Shown here: positions 1-64,000 of the stretch, piece by piece
How the letters are laid out: each line of letters opens with the position of its first letter
Numbering within the stretch: position 1 is the first letter of the stretch
Source of the DNA: Pedobacter sp. WC2423
GTDB taxonomy: Bacteria > Bacteroidota > Bacteroidia > Sphingobacteriales > Sphingobacteriaceae
Length of the DNA stretch: 64,000 nt
Reading direction: 5' to 3'
Assembly: GCF_040822065.1 (NCBI RefSeq)
Contig: NZ_CP162005.1
Location: forward strand, 124,001-188,000
The notes under the pieces: model-generated
What the model was told of the DNA's origin: nothing
Databases searched by the model: none
Seen by the model: the letters and a program-made list of their open reading frames with translations, nothing else
Made by a program: the position numbers and the translations under genes

Positions 1-220
1 GAATATCAGAGCTACAGTAACCACTACCGTTCCTAACTTTGTTCGTGGTGCCGTTGTTCCGCTCACCTTACTTTTTCAACTGTTAAAAGGTGCTTTCGGC
101 GGAAATATTATCCATTCCGGAATCACAGTGGCAATAATCAGCTTTGCGGTTGCATTTTATGCCTTAAGCAGGATGAAAGAGACTTTCTTTAAGGACCTGG
201 ACTATGTAGAAGAGTTTTAG
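1..220 (+). CDS. MFS transporter, C-terminal end (partial)
   Basis: An open frame enters from the left edge (frame begins at base 2) and stops with TAG at 218-220, giving about 72 residues. The visible part has two hydrophobic stretches (around VVPLTLLFQLL and GITVAIISFAVAFYAL) and then a short charged cytoplasmic tail ending DYVEEF. This fits the last one or two membrane helices of a major facilitator superfamily permease. It lies 68 bases upstream of a gluconate kinase on the same strand, so a sugar-acid or gluconate permease is a reasonable guess. The family assignment rests on the tail and the neighbour only. Confidence 0.55.
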   Translation, partial: NIRATVTTTVPNFVRGAVVPLTLLFQLLKGAFGGNIIHSGITVAIISFAVAFYALSRMKETFFKDLDYVEEF

Positions 221-288
221 ACTTATTTATATAGATCAGGATACCTGGTATCTTGAATAAAGTTTAAATTGCGGCTTAATCAATACTC

Positions 289-1785
289 ATGCAATATATC
301 CTTGGAATAGACATTGGAACCGGAAGTACTAAAGCAGTAGCTGTAGGAGCAGATCATAAAGCTTTTGATAGTAGTCAGTATTTTTATCCAACCGAGGTCA
401 AACAACCTGGTTATAGTGAGCAGGATCCTGAGCTGATCTGGAAAGCCTTTCAGCAAAGTATAAGTGCTATAGTTACCGGGCTGAAGTCTGGTCCTGAGGC
501 AATCAGTTTGAGCTGTGCTATGCATAGTTTGATTGCTGTAGATGAAAATGGGAAAGCATTGGCGCCAATGATGACCTGGGCAGACAGCAGAAGTACCCCG
601 GTTGCAGCTTCTTTATTAGCGACTCCATTGGGTGCACTCTTATATAAAGCAACGGGTACACCAGTTCATTCGATGTCTCCTTTATGCAAAATTATCTGGA
701 TCAGGGAGAATCAGCCTGAATTTTTCAAAAGTGTTTATAAATTCATCTCTATCAAAGAATATATCTGGTATCGTTTGTTTCATACTTTTGAGGTGGATTA
801 TTCAGTAGCCTCCTGTACCGGGCTTATGGATATTCAGCGGCTTGTCTGGCATCCGGAAGCTTTAGCTGCCGCCGGAATCAGGCCGGAACAGCTTTCTGCT
901 TTGGTGAGTACACATTATTTAAGAAAAGATGCTGATCCTTCAGCAGGCTTATCCTGTTTGAATAAAAATACACCTTTTGTGATCGGAGCAACGGATGGCT
1001 GTCTGGCTAATTTAGGAACAGGGGCAGTAAAACCAGGAATTGCAGCTTTAACGATAGGAACAAGCGGGGCTTTAAGAGTTGCGGGTGATACTGCTGTATT
1101 GAATGAGCAGGCAATGACTTTCAGTTACCGGCTGGATGAAGAGACTTTGATCAATGGAGGGCCTGTCAATAACGGAGGAATTGCCTTGAAATGGCATATG
1201 AAGAATGTCCTTCAAAAAACAGCGCTCAATGAAAATGATTACAACGACGTACTGAATAAAATTGAAGCTATTAAACCTGGTGCTGAAGGCCTTATTTTTC
1301 TGCCTTATTTACAGGGAGAGCGTGCTCCAATCTGGGATTCCAAAAGTTGCGGTACATTTTTCGGAATCCGTCTGAATCATCAGACCGCTCATTTTACCCG
1401 TGCGGTAATTGAAGGAATTTGTTTCGCTCTGAATGATGTTTTACTGGCATTAACTGCCTCAGGGCAAGAAATAAAACAGTTAAATGTAAGCGGAGGTTTT
1501 GTGACTTCGGCCATATGGCTGCAAATTATGGCTGATATAACAGGCAAAAGACTTTTGTTATATAGTGTGGAAGATGCTTCGGCAGTAGGGGCGGCTTATG
1601 TTGCGTTTAAAGCACTCGGTCTTTCAGCAGCTTATCCACTTCCAGATCAGCAGGACATTACCTATATTGAACCTGATGAAAAGAATCACCTGAGTTATCA
1701 AACCAGTTTTGGTCTTTACAAAAAGATATATAAACAGCTAAAAGGAGTGATGCACGAAATTTATGATTTGCAGAACAACAGTTAG
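289..1785 (+). CDS. gntK: Gluconate kinase, FGGY family
   Basis: This 498-residue cytoplasmic sugar kinase probably phosphorylates D-gluconate to 6-phosphogluconate with ATP. The N-terminal phosphate-binding motif DIGTGSTKA lies at residues 7-15. The central part follows the GntK pattern closely: SLSCAMHSLIAVDENG, MTWADSRS, TGTPVHSMSPL, and a VDYSVASCTGLMD stretch. The C-terminal ATPase half contains LTIGTSGALR, LPYLQGERAPIWD and NVSGGFVTS. The length is typical of FGGY kinases. The ATG at 289 sits directly before the conserved N-terminus. It follows an MFS permease tail in the same direction, suggesting a two-gene uptake and phosphorylation unit. Xylulokinase is the main alternative, but the match to the Bacillus GntK pattern is better. 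Confidence 0.85.
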   Translation: MQYILGIDIGTGSTKAVAVGADHKAFDSSQYFYPTEVKQPGYSEQDPELIWKAFQQSISAIVTGLKSGPEAISLSCAMHSLIAVDENGKALAPMMTWADSRSTPVAASLLATPLGALLYKATGTPVHSMSPLCKIIWIRENQPEFFKSVYKFISIKEYIWYRLFHTFEVDYSVASCTGLMDIQRLVWHPEALAAAGIRPEQLSALVSTHYLRKDADPSAGLSCLNKNTPFVIGATDGCLANLGTGAVKPGIAALTIGTSGALRVAGDTAVLNEQAMTFSYRLDEETLINGGPVNNGGIALKWHMKNVLQKTALNENDYNDVLNKIEAIKPGAEGLIFLPYLQGERAPIWDSKSCGTFFGIRLNHQTAHFTRAVIEGICFALNDVLLALTASGQEIKQLNVSGGFVTSAIWLQIMADITGKRLLLYSVEDASAVGAAYVAFKALGLSAAYPLPDQQDITYIEPDEKNHLSYQTSFGLYKKIYKQLKGVMHEIYDLQNNS

Positions 1786-1790
1786 CCTTA

Positions 1791-1835
1791 AAGCAGAAAA
1801 GCTGTTCCCGGTTGTCAGGAACAGCTTTTCTGCTT
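1791..1835. terminator. Bidirectional terminator hairpin
   Basis: Perfect 18-bp arms at 1791-1808 and 1818-1835 enclose a 9-nt loop. The arms are A/T-rich at the base, so the hairpin can end transcription of gntK from the left and of the converging gene at 1846-2526 from the right. Confidence 0.8.
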
Positions 1836-1845
1836 ATAATTCATC

Positions 1846-2526
1846 TTATTGGTGAACAGAATTGTAACTCTTTACCAGTGAAGTCAGAGATTTTACATCA
1901 AAATATTCTATTCCTTTAATGCGTTCAGTCAGGTCCTGATCATCCGACATTTTCTCCATTAAAATATTTTTAATATACTGTGTATTTGTATCTGAATTAT
2001 CCGGAGTAATCTCCATCATATCACCAGAACCTGGTTTTTCTATATAATATAACGCGCGGCGTTCTCTTCTGGGACGGTCATCATCATCTCCACGACCGCC
2101 AAAACTTATGCCTCCGCCAATTCCAACACCACTATAACCTCCGGTTCCAATACCCAGACCGATGGAAGGTGAAAAACGAACCCGTCTTCTTGGTTTTTCA
2201 GTAACTCCTGTGCTGCCACCCATTGAATATAAATTCAACTTTCCTGCTTCTACCAATTTAAAGAAACGGTATCCGGCTTTCTTGTTCGCTAAAAAAGGCT
2301 TGCTGACATAGGTTTCCCCATTCCATAAAAACTCCTTAATATCTTTAGCATTATACTGCGCCATTGTTCCATCGTCTTTCTTGAGACCAACCGTCAGGAA
2401 ATCGGTTCCCTGTATGGTTCCGCGGACAAAATTACCAGTATCAATCACTACAGCATCCTGTGCGGAAGCAGCCAGTGCAAGTAAAGAGAAGAGTACCAGT
2501 GTACTCACATATTTTATTAACCTCAT
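1846..2526 (-). CDS. Secreted hypothetical protein with glycine-rich centre
   Basis: I do not recognise this 226-residue protein. It begins with a clear signal peptide (MRLIKYVSTLVLFSLLALAASA, cut before QDAVV). After a roughly 80-residue region predicted to be beta-rich comes a glycine-rich stretch (GIGTGGYSGVGIGGGISFGG) and an acidic/arginine patch (GDDDDRPRRERR). The C-terminal third is alpha-helical and charged. It is probably exported to the periplasm or outer membrane. It stands alone on the minus strand and converges on gntK with a shared terminator. No catalytic motif is visible. Confidence 0.7.
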   Translation of the reverse strand: MRLIKYVSTLVLFSLLALAASAQDAVVIDTGNFVRGTIQGTDFLTVGLKKDDGTMAQYNAKDIKEFLWNGETYVSKPFLANKKAGYRFFKLVEAGKLNLYSMGGSTGVTEKPRRRVRFSPSIGLGIGTGGYSGVGIGGGISFGGRGDDDDRPRRERRALYYIEKPGSGDMMEITPDNSDTNTQYIKNILMEKMSDDQDLTERIKGIEYFDVKSLTSLVKSYNSVHQ

Positions 2527-2659
2527 ATCGATTCAAATAACTTCTTATCAATCCAAATAACGTGAATTATTTACTAATTGTTGTCATAGGCAGCTCAGAT
2601 ATGCAAAATGCCCTGAAAATTATCCAGGGCATTCTTTTCGTGCTATTCAGTCAGGAAGC

Positions 2660-2878
2660 TTAAGCTGCTTTTTTTACAGCTGTTGTCTTCTTAACTGTTG
2701 TTTTTTTTACTTCTTTGTTTGTCTTAAAACGCTTATCAGGTGTTCCGTCTTTTTTCAAAGGCTGTTTGTTCTTTTTATAACGCATATCTTTTGACCCATC
2801 CTTTTTTGTCTGAGCGAATGTTTGCGTGGTTGTAAAAGCCATTACAGCCAACAGCATCATAACGATTAACTTTTTCAT
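2660..2878 (-). CDS. Small secreted lysine-rich protein with internal repeat
   Basis: This 72-residue protein has a signal peptide (MKKLIVMMLLAVMAFTTTQTFA) and a very basic mature part. The mature part contains two copies of a 15-residue repeat of the form KKDGxxDxRxKxNKx, followed by a lysine/threonine/valine tail ending KKTTAVKKAA. Similar short exported proteins with the KKDGTPDKRxKxNK repeat are common in Sphingobacteriaceae; their function is unknown to me. It is likely a nucleic-acid- or surface-binding periplasmic protein, which is inference from charge alone. It has its own short intergenic regions on both sides. Confidence 0.7.
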   Translation of the reverse strand: MKKLIVMMLLAVMAFTTTQTFAQTKKDGSKDMRYKKNKQPLKKDGTPDKRFKTNKEVKKTTVKKTTAVKKAA

Positions 2879-3019
2879 ATTGCGGTTTTTTAAAATTTAC
2901 ATGAAGCTATAAAACATTTTCCAGATTCGCTAGTATATCCAGCCGAATTATAACTGGCGTATTTTCTGCTTCTTTTGAGCATAACATACAAATAACGTAC
3001 CATGACTAAATAAATACTA

Positions 3020-3050
3020 AAAAAGGGATTAGCACTGCTAATCCCTTTTT
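3020..3050. terminator. Terminator hairpin downstream of response regulator
   Basis: Perfect 13-bp arms at 3020-3032 and 3038-3050 enclose the 5-nt loop CACTG, with A5 and T5 tracts at the base. It lies 22 bases beyond the stop of the minus-strand response regulator and is symmetric enough to work from both sides. Confidence 0.75.
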
Positions 3051-3071
3051 GCTGTTCAGGCGAATGAAATA

Positions 3072-4481
3072 TTATTCAGTGACTCTTTTTAAGCCGAATT
3101 TCTCAATTTTACTGTACAAGTGACTACGTTGAATATCAATATCATCCGCAGTTTTAGAAACGTTCCAGTTGTTCTTTTCCAATTTAAACTTGATGAATTC
3201 TCTTTCCGCATGATCTTTGTAATCCTGGAAATTTGTGAATTTATCGTAATTGGTTGTTCCTGCAGATGAACCGTTGCTATTACCGTTAAAACCATGATTT
3301 GCGGCACCAATGTTGGTTCCTCCACCTGGATTGGCAAATGCAACAACCTCATGTTCAGAGATAATCTTATCACTTAGAATAATCAGACGTTCAATCATAT
3401 TGTGTAACTCACGTACGTTTCCTGTCCATGGTAAGTTTTGCAATGCAACCATTCCGGCTTCACTGATCTTTTTAACGGGCATGCCATAATCCTTACAAAT
3501 ATCTTCCAGGAAGCTCATTGCGATCTCAGGAATATCCTCACGGCGTTCTGTTAAATGAGGAACATGAATGTTGATGACATTTAAACGGTGGTATAAATCC
3601 ATTCTGAAATTGCCATCTTCAATTTCTTTCATCAGGTCTTTGTTGGTTGCAGCCAGGACACGTACATTAACTTCTAATTCCTTTTCACCACCAACACGCG
3701 TAATCTTATGTTCTTGTAAAGCACGAAGTACTTTTGCTTGTGCAGAAAGACTCATATCCCCGATTTCATCCAGGAACAAAGTACCACCATTGGCCAGTTC
3801 GAATTTACCGATACGCTGTTTTACAGCAGAGGTAAATGATCCCTTTTCGTGACCGAAAAGTTCACTTTCAATCAGTTCAGATGGGATTGCAGCGCAGTTC
3901 ACTTCAATTAAAGGGTTCTCTGAACGGTGTGATTTTTCATGTAACCAACGGGCTACTAGTTCTTTACCACTACCATTTGCACCTGTAATCAATACACGGG
4001 CTTCAGTAGGGGCAACACGTTCAATCGTTTCTTTAATTTTATTGATATTCTCTGAACTGCCCAGGATATCTCTTGTTTTACTTACTCTGCGTTTTAGAAC
4101 TTTAGTCTCAGTAACCAGGTTACCTCTGTCCAGTGCATTTCTGACAGTAATCAGTAAACGGTTTAAATCAGGTGGTTTAGAGATAAAGTCAAAAGCACCC
4201 TTTTTGCTGGCTTCAATAGCCGTTTCTACAGTACCATGGCCGGAGATCATAATAAATGGTAAATCAGGACTGTAGGCCAATGCTTGTTCAAGCACTTCCA
4301 TACCATCCATCTTATTCATTTTTATATCACATAATACCAGGTCGTATTTCTTTTTTTTGATCAGATCTAATCCATCAACTCCATTATCAATATCCTCTAC
4401 CTCGTAATTTTCGTACTCTAAGATCTCACGTAATGTGCTTCTTATCGCACGTTCATCATCAATAATTAATAATTTAGCCAT
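3072..4481 (-). CDS. Sigma-54-dependent response regulator (NtrC family)
   Basis: This 469-residue transcription activator has three domains. The receiver domain (about 1-120) has acidic residues D8/D9, phospho-acceptor D52 in CDIKM, and a conserved lysine in the SKPPD stretch. The AAA+ domain (about 140-380) has Walker A GANGSGKE, Walker B TLFLDEIGD and an arginine-finger region. The C-terminal Fis-type helix-turn-helix lies in the last 45 residues (WNVSKTADDIDIQRSHLYSKI). The sigma-54 contact loop reads GSFTSA instead of the usual GAFTGA. A glycine/asparagine/serine-rich linker separates the AAA+ domain from the HTH. No sensor kinase is next to it, so it is an orphan here. Confidence 0.9.
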   Translation of the reverse strand: MAKLLIIDDERAIRSTLREILEYENYEVEDIDNGVDGLDLIKKKKYDLVLCDIKMNKMDGMEVLEQALAYSPDLPFIMISGHGTVETAIEASKKGAFDFISKPPDLNRLLITVRNALDRGNLVTETKVLKRRVSKTRDILGSSENINKIKETIERVAPTEARVLITGANGSGKELVARWLHEKSHRSENPLIEVNCAAIPSELIESELFGHEKGSFTSAVKQRIGKFELANGGTLFLDEIGDMSLSAQAKVLRALQEHKITRVGGEKELEVNVRVLAATNKDLMKEIEDGNFRMDLYHRLNVINIHVPHLTERREDIPEIAMSFLEDICKDYGMPVKKISEAGMVALQNLPWTGNVRELHNMIERLIILSDKIISEHEVVAFANPGGGTNIGAANHGFNGNSNGSSAGTTNYDKFTNFQDYKDHAEREFIKFKLEKNNWNVSKTADDIDIQRSHLYSKIEKFGLKRVTE

Positions 4482-4552
4482 AGGGGTTGTTAGTCTTTTA
4501 TCGGATACGAATATATTTACTAATTATCAAATAATACAGATAAAATAAAAAA

Positions 4553-4936
4553 ATGCAAGCCTGTAAGCCGGGTTCTGTACCTTGATAAATCAAAGCTTCT
4601 ACCATTAATCTACTATAAATGTCGCCATTTATCTCTAACGACCTACCCACTGACATCGGACGAGCAGCCCTACATGCGTCAGCCTATTTGGTCTTTCAAC
4701 TCCCGGGGTTTACCATCCCTTCCGGTCACCCGGAAAATTCGTGAGCTCTTACCTCGCGATTTCAACCTTACCTGTGCCCTTACAGGCCATCGGCGGTATA
4801 TTTTCTGCGGCACTTTCCATAATTCAGGTCTTCAATCCCAAACCTCTTCCCGTTAGGAAGCGGGATGCTCTGTGTTGCCCGGACTTTCCTCTTTAAGATG
4901 CCGGAGCATTACTTACAGCGATAGAACAGCTTGCAT
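4553..4936 (-). ncRNA. rnpB: RNase P RNA (bacterial class A)
   Basis: On the minus strand the 5' part contains the universally conserved RNase P block GAGGAAAGTCCGGGCAACAC (complement of about 4873-4892), and the 3' part contains ACAGAACCCGGCTTA (complement of 4564-4578). The two ends, GCAAGC near 4555-4560 and its complement near 4929-4934, pair to form helix P1. The roughly 384-nt span matches the usual class A length. This is the catalytic RNA that trims tRNA 5' leaders. No protein is encoded here. The exact ends are good to a few bases. Confidence 0.93.
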
Positions 4937-4971
4937 TTTGCGCAAAGGTACAGAAACCGATTTAAAAAATA

Positions 4972-5391
4972 CTACTTGCAGTTCTTTAGATCGTTTTCTA
5001 CCTGCTGAGTACTGTACATTCCTTGTCGATGACCGAAGCCATTGGTGATATAGACCACTAATTGTGCAATATCTATATTAGCCAGGTTAAATTCAGGCAT
5101 TTTACCTTCATAAACCTGTCCATGTACCGTAACCGGTGTTGAAATTCCATTTTTAATAATACAAGCCAGCTTTTCTTTATTCGCTTTCATGAAAACACTA
5201 TCCGTAAGCGGAGGGGTTAAAGCACCCAATCCTTCACCTTTTCCACCATGACAATTCTGGCAATGCTTAATATAAAGATCTCTTCCATTTACATAATAAG
5301 CATCCTGCTGTACCGTTTCTGCCGTCTGGCAAGAATAAAACATGCTGATCAGCGCAAGCGAAACCAGGGTAATGATTATAAATTTCCTCAT
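4972..5391 (-). CDS. Cytochrome c lipoprotein
   Basis: This 139-residue protein carries a lipoprotein signal peptide (lipobox ending FYSC, cysteine near residue 21) and one haem-binding motif CQNCH with the typical following GGKGEG. An axial methionine is likely in the GKMPEF stretch. It is a class I mono-haem cytochrome c anchored in the periplasm. It starts 2 bases after the stop of the SCO gene upstream on the same strand, so the two form an operon. SCO proteins help assemble the copper centre of cytochrome oxidase, so this protein is probably an electron carrier or accessory for a terminal oxidase. Confidence 0.88.
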   Translation of the reverse strand: MRKFIIITLVSLALISMFYSCQTAETVQQDAYYVNGRDLYIKHCQNCHGGKGEGLGALTPPLTDSVFMKANKEKLACIIKNGISTPVTVHGQVYEGKMPEFNLANIDIAQLVVYITNGFGHRQGMYSTQQVENDLKNCK

Positions 5392-5393
5392 CT

Positions 5394-6047
5394 CTATTTT
5401 TTATCCTCTGCTAATAAAACCGGAATATCTTTTTCTAATTGTGCTACCTGTTCAGGATTTGTTCCATCATAAGCACCGCGGATTCTTCTGTCTTTATCAA
5501 TTAAAACCAGAAAGCCCTGGTGCACATAACCATCTCTGTTTGTACTATCGACCTGAACAGCGACCAGATAACTTTTCTCTGCTAAAGTATAAACACTGTC
5601 TTTCGGACCGTATACAAATTGCCATTTCGGACCATCCACGCCAAGCTTTTGTGCATACTTTTTAAGCACTGAAGGTGTGTCATACTTAAAATCTATCGTA
5701 TGTGATAAAAACATGACATCAGGATTATTTTTGAACTTTTCTGAGATCATTTTCAAGTTTCTATGCATAATAGGGCAGATACTCGTGCAGGAAGTGAAAA
5801 AGAAATCGGCAATATATATTTTACCTTTAAAATGGTCGTTTGTAATATATACACTATCCTGATTCAGGAATTTAAAAGCGGGTATAGTTTGATAAATGGT
5901 ATCAACACCAGCCGTCCCATCGCTGTTTTTGACTGTTTTAGTGTCTCTTAAGCCATATATCGGAAGTTTTCTTTCATTCTTGCAGGAAGAAGCAAACAGC
6001 GTGGCAGTCAGTAAAATAGCGAAGATAAGTAGGTATTGATATCTCAT
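5394..6047 (-). CDS. SCO1/SenC family copper chaperone lipoprotein
   Basis: This 217-residue thioredoxin-fold lipoprotein has a lipobox ending ASSC near residue 22. It shows the SCO signature: copper/thiol motif CTSIC within FFFTSCTSICPIMH, and the conserved distant histidine in LSHTIDFKYDTP. Proteins of this family deliver copper to the CuA centre of cytochrome c oxidase or act as periplasmic thiol reductases. It is the first gene of a two-gene operon with the cytochrome c gene at 4972-5391. A paralogue lies at 8114-8728 with almost the same core (IPAFKFLNQDS, FFFTSC), indicating duplication within the neighbourhood. Confidence 0.9.
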   Translation of the reverse strand: MRYQYLLIFAILLTATLFASSCKNERKLPIYGLRDTKTVKNSDGTAGVDTIYQTIPAFKFLNQDSVYITNDHFKGKIYIADFFFTSCTSICPIMHRNLKMISEKFKNNPDVMFLSHTIDFKYDTPSVLKKYAQKLGVDGPKWQFVYGPKDSVYTLAEKSYLVAVQVDSTNRDGYVHQGFLVLIDKDRRIRGAYDGTNPEQVAQLEKDIPVLLAEDKK

Positions 6048-6118
6048 AATAAAATTTATTGATCCGGCAAAGGTACGCTACTATAAAAATAAAGTGTAAC
6101 ACAGCTGTAAATATTTAT

Positions 6119-6126
6119 TAGTTTTG
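6119..6126 (+). promoter_or_regulatory. Candidate -7 promoter element for fabH
   Basis: TAGTTTTG matches the Bacteroidota -7 consensus TAnnTTTG and lies 22 bases before the fabH start codon. I see no convincing -33 element, so only the -7 box is claimed. Confidence 0.5.
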
Positions 6127-6147
6127 CGCCAAGAATTGTAATGCTTA

Positions 6148-7149
6148 ATGAGAAAGAGATATAATGCTGCCATAACAGCTTTGGGAGGATATGTACCGGA
6201 AACCATTTTAACCAATCACGATCTGGAGAAAATGGTGGATACGAATAGTGACTGGATTATTTCAAGAACTGGTATCCATGAGAGAAGAATCCTTAATGAT
6301 GATTCACTTGCAACTTCCGATTTAGCTACCATGGCAGTCAAAAGACTGTTGGAAGATAGTCACATTAACCCCGATGAAATCGAATGCGTAATTGTAGCTA
6401 CGGCTACTCCAGATTATATTATGGTTTCCACCGCTAGTATTGTCTGTGAAAAAGCAGGATTGAAAAATGCTTGGGGTGTGGATTCCAATGCGGCTTGTAG
6501 TGGCTTTCTCTATGCACTGACTCTGGGTGCCAGCTTAATTGAGAGCAACCGTTACAAAAATGTAATTGTGATCGGTGCAGATGCAAACAGTTCTATAGTT
6601 AATTATGAAGACAGAAATACCTGTATTCTTTTTGGTGACGGTGCAGGAGCAGTTTTACTGGAACAAACTGAAGCAGAAACAGGATTGGTAGATAATGTAT
6701 TCAGAACTGACGGCCTTGGTAAAGAACACCTGATCGTTACCGCTGGTGGTTCATTAAATCCATCCTCACTGGATACGCTTGGCAAGAAACAGAATTACAT
6801 TTCTCAAAATGGAAGGATTGTTTTTAAAGCTGCAATTGAAGGCATGACGCAGACCTGTAATGAGATCATGGAAAGAAATCATCTGGAGATTAAAGACATC
6901 AGCTGGTTGATTCCGCATCAGGCTAATCTGCGTATCATTCAGGCAGTAGGAGATAAGTTAGGCTTGAAAGAAGACCAGGTAAAGGTTAACATTCAGCTTT
7001 ACGGCAATACAACTGCTGCAACGATCCCATTATGTATGTGGGAATTTAAAAATGATTTCAAAGAAAATGATAACTTGTTGCTCACCGCTTTTGGTGCAGG
7101 ATTCTCCTGGGGAGCAACCTATTTAAAATGGGGTAAATTAAGGGGGTAA
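6148..7149 (+). CDS. fabH: 3-oxoacyl-ACP synthase III (KAS III)
   Basis: This 333-residue condensing enzyme joins an acyl-CoA primer to malonyl-ACP to start fatty acid synthesis. The thiolase-fold triad is visible: the active cysteine in AACSGFLYAL, the histidine in PHQANLRI, and the asparagine in YGNTTAATIPL. The N-terminal TNHDLEKMVDTNSDWI and RTGIHERR segments are typical of KAS III. The length is standard. A good -7 element lies 22 bases upstream of the ATG. It is not next to other fab genes, so it may be one of several KAS III paralogues, which are common in Bacteroidota. Confidence 0.9.
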   Translation: MRKRYNAAITALGGYVPETILTNHDLEKMVDTNSDWIISRTGIHERRILNDDSLATSDLATMAVKRLLEDSHINPDEIECVIVATATPDYIMVSTASIVCEKAGLKNAWGVDSNAACSGFLYALTLGASLIESNRYKNVIVIGADANSSIVNYEDRNTCILFGDGAGAVLLEQTEAETGLVDNVFRTDGLGKEHLIVTAGGSLNPSSLDTLGKKQNYISQNGRIVFKAAIEGMTQTCNEIMERNHLEIKDISWLIPHQANLRIIQAVGDKLGLKEDQVKVNIQLYGNTTAATIPLCMWEFKNDFKENDNLLLTAFGAGFSWGATYLKWGKLRG

Positions 7150-7155
7150 CAATCC

Positions 7156-7530
7156 ATGTTCACACGCTTTATAGCTATATTACTTTTAATGTGTTCGGTT
7201 TCAGTAAGCCTGTCGGGACTTTTTGTCGTTGCAGGTTTCGAGATGAACCAGGGGTATATTGCCAAAGAGCTTTGTGTGAATAAAGATAAACCACAATTGC
7301 ATTGCAATGGGAAATGTTACCTGATGAGAAAGCTTAAACAAGCACAGGAGAAGGAGCAGAAACAAGATCATCAGTTTCAGAAAATCCAGTTGCAGGAAGC
7401 TATAGTTTCTACCCCTTTTATATTTAAACAATATTCTTTTATTGCGATAAACCTGCGTATTCCCTTAACAACGGGAGTACCAGTTGCGCGTCTGAGCGCT
7501 ATTTTCCATCCTCCGCAGTTCTCCTGCTAA
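7156..7530 (+). CDS. Small membrane-anchored protein with CNGKC motif
   Basis: This 124-residue protein is of unknown function. A single N-terminal hydrophobic segment (residues 5-27) should act as signal or anchor. It is followed by a short extracytoplasmic region with two potential cysteine ligands in LHCNGKCYLM plus an earlier cysteine in KELCVNK, then a glutamine/lysine-rich helix. Short proteins with an LxCxGKCYL motif are recurrent in Bacteroidota; I infer metal or thiol chemistry because it sits 6 bases after fabH and upstream of a SCO/PepSY cluster. It may be co-transcribed with fabH. Confidence 0.65.
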   Translation: MFTRFIAILLLMCSVSVSLSGLFVVAGFEMNQGYIAKELCVNKDKPQLHCNGKCYLMRKLKQAQEKEQKQDHQFQKIQLQEAIVSTPFIFKQYSFIAINLRIPLTTGVPVARLSAIFHPPQFSC

Positions 7531-7679
7531 TACTATCTTTTAATTCAATTTTTTATAAGTCTGTTTAATCTAAAGCAGGCTGTCAAATGATGTAATACAA
7601 TTTTTGCAGTATATCAGGATGGTTTTAAAGCTCACGATCCTGCAGGATTGTCCATACGTCGCTATTCAAACCATACAAT

Positions 7680-8114
7680 ATGAAATTATTTTTAGCCGTA
7701 CTCGTATTAGTTACAGGAGCAGTTGCCTGTACTCAAAATCCAAATTATAAGTCAGAAAGAGATGAAGTCATGAAATTTCATGATGTGGTGATGGAAGATC
7801 ATGGTATACTGGTCAACAATCAGATGAAGCTGGATTCTATGCTGAAAGAAATACCTGCGCTGAAAACCAGGTTTCCTTCTACCGATACTTTAAAAGAAAA
7901 AGAAGTGATGAAAGCTACGCTGGCCAGGTTAAACGTAGCTGAAGAGTTAATGAATGACTGGATGCACAAATTTGAACCAGATGTGACCGGTAAATCCAAT
8001 GAAGATGCGATTAAATATTTTAGAGCAGAACGGATTAAAATCGGAAAGATAGATAGTTTGTATAAAGCTGAAATTAAGTCGTCTGATGCTTACCTTAAAC
8101 AATTCAGGAAATAA
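7680..8114 (+). CDS. Hypothetical lipoprotein upstream of SCO
   Basis: This 144-residue lipoprotein has a lipobox ending AVAC (cysteine near residue 17). The mature part is almost entirely alpha-helical and charged (KFHDVVMEDHG, LARLNVAEELMNDWMHKFEP), and ends KQFRK. I recognise no catalytic motif. The histidine and methionine content would allow metal binding, but this is speculative. The stop codon overlaps the ATG of the SCO gene by one base (TAATG), so the two are translationally coupled and probably work together in the periplasm. Confidence 0.7.
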   Translation: MKLFLAVLVLVTGAVACTQNPNYKSERDEVMKFHDVVMEDHGILVNNQMKLDSMLKEIPALKTRFPSTDTLKEKEVMKATLARLNVAEELMNDWMHKFEPDVTGKSNEDAIKYFRAERIKIGKIDSLYKAEIKSSDAYLKQFRK

Positions 8115-8728
8115 TGGGAAAGAAATTAATTTACCTGTTTCTGCTGCTGGCAGTAGTTGCAGGTTGTAAAGATAAAGCAAAAAGACTCCCTTTTTTACAG
8201 CAGGATATTACCGGTACTGATACGACCTACCGGACTATTCCGGCCTTTAAATTTCTGAATCAGGATAGCGCAGTGGTGACCAATAAAGATTTTGACGGCT
8301 CCATTTATGTCGCTGATTTCTTTTTTACGTCCTGCCCTACAATCTGCCCGACCATGCACCGCAACCTGTTGAAAGTATATCATAAGTATTTAAATAATCC
8401 GGAGGTGAAATTAGCTTCACACACCATTGATGTGAAATATGATACGCCTTCAAGAATGAAAGCTTATGCAACTAAACTAGGAATTAAAGGTACGCAGTGG
8501 GAGTTTTTATGGGGAACCAAAGAAGAAATTTATGCTTTGGCCGAACGTAATTACCTGGTTTCTGTAGGACAGGATAAGGCTGCACCAGGTGGTTTCATTC
8601 ATCAGGGATATCTTGTGCTGGTGGATAAAGATAAAAGGATCAGAGGCGCTTACGATGGAACAGTAGATGCCCAGGTAGAACAGCTCATGAAGGATATGGA
8701 TATCCTGCTGGCAGAATATAAACACTAA
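8114..8728 (+). CDS. SCO1/SenC family copper chaperone lipoprotein (second copy)
   Basis: This 204-residue lipoprotein has a lipobox ending VAGC near residue 18. It carries the SCO copper/thiol motif CPTIC in FFFTSCPTICPTMH and the distant histidine in SHTIDVKYDTP. It is closely related to the protein at 5394-6047 over the whole thioredoxin fold. It is coupled to the lipoprotein gene upstream and followed after one base by a PepSY membrane protein, so 7680-10307 looks like one operon. A role in copper delivery or periplasmic redox control of a respiratory enzyme is likely. Confidence 0.9.
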   Translation: MGKKLIYLFLLLAVVAGCKDKAKRLPFLQQDITGTDTTYRTIPAFKFLNQDSAVVTNKDFDGSIYVADFFFTSCPTICPTMHRNLLKVYHKYLNNPEVKLASHTIDVKYDTPSRMKAYATKLGIKGTQWEFLWGTKEEIYALAERNYLVSVGQDKAAPGGFIHQGYLVLVDKDKRIRGAYDGTVDAQVEQLMKDMDILLAEYKH

Positions 8729-8729
8729 G

Positions 8730-10307
8730 ATGAGTACTGAAAATCTTACCCGGACGGTGAAAAGGAACATGTATTCCTGGCACCGTATCCTTGGGATTAT
8801 AACCATCATTCCAGTAATTTTCTGGACATGCTCTGGTTTAAGTCATCCCATTATTGCCCACTGGTTCAAATTGCAGATCGCTCATGAATATATTAAACCT
8901 AAAGCGATCCATAGCGAACAGGTTAAACTGTCTGTTAACGAGGTCTTAAAGAAAAACGGGATCAATTTATTCCTGAATTTCAGGCTAATTGATTTTCAGG
9001 GGAAAACTTTTTACCAGGTAAAAGACCGGAAGAACCAGCTACAGTACTTTTCTGCTGCCGATGGAGTAAAGCTGGTGGATGGAGAACGTTTATATGCAAC
9101 ATATCTGAGCAGGTATTTTCTGGGAGACAGTACTTCGAAAATTGTATCTGTTACGCAGATCACCAGTTTTACAGATGAGTATAAGTATATCAACCGTCTG
9201 CTCCCGGTCTGGAAGGTCAGTTTTGACCGGAAAGATCAAATGGATGTTTATGTAGAAACTTCACAAAGCAGGCTCGCTAATTACAATGATACCAACAGGA
9301 AAGTTTTTCTATGGGTATTCAGTAATTTACACAGCTATGAATTCATCGCTAAAATTACGAATAATACAGCCAGGTATGTGCTGATTCTTTTACTGGCCTC
9401 GATCGTTATCTTTTCTACTTTAAGTGGCTTATTGATCTACGGTTTTTTATGGAACAAGTTTAAAAAGCCAGTTACCGGACAAAAGGTGGGTTTTCTGAGG
9501 AAATATCACCGCAGTATCGGCATCTGGACTTCTTTAGTTACACTGACCTTTATGGGATCAGGCTTTTACCATGCTACACATAAATTTACACCAGATGACC
9601 GGATCAATTATGTTTTTGAGCCCGAAGTAAAGGCGCGTGATCTGGTGGTTGCTTCTACGGCTTTACCAGTGAACTGGGAACAGGTGAGCAATATTTCACT
9701 AGCCAGGTTTAATGATAAAACTTATTACCAGGTTTACCTGGTTAAAAAGGAAAATGATAGCTGGAAAAAGCAGCAGGTTGCAAAAGCTGAAACCATGTTT
9801 GGAGAGAAAGCTAAAAAAACGAAGCCTGATATTGCCTGCTATGATGCCGCTAACGGACAACTCCTGCCAGACGGAATTATGGAGTATAGTTATAGCCTGG
9901 TTAAACACTTTGTAGCTCAGGGAGCTGCTGATGGAGAAGCTGCTTGTTGTGAAATGATGGCCAATGCGGCAGCTGATGAATCGGCTCCGCTCATTATTTC
10001 TTCTTCAGATTACCTCACTAAATTTGATAACGATTATGGTTTTGTCAATAAGCGTTTGCCAGTTGTAAAAATAGCTTTAAGTACGCCTCAGCACCTCACT
10101 TATTATGTGGAAACAGCAACTGGGAGATTAGCAGCAAAAGTTCAGGATTCAGACAGAAGAGAAGGCTTAAGCTTTGCAGTATTCCATAAATTTTTGCTGG
10201 TAGACTTTGCAGGTAAAAACTTCAGGGATTTTCTGACTGCTTTTTCTGCATTTGGTGTCCTGGTGGTAAGTGTTTTAGGATTAATCCTCTTCATAAAAAC
10301 CAAATAG
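8730..10307 (+). CDS. PepSY domain-containing membrane protein
   Basis: This 525-residue inner-membrane protein of the PepSY-TM type has predicted membrane segments near residues 17-36 (GIITIIPVIFWTCSG), about 210-235 (LILLLASIVIFSTLSGLLIYGF), about 262-280 and at the C-terminus (FGVLVVSVLGLILFI). Large periplasmic PepSY-like regions lie between them. The conserved YSWHRILGI start and the later KYHRSIGIW are typical histidine-containing helices of this family. Members are often linked to iron or copper uptake and reduction. A cysteine pair (EAACCEMM) lies in the second periplasmic part. It ends the SCO operon. Confidence 0.8.
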   Translation: MSTENLTRTVKRNMYSWHRILGIITIIPVIFWTCSGLSHPIIAHWFKLQIAHEYIKPKAIHSEQVKLSVNEVLKKNGINLFLNFRLIDFQGKTFYQVKDRKNQLQYFSAADGVKLVDGERLYATYLSRYFLGDSTSKIVSVTQITSFTDEYKYINRLLPVWKVSFDRKDQMDVYVETSQSRLANYNDTNRKVFLWVFSNLHSYEFIAKITNNTARYVLILLLASIVIFSTLSGLLIYGFLWNKFKKPVTGQKVGFLRKYHRSIGIWTSLVTLTFMGSGFYHATHKFTPDDRINYVFEPEVKARDLVVASTALPVNWEQVSNISLARFNDKTYYQVYLVKKENDSWKKQQVAKAETMFGEKAKKTKPDIACYDAANGQLLPDGIMEYSYSLVKHFVAQGAADGEAACCEMMANAAADESAPLIISSSDYLTKFDNDYGFVNKRLPVVKIALSTPQHLTYYVETATGRLAAKVQDSDRREGLSFAVFHKFLLVDFAGKNFRDFLTAFSAFGVLVVSVLGLILFIKTK

Positions 10308-10344
10308 GGAAAACAAATTAATTTAATAATCGTTTTAAATAGAC

Positions 10345-10387
10345 AGCTGTTTAAACCTATGTAATCATTTGCAGGGTTTAAACAGCT
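10345..10387 (+). terminator. Terminator after the SCO/PepSY operon
   Basis: A 13-bp perfect stem (10345-10357 with 10375-10387), a 17-nt loop and a following T-run form an intrinsic terminator 38 bases after the PepSY stop codon. Confidence 0.75.
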
Positions 10388-10412
10388 TTTTCAAATAACC
10401 CTATTGATAACG

Positions 10413-11084
10413 ATGAAATTATTCAAGAGCTTTTTACCCGTTTTTCTGTTAATAGCAGGCACACAGACCCTGAGCGCACAATTCAAACTCGCACCATTAC
10501 CTTATGCTTATAATGCACTGGAACCTGCTATAGATAAGCAGACCATGGAAATACATTACACTAAACATCACCAGGGGTATGTAACCAATTTAAATGCTGC
10601 TGTAAAAGGTACTGCTGCAGAAGGTAAAACGCTGGCACAAATATTAGCTGTAGCTTCAACTTATCCTGCAGCTATCCGTAACAATGCCGGCGGACACTAT
10701 AATCATTCCTTATTCTGGCAGATTATGGCTCCTAAACCAAAACCCGCATCTCCTGAGTTTTTGAAGGAAATTAATGCAAATTTTGGTACTATGGAAAAAT
10801 TTAAGGCTGCTTTTGCAGATAGTGCTGCTAAACGTTTTGGTTCAGGCTGGGCATGGTTAATTGTACAGAATGGGAAGATGAAAATCACCACAACCCCTAA
10901 CCAGGATAATCCATTGATGGATGCAGTTGCTGAAAAAGGGCGTCCGATTTTAGCACTGGATGTTTGGGAGCATGCCTATTACCTGAAATATCAAAATAAA
11001 CGTGCAGACTATATCACTGCCTGGTGGACAGTAGTAAACTGGCCGGAAGTGGAACGCAGATATAACGAAGTTGTAAAAAAATAA
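10413..11084 (+). CDS. Secreted Fe/Mn superoxide dismutase
   Basis: This 223-residue enzyme converts superoxide to peroxide and oxygen. The start is set at ATG 10413 rather than an upstream TTG, because it gives a clean signal peptide ([22 protein letters not shown]). Metal ligands are the histidines in HYTKHHQGY and NHSLFW, the aspartate in [10 protein letters not shown] and the histidine in the same motif. The family sequences GSGWAWL and [11 protein letters not shown] are intact. Most Fe/Mn SODs are cytoplasmic; this one should be periplasmic or secreted, as found in some Bacteroidota. It is followed by its own terminator and precedes poxB. Confidence 0.92.
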
Positions 11085-11094
11085 TCACCCAATG

Positions 11095-11119
11095 AAAGCT
11101 GTCCAAGAGGACGGCTTTT
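11095..11119 (+). terminator. Terminator after sodA-like gene
   Basis: The 10-bp stem AAAGCTGTCC / GGACGGCTTT (one G-U pair) closes an AAGA tetraloop and ends in T4. It lies 10 bases after the SOD stop codon. This hairpin would fall inside poxB if the 11092 ATG were used, which argues for the 11137 start. Confidence 0.75.
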
Positions 11120-11136
11120 ATTTTATCAAAAATATA

Positions 11137-12861
11137 ATGGCAAAAACAGTAGCAGCGAAATTAGTAGAGATACTGATTCAGGCAGGAGTTAAACGTGTAC
11201 ATGGCTTAGTTGGTGATTCTCTGAATGGAATTGTGGATGAAATCCGTAATTCTAAAGACATTGAATGGATTCACTACCGGCATGAAGAAGCGGCGGCATT
11301 TGCTGCTGGCGCTGAAGCGCAGTTAACAGGTAAATTAGCGGTGTGTGCAGGAAGCTGCGGACCCGGAAATATGCACCTGATCAACGGTTTATATGATGCA
11401 CATAAAAGTAATGCGCCAGTACTGGCCATTGCAGCGCATATTCCAAGTGAGCAGGTTGGCACTTCTTATTTTCAGGAAACACGTCCTGAATCTTTATTCC
11501 GCGAATGCAGTTATTACTGCGAAACAATCGCCTCGTCAAGACAAATGCCAAGAGTTTTACAGATTGCGATGCAGCATGCTATCGGGCAGAACGGAGTAGC
11601 GGTTATCAGCTTATCGGGTGATGTGGCGATGGAGAAAATGGAGCATGAGGAATTAGAGCATCCTTTGTTTATCAGCCGTCCGGCAATCCGTCCTGCTGAT
11701 GAAGAGTTACAAAAGCTGGCACAATTTATTAATGAGGCTAAAAAAGTCACTTTATTGTGTGGCGCGGGTTGCAGAGATGCACATGATGAATTGTTAGCAC
11801 TTGCAGGTAAAATCAAGTCACCAGTTGTACATGCACTCAGAGGAAAAGAACATGTGCAATATGACAATCCTTACGATGTAGGGATGACCGGGCTGATTGG
11901 TATTTCTTCAGGTTATCATGCAGTTGAAGAAAGTGACTTGCTGTTAATGCTGGGTACTGATTTCCCTTATAAAGAATGGTTTCCATCAAAAGCCAAAATC
12001 ATACAAATAGATATCCGTCCAGAAAGATTAGGCCGCAGGTGTAAACTGGATCTTGGTTTAACCGGAGATGTCAAAGAAACAATTAAATGTTTACTGCCTT
12101 TCCTGGAAGAAGTAACTGATGTTGCCTTTTTAGATAAATGTCAGCAGCGTTATCAGGAGAACAGGAAAAACCTGATGGGACATGCACAAATGGTTCCAGA
12201 TAAAGCTATTCATCCGGAATATTTAACCCGTATCTTAAGTGAGCAAGCGGCCGATAATGCCATATTTACAGCAGATGTTGGTACGCCAACGGTATGGGCT
12301 GCACGTTATGTGGATATGAAAAAAGGCAGGAAGCTGATTGGTTCTTTCAATCATGGATCAATGGCAAGTGCGATGCCACAGGCAATTGGTGCACAGGTTG
12401 CCTTTCCCGAAAGACAAGTAATTTCTCTGTCAGGTGATGGTGGTTTTGCGATGCTGATGGGTGATATTTTAACCATCTATCAATATGACCTGCCTGTAAA
12501 AATTATTGTCTATAACAACAGCTCTCTCGGCTTTGTAGCCATGGAGATGAAAGTGATCGGAATGCCTCCTTTTGGAACGGATCTTAAAAACCCCGATTTC
12601 GCGAAAATGGCACAGGCTATTGGGATCAGGGGAATCAGGGTAGAAGAGGCAGAAGGAGTAGAAGCGGCAATTGCTGCGGCCTTAGCTCATCCCGGACCCG
12701 TGCTGGTTGATGTTGTTGTGAATCAGGCAGAACTTTCAATGCCACCTAAAATTGATTTTGAGCAAGCTAAAGGATTTGGAATTTATATGCTGAAACAAAC
12801 ACTGAATGGTGATGGAAAAGAAGTGTGGGATACGATCAGTTCAAATTTTTTAGGTAAATAG
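11137..12861 (+). CDS. poxB: Pyruvate dehydrogenase (quinone) / pyruvate oxidase
   Basis: This 574-residue thiamine-diphosphate flavoenzyme oxidises pyruvate to acetate and CO2 and passes electrons to quinone at the membrane. The sequence follows E. coli PoxB along its length: GVKRVHGLVGDSLNG, the ThDP glutamate in YRHEEAAAFAAGAE, AVCAGSCGPGN, AAHIPSEQVG, HALRGKEHVQYDNPYDVGMTG, and the ThDP/Mg motif SGDGGFAMLMGD to YNNSSLGFV. The start is set at 11137 (MAKTVAAKLVEIL), because the upstream ATG at 11092 would put a terminator in the coding region. The C-terminal membrane-binding peptide of E. coli PoxB is not clearly matched. It is followed after 4 bases by a 2-hydroxyacid dehydrogenase. Confidence 0.92.
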   Translation: MAKTVAAKLVEILIQAGVKRVHGLVGDSLNGIVDEIRNSKDIEWIHYRHEEAAAFAAGAEAQLTGKLAVCAGSCGPGNMHLINGLYDAHKSNAPVLAIAAHIPSEQVGTSYFQETRPESLFRECSYYCETIASSRQMPRVLQIAMQHAIGQNGVAVISLSGDVAMEKMEHEELEHPLFISRPAIRPADEELQKLAQFINEAKKVTLLCGAGCRDAHDELLALAGKIKSPVVHALRGKEHVQYDNPYDVGMTGLIGISSGYHAVEESDLLLMLGTDFPYKEWFPSKAKIIQIDIRPERLGRRCKLDLGLTGDVKETIKCLLPFLEEVTDVAFLDKCQQRYQENRKNLMGHAQMVPDKAIHPEYLTRILSEQAADNAIFTADVGTPTVWAARYVDMKKGRKLIGSFNHGSMASAMPQAIGAQVAFPERQVISLSGDGGFAMLMGDILTIYQYDLPVKIIVYNNSSLGFVAMEMKVIGMPPFGTDLKNPDFAKMAQAIGIRGIRVEEAEGVEAAIAAALAHPGPVLVDVVVNQAELSMPPKIDFEQAKGFGIYMLKQTLNGDGKEVWDTISSNFLGK

Positions 12862-12865
12862 CACC

Positions 12866-13843
12866 ATGAATGTATTTATAACCAGAGTAATACCGGAATC
12901 GGGTTTGCGCTTGCTGGAAGCGGCAGGATTGAAAGTCAGACAATGGACACAGCAGCAGAGTATGACCCGTGACCAGTTAATTACGGCATGCCAATGGGCA
13001 GATGCATTGCTGAGTGCAGGGCAGCGGCTGGATCAGGAGTTTCTGGAGGCAAGTGCACATTTGAAAGTAATCGCATTGCATTCAGTAGGTTATGATAACG
13101 TAGATATTGAAACAGCAACACGGCTTAAGATACCAGTGGGTAATACCCCTGGCGTTTTAAGTGGTGCAACGGCTGATACCGCTTTCCTGTTAATGATGGC
13201 TGCAGCCAGGAATGCTTTTTATATGAACCGTAAGATTATCAATGGGGAATGGGACTTTTTTGAACCGACAGCTAATTTAGGGAAGGAACTGAATGGCTGT
13301 ACTCTGGGCGTTTTTGGCTTAGGGAAAATAGGGACGGAAATGGCTAAACGCTGTGCAGGAGCATTTGGTATGAAAATCATTTACCATAACAGAAGCAGAA
13401 ATGAAGAGGCTGAAAATCTGCTGGATGCAACACTGGTTTCTTTTGAAGAGTTGTTAGCACAAAGTGATGTACTGACTGTACATACCGCTTTAACCTCAGA
13501 AACTGAGGGTAAATTTGATCATACAGCATTTAAACAGATGAAACCAGGATCTATTTTTATCAATACAGCCAGAGGGGCCATTCATAATGAGAAGGCTTTA
13601 ATTGAGGCACTGGAAAGTAAAACGATTTGGGGAGCTGGTTTGGATGTAACGAATCCCGAGCCGATGCATCCGGATAACCGGTTGCTGTTTATGCCGAATG
13701 TAGCCATCTTACCTCATATTGGTTCAGCTACAGAGGGTACAAGAAATGCCATGGCCAGGTTGGCTGCGGAGAATATTATTGCAGTATCCAAAGGGGAGAA
13801 GCCTCCTTTTCTGGTTAATCCTGAAGTTTATAAGGAAAGTTAA
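12866..13843 (+). CDS. D-isomer 2-hydroxyacid dehydrogenase (glyoxylate/2-ketogluconate reductase type)
   Basis: This 325-residue NAD(P)-dependent enzyme reduces a 2-keto acid. The Rossmann motif GVFGLGKIGTEMAKRC lies near residues 148-165. Catalytic residues are the arginine in NTARGAI, a glutamate in the VTNPEPM region and the histidine in LPHIGSATEGTR. The N-terminal catalytic part contains LHSVGYDNVDIE. The sequence type is closest to glyoxylate/hydroxypyruvate/2-ketogluconate reductases; the substrate cannot be fixed from sequence alone. It is probably co-transcribed with poxB. The last four coding bases overlap the end of the convergent cbpM gene. Confidence 0.85.
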   Translation: MNVFITRVIPESGLRLLEAAGLKVRQWTQQQSMTRDQLITACQWADALLSAGQRLDQEFLEASAHLKVIALHSVGYDNVDIETATRLKIPVGNTPGVLSGATADTAFLLMMAAARNAFYMNRKIINGEWDFFEPTANLGKELNGCTLGVFGLGKIGTEMAKRCAGAFGMKIIYHNRSRNEEAENLLDATLVSFEELLAQSDVLTVHTALTSETEGKFDHTAFKQMKPGSIFINTARGAIHNEKALIEALESKTIWGAGLDVTNPEPMHPDNRLLFMPNVAILPHIGSATEGTRNAMARLAAENIIAVSKGEKPPFLVNPEVYKES

Positions 13844-14133
13844 TGTCGTTCATGAATATGGATATGAGTTTTTAAATGCTCAATCTCCTGTTGCAGGTGT
13901 TTCACCTTTTGTAAAAGGTTCATGATTGCGTCGATGCCTTCGATATTAATCTCCAGATCATAATGGAAATGGACATAGCGGTCCATTTCCATTAATTGTT
14001 CAAAATGTAAGCATTTATTTCCGTCAATTATGGTCAGTACGATTAATCCGGACTCTTCGAGTTTTTGAATAAAAGAAGGGTCAATGGCATAATTAACACA
14101 GTAATCTCTTATAGTTATTAATTCGTTTTCCAT
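13840..14133 (-). CDS. cbpM: Chaperone modulator CbpM (MerR-like)
   Basis: This 97-residue protein has an N-terminal MerR-like helix-turn-helix segment (ITIRDYCVNYAIDPSFIQKLEESGL) and a C-terminal coiled coil (LLQKVKHLQQEIEHL) ending in a histidine-rich tail HIHIHERH. It fits CbpM, which binds the J-domain of CbpA-type co-chaperones and blocks their action with DnaK. It lies 19 bases downstream of the dnaJ/cbpA gene in the same operon, as expected. The stop codon overlaps the convergent dehydrogenase gene. Confidence 0.8.
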   Translation of the reverse strand: MENELITIRDYCVNYAIDPSFIQKLEESGLIVLTIIDGNKCLHFEQLMEMDRYVHFHYDLEINIEGIDAIMNLLQKVKHLQQEIEHLKTHIHIHERH

Positions 14134-14152
14134 AGGATATTGAATTATTCCA

Positions 14153-15061
14153 TTATTTCGAAAGTTCCTGAAGTTCTTTAAATAGTTCTTTTTGCTTTTC
14201 TGTCAGGCCAGTTGGTATATTAACTGAGTAAGTTATAAAAAGGTTTCCAAATTCTCCTTCTTTCTTGTAAACAGGAAATCCTTTGCCTTTCAGTCTTATT
14301 TTTGTTCCATTTTGGGTACCCTCTGGTACTTTTAGCTTTACTTTTCCACTCAGCGTGTCAATCATAGTTTCTCCACCCAATAAAGCAGTATACAGGTCTA
14401 TTTCCTTCGTTAAGTAAAGATCGTCCCCCAGTCTTTTAAAAATAGGGTCATCGGTAATCGTTATCGTAATAAAAAGATCTCCGGCAGGTCCATTGTTTGC
14501 GCCGGCGCCACCCTGACCTTTCAATTTAATAACCTGACCATTGGCAATACCAGCAGGAATAGAAATCCTTAAGTTTTTGCCATTTACCGTAATCGTAGGT
14601 TTATGTGTTTCTGCTGCTTCTCTGAAAGAAATTTGCAAAGAAGCCTGTAAATCCTGTCCTCTGAATTTTGCTGCATTTCTTTGTTGTCTGCCGCCACCGC
14701 CAAACATCGACTCAAAGAAATCTGAGAAATCACCGCCTCCAAAATCTGAGCCACCACCAAATCCGCCGCCGAAACCACCTGAACCACCGCGTCTGCCACC
14801 ACCAAAAGGGTTACCTTGCTGCTGAGCCTGATCTGCGTGTTTCCAGTTTTCACCGTACTCATCATATTTTTTGCGCTTTTCAGCATCACTCAATGCTTCA
14901 TTCGCTTCATTGATCTGCTGAAATAGCTTATTTGCTTCTTTGTCATTGGGATTTAAATCGGGATGATATTTACGTGCAAGTTTCCTGTACGCTTTCTTTA
15001 TCTCATCCTGTGTTGCCTTCTTATCCACGCCCAGGACTTTGTAATAATCAATGTATGCCAT
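14153..15061 (-). CDS. cbpA: DnaJ-type co-chaperone of the CbpA class
   Basis: This 302-residue J-domain protein has the J-domain at residues 4-70 with the HPD motif in [10 protein letters not shown] glycine/phenylalanine-rich linker (many GG and GGF units, about 85-125) and two C-terminal beta-sandwich substrate domains follow. The CxxCxGxG zinc fingers of true DnaJ are absent, so it is a class B (CbpA-like) protein. It recruits client proteins to DnaK in the cytoplasm. It is followed in the operon by its modulator cbpM. Confidence 0.9.
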
Positions 15062-15382
15062 AGTAAAAATATCAGTACTGCAAATTTACGCTTTATATAA
15101 GTATTTGCATGGAACTGATTTTTATTTTTAATTTCCAATGTGCACAATGATATGATTACAATTGAGGGCGAATTAGAAGATTGAACAAAGTGAATCAATT
15201 CAGGCTTGTTAGCGTGAGTAATGACCATTTTAACATATTTTATCGCGATAAAAGTACGGTTTACAACATAAGCGTCAGGTTTTGATTAGCCGTGGTGAAA
15301 TAAAATATCGGGGAGACAGTTGAGACTGTTTCATTAATAGTTTTTATTTTTCTAGCTTGGCTTTCTAAATAAAAAAAACAAA
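15062..15382. promoter_or_regulatory. Divergent promoter region with candidate LacI operator
   Basis: This 321-base region separates the divergent cbpA and lacI-type genes and holds no coding sequence that I trust. At 15238-15253 it contains the perfect 16-bp palindrome TTTTATCGCGATAAAA with a central CG step, the form expected for LacI/GalR-family operators. It is 129 bases before the regulator start, so autoregulation is possible. No clear promoter boxes could be fixed. Confidence 0.4.
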
Positions 15383-16396
15383 ATGAAACCCCTCTCTATA
15401 AAGGATATCGCAAAGAAGGCTAACGTATCTATTACTACTGTCTCTTTCATATTAAATGGTAAGGCAGAGAAAATGCGTATTAGCCAGGACATGATTACAA
15501 AAGTCGAGGCAATTATTAAGGAAGTAGGCTTCCGGCCAAATCAGGTCGCGAGAAGTCTGCGTACAGGAAATACCAATACAATTGGTCTGATTGTAGAGGA
15601 TATATCTAATCCGTTTTTCGCTGCCATCGCAAGGTTGATTGAGGATAAAGCTTACAAACATGGTTATAAGATTATCTACTCGAGTACTGAAAATAACCTG
15701 GATAAGGCGAAAGGCCTGATCCGGATGTTTAAATCCAGACAGGTGGATGGTTATATCATCGCACCAATGGTGGGTATGGAAGAAGATATTCGTGAATTAC
15801 TCTCTGACCGCACTCCGGTAGTTGTATTTGACCGTCATTTACCAGGATTGGAAGTGAGCAGCGTTTTGGTAGATAATATTAAGGGAACTTATATGGCTAC
15901 TGATTCCTTAATTGTTAAAGGAATGAAAAACATCGCTTTCGTTACTGTAGATGTTGAAGTGGAACAGATCAAGGACCGTTATAAAGGTTATGAGCAGGCG
16001 CTGAAGGCAAATAAGATGGAGATTAATCCAAAGCTTTGTAAATTGATTTCATTTAATAATACTGCGGATGAGACCACTGCTGAACTGACTCAGTTTTTTA
16101 CGGACAACCCGGAAATTGACGCTGTACTTTTTGCAACAAATTATCTGGCGGTAAGGGGCTTGTTTAGTTTCAGGGAAATGAACAAGAAGCTGAATGGTTC
16201 ATTTAAAGTCATTGCTTATGACGACCATGATATTTTTAAACTGCATTCTCCGACCATCAGTGCGGTAGATCAGCCGATAGAGGAAATTGCTGAAAACGTA
16301 ATCAACTTTGTTTTAAAAGAGCTGGCAACTGTAGATTCTTTTGAGAAAAAGGAATTGAATAATGTGGTGTTATCGTCCAGACTGATAGAAAGATAA
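15383..16396 (+). CDS. LacI family transcriptional regulator
   Basis: This 337-residue repressor has an N-terminal helix-turn-helix (IKDIAKKANVSITTVSFILNG, residues 5-25) and the hinge helix region VGFRPNQVARSLRTG. The periplasmic-binding-protein-like effector domain starts at NTIGLIVEDISNPFFAAIA and ends in the usual IAYDDHDIFKL and VDQPIEEIAE segments. It probably binds a sugar. No sugar catabolic operon is next to it, so the target is unknown. The palindrome at 15238-15253 upstream is a candidate operator. A strong terminator follows. Confidence 0.9.
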   Translation: MKPLSIKDIAKKANVSITTVSFILNGKAEKMRISQDMITKVEAIIKEVGFRPNQVARSLRTGNTNTIGLIVEDISNPFFAAIARLIEDKAYKHGYKIIYSSTENNLDKAKGLIRMFKSRQVDGYIIAPMVGMEEDIRELLSDRTPVVVFDRHLPGLEVSSVLVDNIKGTYMATDSLIVKGMKNIAFVTVDVEVEQIKDRYKGYEQALKANKMEINPKLCKLISFNNTADETTAELTQFFTDNPEIDAVLFATNYLAVRGLFSFREMNKKLNGSFKVIAYDDHDIFKLHSPTISAVDQPIEEIAENVINFVLKELATVDSFEKKELNNVVLSSRLIER

Positions 16397-16414
16397 TAAA
16401 AAATAAACCTAAAT

Positions 16415-16446
16415 AAAAAAAGCGGAAGATATCTTCCGCTTTTTTT
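16415..16446. terminator. Bidirectional terminator (perfect 32-bp palindrome)
   Basis: A perfect palindrome with arms 16415-16430 and 16431-16446, A7 on one side and T7 on the other, lies between the convergent lacI-type gene and the phosphoglucomutase gene. It serves both. Confidence 0.85.
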
Positions 16447-16464
16447 ATTTAAAGGTGGTTTGGT

Positions 16465-18198
16465 TTACGCCTGTAAATCGTCCATCAATGATTTTATTTT
16501 AGCACCCAGTGCTGCATCAACTGTTTTGAATTGAGCTTTGTCTGTTAATGGAGCATTCACGCTGCAATAGAACTTGATTTTAGGCTCTGTACCTGAAGGG
16601 CGGGCAGAAACAATACTTCCATCTTCTGTAATGAATTGCAGTACATCAGATACAGGGAAATCAAGTTTGGTTTTCTCTTTCGTATCTAAATTCGTTTCCA
16701 CACCCAGTTCGTAGTCTTTTAAAGTTTTTACTTTAGAACCTCCGAGTTCCAGTGGCGGATTATTTCTGAATTTCTCCATCATCGCCTTGATTTCTTCAGC
16801 ACCAGTTTTTCCTTTTTTAGTCAGAGAAACCAGTTCTTCTTTATACAAGCCATATTCTGCATACATATCCAGCATCGCATCATATAAGCTGCTGCCTTTA
16901 TCTTTGTAGAAAGCAGTCATCTCAGCAATAAAAGCACAGGAAATGATCGCATCTTTATCTCTTACCAGCTCACCGATCAGATAACCATAACTCTCTTCAC
17001 CACCACCAATAAAGGTTTTTTTGCCTTGCAGGCTGGTGATCAGATGTCCGATATGTTTGAATCCGGTCAGGGTATTAAAATATTCAACGTTTTTAGCTTT
17101 GGCAATTTCTTCCACCAGGTTAGTGGTCACGATAGTTTTAACGATATACTGGTTACCGTCTAATTTGCCTTTTTCCTGCCATGCAGTAAGCAGGTAATTG
17201 ATTAACAAACTTCCAGTCTGGTTTCCGTTAAGCAATACAAATTCTCCGTCATTATTTTTAACAGCAATACCAACACGGTCGGCATCAGGATCTGTGGCCA
17301 GAACCAGGTCTGCATCAATTTCTTTTGCTTTATTTAAAGCCAGGGTCATTGCCTCTTTTTCTTCCGGATTAGGATAAACTACCGTAGGGAAGTTTCCGTC
17401 TGGTGTGCTTTGTTCTTTAACCAAAGTCAAATTGGTGAATCCAAATTGAGCTAATGCTTTAGGAACTAAAGTGATCCCTGTACCGTGAATCGGAGAGTAA
17501 ACTATTTTAAGGTCTTTTTGTCTGGCAATCGCTTCCGGAGAAACAGAAAGCGCAGTAATCTGATCAAGATATAGGGTGTCGATTTCCTCGCCGATCAGTT
17601 CAACAAGTTTCTCGTTACGTTCAAATTTAACTTCATCGATGCTTTTGATATTGGCAACTTCGTCCATCACCATATTATCATCAGGAGAAGTAAATTGTCC
17701 TCCGTCTGCACCATAAGCTTTATATCCGTTATATTCTTTAGGATTGTGTGAAGCAGTAAGCATTACACCACTGCGGCAGCCTAAATGTCTGATCGCGAAT
17801 GAAAGTTCAGGAGTAGGGCGTAATTCTTTGAAGAAACAGACATGAATTCCATTTGCAGAAAATACATCAGCAGTGATCTTAGCGAAAAAGTCTGATTGAT
17901 TTCTGCTGTCATGGGCAATAGCTACTTTAATTTGCTCTCCAGGATATTTTTTCAGCAGATAGTTACTCAGGCCTTGTGTGGCTGTACCAATTGTGTATTT
18001 ATTAATCCTGTTAGAACCAGCTCCCATAATACCGCGGAGTCCACCTGTACCAAATTCCAGACTTCTGTAAAAGGAATCTACTAATTCTACAGACGCTTCA
18101 CTGTCTATTAGTTTTTGGATTTCTTCTTTTGTTTGTTGGTCATAATTGCCATTAAGCCACTCGTTAATGGTGTTTTGTATTGCTGCTTCTAATTGCAT
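16465..18198 (-). CDS. Phospho-sugar mutase (phosphoglucomutase/phosphomannomutase)
   Basis: This 577-residue enzyme of the alpha-D-phosphohexomutase family interconverts sugar 1- and 6-phosphates. The phosphoserine loop TASHNPKEYNGYKAYG is near residue 150, the metal loop DPDADRVG follows in domain 2, the sugar-binding loop is GGGEESYG, and the phosphate loop is RPSGTEPKIKFYC near the C-terminus. The start is set at 18198 (MQLEAAI), because a clear ribosome-binding sequence GGAG lies just before it; the longer frame adds 13 unrelated residues. It is monocistronic with a shared terminator downstream. Confidence 0.9.
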   Translation of the reverse strand: MQLEAAIQNTINEWLNGNYDQQTKEEIQKLIDSEASVELVDSFYRSLEFGTGGLRGIMGAGSNRINKYTIGTATQGLSNYLLKKYPGEQIKVAIAHDSRNQSDFFAKITADVFSANGIHVCFFKELRPTPELSFAIRHLGCRSGVMLTASHNPKEYNGYKAYGADGGQFTSPDDNMVMDEVANIKSIDEVKFERNEKLVELIGEEIDTLYLDQITALSVSPEAIARQKDLKIVYSPIHGTGITLVPKALAQFGFTNLTLVKEQSTPDGNFPTVVYPNPEEKEAMTLALNKAKEIDADLVLATDPDADRVGIAVKNNDGEFVLLNGNQTGSLLINYLLTAWQEKGKLDGNQYIVKTIVTTNLVEEIAKAKNVEYFNTLTGFKHIGHLITSLQGKKTFIGGGEESYGYLIGELVRDKDAIISCAFIAEMTAFYKDKGSSLYDAMLDMYAEYGLYKEELVSLTKKGKTGAEEIKAMMEKFRNNPPLELGGSKVKTLKDYELGVETNLDTKEKTKLDFPVSDVLQFITEDGSIVSARPSGTEPKIKFYCSVNAPLTDKAQFKTVDAALGAKIKSLMDDLQA

Positions 18199-18446
18199 GT
18201 TCTCCGTTAATATTTGATTATTCTGGTCTATAAACAAAACAAAAGCTATGGATGTTTTTAAGATCTGTTTTTAAATTTCAGGCCCTCCAAATTTAATTTT
18301 GTTTATAGCATGATTATTAAGCGCGTTTTATTAATTTCACGCCCTAATGCAATTATATACCAAATTAATTGAATTAAAAATACCTGCTACAAATAAATTA
18401 ATTGCAGATGGATATTTTAGTTTAATTATTAACCCAATTTAGAAAC

Positions 18447-19760
18447 ATGAAGATATTAAAGTTTGGCGGAACTTCTGTCGGAAGCCCCGAGCGGATGACG
18501 AAATTGCTGGATATTATCAATCCGGCTGAAGAGCAAATTGTAGTTTTATCAGCAGTGTCTGGTACAACCAATGGTTTAGTAGAAATTTCAGGCAAACTTT
18601 TAAAGGAAGATAAACAGGGGGCGTTAATTTTAATTAACGCCCTGAATCAAAAATATAATGAATTCGTTATTGAGCTTCTTCCTGAGGGTGATTTAAGGGA
18701 GCAGGGACAGGAAGTGGTGAATTACCATTTTCAGTTTTTAACTGGCCTGGTCAACGATATTTTTACACCTGCTGAAGAGAAGGTGGTTTTAGCGCAGGGT
18801 GAATTATTGTCCACTACGCTTTATCATATTTATTTGAAAGCTATTGATGTGCCTTCGGTATTATTACCGGCACTTGATTTCATGAAGATTGATGAAGATA
18901 ATGAGCCTGATATCTCTTTTGCGACGGCGAATCTTACACCTTTGCTGGACAAGCATAAGGGCAATAAATTATTTATTACGCAGGGCTTTATCTGCAGAAA
19001 CAGCTTCGGTGAGGTAGATAACCTTCGCCGTGGCGGAAGTGATTATACGGCTTCGCTGATTGGTGCTGCTATTTTAGCAGAGGAAGTACAGATCTGGACG
19101 GATATTGACGGAATGCATAATAATGATCCAAGGATTGTAAAGGGTACGAAACCAATTGCTCATCTTTCTTTTGATGAGGCTGCGGAGCTTGCTTATTTCG
19201 GAGCTAAAATTCTTCATCCTCAGTCGGTATTTCCGGCACAGAAATACAAAATTCCGGTAAGGTTATTAAATACGATGGAGCCTTCTGCTGCGGGAACATT
19301 GATTTCTGCAGAGAGTGAAAAAGGGAAAATCAAATCTATCGCTGCTAAGGATGGTTTGATTGCTATCCGGATCCAGTCGAGCCGCATGCTTTTGGCTTAT
19401 GGTTTCTTAAGAAGGATATTCGAGATTTTTGAACGTTATAAGACGCCGATCGATATGATTACAACTTCGGAGGTTGCGGTTTCTTTAACGATAGATTTTA
19501 CGGATAACCTGGATAAAATTTTAGAGGAGCTGGATACTTTTGGTTCTGTAGAGATTGACAGGGAACAGACGATTGTTTGTGTGGTGGGAGATTTTGGTGC
19601 GGGCAAACATGGCTTTGCGTCAAGAGTACTTGATGCTATCAAACATATTCCTGTCAGAATGATCTCTTATGGGGGAAGTAATTATAATATCTCTTTATTA
19701 GTAAATACGGGAGATAAAACAGAGGTACTGAGAAGTTTACATAACCGCATTTTTGAATAA
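18447..19760 (+). CDS. Aspartate kinase
   Basis: This 437-residue enzyme makes aspartyl phosphate, the first step towards lysine, threonine and methionine. The kinase domain begins with KFGGTSVGSPERM and contains the substrate-binding RRGGSDYTASLIGAA and WTDIDGMHNNDPRIV stretches. C-terminal ACT domains follow (TTSEVAVSLTIDF and VRMISYGGSNYNISLLV) and suggest feedback control. It is a stand-alone kinase without homoserine dehydrogenase. LysA, the last lysine-pathway enzyme, follows after a small opposite-strand ORF. Confidence 0.92.
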   Translation: MKILKFGGTSVGSPERMTKLLDIINPAEEQIVVLSAVSGTTNGLVEISGKLLKEDKQGALILINALNQKYNEFVIELLPEGDLREQGQEVVNYHFQFLTGLVNDIFTPAEEKVVLAQGELLSTTLYHIYLKAIDVPSVLLPALDFMKIDEDNEPDISFATANLTPLLDKHKGNKLFITQGFICRNSFGEVDNLRRGGSDYTASLIGAAILAEEVQIWTDIDGMHNNDPRIVKGTKPIAHLSFDEAAELAYFGAKILHPQSVFPAQKYKIPVRLLNTMEPSAAGTLISAESEKGKIKSIAAKDGLIAIRIQSSRMLLAYGFLRRIFEIFERYKTPIDMITTSEVAVSLTIDFTDNLDKILEELDTFGSVEIDREQTIVCVVGDFGAGKHGFASRVLDAIKHIPVRMISYGGSNYNISLLVNTGDKTEVLRSLHNRIFE

Positions 19761-19768
19761 AAACCGGT

Positions 19769-19945
19769 TTATCTCTTTTTGAGGTAAGTAAGGACTGCTA
19801 TAATAATAAAAATGAGTACGATAAAGAGCCTGACTCTTCTGTCGTATTCTTTTTTGTTGATTTTCTGACGTTGAAGATCGAAATAGTTGCCCAGGTAAAT
19901 CAACAGCATTCCAATTAGACAAAATACAATAAGATATTTAAACAT
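19769..19945 (-). CDS. Small membrane protein between aspartate kinase and lysA
   Basis: This possible 58-residue protein has two hydrophobic segments (FKYLIVFCLIGMLLIYLG and LFIVLIFIIIAVLTYL) separated by a charged loop (QRQKINKKEYDRRVR). The start is set at 19945, since its ATG is then back to back with the lysA ATG at 19947. The positive-inside rule fits a hairpin with the loop in the cytoplasm. I do not recognise a family. It lies antisense in the gap between two lysine genes; it could also be chance, but the amphipathic layout argues for a real gene. Confidence 0.5.
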   Translation of the reverse strand: MFKYLIVFCLIGMLLIYLGNYFDLQRQKINKKEYDRRVRLFIVLIFIIIAVLTYLKKR

Positions 19946-19946
19946 T

Positions 19947-21098
19947 ATGTTTTCTAACAAAGATATAGCACAGTTTGCAGATTTAGAAACACCTTTTTAT
20001 TATTATGACCTGAGTTTATTGCAGCGCAGCTTAAGTGCTTGTGCTGAAGCGGCTAAGGTTTATGATTTTCATGTGCATTATGCAATGAAGGCGAATTTTA
20101 ATGATACGCTGCTGAAAAAAATTAAAGAGGCCGGTTTGGGCGCTGATTGTGTAAGTGGCAATGAAGTGAAGAAGGCCATTGAGATAGGTTTTGACAAGAA
20201 ACGGGTCGTATTTGCTGGTGTCGGTAAATCGGACAAGGAAATCAATGAGGCGCTGGATCTGGATATTTTCTGCTTTAATGTAGAGTCTGTTCAGGAGTTA
20301 GAGGTCATCAATGAGCTTGCCGGAAAAAGAGGAAAGGTGGCCAAGGTTGCCATCCGTATTAATCCTAATGTAGATGCACATACGCATCATAATATTACAA
20401 CGGGACTGGATGAGAACAAGTTCGGTGTAAATTCATGGGATCTTCCTGATTGTGTGGTGGTTTTAAAGGCTTCTGCAAATTTGGAGTTCATGGGGATACA
20501 TTTTCATATTGGCTCGCAGATCACAAATTTAGATGTTTTTAAGAATCTTTGTGTAAGAATCAACGAGTTTGCGAAATGGTTCGAGGAGCGCGGGCTTCTG
20601 GTAAAGCTGATCAATGTTGGCGGAGGATTGGGTATTGATTATCAGAATCCTGAGCAACAGATCCCTGATTTTGAAGCTTATTTTAAGATTTTTAATGAAT
20701 TTTTAGAGAAAAGGCCTAATCAGGAGGTTCATTTTGAGCTGGGAAGAGCGATTGTGGGCCAGTGTTCTTCGCTAATCAGCAGAGTGCTTTATGTGAAGAA
20801 TGGCAAGAGCAAGAATTTTATAATTCTGGATGCAGGAATGACGGAGTTAATGAGACCGGCACTTTACCAGGCTTATCACCAGATCGAGAATTTGAGCAAA
20901 CAGGATGGAGGATTGAGTGTAAAGTATGATGTGGTAGGCCCGATTTGCGAGAGTACGGATTGTTTTGGGAAAGAGGTTTTGTTACAGGAAACGGAAAGGG
21001 GCGATTTAGTGGCAATCAGGAGTACTGGGGCTTATGGTGAAGTGATGAGTTCACATTATAATCTGAGGGAAAATGTAAGGGTGGTTTTTAGTAAGTAG
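19947..21098 (+). CDS. lysA: Diaminopimelate decarboxylase
   Basis: This 383-residue PLP enzyme makes L-lysine from meso-diaminopimelate. The N-terminal TIM-barrel holds the PLP lysine in HYAMKANFN near residue 49 and the phosphate-binding NVGGGLGIDY. HIGSQITN lies between them. The C-terminal beta domain carries VGPICESTDCFGK (active cysteine), GAYGEVMSSHYN and the final short tail. The length is slightly shorter than E. coli LysA. Its transcript probably ends in the large hairpin at 21116-21194. Confidence 0.92.
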   Translation: MFSNKDIAQFADLETPFYYYDLSLLQRSLSACAEAAKVYDFHVHYAMKANFNDTLLKKIKEAGLGADCVSGNEVKKAIEIGFDKKRVVFAGVGKSDKEINEALDLDIFCFNVESVQELEVINELAGKRGKVAKVAIRINPNVDAHTHHNITTGLDENKFGVNSWDLPDCVVVLKASANLEFMGIHFHIGSQITNLDVFKNLCVRINEFAKWFEERGLLVKLINVGGGLGIDYQNPEQQIPDFEAYFKIFNEFLEKRPNQEVHFELGRAIVGQCSSLISRVLYVKNGKSKNFIILDAGMTELMRPALYQAYHQIENLSKQDGGLSVKYDVVGPICESTDCFGKEVLLQETERGDLVAIRSTGAYGEVMSSHYNLRENVRVVFSK

Positions 21099-21115
21099 GT
21101 TTTTCCATATAGTAT

Positions 21116-21194
21116 AAAAAAAGCAACAAGCCATATTTCTGCCGACGTTCCTGAAGTAGGAACAAGGTCAGAAATATGGCTTGTTGCTTTTTTT
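21116..21194 (+). repeat. Conserved-core long hairpin, copy 1
   Basis: Perfect 26-bp arms at 21116-21141 and 21169-21194 (A7 at the start, T7 at the end) enclose a 27-nt apical part at 21142-21168. That apical part contains a 5-bp inner stem GTTCC/GGAAC with loop TGAAGTA and flanks CCGAC and AAGGT. It starts 18 bases after the lysA stop, so it can act as terminator. The apical part, but not the arms, recurs at 27622-27648 (minus strand) and 32452-32478. Confidence 0.9.
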
Positions 21195-21300
21195 ATTCCT
21201 TAATTTTTCTGGATTACCCTTACATAATTAAAAAGACACCGTTTCATTTAAGTCAGTATAATAATTGTGAGGGGGTGGGTTGTTGGTTAGGAGGAGAATA

Positions 21301-21400
21301 GGTTTGGTTTGAGAAGAAAGATCTTGGTTTGCTCTGAGGAGAAAAGTTTGTTTTGCTTTGGGGAGAAAGATTTTGGTTTGCTTTGAGGTGAGAGTTTTGG
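21301..21400 (+). repeat. Degenerate tandem repeat, four 24-25 bp units
   Basis: Units at 21301-21325, 21326-21350, 21351-21374 and 21375-21398 share the pattern GGTTTGCTTTGAGGAGAAAG followed by a T-rich end. A partial unit precedes them and another begins at 21399. The strand is strongly purine/G+T biased. There is no open reading frame across it that I trust. It lies in the 695-base gap between lysA and the PD40 lipoprotein gene. Confidence 0.7.
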
Positions 21401-21406
21401 TTTCTT

Positions 21407-21496
21407 CAACTGTTCAGGGTAAACACCATTCAGTAATTAACTATATCATTGTCTTTTACTGTAAACTAATTCCAGTATAGGACAACTGTTCAGGGT
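21407..21496 (+). repeat. Direct repeat pair CAACTGTTCAGGGT
   Basis: The same 14 bases CAACTGTTCAGGGT occur at 21407-21420 and 21483-21496, with 62 bases between them. The first copy directly follows the tandem repeats and the second lies just before the 32-bp palindrome, which suggests that this stretch has been built by duplication or insertion. Confidence 0.65.
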
Positions 21497-21503
21497 TTAT
21501 AAT

Positions 21504-21568
21504 TAGTCGTAGTTGAGAGGGGGTTGAAAGGGCCATTGGCCCTTTCAACCCCCTCTCAACTACGACTA
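21504..21568. repeat. Perfect 32-bp inverted repeat with 1-base centre
   Basis: Arms 21504-21535 and 21537-21568 are exactly complementary with one T between them. The G/C-rich middle (GAGAGGGGGTTGAAAGGGCC) makes a very stable hairpin or cruciform. It lacks the conserved apical sequence of the three long hairpins and lacks a T-run, and it is 406 bases from the nearest upstream stop, so it is not a standard terminator. Between it and the gene at 21794 I see nothing else. Confidence 0.85.
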
Positions 21569-21793
21569 TAATACGATGACGGACTTATCTCTGTATTCAG
21601 GAGGCTGGTTTTAGTTTTTGCCGGATAAAAATGCTTTTTCTATTACATCTATAATTGGATTATTCAGTAATCTTGGAGCCGGGATTCCAATAGCTGCAAT
21701 TTGATAGTAAATTGATAGGTTTTCTGGTTGTTTGAATTCACTAAGTGCTTATTAAATTAGGTTTAGCACTATAAATAATATTAGATATACTAT

Positions 21794-22699
21794 ATGAGAT
21801 CGTTTAAGTTTTTAATTCCGGCATTGTCGCTTTTAGTAGTGGCTTGTAATTCTAACAGTAATTCCAATAAGGTTGAAACAGCTAAGGTTGTTGATTATAA
21901 ATATTCACTGGCTTATCAGTTGGATGGGAAAATTGTGGCGGCGAATGCGGATACTTCAAAACAGATTTCTTTCGGTGGGGCTACTGATCCGGCCATCTCT
22001 CCGGACGGAAATAAGTTGGCTTACACGGTGAGCGATAGTTTAGGGAACAGGTCTGTCTGGGTTGCGGACATGGTTAGCAAAAGTCAGGTTCAGTTAAATG
22101 TAAAGAGTAAAAATTATTACCGGGCTGTATGGTCTCCTTCGGGAGATATGATGGCTTTTAGCATTTTTAATAAGAAATCTTTTTGGAAGGTGGGGATCAT
22201 TAAGACGGATAATTCGGGCTATGTGATGTTAGATAGCGTGTCGAAGCTGAATGTTTATGCGCCGGCCTGGAAGAATGAAAATCAGATTATAGCTCAGGAT
22301 CTTCAAAAGCTTTACACATTTGATTTGACGGGGAAAATGGTAGAATCGGTCAATATCACGGATCTGATTGGAAAGGAGCTTTCAATTGCAAGTAATAATA
22401 GTTTCTTTTATAGCAAGGATGGAAAGAAATTGGTTTTTAATGCGGGTAATAAGGATGTTTTACCGGGTTTGACCGGGCCGGGTGAAGGGGTTTATGTGCT
22501 GGATCTTGCATCTAAACAGGTGAAGCGAATTTCTCCTGAAGGTATGACTGTACCTTCTCTTTTTGTCACAGGTAATGATAAGGTTATTTATAGTGGGATG
22601 GAAAAGCCGTTTGTAGTTTCGAAAATATATACTACTGATTTATCAGGAAGTGAGATTAAGCTTGTTGTTGATAAGGGAAATAATCCAACAGCTAATTAA
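21794..22699 (+). CDS. PD40/TolB-like beta-propeller lipoprotein
   Basis: This 301-residue lipoprotein has a signal peptide with lipobox VVAC near residue 18 and a serine/asparagine linker (NSNSNSN). The rest is a run of WD40-like PD40 blades with the sequence type DPAISPDGNKLAYTVSD, AVWSPSGDMMAFSIF and YSKDGKKLVFNAG. Such proteins bind partners in the periplasm or at the outer membrane rather than catalyse a reaction. It is followed after 27 bases by a hypothetical gene on the same strand. The specific role is unknown. Confidence 0.75.
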   Translation: MRSFKFLIPALSLLVVACNSNSNSNKVETAKVVDYKYSLAYQLDGKIVAANADTSKQISFGGATDPAISPDGNKLAYTVSDSLGNRSVWVADMVSKSQVQLNVKSKNYYRAVWSPSGDMMAFSIFNKKSFWKVGIIKTDNSGYVMLDSVSKLNVYAPAWKNENQIIAQDLQKLYTFDLTGKMVESVNITDLIGKELSIASNNSFFYSKDGKKLVFNAGNKDVLPGLTGPGEGVYVLDLASKQVKRISPEGMTVPSLFVTGNDKVIYSGMEKPFVVSKIYTTDLSGSEIKLVVDKGNNPTAN

Positions 22700-22726
22700 A
22701 ACTTAGTTATTATCCGGCCTGATCTT

Positions 22727-23182
22727 ATGGATTTAGAGAAATATACTTTTGATAGTATTCCTGATGCTGAGCGAACGGCAGAAGATACAGTGATTGAATT
22801 TGTAATTGTTTACAATAGATGGGCTAAGGAGTGCCATAATTTGGTTGTTGCTGATCGGGAGAAGCTGAATGAGCTGATTCAAAAGGATAGTCATGCCCGG
22901 CAAGTTTTACAGGAGATTTATAAGAAGTATTGTACTTCAAAGAATAGACAGTATCATCGGACTGGTACAGGGTATTATTTTTATGGTGGGACTTATAAGG
23001 CGGGGACGGCAATTGAAAGTTGTACGGAGCTGGCGAAAAATGAAGTGATCATTCAGACGAAAAAGATTAAAAATTTTTCACCTGTAAAAAGGTATTCAGT
23101 AGTGAAGCAGGGACAGGTTTGGAAGATAGGTGGTGTGGAGAGTTTAAGTGGGAATAAGATGTGGGAGTTTGATATACTTTAA
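22727..23182 (+). CDS. Hypothetical protein
   Basis: This 151-residue, probably cytoplasmic protein lacks a signal peptide. The N-terminal half is helical and acidic (YNRWAKECHNLV, REKLNELIQKDS); the C-terminal half is predicted to be beta-rich, with GTGYYFYGGTYKAG and a closing VWKIGGVESLSGNKMWEFDIL. The second half resembles small domains of the NTF2-like or immunity-protein kind, but I cannot assign it to one. It may be co-transcribed with the PD40 lipoprotein gene. Confidence 0.6.
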   Translation: MDLEKYTFDSIPDAERTAEDTVIEFVIVYNRWAKECHNLVVADREKLNELIQKDSHARQVLQEIYKKYCTSKNRQYHRTGTGYYFYGGTYKAGTAIESCTELAKNEVIIQTKKIKNFSPVKRYSVVKQGQVWKIGGVESLSGNKMWEFDIL

Positions 23183-23214
23183 ATACGGAAACAATTAAGG
23201 AAGTACGGAAATAA

Positions 23215-24042
23215 TCAAGGCTTCTCCGGCTCTTTTAATTCTTTTCCGCATCTGGAGCAAAACTTTGCATTTGCGGGGTAAACCGGAGCGTAACATATGG
23301 GGCATTTTTCCTTGGCTTCATCTGTGGCCCTTGCCATTTCTACAGATACAATACCGGTAGGGACTGCAATAATACCATAACCGATAATCATCAGGATACT
23401 CGCCAGAAGTTGTCCTAAGGGGCTTTGTGGTGAGATGTCTCCGTAACCAACGGTGGTGATTGTAACTATTGCCCAGTAAATAGAAACGGGGATGCTTGTG
23501 AAACCACTTGCATCCCCTTCAATAATATACATGAGTGTACCAATAATGGTTACCAGTGTAACGACGCTCGCCAGGAATACGGTAATTTTATATAAACTGT
23601 TTTTAAGCGCGTTTCTCAATATGTTCCCTTCACTGGTGAAACGGCTAAGTTTTAAAATCCGGAAAACTCTAAGTAGTCTGAATGCACGAATAACAACCAG
23701 GTAATGTGCTCCTGCCAGAAACAGACTCAGATAAGTCGGCAAAAAAGCGATAATATCTATGAGCCCATAAAAGCTGAAGATATACCTGGATGGTTTATCA
23801 CTGCTATAAATCCGGAGCGCATATTCCAGTGTAAAGAATATCGTGAAAATCCATTCCACAGTGCGGATATAAATCAGGTAATGCGCTCTGAAACTAGCTA
23901 CACTTTCCAGAAAAACAGACAGAATGCTTAGCAGAATCACCCATAGTAAAATCAGATCAAATAATTTACCAGCCTTGGTGTCTGATTCAAAGATGATCGT
24001 ATAAAGCTTTTTTCTGAAAATGTCGTGAGTTCTAATAGCCAT
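23215..24042 (-). CDS. Voltage-gated ion channel (potassium type) with C-terminal zinc ribbon
   Basis: This 275-residue six-transmembrane channel has the voltage-sensor S4 helix VIRAFRLLRVFRILKLSRF, with arginines every third residue, and the selectivity filter TITTVGYGD between S5 and S6, which fits potassium. The S6 helix is followed by a short cytoplasmic tail with a zinc ribbon of four cysteines (CPIC and CSRCGK). The zinc ribbon may sense or stabilise the tetramer; this is inference. It sits in the inner membrane. It converges on the hypothetical gene at 22727. Confidence 0.88.
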   Translation of the reverse strand: MAIRTHDIFRKKLYTIIFESDTKAGKLFDLILLWVILLSILSVFLESVASFRAHYLIYIRTVEWIFTIFFTLEYALRIYSSDKPSRYIFSFYGLIDIIAFLPTYLSLFLAGAHYLVVIRAFRLLRVFRILKLSRFTSEGNILRNALKNSLYKITVFLASVVTLVTIIGTLMYIIEGDASGFTSIPVSIYWAIVTITTVGYGDISPQSPLGQLLASILMIIGYGIIAVPTGIVSVEMARATDEAKEKCPICYAPVYPANAKFCSRCGKELKEPEKP

Positions 24043-24089
24043 GTCTGCAAGGTTAATCTAATTCTGCGCTTTACAGAAATTAATTTATG

Positions 24090-24542
24090 CTATTTGAGTT
24101 TCAGCTCGTAAATCCGGGACTCTTCTTCCCAGGGATGATAGCCCGTTCCTATGTATTGATAACCATATTTTTCATATAATCCAATGTGGTCAGTACACAA
24201 GTACAAATTATCAAAGCCTGCTTGAATCGTGTCTTCTTTTGCTTTGTCCAGCAGCAATTTGCTGTAGGCTTTTCCTCTGTGTTTTTCATCCACATATAAG
24301 GCACAAACCCAGGGATATAAATCCATTCTACTGATAAAGTCATTAGGAATCAATCCTGCGCAGCCAATAATTTCATTCTCTTTTTCCAGCAGATACCATT
24401 GAGGAAATGCCCCTTTTGCAGCTATACAATGTGTTAAGCAATCTTCATAAATAATTGGTTCTACTTCAGACCAGCAGGTTTGAAGATATTGAATTGCTTT
24501 TTTTAGATATTCAGGGTGCTCTCTTACGGATATAAGTTTCAT
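24090..24542 (-). CDS. GNAT family N-acetyltransferase
   Basis: This 150-residue acetyltransferase has the acetyl-CoA binding motif VDEKHRGKAYSKLLLDKAKED near residues 90-110. The preceding beta strand is IIGCAGLIPND and the tail ends GLYEKYGYQYIGTGYHPW. It transfers an acetyl group from acetyl-CoA to an amine of unknown identity. It is a single gene, 48 bases from the ion channel gene on the same strand, so it could share its transcript. Confidence 0.85.
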   Translation of the reverse strand: MKLISVREHPEYLKKAIQYLQTCWSEVEPIIYEDCLTHCIAAKGAFPQWYLLEKENEIIGCAGLIPNDFISRMDLYPWVCALYVDEKHRGKAYSKLLLDKAKEDTIQAGFDNLYLCTDHIGLYEKYGYQYIGTGYHPWEEESRIYELKLK

Positions 24543-24601
24543 AATCAGACGGTTTTCGGCTTTGTATAGTTTTTAATAAGAAACCCTTAAATTACGTATT
24601 T

Positions 24602-27328
24602 CTAAAGTCTTTTAAGTGCCTCTTCGTTACCTGCTTTTTTCTCTGGTGAATTCAGCTTGTTTTTACCGAACTTATAGGTAAAGCCTACGCTTATTCTTCT
24701 GCTGTCATTATTAACAATCTGCTGAGCACGATATTGACCAAAGTCAGTATCCTGATGAAAGTCATTTCTTTTGAAAACGATCTCATTGCCGCTCAGCCTC
24801 ACCTGACCTCTCCCCGAAAAGATGTCTAACAAGAAAGATGCATCTATGTTTTTATAACCGCTGTATTTAGTTAATCCCTGACTATAACGCGTCCAGTAAT
24901 AAGCATCTACTTGTAATTTTAATTTTTTGGATAACTGGAATATATGAGCAGATTTAAAGTCTGAATGGAATGCACCAAGTTCATATGGATTGCCTAATAC
25001 CTGGCCACGGGCTTTAGTATAGCCTATAACTGTACCGCTGTTTTGAGTTTCCCACCAGCTGTTGAAACGCAGGGGATACAGCAAAAAAAGTGATAAGTCT
25101 GAGGATTTGTTTAGATTCTGGCGGGAGAAAAAAGTGACTTTCGTCGCATAGTCCTGACTGGAGGGAAGCAGGGCAATCACATCGTTTGCAGCCGTATAAC
25201 TTAATGATAAATTCAGTTTGTGAATATTACTGGTTAGGGTATAGATGTTATCATATTCTGGTTTAAGCGCAGGATTACCTTGCTCAATCGTGTATTTATT
25301 GATGAAGACTGTATAAGGAACCAGATCATAATAAGCTGCTCTGGAAATAGTTCTTTTAAACGAGAAAGCGAGATTATTGTGTTCGTTGAAATTATGCTGA
25401 TATAAAAAAGAAGGAAAAGCGTTGAAATAACTCTGATCGAAAACCCCTTTAAATGCGACTTTGGTATTTTCAGTCCGGACACCCATTTGTAGTTTATCAT
25501 TTTTCCAGTCCTTACTTAGAATCAGATAAGCGCCAGTTATGGCCTCAGTTAGTTTACTCTGGTTGGAATAAGCCGGATCCGATACAAACTGATTATCCTT
25601 CGCGATTTCATAAGCAACACTACTTTTTGAATCTGTCCTTTGATACTTGATACCACTCTCTAATGTCCACTGCTGTTTAAACGCATGCCTGTAATCAAGC
25701 TGTGCATTGTAAATGTTAATTTCAGAAATGTTAACCGTCTGGTAAACAGGAGGTTTTTTGATAGTCTCACCCAGGGAGTTTAACAATACCGAAGGAAAGG
25801 ATTGAAACATGTTACGTCTGAAAGGAGTCAATGTAGCCAGCACAGTCAATTCATTTTTTCCTGAGTCAGACAGTAAATGATAATTCAGGTTATAAGTGTA
25901 AAATGATGCCTTCTGATCAAAAGTAGCATTGGTATATAAGGTAGAATCAATTGCTGCACCTTGTTTTCCAAATTGATTAACTGTTCCCCACGGGCCACCG
26001 AACTTCATTGGGTTACCATTGATCAGTATTCCGATAGTTTGATCTTTAGTTAATTCGAAATCAGCCCCTAACTGGAAATTAAAGGCTTTATTGTTGGAAA
26101 GTCTTCTCCAGTTATCTGTCAGTAAATCTGGATTATCCGGATCACCCAACACCCGGTTTGAATGAATAGAAAATAGATAATCACTTCTATTTATTCCGGC
26201 ATTTCCATAAAGCGTCAGCGCCTTGTGTTTGTAGGCTATTGTAGTATTCAATTCAGACCGGCCATAGCTACCCATAGAACCATCAGCTCTAATGCTGGCC
26301 GTTATTCCATCAGTCGTACTTTTTTTAGTGGTAATATTAATTACAGCACCATAACTAGCATCATATTTTGAAGAAGGCTGCGTAATCAATTCCACTTTTG
26401 AAATATTCCCGGAAGGCAGCGTCTCCAGAATGTTTTGTAAAATAGCATCCGGCACCGGCTTGTTATCAATTAATATCATTGTTTTCTTTCCCTGAAGCGT
26501 TACGCTGTTGTCAGCAGAAACCTTAACGAAAGGAGCAGATTTTAATAACTGTAATGAATTTCCAATAGCCATCGGGCTGTTCTCTACATTCAGGATAAAA
26601 CGATCGCTCTTAGTCTCTACAGAAGGCCGGCTGGCCATAATCTTAACCTCATGCAATGTCTCAGCTAAAGCCTTTAACTTAAAAGGTGCTATAACAAGCT
26701 CTTCCTTACTATTCAAACTCAATAAAGATGTTGTAAAATACTGATAACCAATAGCTGTTACTTTAATCTTGTAATCTCCCGGCCTAATCCCCGGAAATAC
26801 AAATCTCCCTGTTGAATCACTTAGCGCATTGAGCACAAATGACGAATCAGCAGCTCTCCTTAAAGTCAGGGTTACATAGGCTAATGGCTTTTGTTGTTCA
26901 TCTATCACCCGGCCGGCTATCTGACCAGTAACCAGGCTATCTGTAGTTAACTGATTTGAAATCGTAACGTGATTACTATTCTTTAAACCTGCAGATTTTT
27001 GAGGCTTGTCCAGCGGATAAACAGCATAGTTTTTGTCATCGATCTTATACCAGCCTAACCTCAAAGGCGTTAATAATCCGCTTAAAACTTCCCCGATTTT
27101 CTTTCCTTTAAATTCGATCGTATTCCAAACCACTTTCTTCTGGCTGATCGTTTCCTGCTCATATAAGAAATTCACCTTATATAAAACACTTAAACTCTTC
27201 AGAGCTTCCATCAGCGGTATTGTAGTCCCGGGAGCAGGGGACTGCGTTAATAATTCTTTAGCAAAACCATAACTCAAAGCGTAATGGCAGCATAATAACA
27301 GGCTCAGGCAAAAATAAATTCTTTTCAT
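24602..27328 (-). CDS. TonB-dependent outer-membrane receptor with STN domain
   Basis: This 908-residue outer-membrane protein has a signal peptide at 1-22, an STN (secretin/TonB short N-terminal) domain at about 40-110, a carboxypeptidase-regulatory-like fold at about 135-220 (GRVIDEQQKPLAYVTLTL), a plug domain at about 230-340, and a beta-barrel of the OMP_b-brl_3 kind to the C-terminus. STN domains often talk to an anti-sigma FecR partner, but no FecI/FecR pair is next to it. The substrate is unknown. The C-terminus ends with the basic tail KKAGNEEALKRL, which is unusual for a barrel protein that normally ends with an aromatic residue. Confidence 0.85.
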   Translation of the reverse strand: MKRIYFCLSLLLCCHYALSYGFAKELLTQSPAPGTTIPLMEALKSLSVLYKVNFLYEQETISQKKVVWNTIEFKGKKIGEVLSGLLTPLRLGWYKIDDKNYAVYPLDKPQKSAGLKNSNHVTISNQLTTDSLVTGQIAGRVIDEQQKPLAYVTLTLRRAADSSFVLNALSDSTGRFVFPGIRPGDYKIKVTAIGYQYFTTSLLSLNSKEELVIAPFKLKALAETLHEVKIMASRPSVETKSDRFILNVENSPMAIGNSLQLLKSAPFVKVSADNSVTLQGKKTMILIDNKPVPDAILQNILETLPSGNISKVELITQPSSKYDASYGAVINITTKKSTTDGITASIRADGSMGSYGRSELNTTIAYKHKALTLYGNAGINRSDYLFSIHSNRVLGDPDNPDLLTDNWRRLSNNKAFNFQLGADFELTKDQTIGILINGNPMKFGGPWGTVNQFGKQGAAIDSTLYTNATFDQKASFYTYNLNYHLLSDSGKNELTVLATLTPFRRNMFQSFPSVLLNSLGETIKKPPVYQTVNISEINIYNAQLDYRHAFKQQWTLESGIKYQRTDSKSSVAYEIAKDNQFVSDPAYSNQSKLTEAITGAYLILSKDWKNDKLQMGVRTENTKVAFKGVFDQSYFNAFPSFLYQHNFNEHNNLAFSFKRTISRAAYYDLVPYTVFINKYTIEQGNPALKPEYDNIYTLTSNIHKLNLSLSYTAANDVIALLPSSQDYATKVTFFSRQNLNKSSDLSLFLLYPLRFNSWWETQNSGTVIGYTKARGQVLGNPYELGAFHSDFKSAHIFQLSKKLKLQVDAYYWTRYSQGLTKYSGYKNIDASFLLDIFSGRGQVRLSGNEIVFKRNDFHQDTDFGQYRAQQIVNNDSRRISVGFTYKFGKNKLNSPEKKAGNEEALKRL

Positions 27329-27593
27329 AATGTTGTTTTCGAGCCTATTAGCTGCAAACTATTTCTTTTACCCCATTACAAAAATATATTTTAATCGGTA
27401 GTTGTTAATCCGCTGTAATTCAGTTAAATAAAATCAATTTTTATTTTCATACATTCTATCATTGGAACGATTTATCAATAATATCATCTAATCAGTTACC
27501 CGGTTAATTTATCAATATTTCCATCTGACAAGTTAACCAATAACCCGGCTAACCACCAACAACACCTTATGAAATGCAGATCTGCAAATTGTA

Positions 27594-27676
27594 CAATAAA
27601 ATAAGACGCTGCATGTTCCAGACCTTGTTCATTCTTCATGAACGTCGACTGGAACATGCAGCGCCTTATTTTATTG
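27594..27676 (-). repeat. Conserved-core long hairpin, copy 2
   Basis: Arms at 27594-27621 and 27649-27676 are 28 bp long with one mismatch, which is A-C in a plus transcript but a permitted G-U in a minus transcript. The apical 27 nt (27622-27648), read on the minus strand, carry TCGAC, the inner stem GTTCA/TGAAC around TGAAGAA, then AAGGT. It lies 22 bases after the stop of the minus-strand gene at 27698, in the same relative orientation as copies 1 and 3. The remaining gap, 27329-27593, holds the TonB receptor leader and nothing else that I see. Confidence 0.9.
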
Positions 27677-27697
27677 CCTTTACAGTGCTAAATGAAA

Positions 27698-28081
27698 CTA
27701 CTCTTCTTCGAAGAAATCCTGCAACCCCCCAATGTAGTATTCATTCAGGCCAGTTGTAAAATCTTCGTAATCCTCATCAGGAATATTCGTCTGTACAAAC
27801 TCCAGAGAAGTTCCTTTTTTATCCGCATGCAACTTAATCGTCACAATTGAAGGCTCATTCTCTTCACCAAAGTACCACTGCTGTACAATTTTTTTACCAT
27901 AGTCGAACTCCAGGTTCTTTCCAATGATATCCCCTTCCCATAAAGAGAATTCTGTATCCGGCTGATCTGTAAACTCAACTTCAGCACCAGTCCATAACTG
28001 TATACTTTGTGCTTTGGTCATTGCCAGATAAACCTCTTCAGGCGGAGCAGGAAGATAATAGTATTTTTTAAAAGTCTTCAT
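27698..28081 (-). CDS. START-like/AHSA1-type SRPBCC domain protein
   Basis: This roughly 127-residue cytoplasmic protein has the helix-grip fold. The start is set at 28081 (MKTFKKYYYLPAPPEEVYLAMT), because the longer frame adds 13 unrelated residues. The sequence types IQLWTGAEVEF, SLWEGDIIGKNLEF, IVQQWYFG and VTIKLHADKKGTSLEFVQT follow the AHSA1/START-like pattern. A strongly acidic C-terminus (GLQDFFEEE) follows. These proteins bind hydrophobic ligands or chaperones; the ligand is unknown. It is 54 bases downstream of the acyl-CoA dehydrogenase on the same strand. Confidence 0.8.
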   Translation of the reverse strand: MKTFKKYYYLPAPPEEVYLAMTKAQSIQLWTGAEVEFTDQPDTEFSLWEGDIIGKNLEFDYGKKIVQQWYFGEENEPSIVTIKLHADKKGTSLEFVQTNIPDEDYEDFTTGLNEYYIGGLQDFFEEE

Positions 28082-28135
28082 TCGTAATCTATTGTTTATT
28101 ATATAACGGCCATGAAACAATCATGACCTCTTTTT

Positions 28136-29326
28136 CTATTTAAAAGCATTGATGCCCGTTACATCCATTCCTGTAATCAGCAAATGAATATCGTGTGTAC
28201 CTTCATAAGTAACAACCGATTCCAGGTTCATCATATGGCGCATAATTGAATACTCACCAGTAATTCCCATTCCACCAAGCATTTGTCTGGCATTTCTGGC
28301 AATATCCAACGCAATCTCCACACTGTTTCTTTTCGCCATTGAAATCTGCTCAGCTGTCGCTTTGTTCTGACTTTTCAACACACCCAGTCTCCAAACCAAT
28401 AACTGACCTTTAGTGATCTCCGTAATCATTTCAGCAAGCTTTTTTTGCTGTAACTGAAATCCGCCAATAGGTTTCCCGAACTGGATACGCTCTTTGGAAT
28501 AACGCAAAGCAGTATCATAACAATCCATTGCTGCGCCCAGAGCTCCCCATGCAATACCATATCTCGCCTGATTTAAACAACCCAGCGGGCCTTTAAGACC
28601 AGAGATTTCCGGAAATATATTTTCCTTCGGAACTTTCACATTGTCAAATACCAGTTCACCAGTAGACGAAGCACGAAGGCTCCATTTATTGTGTGTTTCA
28701 GGAGTTGAAAAGCCTTCCATTCCACGTTCAACAACCATTCCTCTGATTTTTCCAGCTTCATCCTTCGCCCAGACTACAGCGATATCAGCAAATGGAGCAT
28801 TAGAAATCCACATTTTAGCACCATTTAATAAGTAATGGTCTCCTTTATCTTTGATCGTAGTAACCATGCCACCCGGATTTGATCCATGATCCGGCTCAGT
28901 CAAACCAAAACAACCCATCATTTCGCCCGTAGCTAATTGAGGTAAGTATTTAAGGCGCTGCTGTTCAGAACCATATGCATAAATAGGATACATCACTAAA
29001 GATCCCTGTACCGAAGCTGTAGAACGAATCCCTGAATCTCCACGCTCTAATTCCTGCATGATGATACCATAAGCGGTATAATCCAGTCCTGCACCACCAT
29101 ATTCAACTGGAATAGTCGGGCCAAAAGCACCAATTTCGCCCAGGCCCTTAATCAAGTGTTTAGGGAATTCCGCTTTTTGTGCATAATCTTCTATAACCGG
29201 ACTGATTTCTTTCTTTACCCAGTCACGCACTGTTGATCTGATCAGTTTATGTTCTTCAGACAATAATTCGTCTAACAGATAATAATCGGGTGCTTCATAA
29301 AGGTCTTTCTTTCCTGATTTGTTCAT
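28136..29326 (-). CDS. Acyl-CoA dehydrogenase (glutaryl-CoA dehydrogenase type)
   Basis: This 396-residue FAD enzyme oxidises acyl-CoA thioesters. The FAD-binding motif MGCFGLTEPDHGSNPGGM and the C-terminal catalytic stretch VVTYEGTHDIHLLITGMDVTG (glutamate base) are clear. The sequence type, with RYGIAWGALGAAMDCYDTAL and KPIGGFQLQQKKLAEM, is that of glutaryl-CoA dehydrogenase, which decarboxylates glutaryl-CoA to crotonyl-CoA in lysine and tryptophan breakdown. No other lysine-degradation gene is near. It is probably co-transcribed with the START-like gene that follows. Confidence 0.88.
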   Translation of the reverse strand: MNKSGKKDLYEAPDYYLLDELLSEEHKLIRSTVRDWVKKEISPVIEDYAQKAEFPKHLIKGLGEIGAFGPTIPVEYGGAGLDYTAYGIIMQELERGDSGIRSTASVQGSLVMYPIYAYGSEQQRLKYLPQLATGEMMGCFGLTEPDHGSNPGGMVTTIKDKGDHYLLNGAKMWISNAPFADIAVVWAKDEAGKIRGMVVERGMEGFSTPETHNKWSLRASSTGELVFDNVKVPKENIFPEISGLKGPLGCLNQARYGIAWGALGAAMDCYDTALRYSKERIQFGKPIGGFQLQQKKLAEMITEITKGQLLVWRLGVLKSQNKATAEQISMAKRNSVEIALDIARNARQMLGGMGITGEYSIMRHMMNLESVVTYEGTHDIHLLITGMDVTGINAFK

Positions 29327-29468
29327 GGTTTACAAATATTTGGTTGAGCTGGCTTTGTGCTGCGTGTCATTATATAAATCTTTTCGTATTATTATATAAC
29401 TATTATCCGAGCCTTGTTTTCAAAGGTAATAATTTCGTGTAATGGCTGGCTAAAACCAATCAAAAATT

Positions 29469-29476
29469 TAATTTTG
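29469..29476 (+). promoter_or_regulatory. Candidate -7 promoter element for folB
   Basis: TAATTTTG matches TAnnTTTG and lies 20 bases before the folB start codon. No clear -33 element was found. Confidence 0.5.
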
Positions 29477-29495
29477 TTGCACAAATCAGATCATT

Positions 29496-29864
29496 ATGTA
29501 TTTACAAACTGTTGCTTTAAATGATGTCAAATGTTTTGCGCTTCATGGATACTATCCGGAAGAGCAACTTACAGGAACTGAGTTTCTGGTAAGCGTTGAA
29601 GTTACTTTTATCCCTTCGGGCGATACAGAAGACTTGCAGCGAACTGTTAATTATGAAGTGCTGAATACGATTATCCTGGAAGAGATGAGGAATACCAGGA
29701 AAATGCTTGAATCAGTGGTTAAACTTATTTTGGACAGAACGATTTCATCTTTTCCTTTTATCCTGACTGCTGTTGCCGGTATAAAAAAGATGCATCCGCC
29801 TATGCCAGGAGAAATTGATCATTCTTTTGTTCAATTATCTTACACTTCGGAGAAGAAACACTAA
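29496..29864 (+). CDS. folB: Dihydroneopterin aldolase
   Basis: This 122-residue enzyme cleaves 7,8-dihydroneopterin to 6-hydroxymethyl-dihydropterin and glycolaldehyde in folate synthesis. The N-terminal LNDVKCFALHGYYPEEQLTG contains the pterin-site Tyr/Glu pattern, with NYEVLNTIILEEM and the conserved lysine in GIKKMHPPMPGE. Size and fold pattern fit FolB. It is followed after 21 bases by an FAD-linked oxidase gene; the two may be co-transcribed although the pathways differ. Confidence 0.87.
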   Translation: MYLQTVALNDVKCFALHGYYPEEQLTGTEFLVSVEVTFIPSGDTEDLQRTVNYEVLNTIILEEMRNTRKMLESVVKLILDRTISSFPFILTAVAGIKKMHPPMPGEIDHSFVQLSYTSEKKH

Positions 29865-29885
29865 AATAGAATTATTAAAATATAT

Positions 29886-31295
29886 ATGTCTGCAATTCCA
29901 GGTTATACAAAGATAGATTCGGGGTTTTTAGCCCAGCTAGTCACCATTTTGGGTGCAAAAAATGTGTTTACTGATGATGTTTCTCTTTTGGATTACAGCC
30001 ACGATGAGACGGAAGATCTTCATTACGCACCAGAAGTAGTCGTAAAACCGGTTGATACTGCTGCCGTTTCTGCTTTATTAAAGCTCTGTAATGAAAACCA
30101 TGTTCCGGTTACTCCAAGAGGCGGGGGGACTGGTTTAAGCGGAGGTGCTTTGCCAGTTTATGGCGGTGTATTGTTATCTATGGAGCGCTTCAAGGCTATT
30201 ATCTCCATTGATACTGAAAATCTGCAGGCAACGGTTGAACCGGGAGTAATTACCGAAGAGTTTATGAATGCAGTGGCAGAGCGGGGGTTATTATATCCGG
30301 TTGATCCGTCCAGCAAGGGGTCTTGTTTTATTGGTGGAAATGTAGCGCATGGTTCTGGCGGGCCGAGGGTCGTGAAGTACGGGACAATAAGAGAATATAT
30401 ATTAAATCTGGAGATCGTTTTGCCAACCGGAGAAGTCATCTGGACAGGTGCAAATACGCTTAAATATGCTTCTGGTTATAATCTGACACAGTTGATGATC
30501 GGTTCTGAAGGGACTTTAGGGGTGGTGACTAAAATTGTAACTAAACTAATTCCCAAAGTACAGAACAGTGTGTTGATGCTAGGTTCTTTTGCTGAGAATG
30601 AACAGGCTTGTGCTGCGGTTTCGGCGATTTTCAGGGCTGGTATTACTCCATCTGCTTTAGAGTTTATGGAACGCAGAGGGGTAGAGTGGGTTGTACAGTA
30701 TGATGATATTAAATTTGATATTAAGGATGGAGTAAATGCTTATCTGATGATAGAATTTGATGGGGATGACCTGGATGCCATCTTTAAAGATTGTGAAAAG
30801 GTCAATTTGGTGCTGGAAGAATTTGGTTGTACGGAAGTTCTTTTTGCGGATACTGCCGGACAAAAGGAAGAGTTATGGCGTATGCGCAGAACTATGGCTG
30901 AATCGGTGAAGTCTAACTCTGTTTATAAAGAAGAAGATACAGTTGTGCCAAGAGCAGCGCTTCCAAAATTAATTAATGGAATCAAAGAGATTGGTTCCAG
31001 ATATGGTTTTGAAAGTGTGTGCTATGGTCATGCTGGTGATGGTAATTTACATATCAATATTATCAAAGCGGGTATGAGTGATGAGGATTGGAAAAATAAG
31101 CTGAAGGATGGTATTGTGGAGTTGTTCCAGTTAACGACCGGCTTAGGAGGGACAATTTCTGGTGAGCATGGTATCGGACTTGTTCAGAAAGAGTTTATGT
31201 CTATTAAATATAGTGAGATCAATCTCAATTTAATGAGAGGAATTAAACAAGTTTTTGATCCGAATGGGATATTGAATCCTGGAAAGATATTTTAG
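29886..31295 (+). CDS. FAD-linked oxidase, glycolate oxidase GlcD type
   Basis: This 469-residue flavoprotein of the VAO/GlcD family oxidises a 2-hydroxy acid such as glycolate or D-lactate. The FAD-binding PCMH domain carries VTPRGGGTGLSGGALPVYGG near residues 75-95 and GSEGTLGVVTKIV. The C-terminal cap holds the catalytic YGHAGDGNLHINI and SGEHGIGLVQK motifs. No GlcE or GlcF partner is next to it, so it resembles the stand-alone D-lactate dehydrogenase-like members. It ends at a hairpin (31308-31362) shared with the convergent thioesterase gene. Confidence 0.87.
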   Translation: MSAIPGYTKIDSGFLAQLVTILGAKNVFTDDVSLLDYSHDETEDLHYAPEVVVKPVDTAAVSALLKLCNENHVPVTPRGGGTGLSGGALPVYGGVLLSMERFKAIISIDTENLQATVEPGVITEEFMNAVAERGLLYPVDPSSKGSCFIGGNVAHGSGGPRVVKYGTIREYILNLEIVLPTGEVIWTGANTLKYASGYNLTQLMIGSEGTLGVVTKIVTKLIPKVQNSVLMLGSFAENEQACAAVSAIFRAGITPSALEFMERRGVEWVVQYDDIKFDIKDGVNAYLMIEFDGDDLDAIFKDCEKVNLVLEEFGCTEVLFADTAGQKEELWRMRRTMAESVKSNSVYKEEDTVVPRAALPKLINGIKEIGSRYGFESVCYGHAGDGNLHINIIKAGMSDEDWKNKLKDGIVELFQLTTGLGGTISGEHGIGLVQKEFMSIKYSEINLNLMRGIKQVFDPNGILNPGKIF

Positions 31296-31307
31296 TTGGA
31301 GTTATCG

Positions 31308-31362
31308 CGTTAAACAAGGACGGAGTTTTAAATATTGATTTATACGCTGTCCTTGTTTAACG
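31308..31362. terminator. Terminator hairpin between glcD-like and thioesterase genes
   Basis: Arms of 14 perfect base pairs (CGTTAAACAAGGAC at the left and its complement at the right), extendable with a G-U pair, enclose an A/T-rich loop of about 27 nt. It lies between two convergent genes. The loop sequence is unrelated to the conserved core of the three long hairpins. Confidence 0.65.
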
Positions 31363-31380
31363 ATTCTGTAATTGTTGGTT

Positions 31381-31863
31381 TTATAATTGTTCGAAGGCAA
31401 CCATTTTTGCTTTTTCGCTTTCAGGAATAGGGATTGCTTTTTTAGTGGAATGTGAATAAGATACGCAAACGGTTTTTCCTTTGGTGCAAATTTCTTCTTT
31501 ACCTAGAACGTGTTTAACGATCGTATAATCAAGATCGAAGCTGGTGTTTCCAATTCTGGAAGTCCGCACGTATATACTTACTTTATCTTCTATTAATATT
31601 GGGCTGATATAGTCCATGGAGGCTTGTGCAATGACTACCCCTGTTTCTTTCCAGTTCCAGGATATAGCGCTGTTCCAGTATTTTGTACGCGCAATTTCAA
31701 GATAGGTAAAGTAGACTGCGTTATTCACGTGGCCTAACATGTCGAAATCTGCAAAACGGGTTTCAATTTGAGTTTTATACTTAAAACTGTCTAAAGTTCC
31801 TACGGTAACTGACTTTTTGTCTGTCTGTTTTGTTTTTTTGCGCCAAAATGTCTTGAATATCAT
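31381..31863 (-). CDS. Acyl-CoA thioesterase (4-hydroxybenzoyl-CoA thioesterase type)
   Basis: This 160-residue hotdog-fold enzyme hydrolyses acyl-CoA thioesters. The characteristic ETRFADFDMLGHVNNAVYFTYLE contains the catalytic aspartate and the conserved HVNN. The N-terminus is basic (FKTFWRKKTKQTDKK). Substrate length is not predictable. It has its own short upstream region divergent from hsp20. Confidence 0.85.
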   Translation of the reverse strand: MIFKTFWRKKTKQTDKKSVTVGTLDSFKYKTQIETRFADFDMLGHVNNAVYFTYLEIARTKYWNSAISWNWKETGVVIAQASMDYISPILIEDKVSIYVRTSRIGNTSFDLDYTIVKHVLGKEEICTKGKTVCVSYSHSTKKAIPIPESEKAKMVAFEQL

Positions 31864-31936
31864 AAATTATTAGGTTGGTATGAGAGTTGAACAGGTCGTT
31901 GTATAATTTAAAAATAAAAAATTAAAGATTATAGCT

Positions 31937-32371
31937 ATGACATTAGTAAATTTTAACAATCGTACAAGAAGCCACGCGCCTTATTTTAACAATGTTTTTG
32001 ATTCTTTGTTCAGTGAAGCGCTAAATAAAAATTATACAATTAATAAAGTTCCGGGAGTAAATATTTTAGAGTCGGAAACTGAATATACGATCGAACTGGC
32101 AGCACCTGGTTTAGAGAAAAGCGATTTTCAGATCAACTTGAAAAAAGATACGCTTTCTGTCTGGGCAGAGAAAAAAGTTGCTGATGGTGAAGTGAAAAAA
32201 AATTACAGCAGAAAAGAATTTGATTATTTGTCTTTTGCAAGGTCGTTCACGCTTCCTGAAAGTGTAGATGCGGAAAAGATTTCTGCTGAATATGTAAATG
32301 GGATACTGACTATTGCAATTGGCAAAAGGGTTGAGGTGAAGGAAGAGAATAAAGAGATTAAAGTTTTGTAA
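31937..32371 (+). CDS. Hsp20 family small heat-shock protein
   Basis: This 144-residue chaperone binds unfolding proteins without ATP. The alpha-crystallin domain runs from about residue 38 (VNILESETEYTIELAAPGLEKSDF) to the conserved C-terminal beta strand, followed by a short tail with an I-x-V motif (EIKVL) used for oligomer assembly. The length is normal. It stands alone and its transcript probably runs into the third long hairpin 53 bases downstream. Confidence 0.9.
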   Translation: MTLVNFNNRTRSHAPYFNNVFDSLFSEALNKNYTINKVPGVNILESETEYTIELAAPGLEKSDFQINLKKDTLSVWAEKKVADGEVKKNYSRKEFDYLSFARSFTLPESVDAEKISAEYVNGILTIAIGKRVEVKEENKEIKVL

Positions 32372-32423
32372 TTTTTGGTTGGTTTATGAGGGGGTATCGA
32401 AAGATATCCCCTTTTTTAATGAG

Positions 32424-32506
32424 AAAATAAACGGTGGGTGACAGTTTCCGGTCGACGTTCATGAAGAATGAACAATGCCCGGAAACTGTCACCCACCGTT
32501 TATTTT
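32424..32506 (+). repeat. Conserved-core long hairpin, copy 3
   Basis: Perfect 28-bp arms at 32424-32451 and 32479-32506 enclose 27 nt at 32452-32478: flank TCGAC, inner stem GTTCA/TGAAC around TGAAGAA, flank AATGC. The apical part differs from copy 2 at two positions only, while the arms share nothing with the other copies. It lies 53 bases after the hsp20 stop in the same orientation. Downstream, two direct repeats of GTTGGATTGCTAA lie at about 32565 and 32592. Confidence 0.9.
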
Positions 32507-32604
32507 TCCTCAAGGCAATCCTGACCTTGGAGATGTAAAAAACTGGTATACTTTCTCAAAGTTGTTGGTTGGATTGCTAATTTGTTTACTTGTTGGATTG
32601 CTAA

Positions 32605-32630
32605 AAATCCCGCTCTTGCGAACGGGATTT
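32605..32630 (-). terminator. Terminator of the arginine decarboxylase gene
   Basis: Inverted repeat AAATCCCG/CGGGATTT around a 10-nt middle, followed on the minus strand by a T5 run, 25 bases after the stop codon of the minus-strand decarboxylase gene. Confidence 0.7.
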
Positions 32631-32654
32631 GGTATTTCTTATCGTAATCCGGGG

Positions 32655-34046
32655 CTAGGTGTAACCCAGGATTTTTAATACTTGCTTACTGTTTTGCTCT
32701 TCTCCAAATACCTCAAAGTTGAAAGTCTCGTCACGGTTGCGACGGATAATCACGTGTTTAGGACTCGGCAACAGACAGTGATGAATTCCACCATATCCGC
32801 TGAGTACTTCCTGGTAAGCTCCGGTATTGAAGAAGCCAAGGTATTGTACTTTACGTGTTTTAGGCATAAATACCGAGTTCATGTGTGCTTCCTGGTTGTA
32901 ATAATCCTGACCATCGCAGGTAATACCACCAAGATTCACTCTTTCGTACTCAGCATCCCAGTTATTGATTGGTAAGAGGATGTATTTTTGGTTTAAAGCC
33001 CATACATCAGGAAGGTTTGTAATGAAAGATCCGTCCAGCATTAACCATTTTTCACGGTCGTTTTGTTGTTTACGTCCTAATACTTTGTACAGGATACCGG
33101 AAGCTTCCGCTACTGTGTATTTACCGAATTCAGTAATAATATCTGGTTCTACAACATCGTGTTCTGCACAAATTTCTTTGATACGTTTAACGATTTCATT
33201 CACCATATATTCATAATCGAAGTCAAATACTAAAGAGTCTTTGAATGGCATACCACCACCGATGTCTAAAGTATCCAGCTCAGGATTAATTTTTTTGAAT
33301 TTACAGTATAAGGTTACGTATTTCTCCAGTTCGTTCCAGTAGTACGGAGAATCCGTGATTCCTGAATTGATAAAGAAATGCAGTAGTTTAACCCTGAAGT
33401 TAGGATTAGCAGAGATTTTGTTGTTATAGAACTCGATTACATCTTCCATACGTACGCCTAAACGTGAAGTATAGAATTGTGAGTCCGGCTGCTCTTCTGC
33501 CGCAATACGGATACCTAAATTACAAGGTGTTTCCAGCTCTACTTCGTCATCAAAAAGGTTAAATTCCTCTTTGTTGTCTAATACAGGGATGATATTTTTG
33601 TACCCATCATGCAACATATCAATGATATATTGTTTGTACTGATAAGTTTTAAAACCGTTACAGATAACGGTAATGTCTTTGGTCAGGGCGCCTTTTTTCT
33701 CAAGGGCCTCAATCATCGGCATATCGAACGCGGACGATGTCTCTAAGTGGATGCCATTTTTTAAAGCTTCTTCAACGATGTGCCTGAAGTGGGAGCTTTT
33801 TGTGCAATAGCAATACTTATAATCTCCACGGTAATTGTTCTTGATGATCGCGGTCTGAAACAACAGTTTTGCCTGTTGGATTTTTTTAGTGATCATCGGA
33901 AGATAAGTGAAACGTAATGGCGTACCATAAGTCTCAATCATTTCCATTAAATTCAGATCCTGAAAGTATAGTTCGTCATCGATGACACTGTATCCTTCTT
34001 GAGGAAAACCTACACTTAGATCAAGAAATTCGGAGTAACTCTGCAT
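32655..34046 (-). CDS. speA: Arginine decarboxylase (PLP, DAP/ornithine decarboxylase fold)
   Basis: This 463-residue PLP enzyme of the group IV decarboxylase fold has the PLP lysine region YKYCYCTKSSHFRHIV near residue 60, the glycine-rich LDIGGGMPF phosphate-binding motif, and the C-terminal EVLSGYGGIHHCLLPSPKHV segment. It is much shorter than E. coli SpeA (658 residues) but matches the short proteins called arginine decarboxylase in Bacteroidota. The head-to-head arginase gene and the following argS support an arginine role. Agmatine production for polyamines is the likely outcome. Substrate choice (arginine versus another diamino acid) is inference. Confidence 0.75.
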   Translation of the reverse strand: MQSYSEFLDLSVGFPQEGYSVIDDELYFQDLNLMEMIETYGTPLRFTYLPMITKKIQQAKLLFQTAIIKNNYRGDYKYCYCTKSSHFRHIVEEALKNGIHLETSSAFDMPMIEALEKKGALTKDITVICNGFKTYQYKQYIIDMLHDGYKNIIPVLDNKEEFNLFDDEVELETPCNLGIRIAAEEQPDSQFYTSRLGVRMEDVIEFYNNKISANPNFRVKLLHFFINSGITDSPYYWNELEKYVTLYCKFKKINPELDTLDIGGGMPFKDSLVFDFDYEYMVNEIVKRIKEICAEHDVVEPDIITEFGKYTVAEASGILYKVLGRKQQNDREKWLMLDGSFITNLPDVWALNQKYILLPINNWDAEYERVNLGGITCDGQDYYNQEAHMNSVFMPKTRKVQYLGFFNTGAYQEVLSGYGGIHHCLLPSPKHVIIRRNRDETFNFEVFGEEQNSKQVLKILGYT

Positions 34047-34096
34047 TTTTTATATTTTTGAACAATTATTTAAAGGGTTGACAAATTAAAATGAGT

Positions 34097-34104
34097 TAAT
34101 TTTG
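34097..34104 (+). promoter_or_regulatory. Candidate promoter of the arginase gene
   Basis: TAATTTTG matches TAnnTTTG, 44 bases before the start codon, with GGTTG at 34076-34080 as a possible -33 element 16 bases upstream. This spacing is slightly short. Confidence 0.45.
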
Positions 34105-34148
34105 GTGCCAAAGATAAACACTTTAAAATACACTGGTAATTTTATTTT

Positions 34149-35099
34149 ATGACGAAGAGCTTAAAGATTATAGAAGTTAAGTCGGAGTTGGGCGCAGGTA
34201 CACGCGGTGCCAGCCTGGGCGTTGACGCGATTAAGATTGCCGCCCTGGATTTTGGGAGTAGATTTTTTAAAAAACATAAGTCGGTTGAGGTTCCTAATGA
34301 GAACCATTTATTGCTTGAAAACACGGGTAGTCCATTCGCCAAGCGGATTTCTGGCATTTTGACCATGGTAGAAAGAGTTGCAGACGAAGTGACTGAAACG
34401 TTAGGCCGGAATGAATTCCCTATTGTGCTGGCGGGTGACCACAGTACTGCTGCGGGAACAATCACAGGAATAAAAAAAGCTTTTCCTAAATCAAAATTAG
34501 GGGTAATCTGGATCGATGCACACGCAGATATGCACTCTCCTTACACTACTCCGTCCGGAAATATGCACGGAATGCCGCTTGCCATGGTGCTGGATGAGGA
34601 CAATCTTGATGCAAAGGTTAATGAACTTGATCAGGAAACTCTTAATTACTGGTATCAGTTAAAAAACGTCGGTAAAATTGCACCGAAGATTAGTTATAGC
34701 GATCTTGTGCTGATTTCTGCGCGGGATATGGAGAAACCGGAAGAGAATTTACTGAAGAAAAATAAGGTAAAGCTGTACAGCACTGCTGAAGTCCGGAAAA
34801 GAGGGGTAGAGAGAATCGTTATTGAAACGATGCAATACCTGGATCAGTGCGATTTGATTTATGTATCTTTTGATGTGGATTCTATGGATCCTACAGCTTC
34901 AAGAGGTACTGGAACTCCCGTAGCTCAGGGGCTTACTGAGCGTGAGGCTGGTGCAATGATGTCCAGATTCCTTGCTTATCAAAAGGTATGTTGTTTTGAG
35001 ATTGTAGAAGTTAACCCGACCCTTGACAGGGAGAATCAAATGGCTGAGCACGCATTTGAAATTTTAATTAAGGCAACGAATGCCTTTAGAAACGAATAG
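34149..35099 (+). CDS. rocF: Arginase family protein
   Basis: This 316-residue manganese enzyme hydrolyses arginine to ornithine and urea. Metal-binding motifs are GDHSTAAGTITG, WIDAHADMHSP and SFDVDSMDPTASRGTGTPV, all intact. The SMDP spacing fits arginase rather than agmatinase, although agmatinase is the main alternative given the decarboxylase next door. The gene runs into the start region of argS, whose own ATG at 35104 lies 5 bases after the stop. Confidence 0.85.
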   Translation: MTKSLKIIEVKSELGAGTRGASLGVDAIKIAALDFGSRFFKKHKSVEVPNENHLLLENTGSPFAKRISGILTMVERVADEVTETLGRNEFPIVLAGDHSTAAGTITGIKKAFPKSKLGVIWIDAHADMHSPYTTPSGNMHGMPLAMVLDEDNLDAKVNELDQETLNYWYQLKNVGKIAPKISYSDLVLISARDMEKPEENLLKKNKVKLYSTAEVRKRGVERIVIETMQYLDQCDLIYVSFDVDSMDPTASRGTGTPVAQGLTEREAGAMMSRFLAYQKVCCFEIVEVNPTLDRENQMAEHAFEILIKATNAFRNE

Positions 35100-35103
35100 A
35101 ATT

Positions 35104-36885
35104 ATGAATATCCAACAACATATTATTACTGCGACCATCAATGCGGTCAAAGAACTATACAACCAGGATTTACCTGAAGCACAAGTTAATCTTCAGGATA
35201 CGCGCAGCGAATTTGAAGGAGAAATTACGATGGTTGTGTTTCCTGTAGTCCGATTTTCTAAAAAATCACCTGAAGCAACTGCGAATGACCTTGGAGAATA
35301 TCTTAAGGAACATATTGAAGAAATAACTGCGTTTAATGTCGTTAAGGGGTTCTTAAACCTGAGCATCGTCAGCACTTACTGGGTCGATCTTTTTCAGACT
35401 GACTTGCTGAAAGAGAGCTTTGGCACTATTCCATCGAATGGTAAAAAAGTAATGGTCGAATATTCTTCGCCAAATACCAATAAACCGCTTCACCTTGGAC
35501 ACGTTCGGAACAACTTATTAGGTTATTCTGTTTCTGAGCTTTTAAAAGCGAGTGGATCAGAAGTTTATAAGGTTAATTTGGTGAATGACAGGGGAATCCA
35601 TATCTGTAAGTCTATGCTGGCCTGGCAGAAATGGGGCAACGGCGAAACGCCTGAAAGCTCTGGTTTAAAGGGCGATCACCTGGTTGGTAAGTATTATGTG
35701 ATTTTCGATAAAGAATATAAAAAGGAAATCGAAGCACTGAAGGAAGCTGGTCAGACTGAGGATGAAGGCAAAAAGAATGCACCTTTAATCAAAGAAGCTC
35801 AGGCAATGTTATTGGCCTGGGAAGCTGGTGATGAAGAGGTGATCTCGTTGTGGAAGAAAATGAACGGATGGGTTTATGATGGCTTCGCTGTAAGTTACAA
35901 AAACCTGGGTGTTGATTTCGATAGGTATTATTACGAAAGTAATACCTATTTATTAGGAAAAGATACGGTTGAAGAAGGTTTAGCTAAAGGAGTTTTCTTT
36001 AAGAAACCTGATGGCTCTGTCTGGATTGATCTGACGGAAGACGGACTGGATCAGAAACTGGTACTTCGTGCGGATGGAACTTCAGTTTATATTACTCAGG
36101 ATCTGGGTACTGCACAAATGAAATATGATGATTTCAAAATGGATGAGTCTATTTATGTAGTGGGTAATGAGCAGGATTATCACTTTAAAGTACTGTTCCT
36201 GATTTTAGATAAGTTAGGCAAAAGCTGGGCTAAAGGATTATATCATTTATCTTATGGAATGGTAGATCTGCCAAGTGGTAAAATGAAATCACGGGAAGGT
36301 ACTGTAGTGGATGCGGATGATTTGATAGCGGAAATGATCGCTACCGCTAAGCAGAAAACTGAAGCACTGGGTAAAGTGGATCATTTCTGTGAGGAAGAGA
36401 AAGAGAGCCTTTACTATAAAATTGGAATGGGTGCTTTGAAATATTTTCTGCTGAAGGTTGAGCCTAAGAAACGTTTGCTATTCGATCCTGCTGAGTCTAT
36501 CGATTTCCAGGGAAATACAGGCCCGTTTATCCAATATACACACGCAAGGATTAAATCGCTGTTAAGTAAAGCTGAATATAAGAATGGACAGCATGTGGCT
36601 AATGATATTGCTTTATCAGCTACTGAGCTTGAAATGATCATATTATTATCAAGATATCCTGCTGAAATCGCTTCTTCCGCTAAAGCGTTTAGTCCGGCTA
36701 CTTTAGCGAACTATATTTATGAGGTGGCCAAGATGTTTAACAAGTTTTATCATGAAATCCCGCCAATTGTGAAGGAAGAAGATGAAGCGCTTAAACAACA
36801 TCGGTTAAATCTGAGCTGGGTAACTGCAAATGTTCTTAAATCTGGTATGCGTATTTTAGGAATTGAAGTTCCTGAAAGGATGTAA
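35104..36885 (+). CDS. argS: Arginyl-tRNA synthetase
   Basis: This 593-residue class I synthetase charges tRNA-Arg. The HIGH-like motif HLGHVRNNLLGY follows VEYSSPNTNKPL near residue 125. The KMSKS-like region lies in LPSGKMKSREGTVVDADDL, and the C-terminal helical anticodon-binding domain ends GMRILGIEVPERM. The start is set at 35104, because the frame opening at 35080 adds eight residues that overlap the arginase tail. It is co-directional with arginase. Confidence 0.93.
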   Translation: MNIQQHIITATINAVKELYNQDLPEAQVNLQDTRSEFEGEITMVVFPVVRFSKKSPEATANDLGEYLKEHIEEITAFNVVKGFLNLSIVSTYWVDLFQTDLLKESFGTIPSNGKKVMVEYSSPNTNKPLHLGHVRNNLLGYSVSELLKASGSEVYKVNLVNDRGIHICKSMLAWQKWGNGETPESSGLKGDHLVGKYYVIFDKEYKKEIEALKEAGQTEDEGKKNAPLIKEAQAMLLAWEAGDEEVISLWKKMNGWVYDGFAVSYKNLGVDFDRYYYESNTYLLGKDTVEEGLAKGVFFKKPDGSVWIDLTEDGLDQKLVLRADGTSVYITQDLGTAQMKYDDFKMDESIYVVGNEQDYHFKVLFLILDKLGKSWAKGLYHLSYGMVDLPSGKMKSREGTVVDADDLIAEMIATAKQKTEALGKVDHFCEEEKESLYYKIGMGALKYFLLKVEPKKRLLFDPAESIDFQGNTGPFIQYTHARIKSLLSKAEYKNGQHVANDIALSATELEMIILLSRYPAEIASSAKAFSPATLANYIYEVAKMFNKFYHEIPPIVKEEDEALKQHRLNLSWVTANVLKSGMRILGIEVPERM

Positions 36886-36920
36886 TCAGCTATTATTTTA
36901 GGTAATCATTTGATCAATTT

Positions 36921-38264
36921 ATGAATTGGAAAAAATTATTGTCTGCCAAACGGTGGGGAAATGAAGATCGCTTTGCTGGGAATGAAAAAGAGGCAAGATC
37001 TGAGTTTCAACGTGATTATGACAGGATTATCTTTTCTTCTCCTTTCAGAAGGCTGCAAAATAAAACACAGGTATTTCCTTTGCCAGGAAGTGTATTTGTA
37101 CATAACAGGCTGACTCATAGTTTAGAAGTTGCGAGTGTAGGGCGGTCATTGGGTACTATCTTTTACAACAGGATTAAAGAAATAGATCCGAATGTAGATG
37201 AGACTATTCCACTGCTTGCCGAAATTGGTAATATTATCGCTTCGGCTTGTCTGGCACATGATCTTGGAAACCCGGCTTTTGGACATTCCGGAGAATCTGC
37301 TATCTCTCATTATTTTACGACGGGGGATGGAAAGGTTTATCAGGATAGGGTAACTGAAGCTGAATGGCAGGACCTGATCAATTTTGAAGGGAATGCGAAT
37401 GCTTTAAGGATATTGACCCATGCTTTTGCCGGAAAAGGAACCGGAGGTTTTGCGTTGACTTATGCTACACTGGCTTCTATTGCGAAATATCCTTGTGCTT
37501 CTATCGCAGGTCATGATAAAACGAATATCAATACGAAGAAGTATGGTTTCTTTCAGGCGGAACAAAGCGGGTTTAAAAAGATAGCAGATGAAATGGGGCT
37601 GATCAAAGTTTCGGATGAGCCGCTGATTTATAAGCGTCACCCTTTGGTTTACCTGGTAGAAGCTGCGGATGATATTTGTTATAATATCATTGATCTGGAA
37701 GATGCGCATCGTTTGAAAATCCTGAGTTATCAGGAGGTAGAGAATTTATTATTGCCGTTATGTAATGATGTTAAACTGCCTGAACGTTTGTCGGAGATGG
37801 AGGATGATGATGCCAAGATCACACTGATGCGGGCGAAATCGATCAGTACGTTAATCGGGCAATGTTCTCAGGTGTTTTATAACAATCAGGAAGCGATTTT
37901 GAGTGGTGATTTCAACAAGAGTTTGCTGGATGCTATCCAGGAACCTTTTTTGTCAATTATGAAGTATATCGAGCGGATCTCTATTAAAAAGATTTACAAC
38001 TATTCTTCTGTTGTACAGATAGAGGTTGCGGGTTATAAAGTAATGGGTGGGTTGCTGGAGGAGTTTATTCCTGCTTATTTGAAAAATGAATCGAAATATC
38101 ATCAGAAATTAGTGGAATTGATTCCCAACCAGTTCAAGACCAAAGCCACTGACGACTATACAAAGATACTTTGCGTGCTGGATTTCGTATCTGGTATGAC
38201 GGATATCTATGCCGTTGAAATGTTTAGAAAAATAAAAGGAATTTCTTTTCCTTCAATGAGTTAA
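36921..38264 (+). CDS. dgt: Deoxyguanosinetriphosphate triphosphohydrolase
   Basis: This 447-residue HD-domain enzyme splits dGTP into deoxyguanosine and triphosphate. Metal residues are the histidine in NRLTHSLEVASVG and the HD pair in ACLAHDLGNPAFGHSGE. DDICYNIIDLEDA supplies the last aspartate. The N-terminal FRRLQNKTQVFPL is typical. The family can also limit phage DNA synthesis; no phage link is visible here. It ends 8 bases before a terminator hairpin. Confidence 0.9.
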   Translation: MNWKKLLSAKRWGNEDRFAGNEKEARSEFQRDYDRIIFSSPFRRLQNKTQVFPLPGSVFVHNRLTHSLEVASVGRSLGTIFYNRIKEIDPNVDETIPLLAEIGNIIASACLAHDLGNPAFGHSGESAISHYFTTGDGKVYQDRVTEAEWQDLINFEGNANALRILTHAFAGKGTGGFALTYATLASIAKYPCASIAGHDKTNINTKKYGFFQAEQSGFKKIADEMGLIKVSDEPLIYKRHPLVYLVEAADDICYNIIDLEDAHRLKILSYQEVENLLLPLCNDVKLPERLSEMEDDDAKITLMRAKSISTLIGQCSQVFYNNQEAILSGDFNKSLLDAIQEPFLSIMKYIERISIKKIYNYSSVVQIEVAGYKVMGGLLEEFIPAYLKNESKYHQKLVELIPNQFKTKATDDYTKILCVLDFVSGMTDIYAVEMFRKIKGISFPSMS

Positions 38265-38272
38265 AAAAGAAA

Positions 38273-38297
38273 ACCCCGGGGCATTCACTCCCGGGGT
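38273..38297. terminator. Terminator between dgt and AI-2E permease genes
   Basis: Arms ACCCCGGG/CCCGGGGT with a 9-nt loop, flanked by A-rich and T-rich stretches, between two convergent genes. Confidence 0.75.
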
Positions 38298-38338
38298 CTC
38301 TGGTTTTTAAAATTCAGCAACAAATTTTAATATCGTTA

Positions 38339-39460
38339 TTAATCTTTTTGTGTTCCGGATGTTAGTTTCACATTTCCTTTGCGTCTGAAGATAGGAAAAG
38401 TCATTGGACTTTTTGCAGGTCTTTCATCTCCAAATAGTACACCCCATTGTTTAAAGGACTCAGTTCTATCAAAAATAACTTTAAGTACTGCAATAAGCGG
38501 CATGGCCAGGAACATCCCGGAAACTCCTGCGATACTGCCTCCAACAACTACACCTAAAATCGCTATTAAAGCATTGATTTTTACTTTTGAACCGACAATC
38601 CTTGGCATCAGTATATTGTTGTCTAAAAATTGAACGGCTGCAATGACCGCTAAAACTGTAATTACTGGTGTAAGGGAAGTTGAAGCGGTTATGGTTAAAA
38701 GTACACCGATAATGTTCCCGATTAATGCACCTACGTAAGGGATCAGGTTCAAAATGGCGAAGATGATTCCAATTAAGAGCGCATGTTGAATACCAAAAAG
38801 CATCAGCAGACCTCCTAAAAGAATAGTCATATAAGTGATTTGTATCAGTAAGCCTACCAGGTAATTTTTGATAATAGATTCAGTTTCATAGATAGCCTCT
38901 TTAACTTTCGGGTGATCCGGAGTTTTAAACCACATAAAAACGAAGCGTAACAGGATGTCTTTGTAGAAAAGCATCAGGTAGATGTAGATTGGAAGAAGAC
39001 CGACAAATACAAATACTGAACTCAGTGTTAAAGCAGCACCACTTGCCATTCCACCTGCCATATTTAACAGATCGTTGCTTTTTTTATTGATGAAATTCAG
39101 TTGTTCGGTAGGTGAATAATGGCTGATATTACTTATCCACTCGCTTAATGATTTTAGATGCTGGGCTACGTTTTTCTTGATTTCAGGAAAGTCTGAAACC
39201 AGATTACCTACCTGGGAGGTGAAAAACCAGGCAATGATACCTATGAAAATTACAACCAGTAAAATAGGAAAGATGATTGCGATGATTTCCGGAACTTTAT
39301 ATTTCCTTAGCCAGCGGTAAACAGGTAACAGCATGATACTGATAAAGAATGCCATAATAACAGGCATGATAATATCACTGGCAACGACGAATAACGCACC
39401 AATCAGTACCAAACCGAGTAACTCAATTGACCGCTTGACGGTGAGAGGTAATTCTTTCAT
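38339..39460 (-). CDS. AI-2E family transporter
   Basis: This 373-residue inner-membrane protein has about eight hydrophobic helices. It carries the family signature around LLGGLLMLFGIQHALLIGIIFAILNLIPYVG and the later PRIVGSKVKINALIAILGVVVGGSIAGVSGMFLAMPL. Members are secondary transporters, some moving sodium/protons or autoinducer-2; the substrate here is unknown. The C-terminal tail is basic. It is divergent from mnmE. Confidence 0.85.
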   Translation of the reverse strand: MKELPLTVKRSIELLGLVLIGALFVVASDIIMPVIMAFFISIMLLPVYRWLRKYKVPEIIAIIFPILLVVIFIGIIAWFFTSQVGNLVSDFPEIKKNVAQHLKSLSEWISNISHYSPTEQLNFINKKSNDLLNMAGGMASGAALTLSSVFVFVGLLPIYIYLMLFYKDILLRFVFMWFKTPDHPKVKEAIYETESIIKNYLVGLLIQITYMTILLGGLLMLFGIQHALLIGIIFAILNLIPYVGALIGNIIGVLLTITASTSLTPVITVLAVIAAVQFLDNNILMPRIVGSKVKINALIAILGVVVGGSIAGVSGMFLAMPLIAVLKVIFDRTESFKQWGVLFGDERPAKSPMTFPIFRRKGNVKLTSGTQKD

Positions 39461-39519
39461 ATTGTAATGTAAATGTTAATTTTCAAGGGTTAAACATGAA
39501 AAGATAGCAAATGTTTGGG

Positions 39520-39527
39520 TATTTTTG
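39520..39527 (+). promoter_or_regulatory. Candidate -7 promoter element for mnmE
   Basis: TATTTTTG matches TAnnTTTG, 28 bases before the mnmE start codon. No clear -33 element was found. Confidence 0.45.
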
Positions 39528-39555
39528 CGCAATCTTAAACTAAGTTCTGTCCGTT

Positions 39556-40926
39556 ATGATTACAAATGAAACAATAGTAGCTTTATCAACCCCACCTGGA
39601 GCGGGTGCCATTGGCGTAATCCGTTTATCTGGGAAAGATGCTATTGCGATCGCAAATTCCGTATTTAGCGGAAAGGATCTGTTGAGCCAACCTACACATA
39701 CACTGCATTTTGGATTGATTAAAGATGGTGACATCGTGATTGATGAAGTAGTGGTAAGTTTGTTCGTAGGCCCTAAGTCTTATACGAAAGAGAACGTGAT
39801 AGAGATCTCTTGCCACGGGTCAAATTATATCATTCAGCAGATTATTAATTTATTGATAAAAAAGGGTGCTTCGGCAGCGAAACCAGGAGAATTCACTTTA
39901 AGAGCGTTTTTGAATGGTGCCATGGATTTATCTCAGGCAGAAGCTGTGGCGGACTTGATTTCTTCAGATTCACAGGCTGCGCATAGTGTTGCAATGAATC
40001 AGTTAAGGGGCGGTTTTAGTACGGAATTGAATGTATTGCGTGAACAGCTGATCCATTTTGCTTCCATGATTGAATTGGAGCTTGATTTTTCTGAGGAGGA
40101 TGTGGAGTTTGCAAACAGAGATCAGTTGCAGGAATTAATTAATAAGATTACGATCGTATTGAATAAGCTGATCCGTTCTTTTGAATTGGGGAATGTGATC
40201 AAGGAAGGTATCAATACGGTAATTGCTGGCAGGCCGAATGCGGGTAAATCTACTTTGTTGAATGCACTGTTGAACGAGGACAGGGCAATTGTTAGTGAGA
40301 TTGCAGGAACGACAAGGGATACGATAGAGGAAGTTTTAAATATCAATGGTATTAACTTCCGATTAATTGATACGGCGGGTATACGCGAAGCTACAGACAC
40401 GATAGAAGCGATAGGAGTAGAGAAGACGATGCTGAAGATTAGCCAGTCTGCTGTTTTAGTTTATTTGTTCGATGTGCTGAACTTGACTGCGAACGAGATC
40501 AGGGACGATATTGCAAGTCTATATAAACCTGGGTTGGCTTTTATTGCAGTAGCGAATAAGATTGATTTGTCGTTTAGTGACAGGTTAAAGGAGTTGAATT
40601 TACCTGCTGAGATTAAGTTTATTGGGATATCCGCGAAGGAAAATCAAAATGTGGAGGAATTGAAGGAGTTGTTGTATGAGACTGTGATAGGGGATAAGTT
40701 GTCGGAGAATCATACGATGGTTACGAATATCAGGCATGTGGAAGCGTTAAGGAAGACGCAAGAGTCGTTGAATAGCGTTTCGCAAGGGTTGATTAACCCG
40801 GTTACTTCGGATTTTTTGGCGACTGATATAAAACAGGCGCTGTATTATCTGGGAGAGATTACTGGAAAGGTTACTACGGATGATTTGCTGGATAATATTT
40901 TTAGTAAGTTTTGTATCGGAAAGTAA
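39556..40926 (+). CDS. mnmE: tRNA modification GTPase MnmE
   Basis: This 456-residue GTPase works with MnmG on the wobble uridine of certain tRNAs. The N-terminal folate-binding domain begins with TIVALSTPPGAGAIGVIRLSG. The G domain has P-loop GRPNAGKS at residues 225-232, EIAGTTRDTIEE (switch I), DTAGIRE and NKID. The C-terminal catalytic motif is FCIGK at the very end, with the cysteine intact. The last 18 bases (40909-40926) are repeated at 62014-62031, so this gene serves as the attachment site of a genomic island. The reading frame is not disrupted. Confidence 0.95.
   Translation: MITNETIVALSTPPGAGAIGVIRLSGKDAIAIANSVFSGKDLLSQPTHTLHFGLIKDGDIVIDEVVVSLFVGPKSYTKENVIEISCHGSNYIIQQIINLLIKKGASAAKPGEFTLRAFLNGAMDLSQAEAVADLISSDSQAAHSVAMNQLRGGFSTELNVLREQLIHFASMIELELDFSEEDVEFANRDQLQELINKITIVLNKLIRSFELGNVIKEGINTVIAGRPNAGKSTLLNALLNEDRAIVSEIAGTTRDTIEEVLNINGINFRLIDTAGIREATDTIEAIGVEKTMLKISQSAVLVYLFDVLNLTANEIRDDIASLYKPGLAFIAVANKIDLSFSDRLKELNLPAEIKFIGISAKENQNVEELKELLYETVIGDKLSENHTMVTNIRHVEALRKTQESLNSVSQGLINPVTSDFLATDIKQALYYLGEITGKVTTDDLLDNIFSKFCIGK
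40909..40926 (+). other. Left attachment site (attL) at the 3' end of mnmE
   Basis: TTTTGTATCGGAAAGTAA codes for FCIGK-stop of MnmE. The same 18 bases, with two synonymous differences, recur at 62014-62031. SGI1-type islands integrate into exactly this 18-bp end of mnmE (trmE/thdF). Confidence 0.75.
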
Positions 40927-40968
40927 CAAACGATAAATAATAATAAAAATCGCTTAATAAAACCTATT

Positions 40969-41003
40969 AAAAAACCTTATAATCAATCATTATGAGGTTT
41001 TTT
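40969..41003 (+). terminator. Terminator downstream of mnmE
   Basis: 15-bp stem (AAAAAACCTTATAAT with its partner, one T-G pair) and 5-nt loop followed by a T-run, 42 bases after the mnmE stop codon and already inside the left repeat boundary. Confidence 0.7.
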
Positions 41004-41118
41004 TATTTCTTGAGGTTTTTATATTTTTTTTACCTTTCGTTAATATTTTTACCTTTATTAGGATGTTTTTAAAAAGGTACAAATGAGTAAAGTATTTTTA
41101 GTGTATCGGAGAAATGAT

Positions 41119-41168
41119 GAAACACTTTGAAACATCAGGAAACAGGTGGAAACATCCTGAAACAATTT
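41119..41168 (+). repeat. Five GAAACA repeats at exact 10-bp spacing
   Basis: GAAACA followed by four variable bases occurs at 41119, 41129, 41139, 41149 and 41159 without interruption. A 10-bp period puts every copy on the same face of the helix, as in binding arrays for recombination directionality factors, integrase arms or regulators. It ends 4 bases before the excisionase-like remnant start at 41172. Confidence 0.85.
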
Positions 41169-41171
41169 TGT

Positions 41172-41384
41172 ATGAGTTCAAATATCAGATTGAATAGATT
41201 TTGCGAGGAGTGTAATGCATTATTTGTCGCTAAGACTACAGTGACACGATTTTGTAGCAGGTCTTGTAATGGTAAAAATCTTAAGAACAAGATAAAACGA
41301 TTAAAGATTGAAAACAGTAATCAGGAAACCAAGAAATTTAAAGAAGGAGCAGGAAATGTACAAAATTTTCAGACAAATATATAG
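41172..41384 (+). CDS. Truncated zinc-ribbon excisionase-like protein
   Basis: This 70-residue product begins MSSNIRLNRFCEECNALFVAK. It carries a zinc ribbon of two cysteine pairs (CEEC and the CSRSC stretch) and a basic helix (KNLKNKIKRLKIE). In Bacteroidota integrative elements I know this N-terminal region as the start of helix-turn-helix (excisionase-type) proteins of roughly 110-130 residues, where a DNA-binding HTH follows. Here the frame ends soon after the ribbon, so the HTH is missing. The start is set at 41172 (ATG), because upstream bases are the GAAACA array. It is probably a decayed element gene. Confidence 0.55.
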   Translation: MSSNIRLNRFCEECNALFVAKTTVTRFCSRSCNGKNLKNKIKRLKIENSNQETKKFKEGAGNVQNFQTNI

Positions 41385-41414
41385 AGTGATGAAGAAAGAT
41401 GCGAAGCCATAGGA

Positions 41415-41657
41415 TTATAAGGGGGCTTCTGGAAAGAAATCACCAAATGAGCACTTGAGAATCTTGGCCAATTGGTTGAGATGACTAATATTATATTTCG
41501 CCCGATATTTGGAACTTTCAATATGGCCAATAAATCCAACAGAAAGATCCAGCGCCAACGCCAATTCAGCTTGAGAAATACCTGCACTCACACGTAGCTC
41601 ACGTACCTTATTAATTACGTAAATATCAATTTCTGATTTACTGGGTGCTTTATTCAT
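41415..41657 (-). CDS. XRE family transcriptional regulator
   Basis: This 80-residue Cro/CI-type DNA-binding protein has the helix-turn-helix RELRVSAGISQAELALALDLSVGFIGHIESSKYR, with the typical N-cap IESSKY. The start is set at 41657 (MNKAPSKSEIDIYV); the longer frame adds 26 unlikely residues. It is divergent from a small membrane protein gene, and the inverted repeat at 41705-41732 between them is a likely operator. Targets could be the divergent gene or the nearby island genes. Confidence 0.8.
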   Translation of the reverse strand: MNKAPSKSEIDIYVINKVRELRVSAGISQAELALALDLSVGFIGHIESSKYRAKYNISHLNQLAKILKCSFGDFFPEAPL

Positions 41658-41704
41658 TACCCTGCAATAAAAGAAAAGCATATTTTCCAAACACCGATAC
41701 ATGT

Positions 41705-41732
41705 ATAAGTAAAATTGATTATATTTACTTAT
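41705..41732. promoter_or_regulatory. Candidate operator, ATAAGTAAA/TTTACTTAT inverted repeat
   Basis: A 9-bp perfect inverted repeat with a 10-base A/T-rich spacer lies between the divergent XRE gene and the small membrane protein gene. Position and symmetry fit a repressor site that would also cover a promoter. Confidence 0.5.
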
Positions 41733-41745
41733 CAAACGTTTGCAT

Positions 41746-41961
41746 ATGACTGTATTTGGAAAATTTCTGGTAGCTGTTTTCGTAAGTTTCTTTTTGATGA
41801 TTGGTGCACTTGGCTCAGGTCATCCTACATTTTTGATAATTTTGGCGCTTCTGGTCTGGGTTTTATTTGTTCGTTCTATATCTTCAAACGCATCTACCAA
41901 GCAAAGAGAACAGCAAAAATTGTTTAATGAGTTTATGAAATTCAAGAATAGACGGTACTAA
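41746..41961 (+). CDS. Small membrane protein
   Basis: This 71-residue protein has two hydrophobic segments (FLVAVFVSFFLMIGALG and FLIILALLVWVLFV) and then a charged, glutamine/lysine-rich tail (QREQQKLFNEFMKFKNRRY). The start is set at 41746 (MTVFGKFLV). Its function is unknown. It lies next to an XRE regulator in the opposite direction, and small membrane proteins so placed are often toxin or immunity partners; this is only a possibility. Confidence 0.6.
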   Translation: MTVFGKFLVAVFVSFFLMIGALGSGHPTFLIILALLVWVLFVRSISSNASTKQREQQKLFNEFMKFKNRRY

Positions 41962-41972
41962 GGATAATTCAG

Positions 41973-42175
41973 ATGATTGAACAGAAATACTTAAAACATG
42001 ATGGAAATATAGCTTATATTCAATTAGCGATCTGCCGCAAGATGAGCAGGCTCGTTTTAGGAAGTGGTTAAATATTAACGGTCAAACCCAGCCACTTATA
42101 GACGGTGAATTAGATGGCAATTGTGCTTACCCCTGGGATTATGATCACTGGCTTGAGTTTTATAAAGGATTATAA
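41973..42175 (+). pseudogene. Frameshifted hypothetical gene
   Basis: The reading frame starts at ATG 41973 (MIEQKYLKHDGNIAY) and then breaks; the continuation in another frame reads SISDLPQDEQARFRKWLNI and later CAYPWDYDHWLEFYKGL, ending at TAA 42173-42175. Joining the two by removing two bases at about 42016-42021 (in GCTTATATTCAATT) gives a plausible protein of about 66 residues. Both halves look like real protein, with a conserved-looking YPWDYDHWL motif. I do not recognise the family. The break may also reflect a sequencing error. Confidence 0.6.
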
Positions 42176-42221
42176 ATAATTTATTTTTTCTTTTTGCCGT
42201 CTAATCACCTCGCAATCGTTA

Positions 42222-42478
42222 AAATATAGCTTTGCTATATTTCCTTCTCAATCTACTATAAAAATATAGCAAAGCTATATTTTGAGGTTACATCGCCTTT
42301 TAATCGTGCAGGTTTTTTAATATACGTATTCTCTAAAAATATAGCAAAGCTATATTTTTCGTTCAATTTGCTATAATAATATAGCGGTCGAAATACTATT
42401 AGGGTTTTCCGGAGAGTGGCTTTAAATAGCAGTGTGCGTAGATTACCTATACATGTATAGGTCGAAATACTATAATGG
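42222..42478. promoter_or_regulatory. Array of TATAGC/GCTATA palindromes upstream of the defence operon
   Basis: Within this 423-base gap (42176-42598) five related palindromes occur. Three have the form AAATATAGCnnnGCTATATTT, centred at 42232, 42272 and 42347. A fourth, GCTATAATAATATAGC, lies at 42370-42385, and a fifth, CCTATACATGTATAGG, at 42446-42461. The last two are each followed by GGTCGAAATACTAT plus NANGG. They lie upstream of the XRE controller gene at 42599 and are good candidates for its operators. Promoter boxes proper were not fixed. Confidence 0.65.
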
Positions 42479-42598
42479 TTTATTTAATTCCGTTCAATTT
42501 ATAGTCATTGTCACTCAAATCAATACGGTAACTAATCTAATAATACTCCTTATTTTTTTTGTAGAGTTCGGTTTAATCTGTAGGTTTATCAACATTTA

Positions 42599-42817
42599 AT
42601 GCAGATAAATATGAGTCCGAAAGCAATTAACCGGCTTAAAGCAGTTTTGGCTGAGCAAGGCAAAACAAATAAATGGCTAGCAGTTGAATTGAACAAAAAT
42701 GAGACTACTATCTCTCGCTGGTGTACAAATGAAGTTCAGCCTAGTCTAGACACCCTTTGGCAAATTTCTGAGCTTTTAAATGTCGATATAAAACAACTCT
42801 TGATGTCAAATAAATAA
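42599..42817 (+). CDS. XRE family controller protein of the restriction operon
   Basis: This 72-residue Cro/CI-type protein is mostly one helix-turn-helix (LKAVLAEQGKTNKWLAVELNKNETTISRWCTNEVQPS, residues 9-45) with a helical C-terminus. Its last base overlaps the ATG of hsdM (TAATG), so it is translationally coupled to the restriction-modification operon. That is the place of a controller (C) protein delaying nuclease expression until methylation is done. The palindrome array upstream is the probable binding site. Confidence 0.85.
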   Translation: MQINMSPKAINRLKAVLAEQGKTNKWLAVELNKNETTISRWCTNEVQPSLDTLWQISELLNVDIKQLLMSNK

Positions 42818-44301
42818 TGAGTACTACAAACAAAATATCACAATCACAACTCGAGCAATATTTATCAAGGGCTGCTTGGATTTTAAAAGGTCCCGTAGAT
42901 GCATCTGATTTTAAGGTTTACATATTTCCATTATTATTTTTTAAACGTCTTTCTGATGTTTATGATGAAGAATACCAGCAGGCACTTGCAGAATCGGGTG
43001 GCGATTTGGAATATGCATCATTACCAGAATTTCATCGTTTTGAAATACCTGAAGGATCCCACTGGAGTAATGTAAGGGAAACCACCACTAATGTTGGGCA
43101 ATCAATAGAGCAAGCTTTTCGAGGGATTGAACAAGCCAACCAAGAGTTACTTTATGGTATTTTTGGTGACGCCCAATGGAGCAATAAGAATAAACTGTCA
43201 GATAGATTATTGATTGATTTAATTGAGCATTTTTCTCAATACACTTTATCCAATTCTTTAGTAGATCCAGACATCTTGGGCCAGGCTTATGAATATTTGA
43301 TCAAGCATTTTGCAGATTTAACAAACAAAAAAGCAGGTGAGTTTTATACCCCTCGTTCTGTAGTTCATTTGTTAGGACTGATACTTGATCCACATGAAGG
43401 AGAAAGTGTTTATGATCCCGCCTGCGGTACGGGTGGGATGCTTTTAGAGTGTGTTAATCACTTACAGGAAAGTAATGAAGACTATAGAACATTAACTTTA
43501 TACGGACAAGAAAAAAACCTGACCTCTAGCTCTATTGCTAGGATGAATATGTTTTTGCATGGCATTGAAGATTTTAATATTGTGCGTGGCGATACACTTC
43601 GTAATCCTGCATTTTTTGTAGCAGATGGTTTAAAAACATTTGATTGTGTAATCGCGAACCCACCTTTTTCACTAGACGACTGGGGGAGTGAAAATTGGGT
43701 CAATGATCCTTATGGAAGAAACATAGCGGGCGTACCACCGAAAGGTAATGGTGATATGGCGTGGGTGCAGCATATGATTAAATCCATGAATAGTACTGGT
43801 CGTATGACTGTAGTTTTACCACATGGTGCACTATTTAGAAAAGGAGCTGAAGGCAAAATTCGAGAGGAATTATTGAAACAGGATTTATTGGAGGCTGTAA
43901 TTGGCCTAGGCTCAAATATATTTTACGGAACACAGCTAGCTGCTTGTGTTATGGTTTTTAAACAAAATAAATCTCCAAATAAAAAAGGAAAGGTGTTATT
44001 CATAGACGGTTCCGACCAAGTTCGAGTAGGTAGGGCTCAAAATTTCTTAGAACCAAAACACGTCAATCAATTATTTGAGTGGTACAACAGTTTTATTGAA
44101 GTAGATAATTATACTATAATAGCTTCTTTAAAAGATATTATAGAGAATGACTATAATCTCAACATTCCACTTTATGTAGAAAAAATTATTGAAGACAATT
44201 TACCCTCTGTTGAAGTTGCTTTGGCAGATTTAAAAACCGCTTGGAACGAGAGTTTAGAAGCAGAAGAAAAATTTAAAAAAATATTAAACCAATTTATATA
44301 A
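42817..44301 (+). CDS. hsdM: Type I restriction-modification methyltransferase subunit (first copy)
   Basis: This 494-residue N6-adenine methyltransferase subunit has an N-terminal helical domain (SQLEQYLSRAAWILKG), AdoMet motif DPACGTGG at 200-207 and catalytic NPPF at 281-284. The C-terminal region is helical. It normally works with HsdS for target recognition. Here it is followed by a DUF262 gene and a separate methyltransferase rather than hsdS. It is a close paralogue of the HsdM at 47605 (many identical blocks, e.g. YIFPLLFFKR, CDVYDEE versus SDVYDEE, LIEHFSQ). Stop and next start overlap (TAATG). Confidence 0.92.
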   Translation: MSTTNKISQSQLEQYLSRAAWILKGPVDASDFKVYIFPLLFFKRLSDVYDEEYQQALAESGGDLEYASLPEFHRFEIPEGSHWSNVRETTTNVGQSIEQAFRGIEQANQELLYGIFGDAQWSNKNKLSDRLLIDLIEHFSQYTLSNSLVDPDILGQAYEYLIKHFADLTNKKAGEFYTPRSVVHLLGLILDPHEGESVYDPACGTGGMLLECVNHLQESNEDYRTLTLYGQEKNLTSSSIARMNMFLHGIEDFNIVRGDTLRNPAFFVADGLKTFDCVIANPPFSLDDWGSENWVNDPYGRNIAGVPPKGNGDMAWVQHMIKSMNSTGRMTVVLPHGALFRKGAEGKIREELLKQDLLEAVIGLGSNIFYGTQLAACVMVFKQNKSPNKKGKVLFIDGSDQVRVGRAQNFLEPKHVNQLFEWYNSFIEVDNYTIIASLKDIIENDYNLNIPLYVEKIIEDNLPSVEVALADLKTAWNESLEAEEKFKKILNQFI

Positions 44302-46097
44302 TGGCGTACGAGGCTCCAATTACCATTAAAAAAGCAATAGATAACATACGCAAAAAGCATTATGTTTTACCCTCTATTCAGAGAGAGTTTGTTTGGGACA
44401 CAGAACAAATTGAAAGACTTTTTGATTCGCTGATGAGAGATTATCCAATCAGTACTTTTCTTTTTTGGAAAGTGGAGAAGCAAAAAATCAAAGACTTTCA
44501 GTTCTATGAATTTCTAAAAAACTATCATGAAAGGAAATCAACTCATAATACAAAGGCAGATATTAGTCATGAAGAGGATGTGATTGCGGTATTAGATGGC
44601 CAACAAAGAATGACCTCAATGTTTATAGGTTTAACTGGCTCTTACTCAAAGAAATTACCTTATTATTCTTGGAATAATGATTTGGCGTTTCCTATTAAAA
44701 AACTATACCTAAATCTTCTACAAAAAGCAGAAGATATTGAGTTAGAATATGATTTCCAATTTTTAACTGTAGAGGATGCTATTAAAAATGATGAAGACCA
44801 TTTTTGGTTTGAAGCTGGTAAGATACTTGAATTTACAGACATAGCTAAGGTAATGGGCTATATGATGAGCGTAGGTCTGACCGATAGTTCTAAATACTCA
44901 CCAGAGAAAGGTAATTATGCCTTAAATACGCTTAATCAGTTTTTTAACGTAATTCACCAAAAAGGTTCAATTAGTTATTTCTTGGAAGAAGGTGAAGAAC
45001 TGGATAAAGTCCTTCAAATATTTATTCGTATCAATAGCGGGGGAACTAAGTTAAGTTATTCAGATCTCTTATTATCTATTGCAACAGCACAATGGAATGA
45101 AAAAGATGCTAGAGAAGTCATTCATGAATTTGTTGATGATATAAATAAGATTGGAGATGGCTTTGTATTTAATAAAGATTTTGTTTTAAAAGCTTGTTTA
45201 GTACTTGCAGATTTTAACGACATCAAATTTAAAGTAGATAATTTTACCAAACAGAATATGGAGGTTATCGAAAAGAACTGGGAGCAAGTAGCGGCGGCAG
45301 TCCGGGCCTCAGTAGAACTAGTAGCCAAATATGGTTACAACAGAGATAGTTTAACAGCTTCTAACGCCATTATACCAATTGCCTATTTTGTCTATAAGAA
45401 TGAACTTTCTACAAAAATTCTTCACTCTGGGGCTCAAGAGTCAGATAGAAAAGCAATCATGGAATGGCTAGCAAGGGTTCTACTACGTGGAACCTTTGGA
45501 GGAACACCGGACGCGATATATCCCGTAATGCGAAATTTGGTAAATCAAAATCTAGGTAGATTTCCATTGTCAGAAATTATTGAATACTATCGTGGGAAAA
45601 GGAAATCTATATCCTTTTCATTGGACGACATAAATAATCTACTTGAGACACAATATGCAACGAAAAGAAGCCATAGCGTTTTAGCATTGTTATATTCTTC
45701 ACTTAATTATTCATTCAAGTATCATCAGGACCACATACATCCTAAATCTCTTTTTAACAGTCGAAAATTAGTAAGTTTAGGAATCAATGATGAAAAATTA
45801 AGGGCTGAGTTTATATCCCGATTTAATAAATTAGCGAATCTTCAATTACTTCAGGCAACAACAAACATTGAAAAGAAAGATAAACATTTTGATCAATGGA
45901 TGAATGACATTTATCCAAATGAGCTTGATAGGTCCAATTATTTGTCTTTAAATCATATTGGAGCAGATTCTTCCCTTAAATTAGAGGATTTTGTAACGTT
46001 CTATGAAACGAGAAGAAGTGACTTAAAGAAAAGGCTAATTGACATATTAAATGTTCAAGCAGGAAAAGAACTTCTACAGGCAAACGTTCCAGAATAA
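44301..46097 (+). CDS. DUF262 / DUF1524 (GmrSD-like) protein with HNH motif
   Basis: This 598-residue protein begins with a DUF262 (ParB/sulfiredoxin-like) domain, with the conserved SIQREFVWDTEQIERLFDSLMRDYPIS start and DGQQR at 99-103. Its C-terminal third has the DUF1524 HNH signature HQDHIHPKS at 475-483. The pair is the arrangement of GmrSD type IV restriction enzymes, which cut modified phage DNA using nucleotide hydrolysis, and of BrxU. Here both halves are in one chain. It lies in the place where hsdS would be expected after the first hsdM. Cutting of glucosylated or hydroxymethylated DNA is a prediction. Confidence 0.85.
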   Translation: MAYEAPITIKKAIDNIRKKHYVLPSIQREFVWDTEQIERLFDSLMRDYPISTFLFWKVEKQKIKDFQFYEFLKNYHERKSTHNTKADISHEEDVIAVLDGQQRMTSMFIGLTGSYSKKLPYYSWNNDLAFPIKKLYLNLLQKAEDIELEYDFQFLTVEDAIKNDEDHFWFEAGKILEFTDIAKVMGYMMSVGLTDSSKYSPEKGNYALNTLNQFFNVIHQKGSISYFLEEGEELDKVLQIFIRINSGGTKLSYSDLLLSIATAQWNEKDAREVIHEFVDDINKIGDGFVFNKDFVLKACLVLADFNDIKFKVDNFTKQNMEVIEKNWEQVAAAVRASVELVAKYGYNRDSLTASNAIIPIAYFVYKNELSTKILHSGAQESDRKAIMEWLARVLLRGTFGGTPDAIYPVMRNLVNQNLGRFPLSEIIEYYRGKRKSISFSLDDINNLLETQYATKRSHSVLALLYSSLNYSFKYHQDHIHPKSLFNSRKLVSLGINDEKLRAEFISRFNKLANLQLLQATTNIEKKDKHFDQWMNDIYPNELDRSNYLSLNHIGADSSLKLEDFVTFYETRRSDLKKRLIDILNVQAGKELLQANVPE

Positions 46098-46114
46098 ATA
46101 AAAGAGGTAAATAG

Positions 46115-47608
46115 ATGACTTTATCAGATAGTCTTATCGGGGATACTTTAATTAATGCCGATTGTTTAAGTGTTCTTGAAAGACTTAGCGATAAAACGGT
46201 TGATTTAGTATACCTAGATCCACCATGGAATATAGGTAACGATTTTACTTATTATTCTAATCCGTCTAATAGTTATGAAGAATTTATTTTTGAAGTTTTA
46301 CAGCATGCAAAACGAATTCTTAAAGATGATGGCAATGTGGTTTTCCATTCATTACCATCCTTGAATATTAATTTTCACAATCTAATCTCTCCAATTTTTG
46401 GAAGTGAAAACTTTAGAGCGGAATTTATCCTACCTATTAAGAATATCAACTTTGGAAATAAAACGTTCAAACATACTCATGAGACCATAGTTAATTATGT
46501 GTTATCAGATAAGTCAAAATTTAATCACCTTGTTGAAAAAAGTAAAAAAGAAATAGAAAAAGTTTTTCAATTAAAGGACAACAAAGGCAGATTTAGACTT
46601 CAACCAATTATTATAAATGGAGATTCACCTAGTTTAAACTTTGAATGGAATGGTTTTGAACTTCCAAATAATAAAATTTGGAGATATTCTAAAAGTAAAT
46701 TGGACGAACTAAACAAAATGGGTAAGCTTTTTTATGAAGGTGATATGAAATATCCAACACTTAAAGTTTATTCTGATGAATATTCATTACAAAATGTTGA
46801 AACAGTATGGCATGATATACCTGCTTATGAATTAAAAAGAGATTATGCAGGACAGCAAAATGAAAAACTACTTAATCGTATTATAAATCTCTTTTCAAAC
46901 GAAGGGGATTTAGTTATTGATCCTTTTTCTGGAACAGGTACTTCTGGAGTTTCTTCAATTAATTTAGGTAGGAAATGGTTTGGAATTGAGAAGAGCAAAA
47001 TTGGTTATGATATTGCCTTTAATAGAATTGCAAAATTAGGTGTTATAAGTTTGACCGAATTAGACATTGTAAAGTATCCAATAATTTTCAATGACTACAA
47101 CTCTATTAATGAAAGTGAAGCTGATATTTTATCAAAACGGATAAAAAAAGGTGAGAATTCTAGATTAGAGTTTAAAGAAATGTATTTATTCAATCACTAT
47201 ACAGGCAAAAAAGATGCTGAAATGCCGAATAAAATTATGCAAGAGGTATCTGCTTTTCTCAATTCAAAATTTGGAGGTACAATATTAATAGGGGTTAGTG
47301 ACAAAGGTAATATTGTTGGGATCGATAAAGACTTTGAACACGTTAATCCTCAAAAACAAAACATAGATGGTTTTGAATTATCACTTACAAATAAAATTAA
47401 AGACACTTTAGGTAGTAACATAATAGATGCGGTGTCTTTGAGTTTTGTAACGATAGAAGAAAAAATTATTGCTAAAATAGATGTAAGCCCAACTATTATG
47501 CATGTTTTTTATGAAAATGATTTTTACGTTCGAAATGGTACTAGTTCAGTGAAATTGAAGGTCAAAGAATATCATGACCTAATGCAAGAAAGAAAATTTA
47601 TATTATGA
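46115..47608 (+). CDS. DNA methyltransferase fused to a C-terminal AlbA_2 (Schlafen-like) domain
   Basis: This 497-residue protein has an N-terminal beta-class amino-methyltransferase (DPPW at 35-38 before DPFSGTGTSG at 269-278, as in type III Mod and N4/N6 enzymes). From about residue 345 it carries an AlbA_2 / Schlafen-like domain (ENSRLEFKE, EVSAFLNSKFGGTILIGVSDKG). Such AlbA_2 domains bind nucleic acids or nucleotides and are common in defence proteins, but the fusion to a methyltransferase is unusual. It lies between the DUF262 protein and the second hsdM. The stop overlaps the next start by four bases (ATGA). It could protect host DNA or mark a target. Confidence 0.88.
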   Translation: MTLSDSLIGDTLINADCLSVLERLSDKTVDLVYLDPPWNIGNDFTYYSNPSNSYEEFIFEVLQHAKRILKDDGNVVFHSLPSLNINFHNLISPIFGSENFRAEFILPIKNINFGNKTFKHTHETIVNYVLSDKSKFNHLVEKSKKEIEKVFQLKDNKGRFRLQPIIINGDSPSLNFEWNGFELPNNKIWRYSKSKLDELNKMGKLFYEGDMKYPTLKVYSDEYSLQNVETVWHDIPAYELKRDYAGQQNEKLLNRIINLFSNEGDLVIDPFSGTGTSGVSSINLGRKWFGIEKSKIGYDIAFNRIAKLGVISLTELDIVKYPIIFNDYNSINESEADILSKRIKKGENSRLEFKEMYLFNHYTGKKDAEMPNKIMQEVSAFLNSKFGGTILIGVSDKGNIVGIDKDFEHVNPQKQNIDGFELSLTNKIKDTLGSNIIDAVSLSFVTIEEKIIAKIDVSPTIMHVFYENDFYVRNGTSSVKLKVKEYHDLMQERKFIL

Positions 47609-49062
47609 CCCAACAACAATTAGAAAAATACCTATGGGGCGCCGCTAAAGTTTTACGCGGTACCATTGATGCGGGAGATTATAAACAATACATTTTTCCT
47701 CTGCTGTTTTTTAAAAGGATATGCGACGTATACGATGAAGAGTTTGAAAAAGCGTTAGCAGAAAGTGGTGGAGATATAGAATACGCTGCTTTTGCAGAGC
47801 ACCATCATTTTATTGTGCCGCAACAGGCACATTGGAATACAGTAAGGGAGACCACCACCAATTTGGGTATGGCCATACAAAACTCGATGCGTAAAATTGA
47901 AAAGGCCAACCCTGACACGCTTTACGGTATTTTTGGTGATGCGAGTTGGACCAATAAAGACAGGCTTTCTGATGCTACGCTCATTAATTTGATTGAACAT
48001 TTCTCACAGCATAAACTCAATTTAAGTACAGTTGCAGATGATAAATTGGGTAACGCATATGAGTATTTGATTAAAGAATTTGCTGACGATAGTGGGCATA
48101 CAGCAGCAGAGTTCTATACTAACCGTACGGTAGTGAAATTGATGACGATGATTATGGACCCGCAACCTGGCGAAAGCGTGTATGACCCTACCTGCGGCTC
48201 TGGTGGTTTGTTATTAAACTGCGCCTTGCATTTGCGTGATGAAGGCAAAGAATACCGCACTTTGAAATTATACGGACAGGAAATTAACCTCATAACCTCG
48301 GCCATTGCACGTATGAATATGTTTATGCATGGCATTGAAGAATTTAGCATTGTACGTGGCGATACTTTAGCACAACCTGCTTTTTTAGCGAACGACACGC
48401 TTAAAAAGTTCAATGTAATTTTAGCCAATCCGCCTTATTCTATCAAAGCTTGGGATCGTAAAGGGTTTGAAAATGATCCTTACGGCAGAAACATTTGGGG
48501 TACACCGCCACAAGGTTGTGCTGATTATGCGTTTCAGCAACACATCCACAAAAGCTTAGATGATAAGAATGGCCGCTATGCAATACTTTGGCCTCACGGG
48601 ATTTTATTTCGGGATATGGAAGCAGAAATGAGAAGAAAAATGATTTCCGAAGACCAGATTGAAGCTGTAATTGGCCTAGGTGCAAATCTATTTTACAATT
48701 CACCAATGGAAGCTATGATTTTGGTTGGAAACACAAATAAACCTAAAGATAGAAAAGGAAGAATCCTGTTTGTGAACGGTAAGCATGATGTTATTGATAA
48801 TAAGGGCTTAGCATACCTAACAAAAGAGCATATTGATAAACTTTATTCTGCTTTCAAGGAATTTAAAGAAATACCTCACTATGCGAATGTTGCTACCATT
48901 GAAGAAATTTTAGAGTTTAATGGAAATATGAACATCAATTTTTATGTTAAGGTTGATAAAGGAGAAAATGAAATCTCTTTTAATGATGCTTATGGCAATT
49001 GGACTACTTATAGCAAAAAATTTAATGACTCTATGAATAACCTTTTTGAAGTATTGAAATAA
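47605..49062 (+). CDS. hsdM: Type I restriction-modification methyltransferase subunit (second copy)
   Basis: This 485-residue HsdM has an N-terminal helical domain (QQLEKYLWGAAKVLRG), AdoMet motif DPTCGSGG at 194-201 and catalytic NPPY at 275-278. It is paralogous to the HsdM at 42817 and is the one that directly precedes hsdS, so it probably forms the M2S complex. Both the preceding and the following genes overlap it by four bases or one base, so translation is coupled. Confidence 0.93.
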   Translation: MTQQQLEKYLWGAAKVLRGTIDAGDYKQYIFPLLFFKRICDVYDEEFEKALAESGGDIEYAAFAEHHHFIVPQQAHWNTVRETTTNLGMAIQNSMRKIEKANPDTLYGIFGDASWTNKDRLSDATLINLIEHFSQHKLNLSTVADDKLGNAYEYLIKEFADDSGHTAAEFYTNRTVVKLMTMIMDPQPGESVYDPTCGSGGLLLNCALHLRDEGKEYRTLKLYGQEINLITSAIARMNMFMHGIEEFSIVRGDTLAQPAFLANDTLKKFNVILANPPYSIKAWDRKGFENDPYGRNIWGTPPQGCADYAFQQHIHKSLDDKNGRYAILWPHGILFRDMEAEMRRKMISEDQIEAVIGLGANLFYNSPMEAMILVGNTNKPKDRKGRILFVNGKHDVIDNKGLAYLTKEHIDKLYSAFKEFKEIPHYANVATIEEILEFNGNMNINFYVKVDKGENEISFNDAYGNWTTYSKKFNDSMNNLFEVLK

Positions 49063-50333
49063 TGAAAGATATATTTTACAATATAGATGGGGAATTTCAA
49101 CTTGACAAAGCTAAGTGGACTAAAGTAAAATTTGGAACAGTAGCTATTCAACAAAAGAAATCAGTTGATAGAGAAAAAACGGATTTGACTTTCTATGTTA
49201 AAGGAGAACATATGGGTTCTCAAGATTTACATCTGCGTGAATGGGGAGAATTGAAGGATGAGTACCTAGGGCCAGCATTTATAAGGTATTTTGAAAAAGA
49301 CGATATACTTTATGGTTCAAGAAGAACTTATTTAAGAAAAGTTGTTATAGCCCCATTTGAAGGTATTACATCAAATACAACATTAGTAATAAAGGCAAAT
49401 GAAAAAATTATCGATAAGCTTTTTTTACCTTTTGTAATGATGTCAGAAGGTTTTACAGACCATTCAATAAAAAACTCAAAAGGTTCTGTTAATCCATACA
49501 TAAATTGGAAAGACCTTGCAAACTACGAATTCCTTCTGCCACCCAAGGAAGAACAACGCCGTTTGGCAGAATTACTTTGGACATTAGATGAAGTAATTGA
49601 AAAGGAGAAATTCTTGAAAAGGCAGGCTAATATGCAGTATGAAGTTGCAAAAAGTAGATTAGTATTAGAAGGTTTTAAAAATGAAACCACATTCAATAAC
49701 TTAATTAAACGTGAAGTAGCGAATGGATGGAAGGTTACTACAGTTGGCAAGTTATTGTCTGAAAAGTACATTATGAAAATTCAAGATGGCAACCATGGCG
49801 AGCTTCATCCAAAATCGTCAGATTATGTTCCTATTGGAATACCATTCATAATGGCCAATACTTTAGTAGATGGAATCATTGATTTAGAGAAATCTATGAG
49901 GCTTCCAGAAGATATTACAAATAAATTGAGAATTGGATTTTCTTATTCAGGAGATGTATTGTTAAGCCATAAGGGAACAGTAGGTCAAGTTGCCATGATC
50001 CCTGATAAAATTGAATATCCATATTTGATGCTCACTCCTCAAGTAACTTTCTATAGAACAAACCCTGAAAAACTATTAAACAAGTTTTTATATTACGTCT
50101 TTAATGCTAAATATTTCCAAAATCAAATTACAAGATTAAGCTCACAATCAACAAGAGCTTATGTTGGCATCACCTCTCAAAGAGATTTTAAATTAGCAAT
50201 TCCCAATTCAATTGACGAACAGATTGAAATTGTAAACATTTTGAGCTTAATAGAAAATAATCGAAAAGATATAGATCAAAAAATCTTCACTTCCCAATCC
50301 CTTCAAAAAAGTCTCATCAACCAAATATTTTAA
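49062..50333 (+). CDS. hsdS: Type I restriction-modification specificity subunit
   Basis: This 423-residue specificity subunit has two target recognition domains separated by a conserved helical spacer (LPPKEEQRRLAELLWTLDEVIEKEKF, residues about 164-190), and a second conserved helix at the C-terminus (DEQIEIVNILSLIENNRKDID). This gives the usual bipartite recognition sequence, with one half-site per domain. It is the only hsdS in the island although two hsdM genes are present. Confidence 0.9.
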   Translation: MKDIFYNIDGEFQLDKAKWTKVKFGTVAIQQKKSVDREKTDLTFYVKGEHMGSQDLHLREWGELKDEYLGPAFIRYFEKDDILYGSRRTYLRKVVIAPFEGITSNTTLVIKANEKIIDKLFLPFVMMSEGFTDHSIKNSKGSVNPYINWKDLANYEFLLPPKEEQRRLAELLWTLDEVIEKEKFLKRQANMQYEVAKSRLVLEGFKNETTFNNLIKREVANGWKVTTVGKLLSEKYIMKIQDGNHGELHPKSSDYVPIGIPFIMANTLVDGIIDLEKSMRLPEDITNKLRIGFSYSGDVLLSHKGTVGQVAMIPDKIEYPYLMLTPQVTFYRTNPEKLLNKFLYYVFNAKYFQNQITRLSSQSTRAYVGITSQRDFKLAIPNSIDEQIEIVNILSLIENNRKDIDQKIFTSQSLQKSLINQIF

Positions 50334-50343
50334 TTAATAAATC

Positions 50344-52383
50344 ATGGCCTCAAAAGTATCAACCGAAAGAATTGGCATAGACCTTAAAGGAAGGGTAAGC
50401 CGTTTAAAATTGGCAGAGCGTAATATGTTACTTCCAGTTTTTGAGGCTATAATTAATTCAATTCACGCTATTGAAGATACCAAAGTACCTAATGGTGAGA
50501 TTGAAATTATAGTTCATCGAAGTCCTCAAACTACTTTTGAAACTGAAAATGACGGCAGAAAGGTGTTGGCAGAGATTATTGGTTTTACAATAATCGACAA
50601 TGGTATAGGCTTTACAAATGAGAACTATGAATCATTTAAAAGAGAGTATTCAACCTACAAAGCTGATCGTGGTGGTTTGGGTGTGGGTCGTTTTATGTGG
50701 CTCAAAGCTTTTAATGATGTTAAGATTGAAAGTGAGTTTTACAATGACAAAATTCCTTCAAATCGAACTTTTTTCTTTAACCTGCATACAACAGAGGGAA
50801 TTGCAAAACATGAGGTTATACCTTTAGAAAAAATTAACGGCCGAAAAACGGTTGTGCATTTGATAGGTTATAGAGAACCTTATAAATCTAAATGCCCCAA
50901 GAAACTGAGTACTATTGCAGATCGAATAATAGAACACTGTTTAATTTATTTCTTAAGTACCCATTGCCCAAAAATTGTTTTAAAAGACCAAGAAGAAGCC
51001 ATTACGTTAAATGATTATTTTGGCAAATTAACTTTAGGACACACTTTTAAAGATACTTTTAAAGTCGCGTCCTTTTCGTTTGACATCACGCTCTTAAAAT
51101 GGTTTGAGCACGAGCAATTTACTAATCATAAAATCTCTTTGTGTGCGAATAATCGAGAAGTTGATTATTTTAATGTTAGTAAGGTTTTTCCAGATATACA
51201 TTCAAAAATTGAGGATGAAGGGACTGGTAAACAATACTTTATTGTATGTTATGTGGAGGGAACCTATTTTGATACCAACATTAATGACGAGAGAACAGAG
51301 ATTAGATTTAGCAAAAATGGGATTTTTGATAGTGATTTAATTGCAGAAAGTGATTTGTTTTTGGCACTACAACCCATTGTTAAAAAATACTTTGAAGCGG
51401 AAATAGAAGAATTTAAAGCAAGAAAAAATGGACGCATTTCAACTTTTATAGCAGAATCTGCTCCACAATATAGAATTTTAAATAAATACATTCCTTCGTT
51501 TGACGATATTGTGGTGACGGAACATACCTCGGATCAAGAGTTAGATTTAAAATTATACAAGAAGCTTCAAGAACTTGAATACGATTTTAGAAAAGAGACA
51601 GTTGACATACTTAGAGATGTTGAAGGGGAAGATGCTAATACCTTGAAAGAAAAGTACTCTAAATTATTTGAAGAGCTTTCTGATATCAATAAATCTAAGT
51701 TGGCTCAGTATGTGGTACACCGTAAATACATATTAGAACTTTTCGAAAAATCTTTGGCACTCAATTTACAAGGTAAATACGAATTAGAAGATACTGTTCA
51801 TAGCATAATTTACCCAACCAAAACGGATTCTAATCAAATAGACTTTAATAACCAAAATCTGTGGATAATTGATGAACGTTTAAGTTTCCATAATTTTTTA
51901 TCCTCAGACAAGCCTTTAAAAAGTATCGCGGATTTTCAAAGCGATAGTTTAGACCGCCCTGACCTAATGATATTCAATAATCCTATTTCATACGTTGAAG
52001 GAGACGAAGCGCCATTCAATTCAGTTGTGTTGGTTGAGTTTAAACGACCAATGCGTAAAGGATATGATGAAATTGATGACAATCCAATCGTTCAACTTTA
52101 TGATTATGTAAGGGAGATTCGCAAAGGCAAAAAGTTAACTAATGATGGTAGAACTTACGATATTGGAGAACACACAAGATTTTACTGTTATTTAGTTTGC
52201 GACCGAACCGAAAAAATTGACCAATATGCCGAGAATGCACAGCTTGAAAAGTCTTTTGATGGGCTAGGCTGGTTTGGGTACAATAAAAGTTTGAAATGTA
52301 CAATTGATGTAATGCCTTTTAATCAGGTTTTGTCAAATGCTAAGAAAAGAAACAAGGTGTTATTTCATAAACTTGGTATGTAA
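50344..52383 (+). CDS. GHKL-type ATPase with C-terminal PD-(D/E)xK-like nuclease motif
   Basis: This 679-residue protein has an N-terminal Hsp90/MutL-like ATPase fold: N-box E34 and N38 (EAIINSI), D85 in IIDNGIGF, and the lid glycines GGLGVGR at 110-116. A long helical middle follows. Near the C-terminus are RPDLMIF (D540), VEFKR (E565, K567) and a following glutamine helix IVQLYDYV, the spacing seen in PD-(D/E)xK nucleases. The most likely role is ATP-dependent sensing of nucleic acids followed by cutting, but this is inference. It starts 10 bases after hsdS and leads a three-gene ATPase/helicase module between hsdS and hsdR. Confidence 0.8.
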   Translation: MASKVSTERIGIDLKGRVSRLKLAERNMLLPVFEAIINSIHAIEDTKVPNGEIEIIVHRSPQTTFETENDGRKVLAEIIGFTIIDNGIGFTNENYESFKREYSTYKADRGGLGVGRFMWLKAFNDVKIESEFYNDKIPSNRTFFFNLHTTEGIAKHEVIPLEKINGRKTVVHLIGYREPYKSKCPKKLSTIADRIIEHCLIYFLSTHCPKIVLKDQEEAITLNDYFGKLTLGHTFKDTFKVASFSFDITLLKWFEHEQFTNHKISLCANNREVDYFNVSKVFPDIHSKIEDEGTGKQYFIVCYVEGTYFDTNINDERTEIRFSKNGIFDSDLIAESDLFLALQPIVKKYFEAEIEEFKARKNGRISTFIAESAPQYRILNKYIPSFDDIVVTEHTSDQELDLKLYKKLQELEYDFRKETVDILRDVEGEDANTLKEKYSKLFEELSDINKSKLAQYVVHRKYILELFEKSLALNLQGKYELEDTVHSIIYPTKTDSNQIDFNNQNLWIIDERLSFHNFLSSDKPLKSIADFQSDSLDRPDLMIFNNPISYVEGDEAPFNSVVLVEFKRPMRKGYDEIDDNPIVQLYDYVREIRKGKKLTNDGRTYDIGEHTRFYCYLVCDRTEKIDQYAENAQLEKSFDGLGWFGYNKSLKCTIDVMPFNQVLSNAKKRNKVLFHKLGM

Positions 52384-52413
52384 TTATTTGATAAAATCCC
52401 AATCATAAATATT

Positions 52414-55400
52414 ATGCTCTCACAACAAGAAGCCTTAAATAAACTCAAAAAATCCTGGCAAATTGAAGAAATGCAATTTCTAGGAGTATTAGATAGACCT
52501 AAAAATGAAGATGGCAGTCTCAAAAAAATTGGTTTTTTTAAATTAAAACTAAACGACAGAGCATTAAAATACCCTTTGATCGAGGGGTATAAATACCATA
52601 ATTTGGTAAGTGTCTTTATTCCAGACGCTAGAACACTAGTAAACGGTAAAACATACTATATAAAAGTTCGCATTGCAGGTGATGATGATAGGACTAAATT
52701 TAACAACCCGTTTTTATTAGCATTCGAAGAGATATTTGAAATAGAGCAAACTACCGATGTCTTGAGTCCTAAAGACTTTATAGCAAATTGGTTTGGCAAA
52801 AAAGGTGAAAATCCTGGAGATGCAGCTTCTATTGCTGCTCAATTGCGATTAAATCAACTGGAACTTTATACACAAACCAAACGATTTGTATTTGAATTGA
52901 TTCAAAATGCAGATGATATGCCATTGAATAATAGAGGAGTTGAGATAGATATCCGATTATTACAAAATTATTTTTTGTTTCAGCATACGGGCCAATATTT
53001 TACTAGAGAAAATGTTAAGGCAATTTGTGACGCTGCACAAAGCACTAAGCGTAATGATGAAACCAAAACCGGATATAAGGGAATAGGTTTTAAATCTGTA
53101 TTTTCTGATAGTGAAAAGGTATTTATCTATTCTCAAGATTACAGCTTTAAATTCGACAAAAGTGCTGATGTGTATGGTGATTTCCGAGGACTGTATAAAC
53201 CATACTGGAATAAATTGAATACTGACGCTCAAAGAAATTTCTTTTTAGATTTTGAGGGACATGAAGACAAATATACAAATATTGATAATATCCCTTGGCA
53301 GATTAAACCAATTTGGGTGGACATTGCCGAATATCCAGAAGAAGTAGCTCCATTCATCAATAAAAATAAAAACGTAAATATTTCCCTTGCCGTTGGTGAG
53401 GCAAAGATCCGAGAAAAGAATTATAATGGGATGATAGCAAGTCTGGTGGACGATCCGACATTTTTATTATTTCTTCGAAATACCAAAAGCATACGGTACA
53501 TAGATCCAAGCAAAAAAGAGATATCAATAAGGGTTATAAAAGAGGATGATCAAACTAAGGTGTATACAAATGACGAATTACAGTTTGTTTATGCCTCATT
53601 TCAAAATGATATTGAAATAAACAATGATGCTTTTGCTGACGCTGGTTTTGATTTAGAACATGTTGAGGTTGAAGAAAACAAATTTGTATTCAAGAACAAA
53701 AACGGAAAGATCTTAGAAAATATCCCAGAAAAACTTGGTAAACTCAGTGAAACTATAATATCTTTTGCTGTTAAAATAGAGAATGATAAAATCTTGCCAA
53801 TCAGAGAGTCAGAATCAATTTTGTATAACTATTTGCCAACTTCAGACGATAAGTATAGGTTCCCATTTATTGTAAATGCAGATTTTGTTTCCAAAACAGA
53901 TAGGGAAGGCATACTTGCTGAGAATGTATGGAATCATTATCTATTCTATCACATTGGTTATTCACTTATACGGTGGGTAAATAAAATATCGGAAAAGGGT
54001 TTATGGTCCACTTATCTAAAAATACTTCCGAAAACGTACCTTGATGAGGACAATCAAGAACGTAGTGTTATCAATGCTGCATTTAATAGAGGCTTAAAAA
54101 AGGGGATTGATGAGATTAAATTTGTTATTGACTCTGGCGGCAAAAAACGATTGGCTAATGAGGTCGTTTATGATAAGTCTGGTTTAGCAAATATTATTGG
54201 ATCGATAACTTATCTTGAATTTATAAATAGTGAAAAGCACCTTACAAACAATTCAATCGAGGAACTTGATTTAAAAATTCATTACTTAGAGATTGAAGTA
54301 ATAGGTAAGAAGAAGATAAAGGCTTTTTTTGATGATAACGATTCTATTAAGGTTTTAAACTCTAAAATAACATCGTTTAAAAAGGACAAATATCAGGAAT
54401 TTTTAGGTTGGCTTAATTCATCTGAATTAAGTTATGATGACCTTAGCAAGGTAAAATTTATTGCTTTCGGGAGTGAGCACTTTTCGTTAGAAGATGTCTA
54501 CGGAAATAATAGTTTATTCCTATTTGATGATGCTCTAAAGTCTATAAATCATTTAATAAAAAATAACGGTGGTAAAATTTCTGCGATTAACCTTTCTTCA
54601 TTTCAAGAGCTTTATGAAATAGTAGTGGGAGATGAAGCCTCATATTATCATCAAATGAACGGTTTCTATCTTAAAATAGTTTCTTTTTTCGAATCAAAAA
54701 TATCTACTCTTAGTGCACAAGACAAATATTTGATTTTGGAAGTTTTAAGGTCTATTGGAGGAATAGATGTCAAAACAGTTACAAAACTCCCTTGGTACAA
54801 AAACGCATTAGGTGAATTGAAGTCATTACCTGAATTATATAATAACGAAGGTTTTGTTTATTCTTCAAAATACAATGATTTCTTTTTGCATCACACAGAA
54901 ATCAAAAACCTTTCTAAAATTTATCTTGATCAATTGAATTCACTAGTTGACCTTTTAGATGATGAGGATTTTTATTTAGCATATACTGAAGGTGAAATTT
55001 ATGACTCTCAACATGAAGACATTAGGCTTCTTGAAATTTTCTTAAAATTAGCAGAAGAAGACGCCAATATCTATCAATCTTTAGCCAAGAAAATTACTTG
55101 GAATGGTACTATTATAGATGGAGACTTATATTTAGACCAAGTAACTATCAAGTTTACGAATAGTGAGGATGAGCAAATAGAAGAAGAATTCCGCTTAGTA
55201 GAACTAGTTTCTAATTTAACCATAAGCAATAAATCTCTAGATGAATTATTATCTAATTTGAATGGTTTAAGAGTCGAGAATAGGGAATTATTTAGAAGTG
55301 ACATTTTTAAACTTAAAGAATTTAAAAAAGTAGATATAATAAAAACTATCCAATCAAAAAAAGACATTTCCATTAGCTACAGACAATTTTTCTATTTAGC

Positions 55401-57030
55401 AATAGATGCGTGGTTTGACAATAAAACCACACTCAATCTTGGAAGTGCAAATTTTGGCTTTATTGACCACTTCACTGTTGCATTATTGGATTATATATTT
55501 GATAATAAAGTTGACTGCGATAAATTTGAATATATCCAAAATGAAAAAAATCATTCTTTTTTGCCGAAAAATAAGTTCGTAATTTTTGACAATGATTTAC
55601 TGCACGAGAATGAAATTGTGGCGAAGGTGTATGAAAGTTGGATTGGCGATGATAAATTGAAATGCCAAATTTTTATAGAGGCTGGTTGTTTTGATGAAAG
55701 TAACTTGCATTACCAATTTAGGAAAGCATTAAGTTTAAATAACATTTCAGTATGCTTAGAGCTATTATCTAAACTGGAAAAAAATGAAAAACTCTTTGAG
55801 CACACCTCAATTTACATCCAAAAGTTTGGTGAGCAAATTTACGATAACAACGAGCAAACTGAATTGATTATTGGCTTTTATAATCTACTAACAACATTGA
55901 ATAGTGTTACGTTATCTAATCTAAAATACCCTTTTTTAAATCCAAAAGATAAAAAAATCAGTTTCCATCCTTTGGCTACCATGAAATCTTGTTATAAGTA
56001 TAATATAGATGAATGGATGGGGTATGAAGAAGAAATAATAAGCCTTATAGAAGAAGAGCAATCTCATATAATTCACAAAGAATCATTACTTCCTTCTAAG
56101 TTTCAAAATCAAGTATTTGACGTCAAAATATCTTCAATTGTAAATAAAGATTTGTTAGATCAACATAGTGAATTGTTTTCAGCTCCATATTACGAAAATT
56201 GGAATCAGAAGGAACATTTTCCAATTAATATCTACTCAGGAAGCTATATTCCTTACACCTTGTCATTTTGTGATTTGATACTCGATGATAATGTAGATCA
56301 AGGTAAATTGATTTATCCAGAAGGTAATAGTTTTTACGTAAGTAAGAAATTAGAAGCTGAATTGCCTTTTTGCCTATCTGATATGGATATGCAAGCCTGG
56401 CGTAGCCTTACTGAAGCCAAATTCTACTATCAACCAAACAACCCTCCAAAAAAAGAAAAATCTGAATTAACTGATAAAGAAATTGAGGATTTCAAGCGTC
56501 TTTTTGGTAAAGAATATTCTAAATCGGATAAAGAAGCAGCTTGGTTATTGGTTGCGTTTAAATCTTTGTCATATTACGAATCAAATGGTTACAACATTTC
56601 TGGATATAATGAAACTCTGCATAAAAAATTCTTTGAGTTCACTAAAGACGGCCAAAAACTAAATGTTTATCCTAGGTCAGCTAAAGGAGATTTGTTATAT
56701 ATAACTATCCAGGCTTGGGAGCAACTAGATAACGATGGTGTAGAATTATTTGTGTTGAAGAAAAATAATATTCATCAAATAATTAGGTCAAAAGAAGAAC
56801 TACTAATTGACGGAGATAAACTTCTTTTTAGCATGAATATATTAGATCCAAACAAAAAAATATCAGCGGTAAATAATCTATTTAATAAAGAATCGATTAA
56901 TGAATTGAAATATGATTTCAATTCTGAAATGATATTAATAGTTCGTATGAATAATACACCTGAGTTTAAGTCCTTGTTTGAAGGCTTTGGTAACGAAAAT
57001 AAAGATTTATATAGCTTTGGAAATGTATGA
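52414..57030 (+). CDS. Large sacsin-like ATPase protein
   Basis: This 1538-residue protein has a sacsin-type ATPase domain at about 140-260: FELIQNADD (E161, N165, D167) as N-box and TGYKGIGFKSVF (about 219-230) as the glycine lid, with a following sacsin-like region (SDDKYRFPFIVNADFVSKTDREGI is the pattern). The remaining 1,000 residues are rich in short leucine/asparagine/glutamate helices and no domain I recognise. Proteins with sacsin-type N-termini are recurrent in bacterial defence islands. The neighbouring helicase and GHKL/nuclease suggest a joint machine. Its start is 30 bases after the preceding stop. The four-base overlap with the helicase gene points to coupled translation. Confidence 0.82.
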   Translation: MLSQQEALNKLKKSWQIEEMQFLGVLDRPKNEDGSLKKIGFFKLKLNDRALKYPLIEGYKYHNLVSVFIPDARTLVNGKTYYIKVRIAGDDDRTKFNNPFLLAFEEIFEIEQTTDVLSPKDFIANWFGKKGENPGDAASIAAQLRLNQLELYTQTKRFVFELIQNADDMPLNNRGVEIDIRLLQNYFLFQHTGQYFTRENVKAICDAAQSTKRNDETKTGYKGIGFKSVFSDSEKVFIYSQDYSFKFDKSADVYGDFRGLYKPYWNKLNTDAQRNFFLDFEGHEDKYTNIDNIPWQIKPIWVDIAEYPEEVAPFINKNKNVNISLAVGEAKIREKNYNGMIASLVDDPTFLLFLRNTKSIRYIDPSKKEISIRVIKEDDQTKVYTNDELQFVYASFQNDIEINNDAFADAGFDLEHVEVEENKFVFKNKNGKILENIPEKLGKLSETIISFAVKIENDKILPIRESESILYNYLPTSDDKYRFPFIVNADFVSKTDREGILAENVWNHYLFYHIGYSLIRWVNKISEKGLWSTYLKILPKTYLDEDNQERSVINAAFNRGLKKGIDEIKFVIDSGGKKRLANEVVYDKSGLANIIGSITYLEFINSEKHLTNNSIEELDLKIHYLEIEVIGKKKIKAFFDDNDSIKVLNSKITSFKKDKYQEFLGWLNSSELSYDDLSKVKFIAFGSEHFSLEDVYGNNSLFLFDDALKSINHLIKNNGGKISAINLSSFQELYEIVVGDEASYYHQMNGFYLKIVSFFESKISTLSAQDKYLILEVLRSIGGIDVKTVTKLPWYKNALGELKSLPELYNNEGFVYSSKYNDFFLHHTEIKNLSKIYLDQLNSLVDLLDDEDFYLAYTEGEIYDSQHEDIRLLEIFLKLAEEDANIYQSLAKKITWNGTIIDGDLYLDQVTIKFTNSEDEQIEEEFRLVELVSNLTISNKSLDELLSNLNGLRVENRELFRSDIFKLKEFKKVDIIKTIQSKKDISISYRQFFYLAIDAWFDNKTTLNLGSANFGFIDHFTVALLDYIFDNKVDCDKFEYIQNEKNHSFLPKNKFVIFDNDLLHENEIVAKVYESWIGDDKLKCQIFIEAGCFDESNLHYQFRKALSLNNISVCLELLSKLEKNEKLFEHTSIYIQKFGEQIYDNNEQTELIIGFYNLLTTLNSVTLSNLKYPFLNPKDKKISFHPLATMKSCYKYNIDEWMGYEEEIISLIEEEQSHIIHKESLLPSKFQNQVFDVKISSIVNKDLLDQHSELFSAPYYENWNQKEHFPINIYSGSYIPYTLSFCDLILDDNVDQGKLIYPEGNSFYVSKKLEAELPFCLSDMDMQAWRSLTEAKFYYQPNNPPKKEKSELTDKEIEDFKRLFGKEYSKSDKEAAWLLVAFKSLSYYESNGYNISGYNETLHKKFFEFTKDGQKLNVYPRSAKGDLLYITIQAWEQLDNDGVELFVLKKNNIHQIIRSKEELLIDGDKLLFSMNILDPNKKISAVNNLFNKESINELKYDFNSEMILIVRMNNTPEFKSLFEGFGNENKDLYSFGNV

Positions 57031-58715
57031 TTCCTAAACCCGATCAATTAAAGTTTTACGAGTGGCAACTTTACGAGCTGAGTTTACAATGGGAACAATA
57101 TTTAGGTTCCAAAATGAGGGTTTTGTTGGAGGAAAGAAAGTGTTTTCTCGGGAAACTCCATGGGATTGACAAAGTTAGAGGCAATGTTCTTATTAAATTC
57201 CCGAAGAACAGAGGACCAAGATTGGATATGCAATATTGCCTTTATCTGCCAAAGGATTTAAATAGCTTGAACGGAACTTTTTCTGATTTTGCAAAAGAGG
57301 CCTATAGTACCAGTGATCATAATGTCTCAACTTTGTACTATATGGACAATGATTGTGAAAGTGTTTTTGTAGGTATTGGGAACATTCCTATAGCTATTTT
57401 TGATTTTTTTGTAAGTAAGGCTTCTTCTAATCGCGAAATTACCATTGTGTTGGGAGAACCGGAGCCTCCATATGCGTATCTGCAAAATCTTTTAGAATTT
57501 ACAAAAAACAACGGTGATAAAATTAATCCCGTTGACAATGGCTCATTTAGATATTCTTCTTTTGGAGTAGATAAGGTGTCAAATGTAATAACAGCATTAG
57601 AAAATCAAGAAACCATCATTATTCAAGGCCCACCAGGGACTGGAAAATCAACCGTTACAGCAGATTTGATAAGTAAATTTGGCAGGAATAAAAAAGTATG
57701 TGTCGCTGCGCTAGCCAATAAAGCATTAATAGAAATAGCACAAAAAGATGGCTTGAAAAACCCTAACTTAAATGTTTTTAAGACTAATTTAACTGTTTCT
57801 GAGAAAAACGAATTGACCTATTTAGAAGCCTATGATGACTCTAAGGTAACTGATGATTTTGTTTTGTTGACAACTTATTTTAAACTTTCTAACAAAATAA
57901 AAGAGCTAACAGAACCGATCTATTATTTTGACTTACTCATAATCGAAGAAGCTTCACAAGCATTTTACACAACTATTTTAGCGTTTAAGTATCTTGCTCA
58001 AAGAATAATTATCATAGGGGATCCTAAGCAATTAAATCCAATAGTTTTAAATTCAAGTAATGCCAACAAAATAAGTAAAAAAATCTACCTTCTCATTAAT
58101 GGCATGAATAGTATAATGGGTGAAGAAAATGTTGTGAATTACCTTTTAAAGGAAAGTTTTAGACTTAACACCTACAATACAACTCTTACAAACTTTTTTT
58201 ATGAAGGTAAATTAGTTTCAAAAAATCAAACTCAACCATCTATTAAGATAGGTTCAGCATTTCAGAGCTATTTTAACAAAGAAAAAACTACTCAAATTTT
58301 ACTGGAAGATTCACTGTCTACATTGGATGATTTGCTTAGATATTCATCTAAACTAAATAATATTCTTCATGATATACATCAAAATAATACTGATCTTAAA
58401 ATATGTGTGCTAGTTCCATTTCGTAAAGATGTTGTTCTACTTCATGAAGCACTTTCGGCTGTAACGAAGAACGTTCCTAACCATGTTACTGTGGAGACGA
58501 TAGATAGGGTACAAGGTCTAACAGTGGATATTTGTTTCTTAATCTTGCGCCTAGATGGGCCTGCAAATTTCATCTTTGATAGTAATCGGTTCAATGTTGC
58601 CACAAGCCGAAGTAAGCATTATAATTTAATTGTTACCGATAAAAAATTCAAAGTTTTTAATACTTTGCTTCCAATAGAAGTAAAAAATTACATCAATTAC
58701 TTAACCATAGTTTAA
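57027..58715 (+). CDS. SF1 (UPF1/DNA2-like) helicase
   Basis: This 562-residue superfamily 1B-like helicase has Walker A GPPGTGKST at 201-209, Walker B IIEEASQAF (E307, E308) with QGPP before and GDPKQLNP as motif III. The C-terminal motif V/VI region is ETIDRVQGLTVD, NRFNVATSRSKHYN. The N-terminal 190 residues are an extra beta-rich domain. It unwinds DNA or RNA with ATP. It overlaps the sacsin-like gene by four bases (ATGA), so the two are translated together, and is followed after 2 bases by hsdR. Confidence 0.9.
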   Translation: MIPKPDQLKFYEWQLYELSLQWEQYLGSKMRVLLEERKCFLGKLHGIDKVRGNVLIKFPKNRGPRLDMQYCLYLPKDLNSLNGTFSDFAKEAYSTSDHNVSTLYYMDNDCESVFVGIGNIPIAIFDFFVSKASSNREITIVLGEPEPPYAYLQNLLEFTKNNGDKINPVDNGSFRYSSFGVDKVSNVITALENQETIIIQGPPGTGKSTVTADLISKFGRNKKVCVAALANKALIEIAQKDGLKNPNLNVFKTNLTVSEKNELTYLEAYDDSKVTDDFVLLTTYFKLSNKIKELTEPIYYFDLLIIEEASQAFYTTILAFKYLAQRIIIIGDPKQLNPIVLNSSNANKISKKIYLLINGMNSIMGEENVVNYLLKESFRLNTYNTTLTNFFYEGKLVSKNQTQPSIKIGSAFQSYFNKEKTTQILLEDSLSTLDDLLRYSSKLNNILHDIHQNNTDLKICVLVPFRKDVVLLHEALSAVTKNVPNHVTVETIDRVQGLTVDICFLILRLDGPANFIFDSNRFNVATSRSKHYNLIVTDKKFKVFNTLLPIEVKNYINYLTIV

Positions 58716-58717
58716 TA

Positions 58718-61684
58718 ATGGCTTTCAACGAACTCAATAGTGTAGAATATTACATCATCAGTCAGCTCTCAGGAGTTAACTTGAATACTACACAATTTCA
58801 AGAACCCAAGGTAAGCTATGGTTTACAGTGGCAGTATAAATCTGCAGCCGACTTACATCGCTCTGTAAACGAGGTTTTATTAGAGATGGAATTAAAAGAG
58901 GCTTTAATTCGTTTAAATCCAGAGATTCATGCCAAGCCAGAGCTTGCTGATGAAGTAATTTACAAACTAAGGGCAATTTTAATCTCAGTTAATCATACCG
59001 GCTTGGTAAAAGCAAATGAAGAATTTTTTAAATGGCTAGGCGGGGATAAAACAATGCCTTTCGGAGAAAATAATCGACATGTACCCATCAGAATTTTCGA
59101 CTTCGAAAACCTAAATCAAAATACATATATCGTTACCAACCAGTTTCGCATTCATCATCGCGAAACAAAAATACCTGATATTGTACTATGTATCAATGGA
59201 ATCCCAGTTGTGGTTGGTGAGGCAAAGACACCCATACGCCCAAGTGTAAGTTGGTTAGATGGTGCTTACGAAATTCACGAGGTGTACGAAAACTCAGTTC
59301 CTCAATTGTTTGTGCCAAACATACTATCTTTTGCAACAGAAGGTAAAACGTTGTATTACGGAGGTATCCGCTGCCCTTTAGATTTTTGGGCGCCTTGGCG
59401 CTTAGAAGATGAAGATGATGCTTTGGCTCGTAGGTTAGGATTGGGAGAAATAGGTAAAGAGATGGGTGATTTATTACATCCAGCTCGTTTGTTAGATATT
59501 TTACAAAATTTCTCTTTGTTTACCACTAACAATAAGAAACAACGTAGCAAGGTAATCCCTCGGTTTCAACAATACGAAGGTGCTAACAAAATTGTTGATC
59601 GCGTAAAAGAAGGACGTGTTAAAAAAGGCTTAATCTGGCATTTCCAAGGCTCTGGTAAGTCCTTATTAATGGTTTTTGCTGCACAAAAGCTAAGGAGGGC
59701 TGCCGAATTAAAGAGCCCAACCGTTATTGTACTCGTAGATCGCACAGATTTAGATACCCAAATTTCAGGCACCTTTAATGCGTCAGACATTCCTAATGTT
59801 GAAGCCACAGAAAGCATTAAAGATTTACAAAGAATGTTGGAGCAAGATACTCGGAAAATCATCATCTCGATGATACACAAGTTTCGGGATGCAAAACCCA
59901 ACATGAATACCCGTGATAACATCATCGTGCTGGTTGATGAAGCCCATCGTACACAAGAGGGAGATTTGGGACGTCAAATGCGAGCCGCCTTACCCAATGC
60001 ATTTTTATTTGGTTTAACAGGGACGCCTGTAAACAAAGCAGATAAAAACACTTTTTGGGCTTTTGGTTCCGATGAAGATGAAGGCGGCTATTTATCCCGT
60101 TATACTTTTCAAGATTCTATTCGTGACGGGGCTACTCTTCCTCTTCATTTTGAACCTCGTTTAATTGATGTTCATGTAGATAAGGAAACCATAGATCAGC
60201 TTTTTGGTGAATTTAAGGAAGAAGCTGCATTAACGGATGAAGAAGCAGATGCATTGAACAAAAAATCTGCGAAGATGGCTGCCTTTTTAAAATCACCAGA
60301 AAGAATAGCAAAAATAGTGAACGATATTGCTACGCATTTTAAGGATAAAGTTGCACCACATGGTTTTAAAGCTATGATTGTAACGCCAGACCGATTTGCA
60401 TGTACACTTTATAAAGAAGAGTTAGATAAATATTTCTCTTCAGAAGTTAGTAAAATAGTGATTTCTACTACTGCAAATGATACTTTGGAGTTTAAAGAAA
60501 AATGGGGAATAAATAAATCACAGCAAGAAAGGATAGTGGATGAGTATAATGATCCACTTTCTGATTTACAATTTTTAATTGTTACTGCTAAACTATTAAC
60601 AGGTTTTGATGCACCAATTTTGCAAACGATGTACTTAGATAAGTCGATCAAAGACCATACACTATTGCAGGCAATTTGCAGAACCAATCGTTTATTTCCC
60701 AATAAAACCTATGGTAGGATTGTCGACTATTTTGGAGTATTTGATGATGCTGCTAAAGCGTTGGAGTTTGATGAGACATCAGTTAAGCAAATTATCACCA
60801 ATTTATCTGAACTAAGGGCACAGTTGCCACAAGCAGTAAAAAATACGTTAATACACTTTGATGGGGTAGATAGAACAAAGCAAGGCTTTGAAGGATTGGA
60901 AGATGCACAAAACGCTATTAAAACAGTCGAGAAAAAAGACGCTTTTGCTGCAGATTATAAATTCTTAAGTAAACTATGGGAATCACTTTCTCCTGATAAT
61001 ATTTTGGGGCTTTACCAAGCAGATTACAAATGGCTATCTCAAGTATATGAGTCGGTACGTCCAGCTTCAGATAATATTGGCAAATTATTATGGATGACCT
61101 TAGGGGCACAAACCACTAAATTGATTCATGATAATATACACGTAGGTGATATACATAATTTAGATGAGTTTATTTTAGATGCTGATGTAATTGAGGATAT
61201 TTTCAATAACCCAGATCCTAAGAACGCTAAGAAACTAGAAAAATTACTGGTTAACAGATTCAAGAAACATACAGGCGATCCAAAGTTTAGAAAACTTAGT
61301 GAGCTATTAGAAGAACTGAGAGACAGGGCAGAAAAAGGATTGATAACTTCGATTGAGTTTGTAAAGGAACTTTGTAAAATAGCGAAAGAAACTGTTCAAG
61401 CAGAAAAAGATTTAGCAGACGCTTACCAAGAAAAATCCCCAAAAGCCGCATTAACAGAATTGTTTGTTGAATTAAAAACAGAACAAACACCTGCCGTTGT
61501 AGAACGTATTGTAGCTGATATTGATGCTATTGTTAGGGTGGTTAGTTTTCCTGGTTGGCAAAAAACAACTTCAGGAGAAAGAGAAGTACAGAAATCACTT
61601 AGGCAAGCATTATTAAAATATCAATTGCACAAAGACCAAATTTTATTTGATAGGGCTTATAGTTATATAAAAGAATATTATTGA
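58718..61684 (+). CDS. hsdR: Type I restriction-modification restriction subunit
   Basis: This 988-residue restriction subunit has an N-terminal PD-(D/E)xK nuclease: D154 in PDIVLC, E168-A-K170 in VVGEAKTP. The SF2 translocase follows: Walker A QGSGKSL at 310-316, DEAH at 407-410, and LFGLTGTPVNK. The C-terminal helical part is typical. It completes a type I system with HsdM and HsdS, cleaving DNA after ATP-driven translocation. Unusually it is separated from hsdS by three ATPase genes, 8.4 kb away. Confidence 0.93.
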   Translation: MAFNELNSVEYYIISQLSGVNLNTTQFQEPKVSYGLQWQYKSAADLHRSVNEVLLEMELKEALIRLNPEIHAKPELADEVIYKLRAILISVNHTGLVKANEEFFKWLGGDKTMPFGENNRHVPIRIFDFENLNQNTYIVTNQFRIHHRETKIPDIVLCINGIPVVVGEAKTPIRPSVSWLDGAYEIHEVYENSVPQLFVPNILSFATEGKTLYYGGIRCPLDFWAPWRLEDEDDALARRLGLGEIGKEMGDLLHPARLLDILQNFSLFTTNNKKQRSKVIPRFQQYEGANKIVDRVKEGRVKKGLIWHFQGSGKSLLMVFAAQKLRRAAELKSPTVIVLVDRTDLDTQISGTFNASDIPNVEATESIKDLQRMLEQDTRKIIISMIHKFRDAKPNMNTRDNIIVLVDEAHRTQEGDLGRQMRAALPNAFLFGLTGTPVNKADKNTFWAFGSDEDEGGYLSRYTFQDSIRDGATLPLHFEPRLIDVHVDKETIDQLFGEFKEEAALTDEEADALNKKSAKMAAFLKSPERIAKIVNDIATHFKDKVAPHGFKAMIVTPDRFACTLYKEELDKYFSSEVSKIVISTTANDTLEFKEKWGINKSQQERIVDEYNDPLSDLQFLIVTAKLLTGFDAPILQTMYLDKSIKDHTLLQAICRTNRLFPNKTYGRIVDYFGVFDDAAKALEFDETSVKQIITNLSELRAQLPQAVKNTLIHFDGVDRTKQGFEGLEDAQNAIKTVEKKDAFAADYKFLSKLWESLSPDNILGLYQADYKWLSQVYESVRPASDNIGKLLWMTLGAQTTKLIHDNIHVGDIHNLDEFILDADVIEDIFNNPDPKNAKKLEKLLVNRFKKHTGDPKFRKLSELLEELRDRAEKGLITSIEFVKELCKIAKETVQAEKDLADAYQEKSPKAALTELFVELKTEQTPAVVERIVADIDAIVRVVSFPGWQKTTSGEREVQKSLRQALLKYQLHKDQILFDRAYSYIKEYY

Positions 61685-61691
61685 AAATTAA

Positions 61692-61912
61692 CAATCATCA
61701 TATAACGAGGATTTGGCTTTAACATTAGAAAGCAAAAAGACGAAATTCAGTCTAGATAATTTCCAATATTTGGAAGTCAAGCTTAATCTCAATGAAAAGC
61801 AAATTAGGAGAGTTTTTAACGACTTGAAAATTTTAAACCTATAGCAGAAGAGCGTTTACAACGTTTGTTTCTTTATGAAAAATATAAAGAGTGGTACAAA
61901 ATTTTATTGTAA
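61692..61912 (+). pseudogene. HipA-family toxin fragment, C-terminal end, frameshifted
   Basis: An open frame from about 61692 codes for YNEDLALTLESKKTKFSLDN and LNLNEKQIRRVF, then stops at TAG 61842-61844 region; the continuation in another frame (FKPIAEERLQRLFLYEKYK) ends at TAA 61910-61912. This matches the C-terminal tail of HipA-type Ser/Thr kinase toxins. The kinase domain is missing and the frame is broken, so it is dead. It marks the right end of the island just inside the second attachment repeat. Confidence 0.65.
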
Positions 61913-62013
61913 GAAAGATATCGAGCTTATTTAAAAATAAGTGATTTTTTAAATTCTGTACCGAATTTGTACCTTAAGTACCCTAACTATTTATCAATCA
62001 GTATAACTTTACT

Positions 62014-62031
62014 TTTTGTATCGGTAAATAA
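62014..62031 (+). other. Right attachment site (attR), duplicate of the mnmE end
   Basis: TTTTGTATCGGTAAATAA codes in frame for FCIGK-stop, as does the last 18 bases of mnmE (40909-40926). The two differ at only two bases, both at third codon positions. This is what is left when an island integrates into mnmE. The gap from 61685 to 62161 otherwise holds the HipA remnant and A/T-rich sequence. Confidence 0.75.
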
Positions 62032-62161
62032 GCTTGCTTGTTTAATTGTTACAGTACTATTTCTTTTTGATTAACGCCTTTGTAGGGTAAAATCAATATA
62101 AGATGATTTTAGTTTTTGTTATAAATTTTGTATTTTTACTTAACAATTAGAGGTTAGAAAT

Positions 62162-62425
62162 ATGTCGGATTTTGAGCTTGAAACTAAGCATGAAAAATAT
62201 CTTCTTACCATAAAGAATCTCAGAGCTAAAAACTTCAGCAATGATCTTCCATTTCTTATTCTTTCGGAAAAACTTCCAGAAGGGCAGGTATATAAGGAAT
62301 TCGCTGACGGTCGTATTGAAATTCAGGAAATAGCATCTGCTGGTAAGAAATTTCGTACCCGTGTTATAAAGGTTCTTAAAGGATTGCAGGCTGACAACGT
62401 CCGCAAAGCTTATGGATTACTCTAA
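62162..62425 (+). CDS. Small protein upstream of zeta toxin remnant
   Basis: This 87-residue cytoplasmic protein has no signal peptide. It starts MSDFELETKHEKYLLTI and ends with a basic helical region (VIKVLKGLQADNVRKAYGLL). It overlaps the start of the broken zeta-toxin gene by 14 bases. Short proteins in this place are the usual partners of zeta-type kinases in Bacteroidota, so an antitoxin role is likely but not proven. It is intact although the toxin is broken, which fits its being harmless alone. Confidence 0.6.
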   Translation: MSDFELETKHEKYLLTIKNLRAKNFSNDLPFLILSEKLPEGQVYKEFADGRIEIQEIASAGKKFRTRVIKVLKGLQADNVRKAYGLL

Positions 62426-63060
62426 GCCAACACTTCTAGTTATCTGGTCCAAAAGGTGCTGGTAAGTCGACACACATTCAAACTATGTTACCCGATGCTT
62501 TTGAAGGGATATTTTCCTTTGATAGGGATAATACTAGGGTGGCTTTTGAATCAGAATTAGAATCACAAGGTCTTTCAGAAACTATAGTAGTTGCTGGTGC
62601 TACCCGTATGATGGAAGAAAAGCTTTTTGAAGAAATGAAAAAAGCTATAGTGGTGAAAGAGCATTTTGTTCTGGAAACACCATTATCTCATCCTGATTAT
62701 TGGAGATATATCGATATGTTTGAAACTGCTGGATATCAGGTTCAGCTTAATTATCTTTGTTTAGATAAAGTAGGGGATTGTATTGGTCGGGTTGAGTAAA
62801 GAGTTCTTGAAGGTGGGCATGTTGTTAGACCAGATACCATTAAAGAAGTCTTTAATGATAACCTTTTGCATATTAATACACAGTACCAAACATTTCAAAG
62901 GCTAGAGCTGTATGATGGAATGTTAGTGCCAACCTTACTTTGTAGCTTAGAAGATAATATCATTGAGTACGTTTCTCCAAAAGCGCTAAAGAAGACCTGG
63001 ATCAAAAAAGGGCTGCCATTATTATATACTCGACTTAAATCTTTTTCAGAAGGAGAATAA
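62412..63060 (+). pseudogene. Zeta toxin family kinase, frameshifted and with an in-frame stop
   Basis: The gene starts at ATG 62412 (MDYSKPTLLVI). A frameshift just before the P-loop (GPKGAGKST, about 62448-62474) breaks it, and a TAA at about 62797-62799 interrupts the reading frame in front of RVLEGGHVVRPDTI. The rest runs on to TAA 63058-63060. Repaired, the protein is about 215 residues and matches zeta-type kinases, which phosphorylate UDP-N-acetylglucosamine and stop cell-wall synthesis. Residues FSFDRDNTR and GGHVVR are typical. Two separate lesions show that it has been inactive for some time. Confidence 0.75.
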
Positions 63061-63138
63061 CGTATTTGAGATCAGTAGTTCACGTTATTAAATGAGCAAG
63101 CCTAGTTAATAATTTATTGTTATTTTTGTCATAACGGA

Positions 63139-63357
63139 GTGGATAATTTTGATTTTATCTTGCTTAGTTATTATACTGATAATTTTCCGTACGCAGGAAC
63201 CTGCATCGGATTGGATGAGATGACCAGAATTGTGTTCAGCAGATTAGGCAGCGAACGGATTGATTATAAATTGACACCTGAATATTATGTTGCCGGCGAT
63301 AACAAAATGGTAGCTTATGGAACATACACAGGAACATATAAAAAAACAGGAAATTAA
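63139..63357 (+). pseudogene. NTF2/SnoaL-like domain fragment
   Basis: The 72-residue frame contains FPYAGTCIGLDEMTRIVFSR and YYVAGDNKMVAYGTYTGTYK, the pattern of SnoaL-like/NTF2-fold proteins. The N-terminal helix is missing and the C-terminal third ends within about 20 bases of the IS21-type terminal sequence at 63376, so insertion probably removed it. The initiation codon (GTG 63139) is not convincing. It is a truncated remnant. Confidence 0.6.
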
Positions 63358-63382
63358 CATCAGGGAATTTATTGGTGTAATC

Positions 63383-63454
63383 GGTAAATAGCAATGCACA
63401 GAAAATGGCAAATAAGAATGCACAACTTTTGGCAACAATAGTGCACAGTTTTAC
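63383..63454. repeat. Three 24-bp tandem terminal repeats of the IS21 end
   Basis: Units at 63383-63406, 63407-63430 and 63431-63454 share GGCAAATAnnAnTGCACA and an A/T-rich end. Multiple terminal repeats of this kind are the transposase-binding sites of IS21-family elements. Confidence 0.8.
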
Positions 63455-63472
63455 AAAAGTATATATCCCAGT

Positions 63473-64000
63473 TTAAGTTTCAAAAATAGTTTTTCTATTC
63501 TCCATTCTGTAGCTTTTTCCAGCGAGGTTAATGACTTCACATCTGAAGAGTAAGCGATCAAGTAATGCGGTTGCCAGCACTTCGTCATCAAGCATTTTAG
63601 CCCAATCTGCAGGCATCTTATTGGTGGTAATAATAAATGAAGTATTCTCATACAATTGATTGATAAAGTTGAACAGATTAATTGCCTGGGCTTTTTCTAC
63701 CGGAAAGAGCATAATATCATCAATGATAATTAGATTGGCCTTGGCGAGCCTCTTATAATCTGCCATTGCAGCTCTGGAAAAGTCCTTCATGCGAAGTATA
63801 TTCAGGATATCATCCATTGTTCTGAAATAAGCTTTATAGCCTTTTTCTATTGCCTGTGCACAAAGTCCGGCTGCAAAAAAAGTCTTTCCTACCCCTGAAG
63901 GGCCGAGCAACATAATATTATAGATTTGATCCAGCCAGTCCATTTCCTTCAACGTATTTATTTTTTGCAGAGAGAGCCCGTTTTGATCCCGTATTTCATA
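63473..64000 (-). CDS. istB: IS21-family helper ATPase IstB (partial)
   Basis: This AAA+ ATPase assists the IstA transposase in target choice. The visible 175 residues contain Walker A GPSGVGKT, Walker B LIIIDDIMLF and the C-terminal TALLDRLLFRCEVINLAGKSYRM, typical of IstB (about 245 residues when complete). The frame is open past the right edge of the window: 16 further codons, starting YEIRDQNGLSLQ, precede the TTG at 63952. The start codon lies outside the window. Confidence 0.9.
   Translation of the reverse strand, partial: YEIRDQNGLSLQKINTLKEMDWLDQIYNIMLLGPSGVGKTFFAAGLCAQAIEKGYKAYFRTMDDILNILRMKDFSRAAMADYKRLAKANLIIIDDIMLFPVEKAQAINLFNFINQLYENTSFIITTNKMPADWAKMLDDEVLATALLDRLLFRCEVINLAGKSYRMENRKTIFET

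Follow-up and report, generated by a model that had tools for sequence, protein, structure and literature searches.

The long hairpins that lie behind genes in this stretch of DNA make up a real, apparently undescribed and lineage-specific family embedded in terminators. Because the tip is conserved and the stem is free, such a family is easily missed by methods that look for similarity or for stems. We give about an even chance to the explanation that these are terminator hairpins of one lineage whose apex would be recognised by a factor, whose arms would be kept perfect by template switching, and whose apices would be copied locally.

The hairpins of the window and the anatomy of the family

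The window is the whole stretch of 64 kb that was analysed, and the features of interest in it are:

19947-21098, plus strand, lysA-like gene, its stop 17 nt before 21116 (where the earlier note began copy 1)
21114..21196, plus strand, copy 1 hairpin, 28-bp arms, 3' of the lysA-like gene
21142..21168, plus strand, copy 1 apex, CCGAC GTTCC TGAAGTA GGAAC AAGGT
27594..27676, minus strand, copy 2 hairpin, 28-bp arms, SRPBCC-like gene stop 21 nt away
27622..27648, minus strand, copy 2 apex, in minus-strand letters TCGAC GTTCA TGAAGAA TGAAC AAGGT
27698-28120, minus strand, SRPBCC-like gene, which carries copy 2 downstream
31937-32371, plus strand, Hsp20 gene, which carries copy 3 downstream
32388..32413, plus strand, ordinary hairpin like an intrinsic terminator, after the Hsp20 stop and before copy 3
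32424..32506, plus strand, copy 3 hairpin, 28-bp arms, Hsp20 gene stop 52 nt away
32452..32478, plus strand, copy 3 apex, TCGAC GTTCA TGAAGAA TGAAC AATGC
ends at 32655, convergent, arginine decarboxylase-like gene, which faces copy 3

The earlier note had reported the three hairpins at 21116-21194, 27594-27676 and 32424-32506, and the sequence there is as it said, including the flanks, the loop and the compensatory change between GTTCC/GGAAC and GTTCA/TGAAC. The arm lengths that it gave (26, 28 and 28 bp) are right for copies 2 and 3, but copy 1 also has 28 bp (21114-21196), and while the arms do change, as it claimed, they are not wholly without common sequence, as their inner ends are near-fixed as TTnCnG/CnGnAA. 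In an exhaustive inverted-repeat search the three copies are the top three of the window. If up to 3 mismatches are allowed, the core pattern CGACGTTCNTGAAGNANGAAC has 3 matches in the 64 kb where shuffles give 0.01 expected, and copies 1, 2 and 3 fold at -51.7, -56.4 and -59.7 kcal/mol, with z of -13.2, -12.9 and -12.5 and 0 of 200 shuffles as good.

A pattern search of the 5.98-Mb genome gave nine copies of the same core, all nine with long and mostly perfect arms. The family was extended by covariance model (A1/R1) and by an inverted-repeat scan of 1.25 Mb, in which two of the three blocks were picked because known matches lay there. This genome has at least about 30 relatives that were inspected, and the models list further ones. 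The hairpins are about 85 nt long, with an A-tract and T-tract at the base and a perfectly paired stem of 28-30 bp with arms specific to the locus, and the oriented apex consensus is TTyCnG-nCnRC-GTTCAT-GAA-ATGAAC-AATG-CnGrAA. Across the inspected hairpins the layout of the tip is constant and its sequence variable: the apical stems include GTTC/GAAC, ATTC/GAAT, GATC/GATC, GCCC/GGCC and others, the apical loop contains GAA in most, and the internal loop is asymmetric, with nCnRC opposite AAnG. The earlier note had taken the 27-nt apical sequence to be conserved as such; it is only the commonest subtype, since apical stem and loop vary family-wide with compensation.

The pairing of the arms is strongly marked. 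The covariation score of the arms in 15 copies is 0.591, against 0.149 for shuffled copies and no more than 0.137 when the structure is slid. The score rises to 0.799 in 34 divergent copies (0.198 when shuffled), with double-sided change in 27 of 27 pairs. In the same 34 copies the inner-arm TT pairs are near-fixed (33/34 and 32/34), one unpaired A in the internal loop never varies (34/34, from several genomes), and the adjoining G and one loop A are present in at least 90%. Given the near-fixed pairs and the invariant A, sequence conservation is located at the tip and the innermost part of the arm. The invariant A and the conserved loop are what a putative bound partner, as had been suggested for the tip, would require.

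Of some 2900 positions inside the arms, with orthologous repeats counted once, only 55 hold non-Watson-Crick pairs. On the sense strand there are 27 G.U and 16 A.C, an excess that is not significant (p = 0.13), so that selection for pairing in RNA over DNA is unsupported by the counts and pairing may be restored at the DNA level.

Position, distribution and relation to known elements

We collected 132 family members from 12 genomes, and nearly all have a T-rich 3' end. For 79 of them both the gene side and the apex strand are unambiguous, and the apex is concordant with the direction of the upstream gene in 70 and discordant in 9; some of the 79 are orthologous copies, so that independent events number fewer than that. 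The median distance from stop codon to hairpin is 26 nt. The fixed orientation behind genes reported for the three copies is thus borne out as a bias, and with a stable stem (z about -13) that leads into a T-tract downstream of a gene the hairpins have the anatomy of an intrinsic terminator. The upstream genes in genome G000, with ORFs judged by eye, are unrelated and mostly housekeeping, among them those for valyl-tRNA synthetase, NAD synthase, MurI, LspA, RNase Z, YebC, lysA and Hsp20, and no theme of a regulon was seen among them.

Bidirectional intrinsic (Rho-independent) terminators likewise have an A-tract, stem and T-tract directly past stop codons. However theirs is a short GC stem where the family has 28-30 perfect bp, and in the family the internal loop and apex are conserved in sequence across unrelated genes. 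The family hairpin at hsp20 moreover comes after an ordinary terminator, that at 32388..32413, which is found too in relatives without the long hairpin; as it precedes the long hairpin after the stop, the latter is additional. At the hsp20 site of G006 (L163 about 125-205) the apex is inverted relative to the gene when compared with other species, which is what template switching would give if it inverted the spacer.

With regard to distribution, the general model R2 (E 1e-4) has matches in 12 of 145 Pedobacter genomes, and in 400 genomes from 25 genera of the family Sphingobacteriaceae its matches are confined to one Pedobacter subclade. The Infernal run used stricter filters and may have passed over weak members; in G163, for instance, there are hairpins visible by eye that are absent from the R2 list. 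The carriers include the named records Pedobacter cryoconitis DSM 14825 and S3M1. Exact-core matches in Shinella, Agrobacterium, Bernardetiaceae and others are without arms. The expected recurrence throughout the genome and in close relatives was found by both pattern and covariance-model searches, and there the core is neither rare, nor armless, nor unoriented behind genes, but the wide occurrence in Sphingobacteriaceae that had been envisaged shrinks to this one subclade.

The earlier note knew of no named family with this core, and the Rfam comparison agrees. Rfam families are rejected as identities, as in the window RNase P alone reaches its gathering score (an RNase P class A RNA gene, RF00010, lies at 4548-4937 on the minus strand). 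Eight copies searched at E up to 5 matched only unrelated families, miRNA and plastid 3'UTR among them, and always below threshold, and Pedo-repair (RF01715) has no match to the window or to the eight copies. The GUCCY-hairpin, a Bacteroidetes candidate of Weinberg 2010, has no Rfam accession in the table consulted. No such family is described in the literature that we searched, which left aside most subscription journals.

Two further identities were tried and set aside. Integron attC sites have conserved R boxes at the hairpin base and form cassette arrays; here conservation is at the tip, a variable A/T tract makes up the base, and the copies are single behind unrelated genes. A MITE, which has terminal inverted repeats of fixed sequence and a target duplication, does not fit inverted arms that share only A/T tracts and the inner TTnCnG between loci. 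In uptake-signal repeats the motif itself forms the terminator stem, whereas the family leaves the stem free and conserves the tip. Such repeats do place a recurring motif within terminators of unrelated genes (PMC1852404).

Turnover of arms, sharing of tips and possible explanations

Many species of the clade have long hairpins at the lysA, SRPBCC gene and hsp20 sites, and the arms defy alignment from one species to another; at hsp20 and lysA the hairpin is present, on unrelated arms, in about ten species. The same sites in distant relatives have ordinary short terminators. Where the flanks are less than 80% identical, arm identity is 0.59 against 0.61 at random, and apex identity 0.63 against 0.62, a random level that is raised by the consensus. 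At 80-88% flank identity orthologous apices are at 0.77 and arms at 0.73, a similar rate of divergence. As both fall to the random level, it is the hairpin and its layout that persist while the sequence turns over. Apices diverge about as fast as arms, where a strictly conserved binding site should have held better.

The arms evolve in concert, and there is one clear correction event. At locus 4750352 the arms are unequal in G013, G019 and G107, and in G000 the left arm has been rewritten to the exact complement of the right arm by several changes together; G013 has an uncorrected intermediate at 4757097. Such multi-base rewriting of one arm is the signature described for template-switch mutation, in which reverse-complement copying makes or maintains hairpins with perfect stems and multi-base compensatory change (PMC8794818), and template switching that homogenises arms and inverts spacers has also been described (PMC8604942). 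The likeness lies in perfect stems restored or created and in the multi-base compensatory changes, but those studies concern single genes and here we have a dispersed family with a tip common to neighbouring hairpins.

Hairpins have also been lost, at hsp20 in G019 and at 3136983 in G013 and G019, with a short outer-arm terminator remaining. The outgroup G023 is filled at 3136983, so that the two 'empty' sites look like deletions, and for that site deletion between short direct repeats is preferred. The idea that a core had been inserted and an old terminator duplicated in inverted form on either side of it, which came from G013 and G019 at 3136983, was dropped; self-complementarity of the left arm is no greater than with inner and outer halves swapped between loci.

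Hairpins of the same genome not more than 15 kb apart have an apex similarity of 0.42 against 0.157 in within-genome permutations (0 of 2000 as high), while their arms are barely shared (0.147 against 0.080, p 0.0145); with orthologous loci among them, these pairs are only partly independent. In seven divergent genomes alone the apex contrast is 0.43 against 0.16 (18 pairs). Apices are shared by 64% of pairs less than 3 kb apart, 58% at 3-8 kb, 33% at 8-15 kb, 11% at 15-40 kb and 0% at 40-100 kb, and beyond 15 kb genome-wide homogenisation is weak (0.161 against 0.118, p 0.025). Examples are 4451634/4461209 in G000, the lysA and hsp20 hairpins in G153 and G006, and a 200-bp pair in G155. As it is apices and not arms that are common to hairpins up to about 15 kb apart, the apex appears to be copied between neighbours. 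The mobile core landing in terminator palindromes, which was one suggestion of the earlier note, gains some support from such local copying, but nowhere was a core found cleanly inserted into an empty terminator.

We infer that the hairpins act as terminators, that some factor recognises the tip and that tips spread by fork-level switching. The unit would be read in the order A-tract, long perfect stem, asymmetric internal loop, short apical stem with GAA loop, mirror stem and T-tract. Going by anatomy and position, the hairpin would mostly serve the adjacent upstream gene as its intrinsic terminator or as a stable 3' end. Its apex would be recognised sequence-specifically by a putative cellular factor, for which an RNA-binding protein or an RNase acting at the transcript 3' end is the likeliest candidate, and the stem need then only be long and paired. 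Template switching in replication, seen at one locus and presumed general, would copy one arm onto the other and keep stems perfect, with the result that arms drift in concert and are unrelated between loci and species. The copying of apices among hairpins within about 15 kb, for which the support is statistical, may plausibly use the same fork-level switching, and the apex would then spread without a dedicated transposase.

The best surviving alternative, which we hold to be doubtful, is a selfish apex: a DNA-level parasite of terminator palindromes, without a partner, whose self-complementary tip promotes fork switching and so copies itself to hairpins nearby and lengthens and perfects the stems. 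It would suit the sharing of apices, not arms, as a function of distance, the clade-limited and multicopy occurrence behind unrelated genes, the short working terminators left by losses, and apices that diverge as fast as arms. It does not readily explain why gene orientation is kept 70:9 though the hairpin arms should allow free inversion, nor the conserved unpaired bases of the apex, nor that the same genes keep hairpins across species. That an autonomous, protein-free apex spreads from terminator to terminator at fork distance by template switching, also making and renewing the arms, seems to us unlikely.

Still less do we favour a pure regulatory or stabilising 3'-UTR RNA element, with ordinary compensatory mutation in the arms and apices alike by function only. 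Orientation, position after the stop and conserved unpaired bases are all as such an element would have them, but it leaves distance-dependent apex sharing unexplained and sits badly with multi-base rewriting of one arm and with the very few G.U pairs. It is very improbable that these are ordinary intrinsic terminators alike by chance or composition: the A/T tracts and post-stop position would follow, but not the excess of the core per 64 kb or folding z of about -13, nor the lack of the family in more than 130 other Pedobacter and every other genus sampled.

Movement by a Y1 (RAYT) transposase, as for REP/BIME-like or IS200/IS605-derived repeats, is hardly credible. REP/BIME repeats are also dispersed, oriented intergenic hairpins, tens per genome and lineage-specific, but the family conserves the tip and not the arms, which differ at every locus, and a conserved flanking tetranucleotide was not seen. 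Y1_Tnp occurs in several hairpin-free relatives, yet Y1 (PF01797) has 0 matches in 11 of 12 bearing genomes tested (G000, G013, G107, G019, G023, G126, G155, G024, G153, G163 and G014) and only one fragment in G006, so this is not a REP/RAYT system and we reject it.

If, as in the explanation we prefer, the apex binds a factor, the family marks a previously unknown 3'-end RNA system in Bacteroidota. The collection of about 130 hairpins at known orthologous sites is also a natural series in which one can follow template-switch correction, the reduction of a hairpin to a short terminator by deletion, and local tip transfer, so that the origin and persistence of long perfect stems become directly testable.

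Other repeats

A second palindrome family, with 32-bp perfect arms and a 1-nt centre (...GGGTTGAAAGGGCCATTGGCCC...), is at 21504-21568 of the window, and elsewhere at 398403-398467 and 4476385-4476451 of G000, at L037 4366 and at L161 15100. It adjoins two lysA-type hairpins, relatives have changed arms with a GTAAGGCTATTGGCCTTAC centre, and it may also be under concerted arm evolution. Palindromes of the form GTTTGATACGGG...CCCGTATCAAAC lie between two long hairpins (G000 4757404-4757486; L180 522; L182 528-611), and their repeat number differs between species.

A TTTC-type microsatellite at L045 about 6130-6310 (G000 3366130-3366310) lies between two convergent hairpins, which are behind a hydrolase gene and yebC; the G013 assembly breaks at these hairpins, both being at contig ends. 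An identical 57-nt palindrome (TTGGGATGAGGTTGGAATGACC...) is present at 3049335-3049391 and 3344824-3344880 of G000, 295 kb apart. Finally, window positions 42219-42384 hold a AAATATAGCAAAGCTATATTT cluster with several copies in both orientations and many overlapping inverted repeats.
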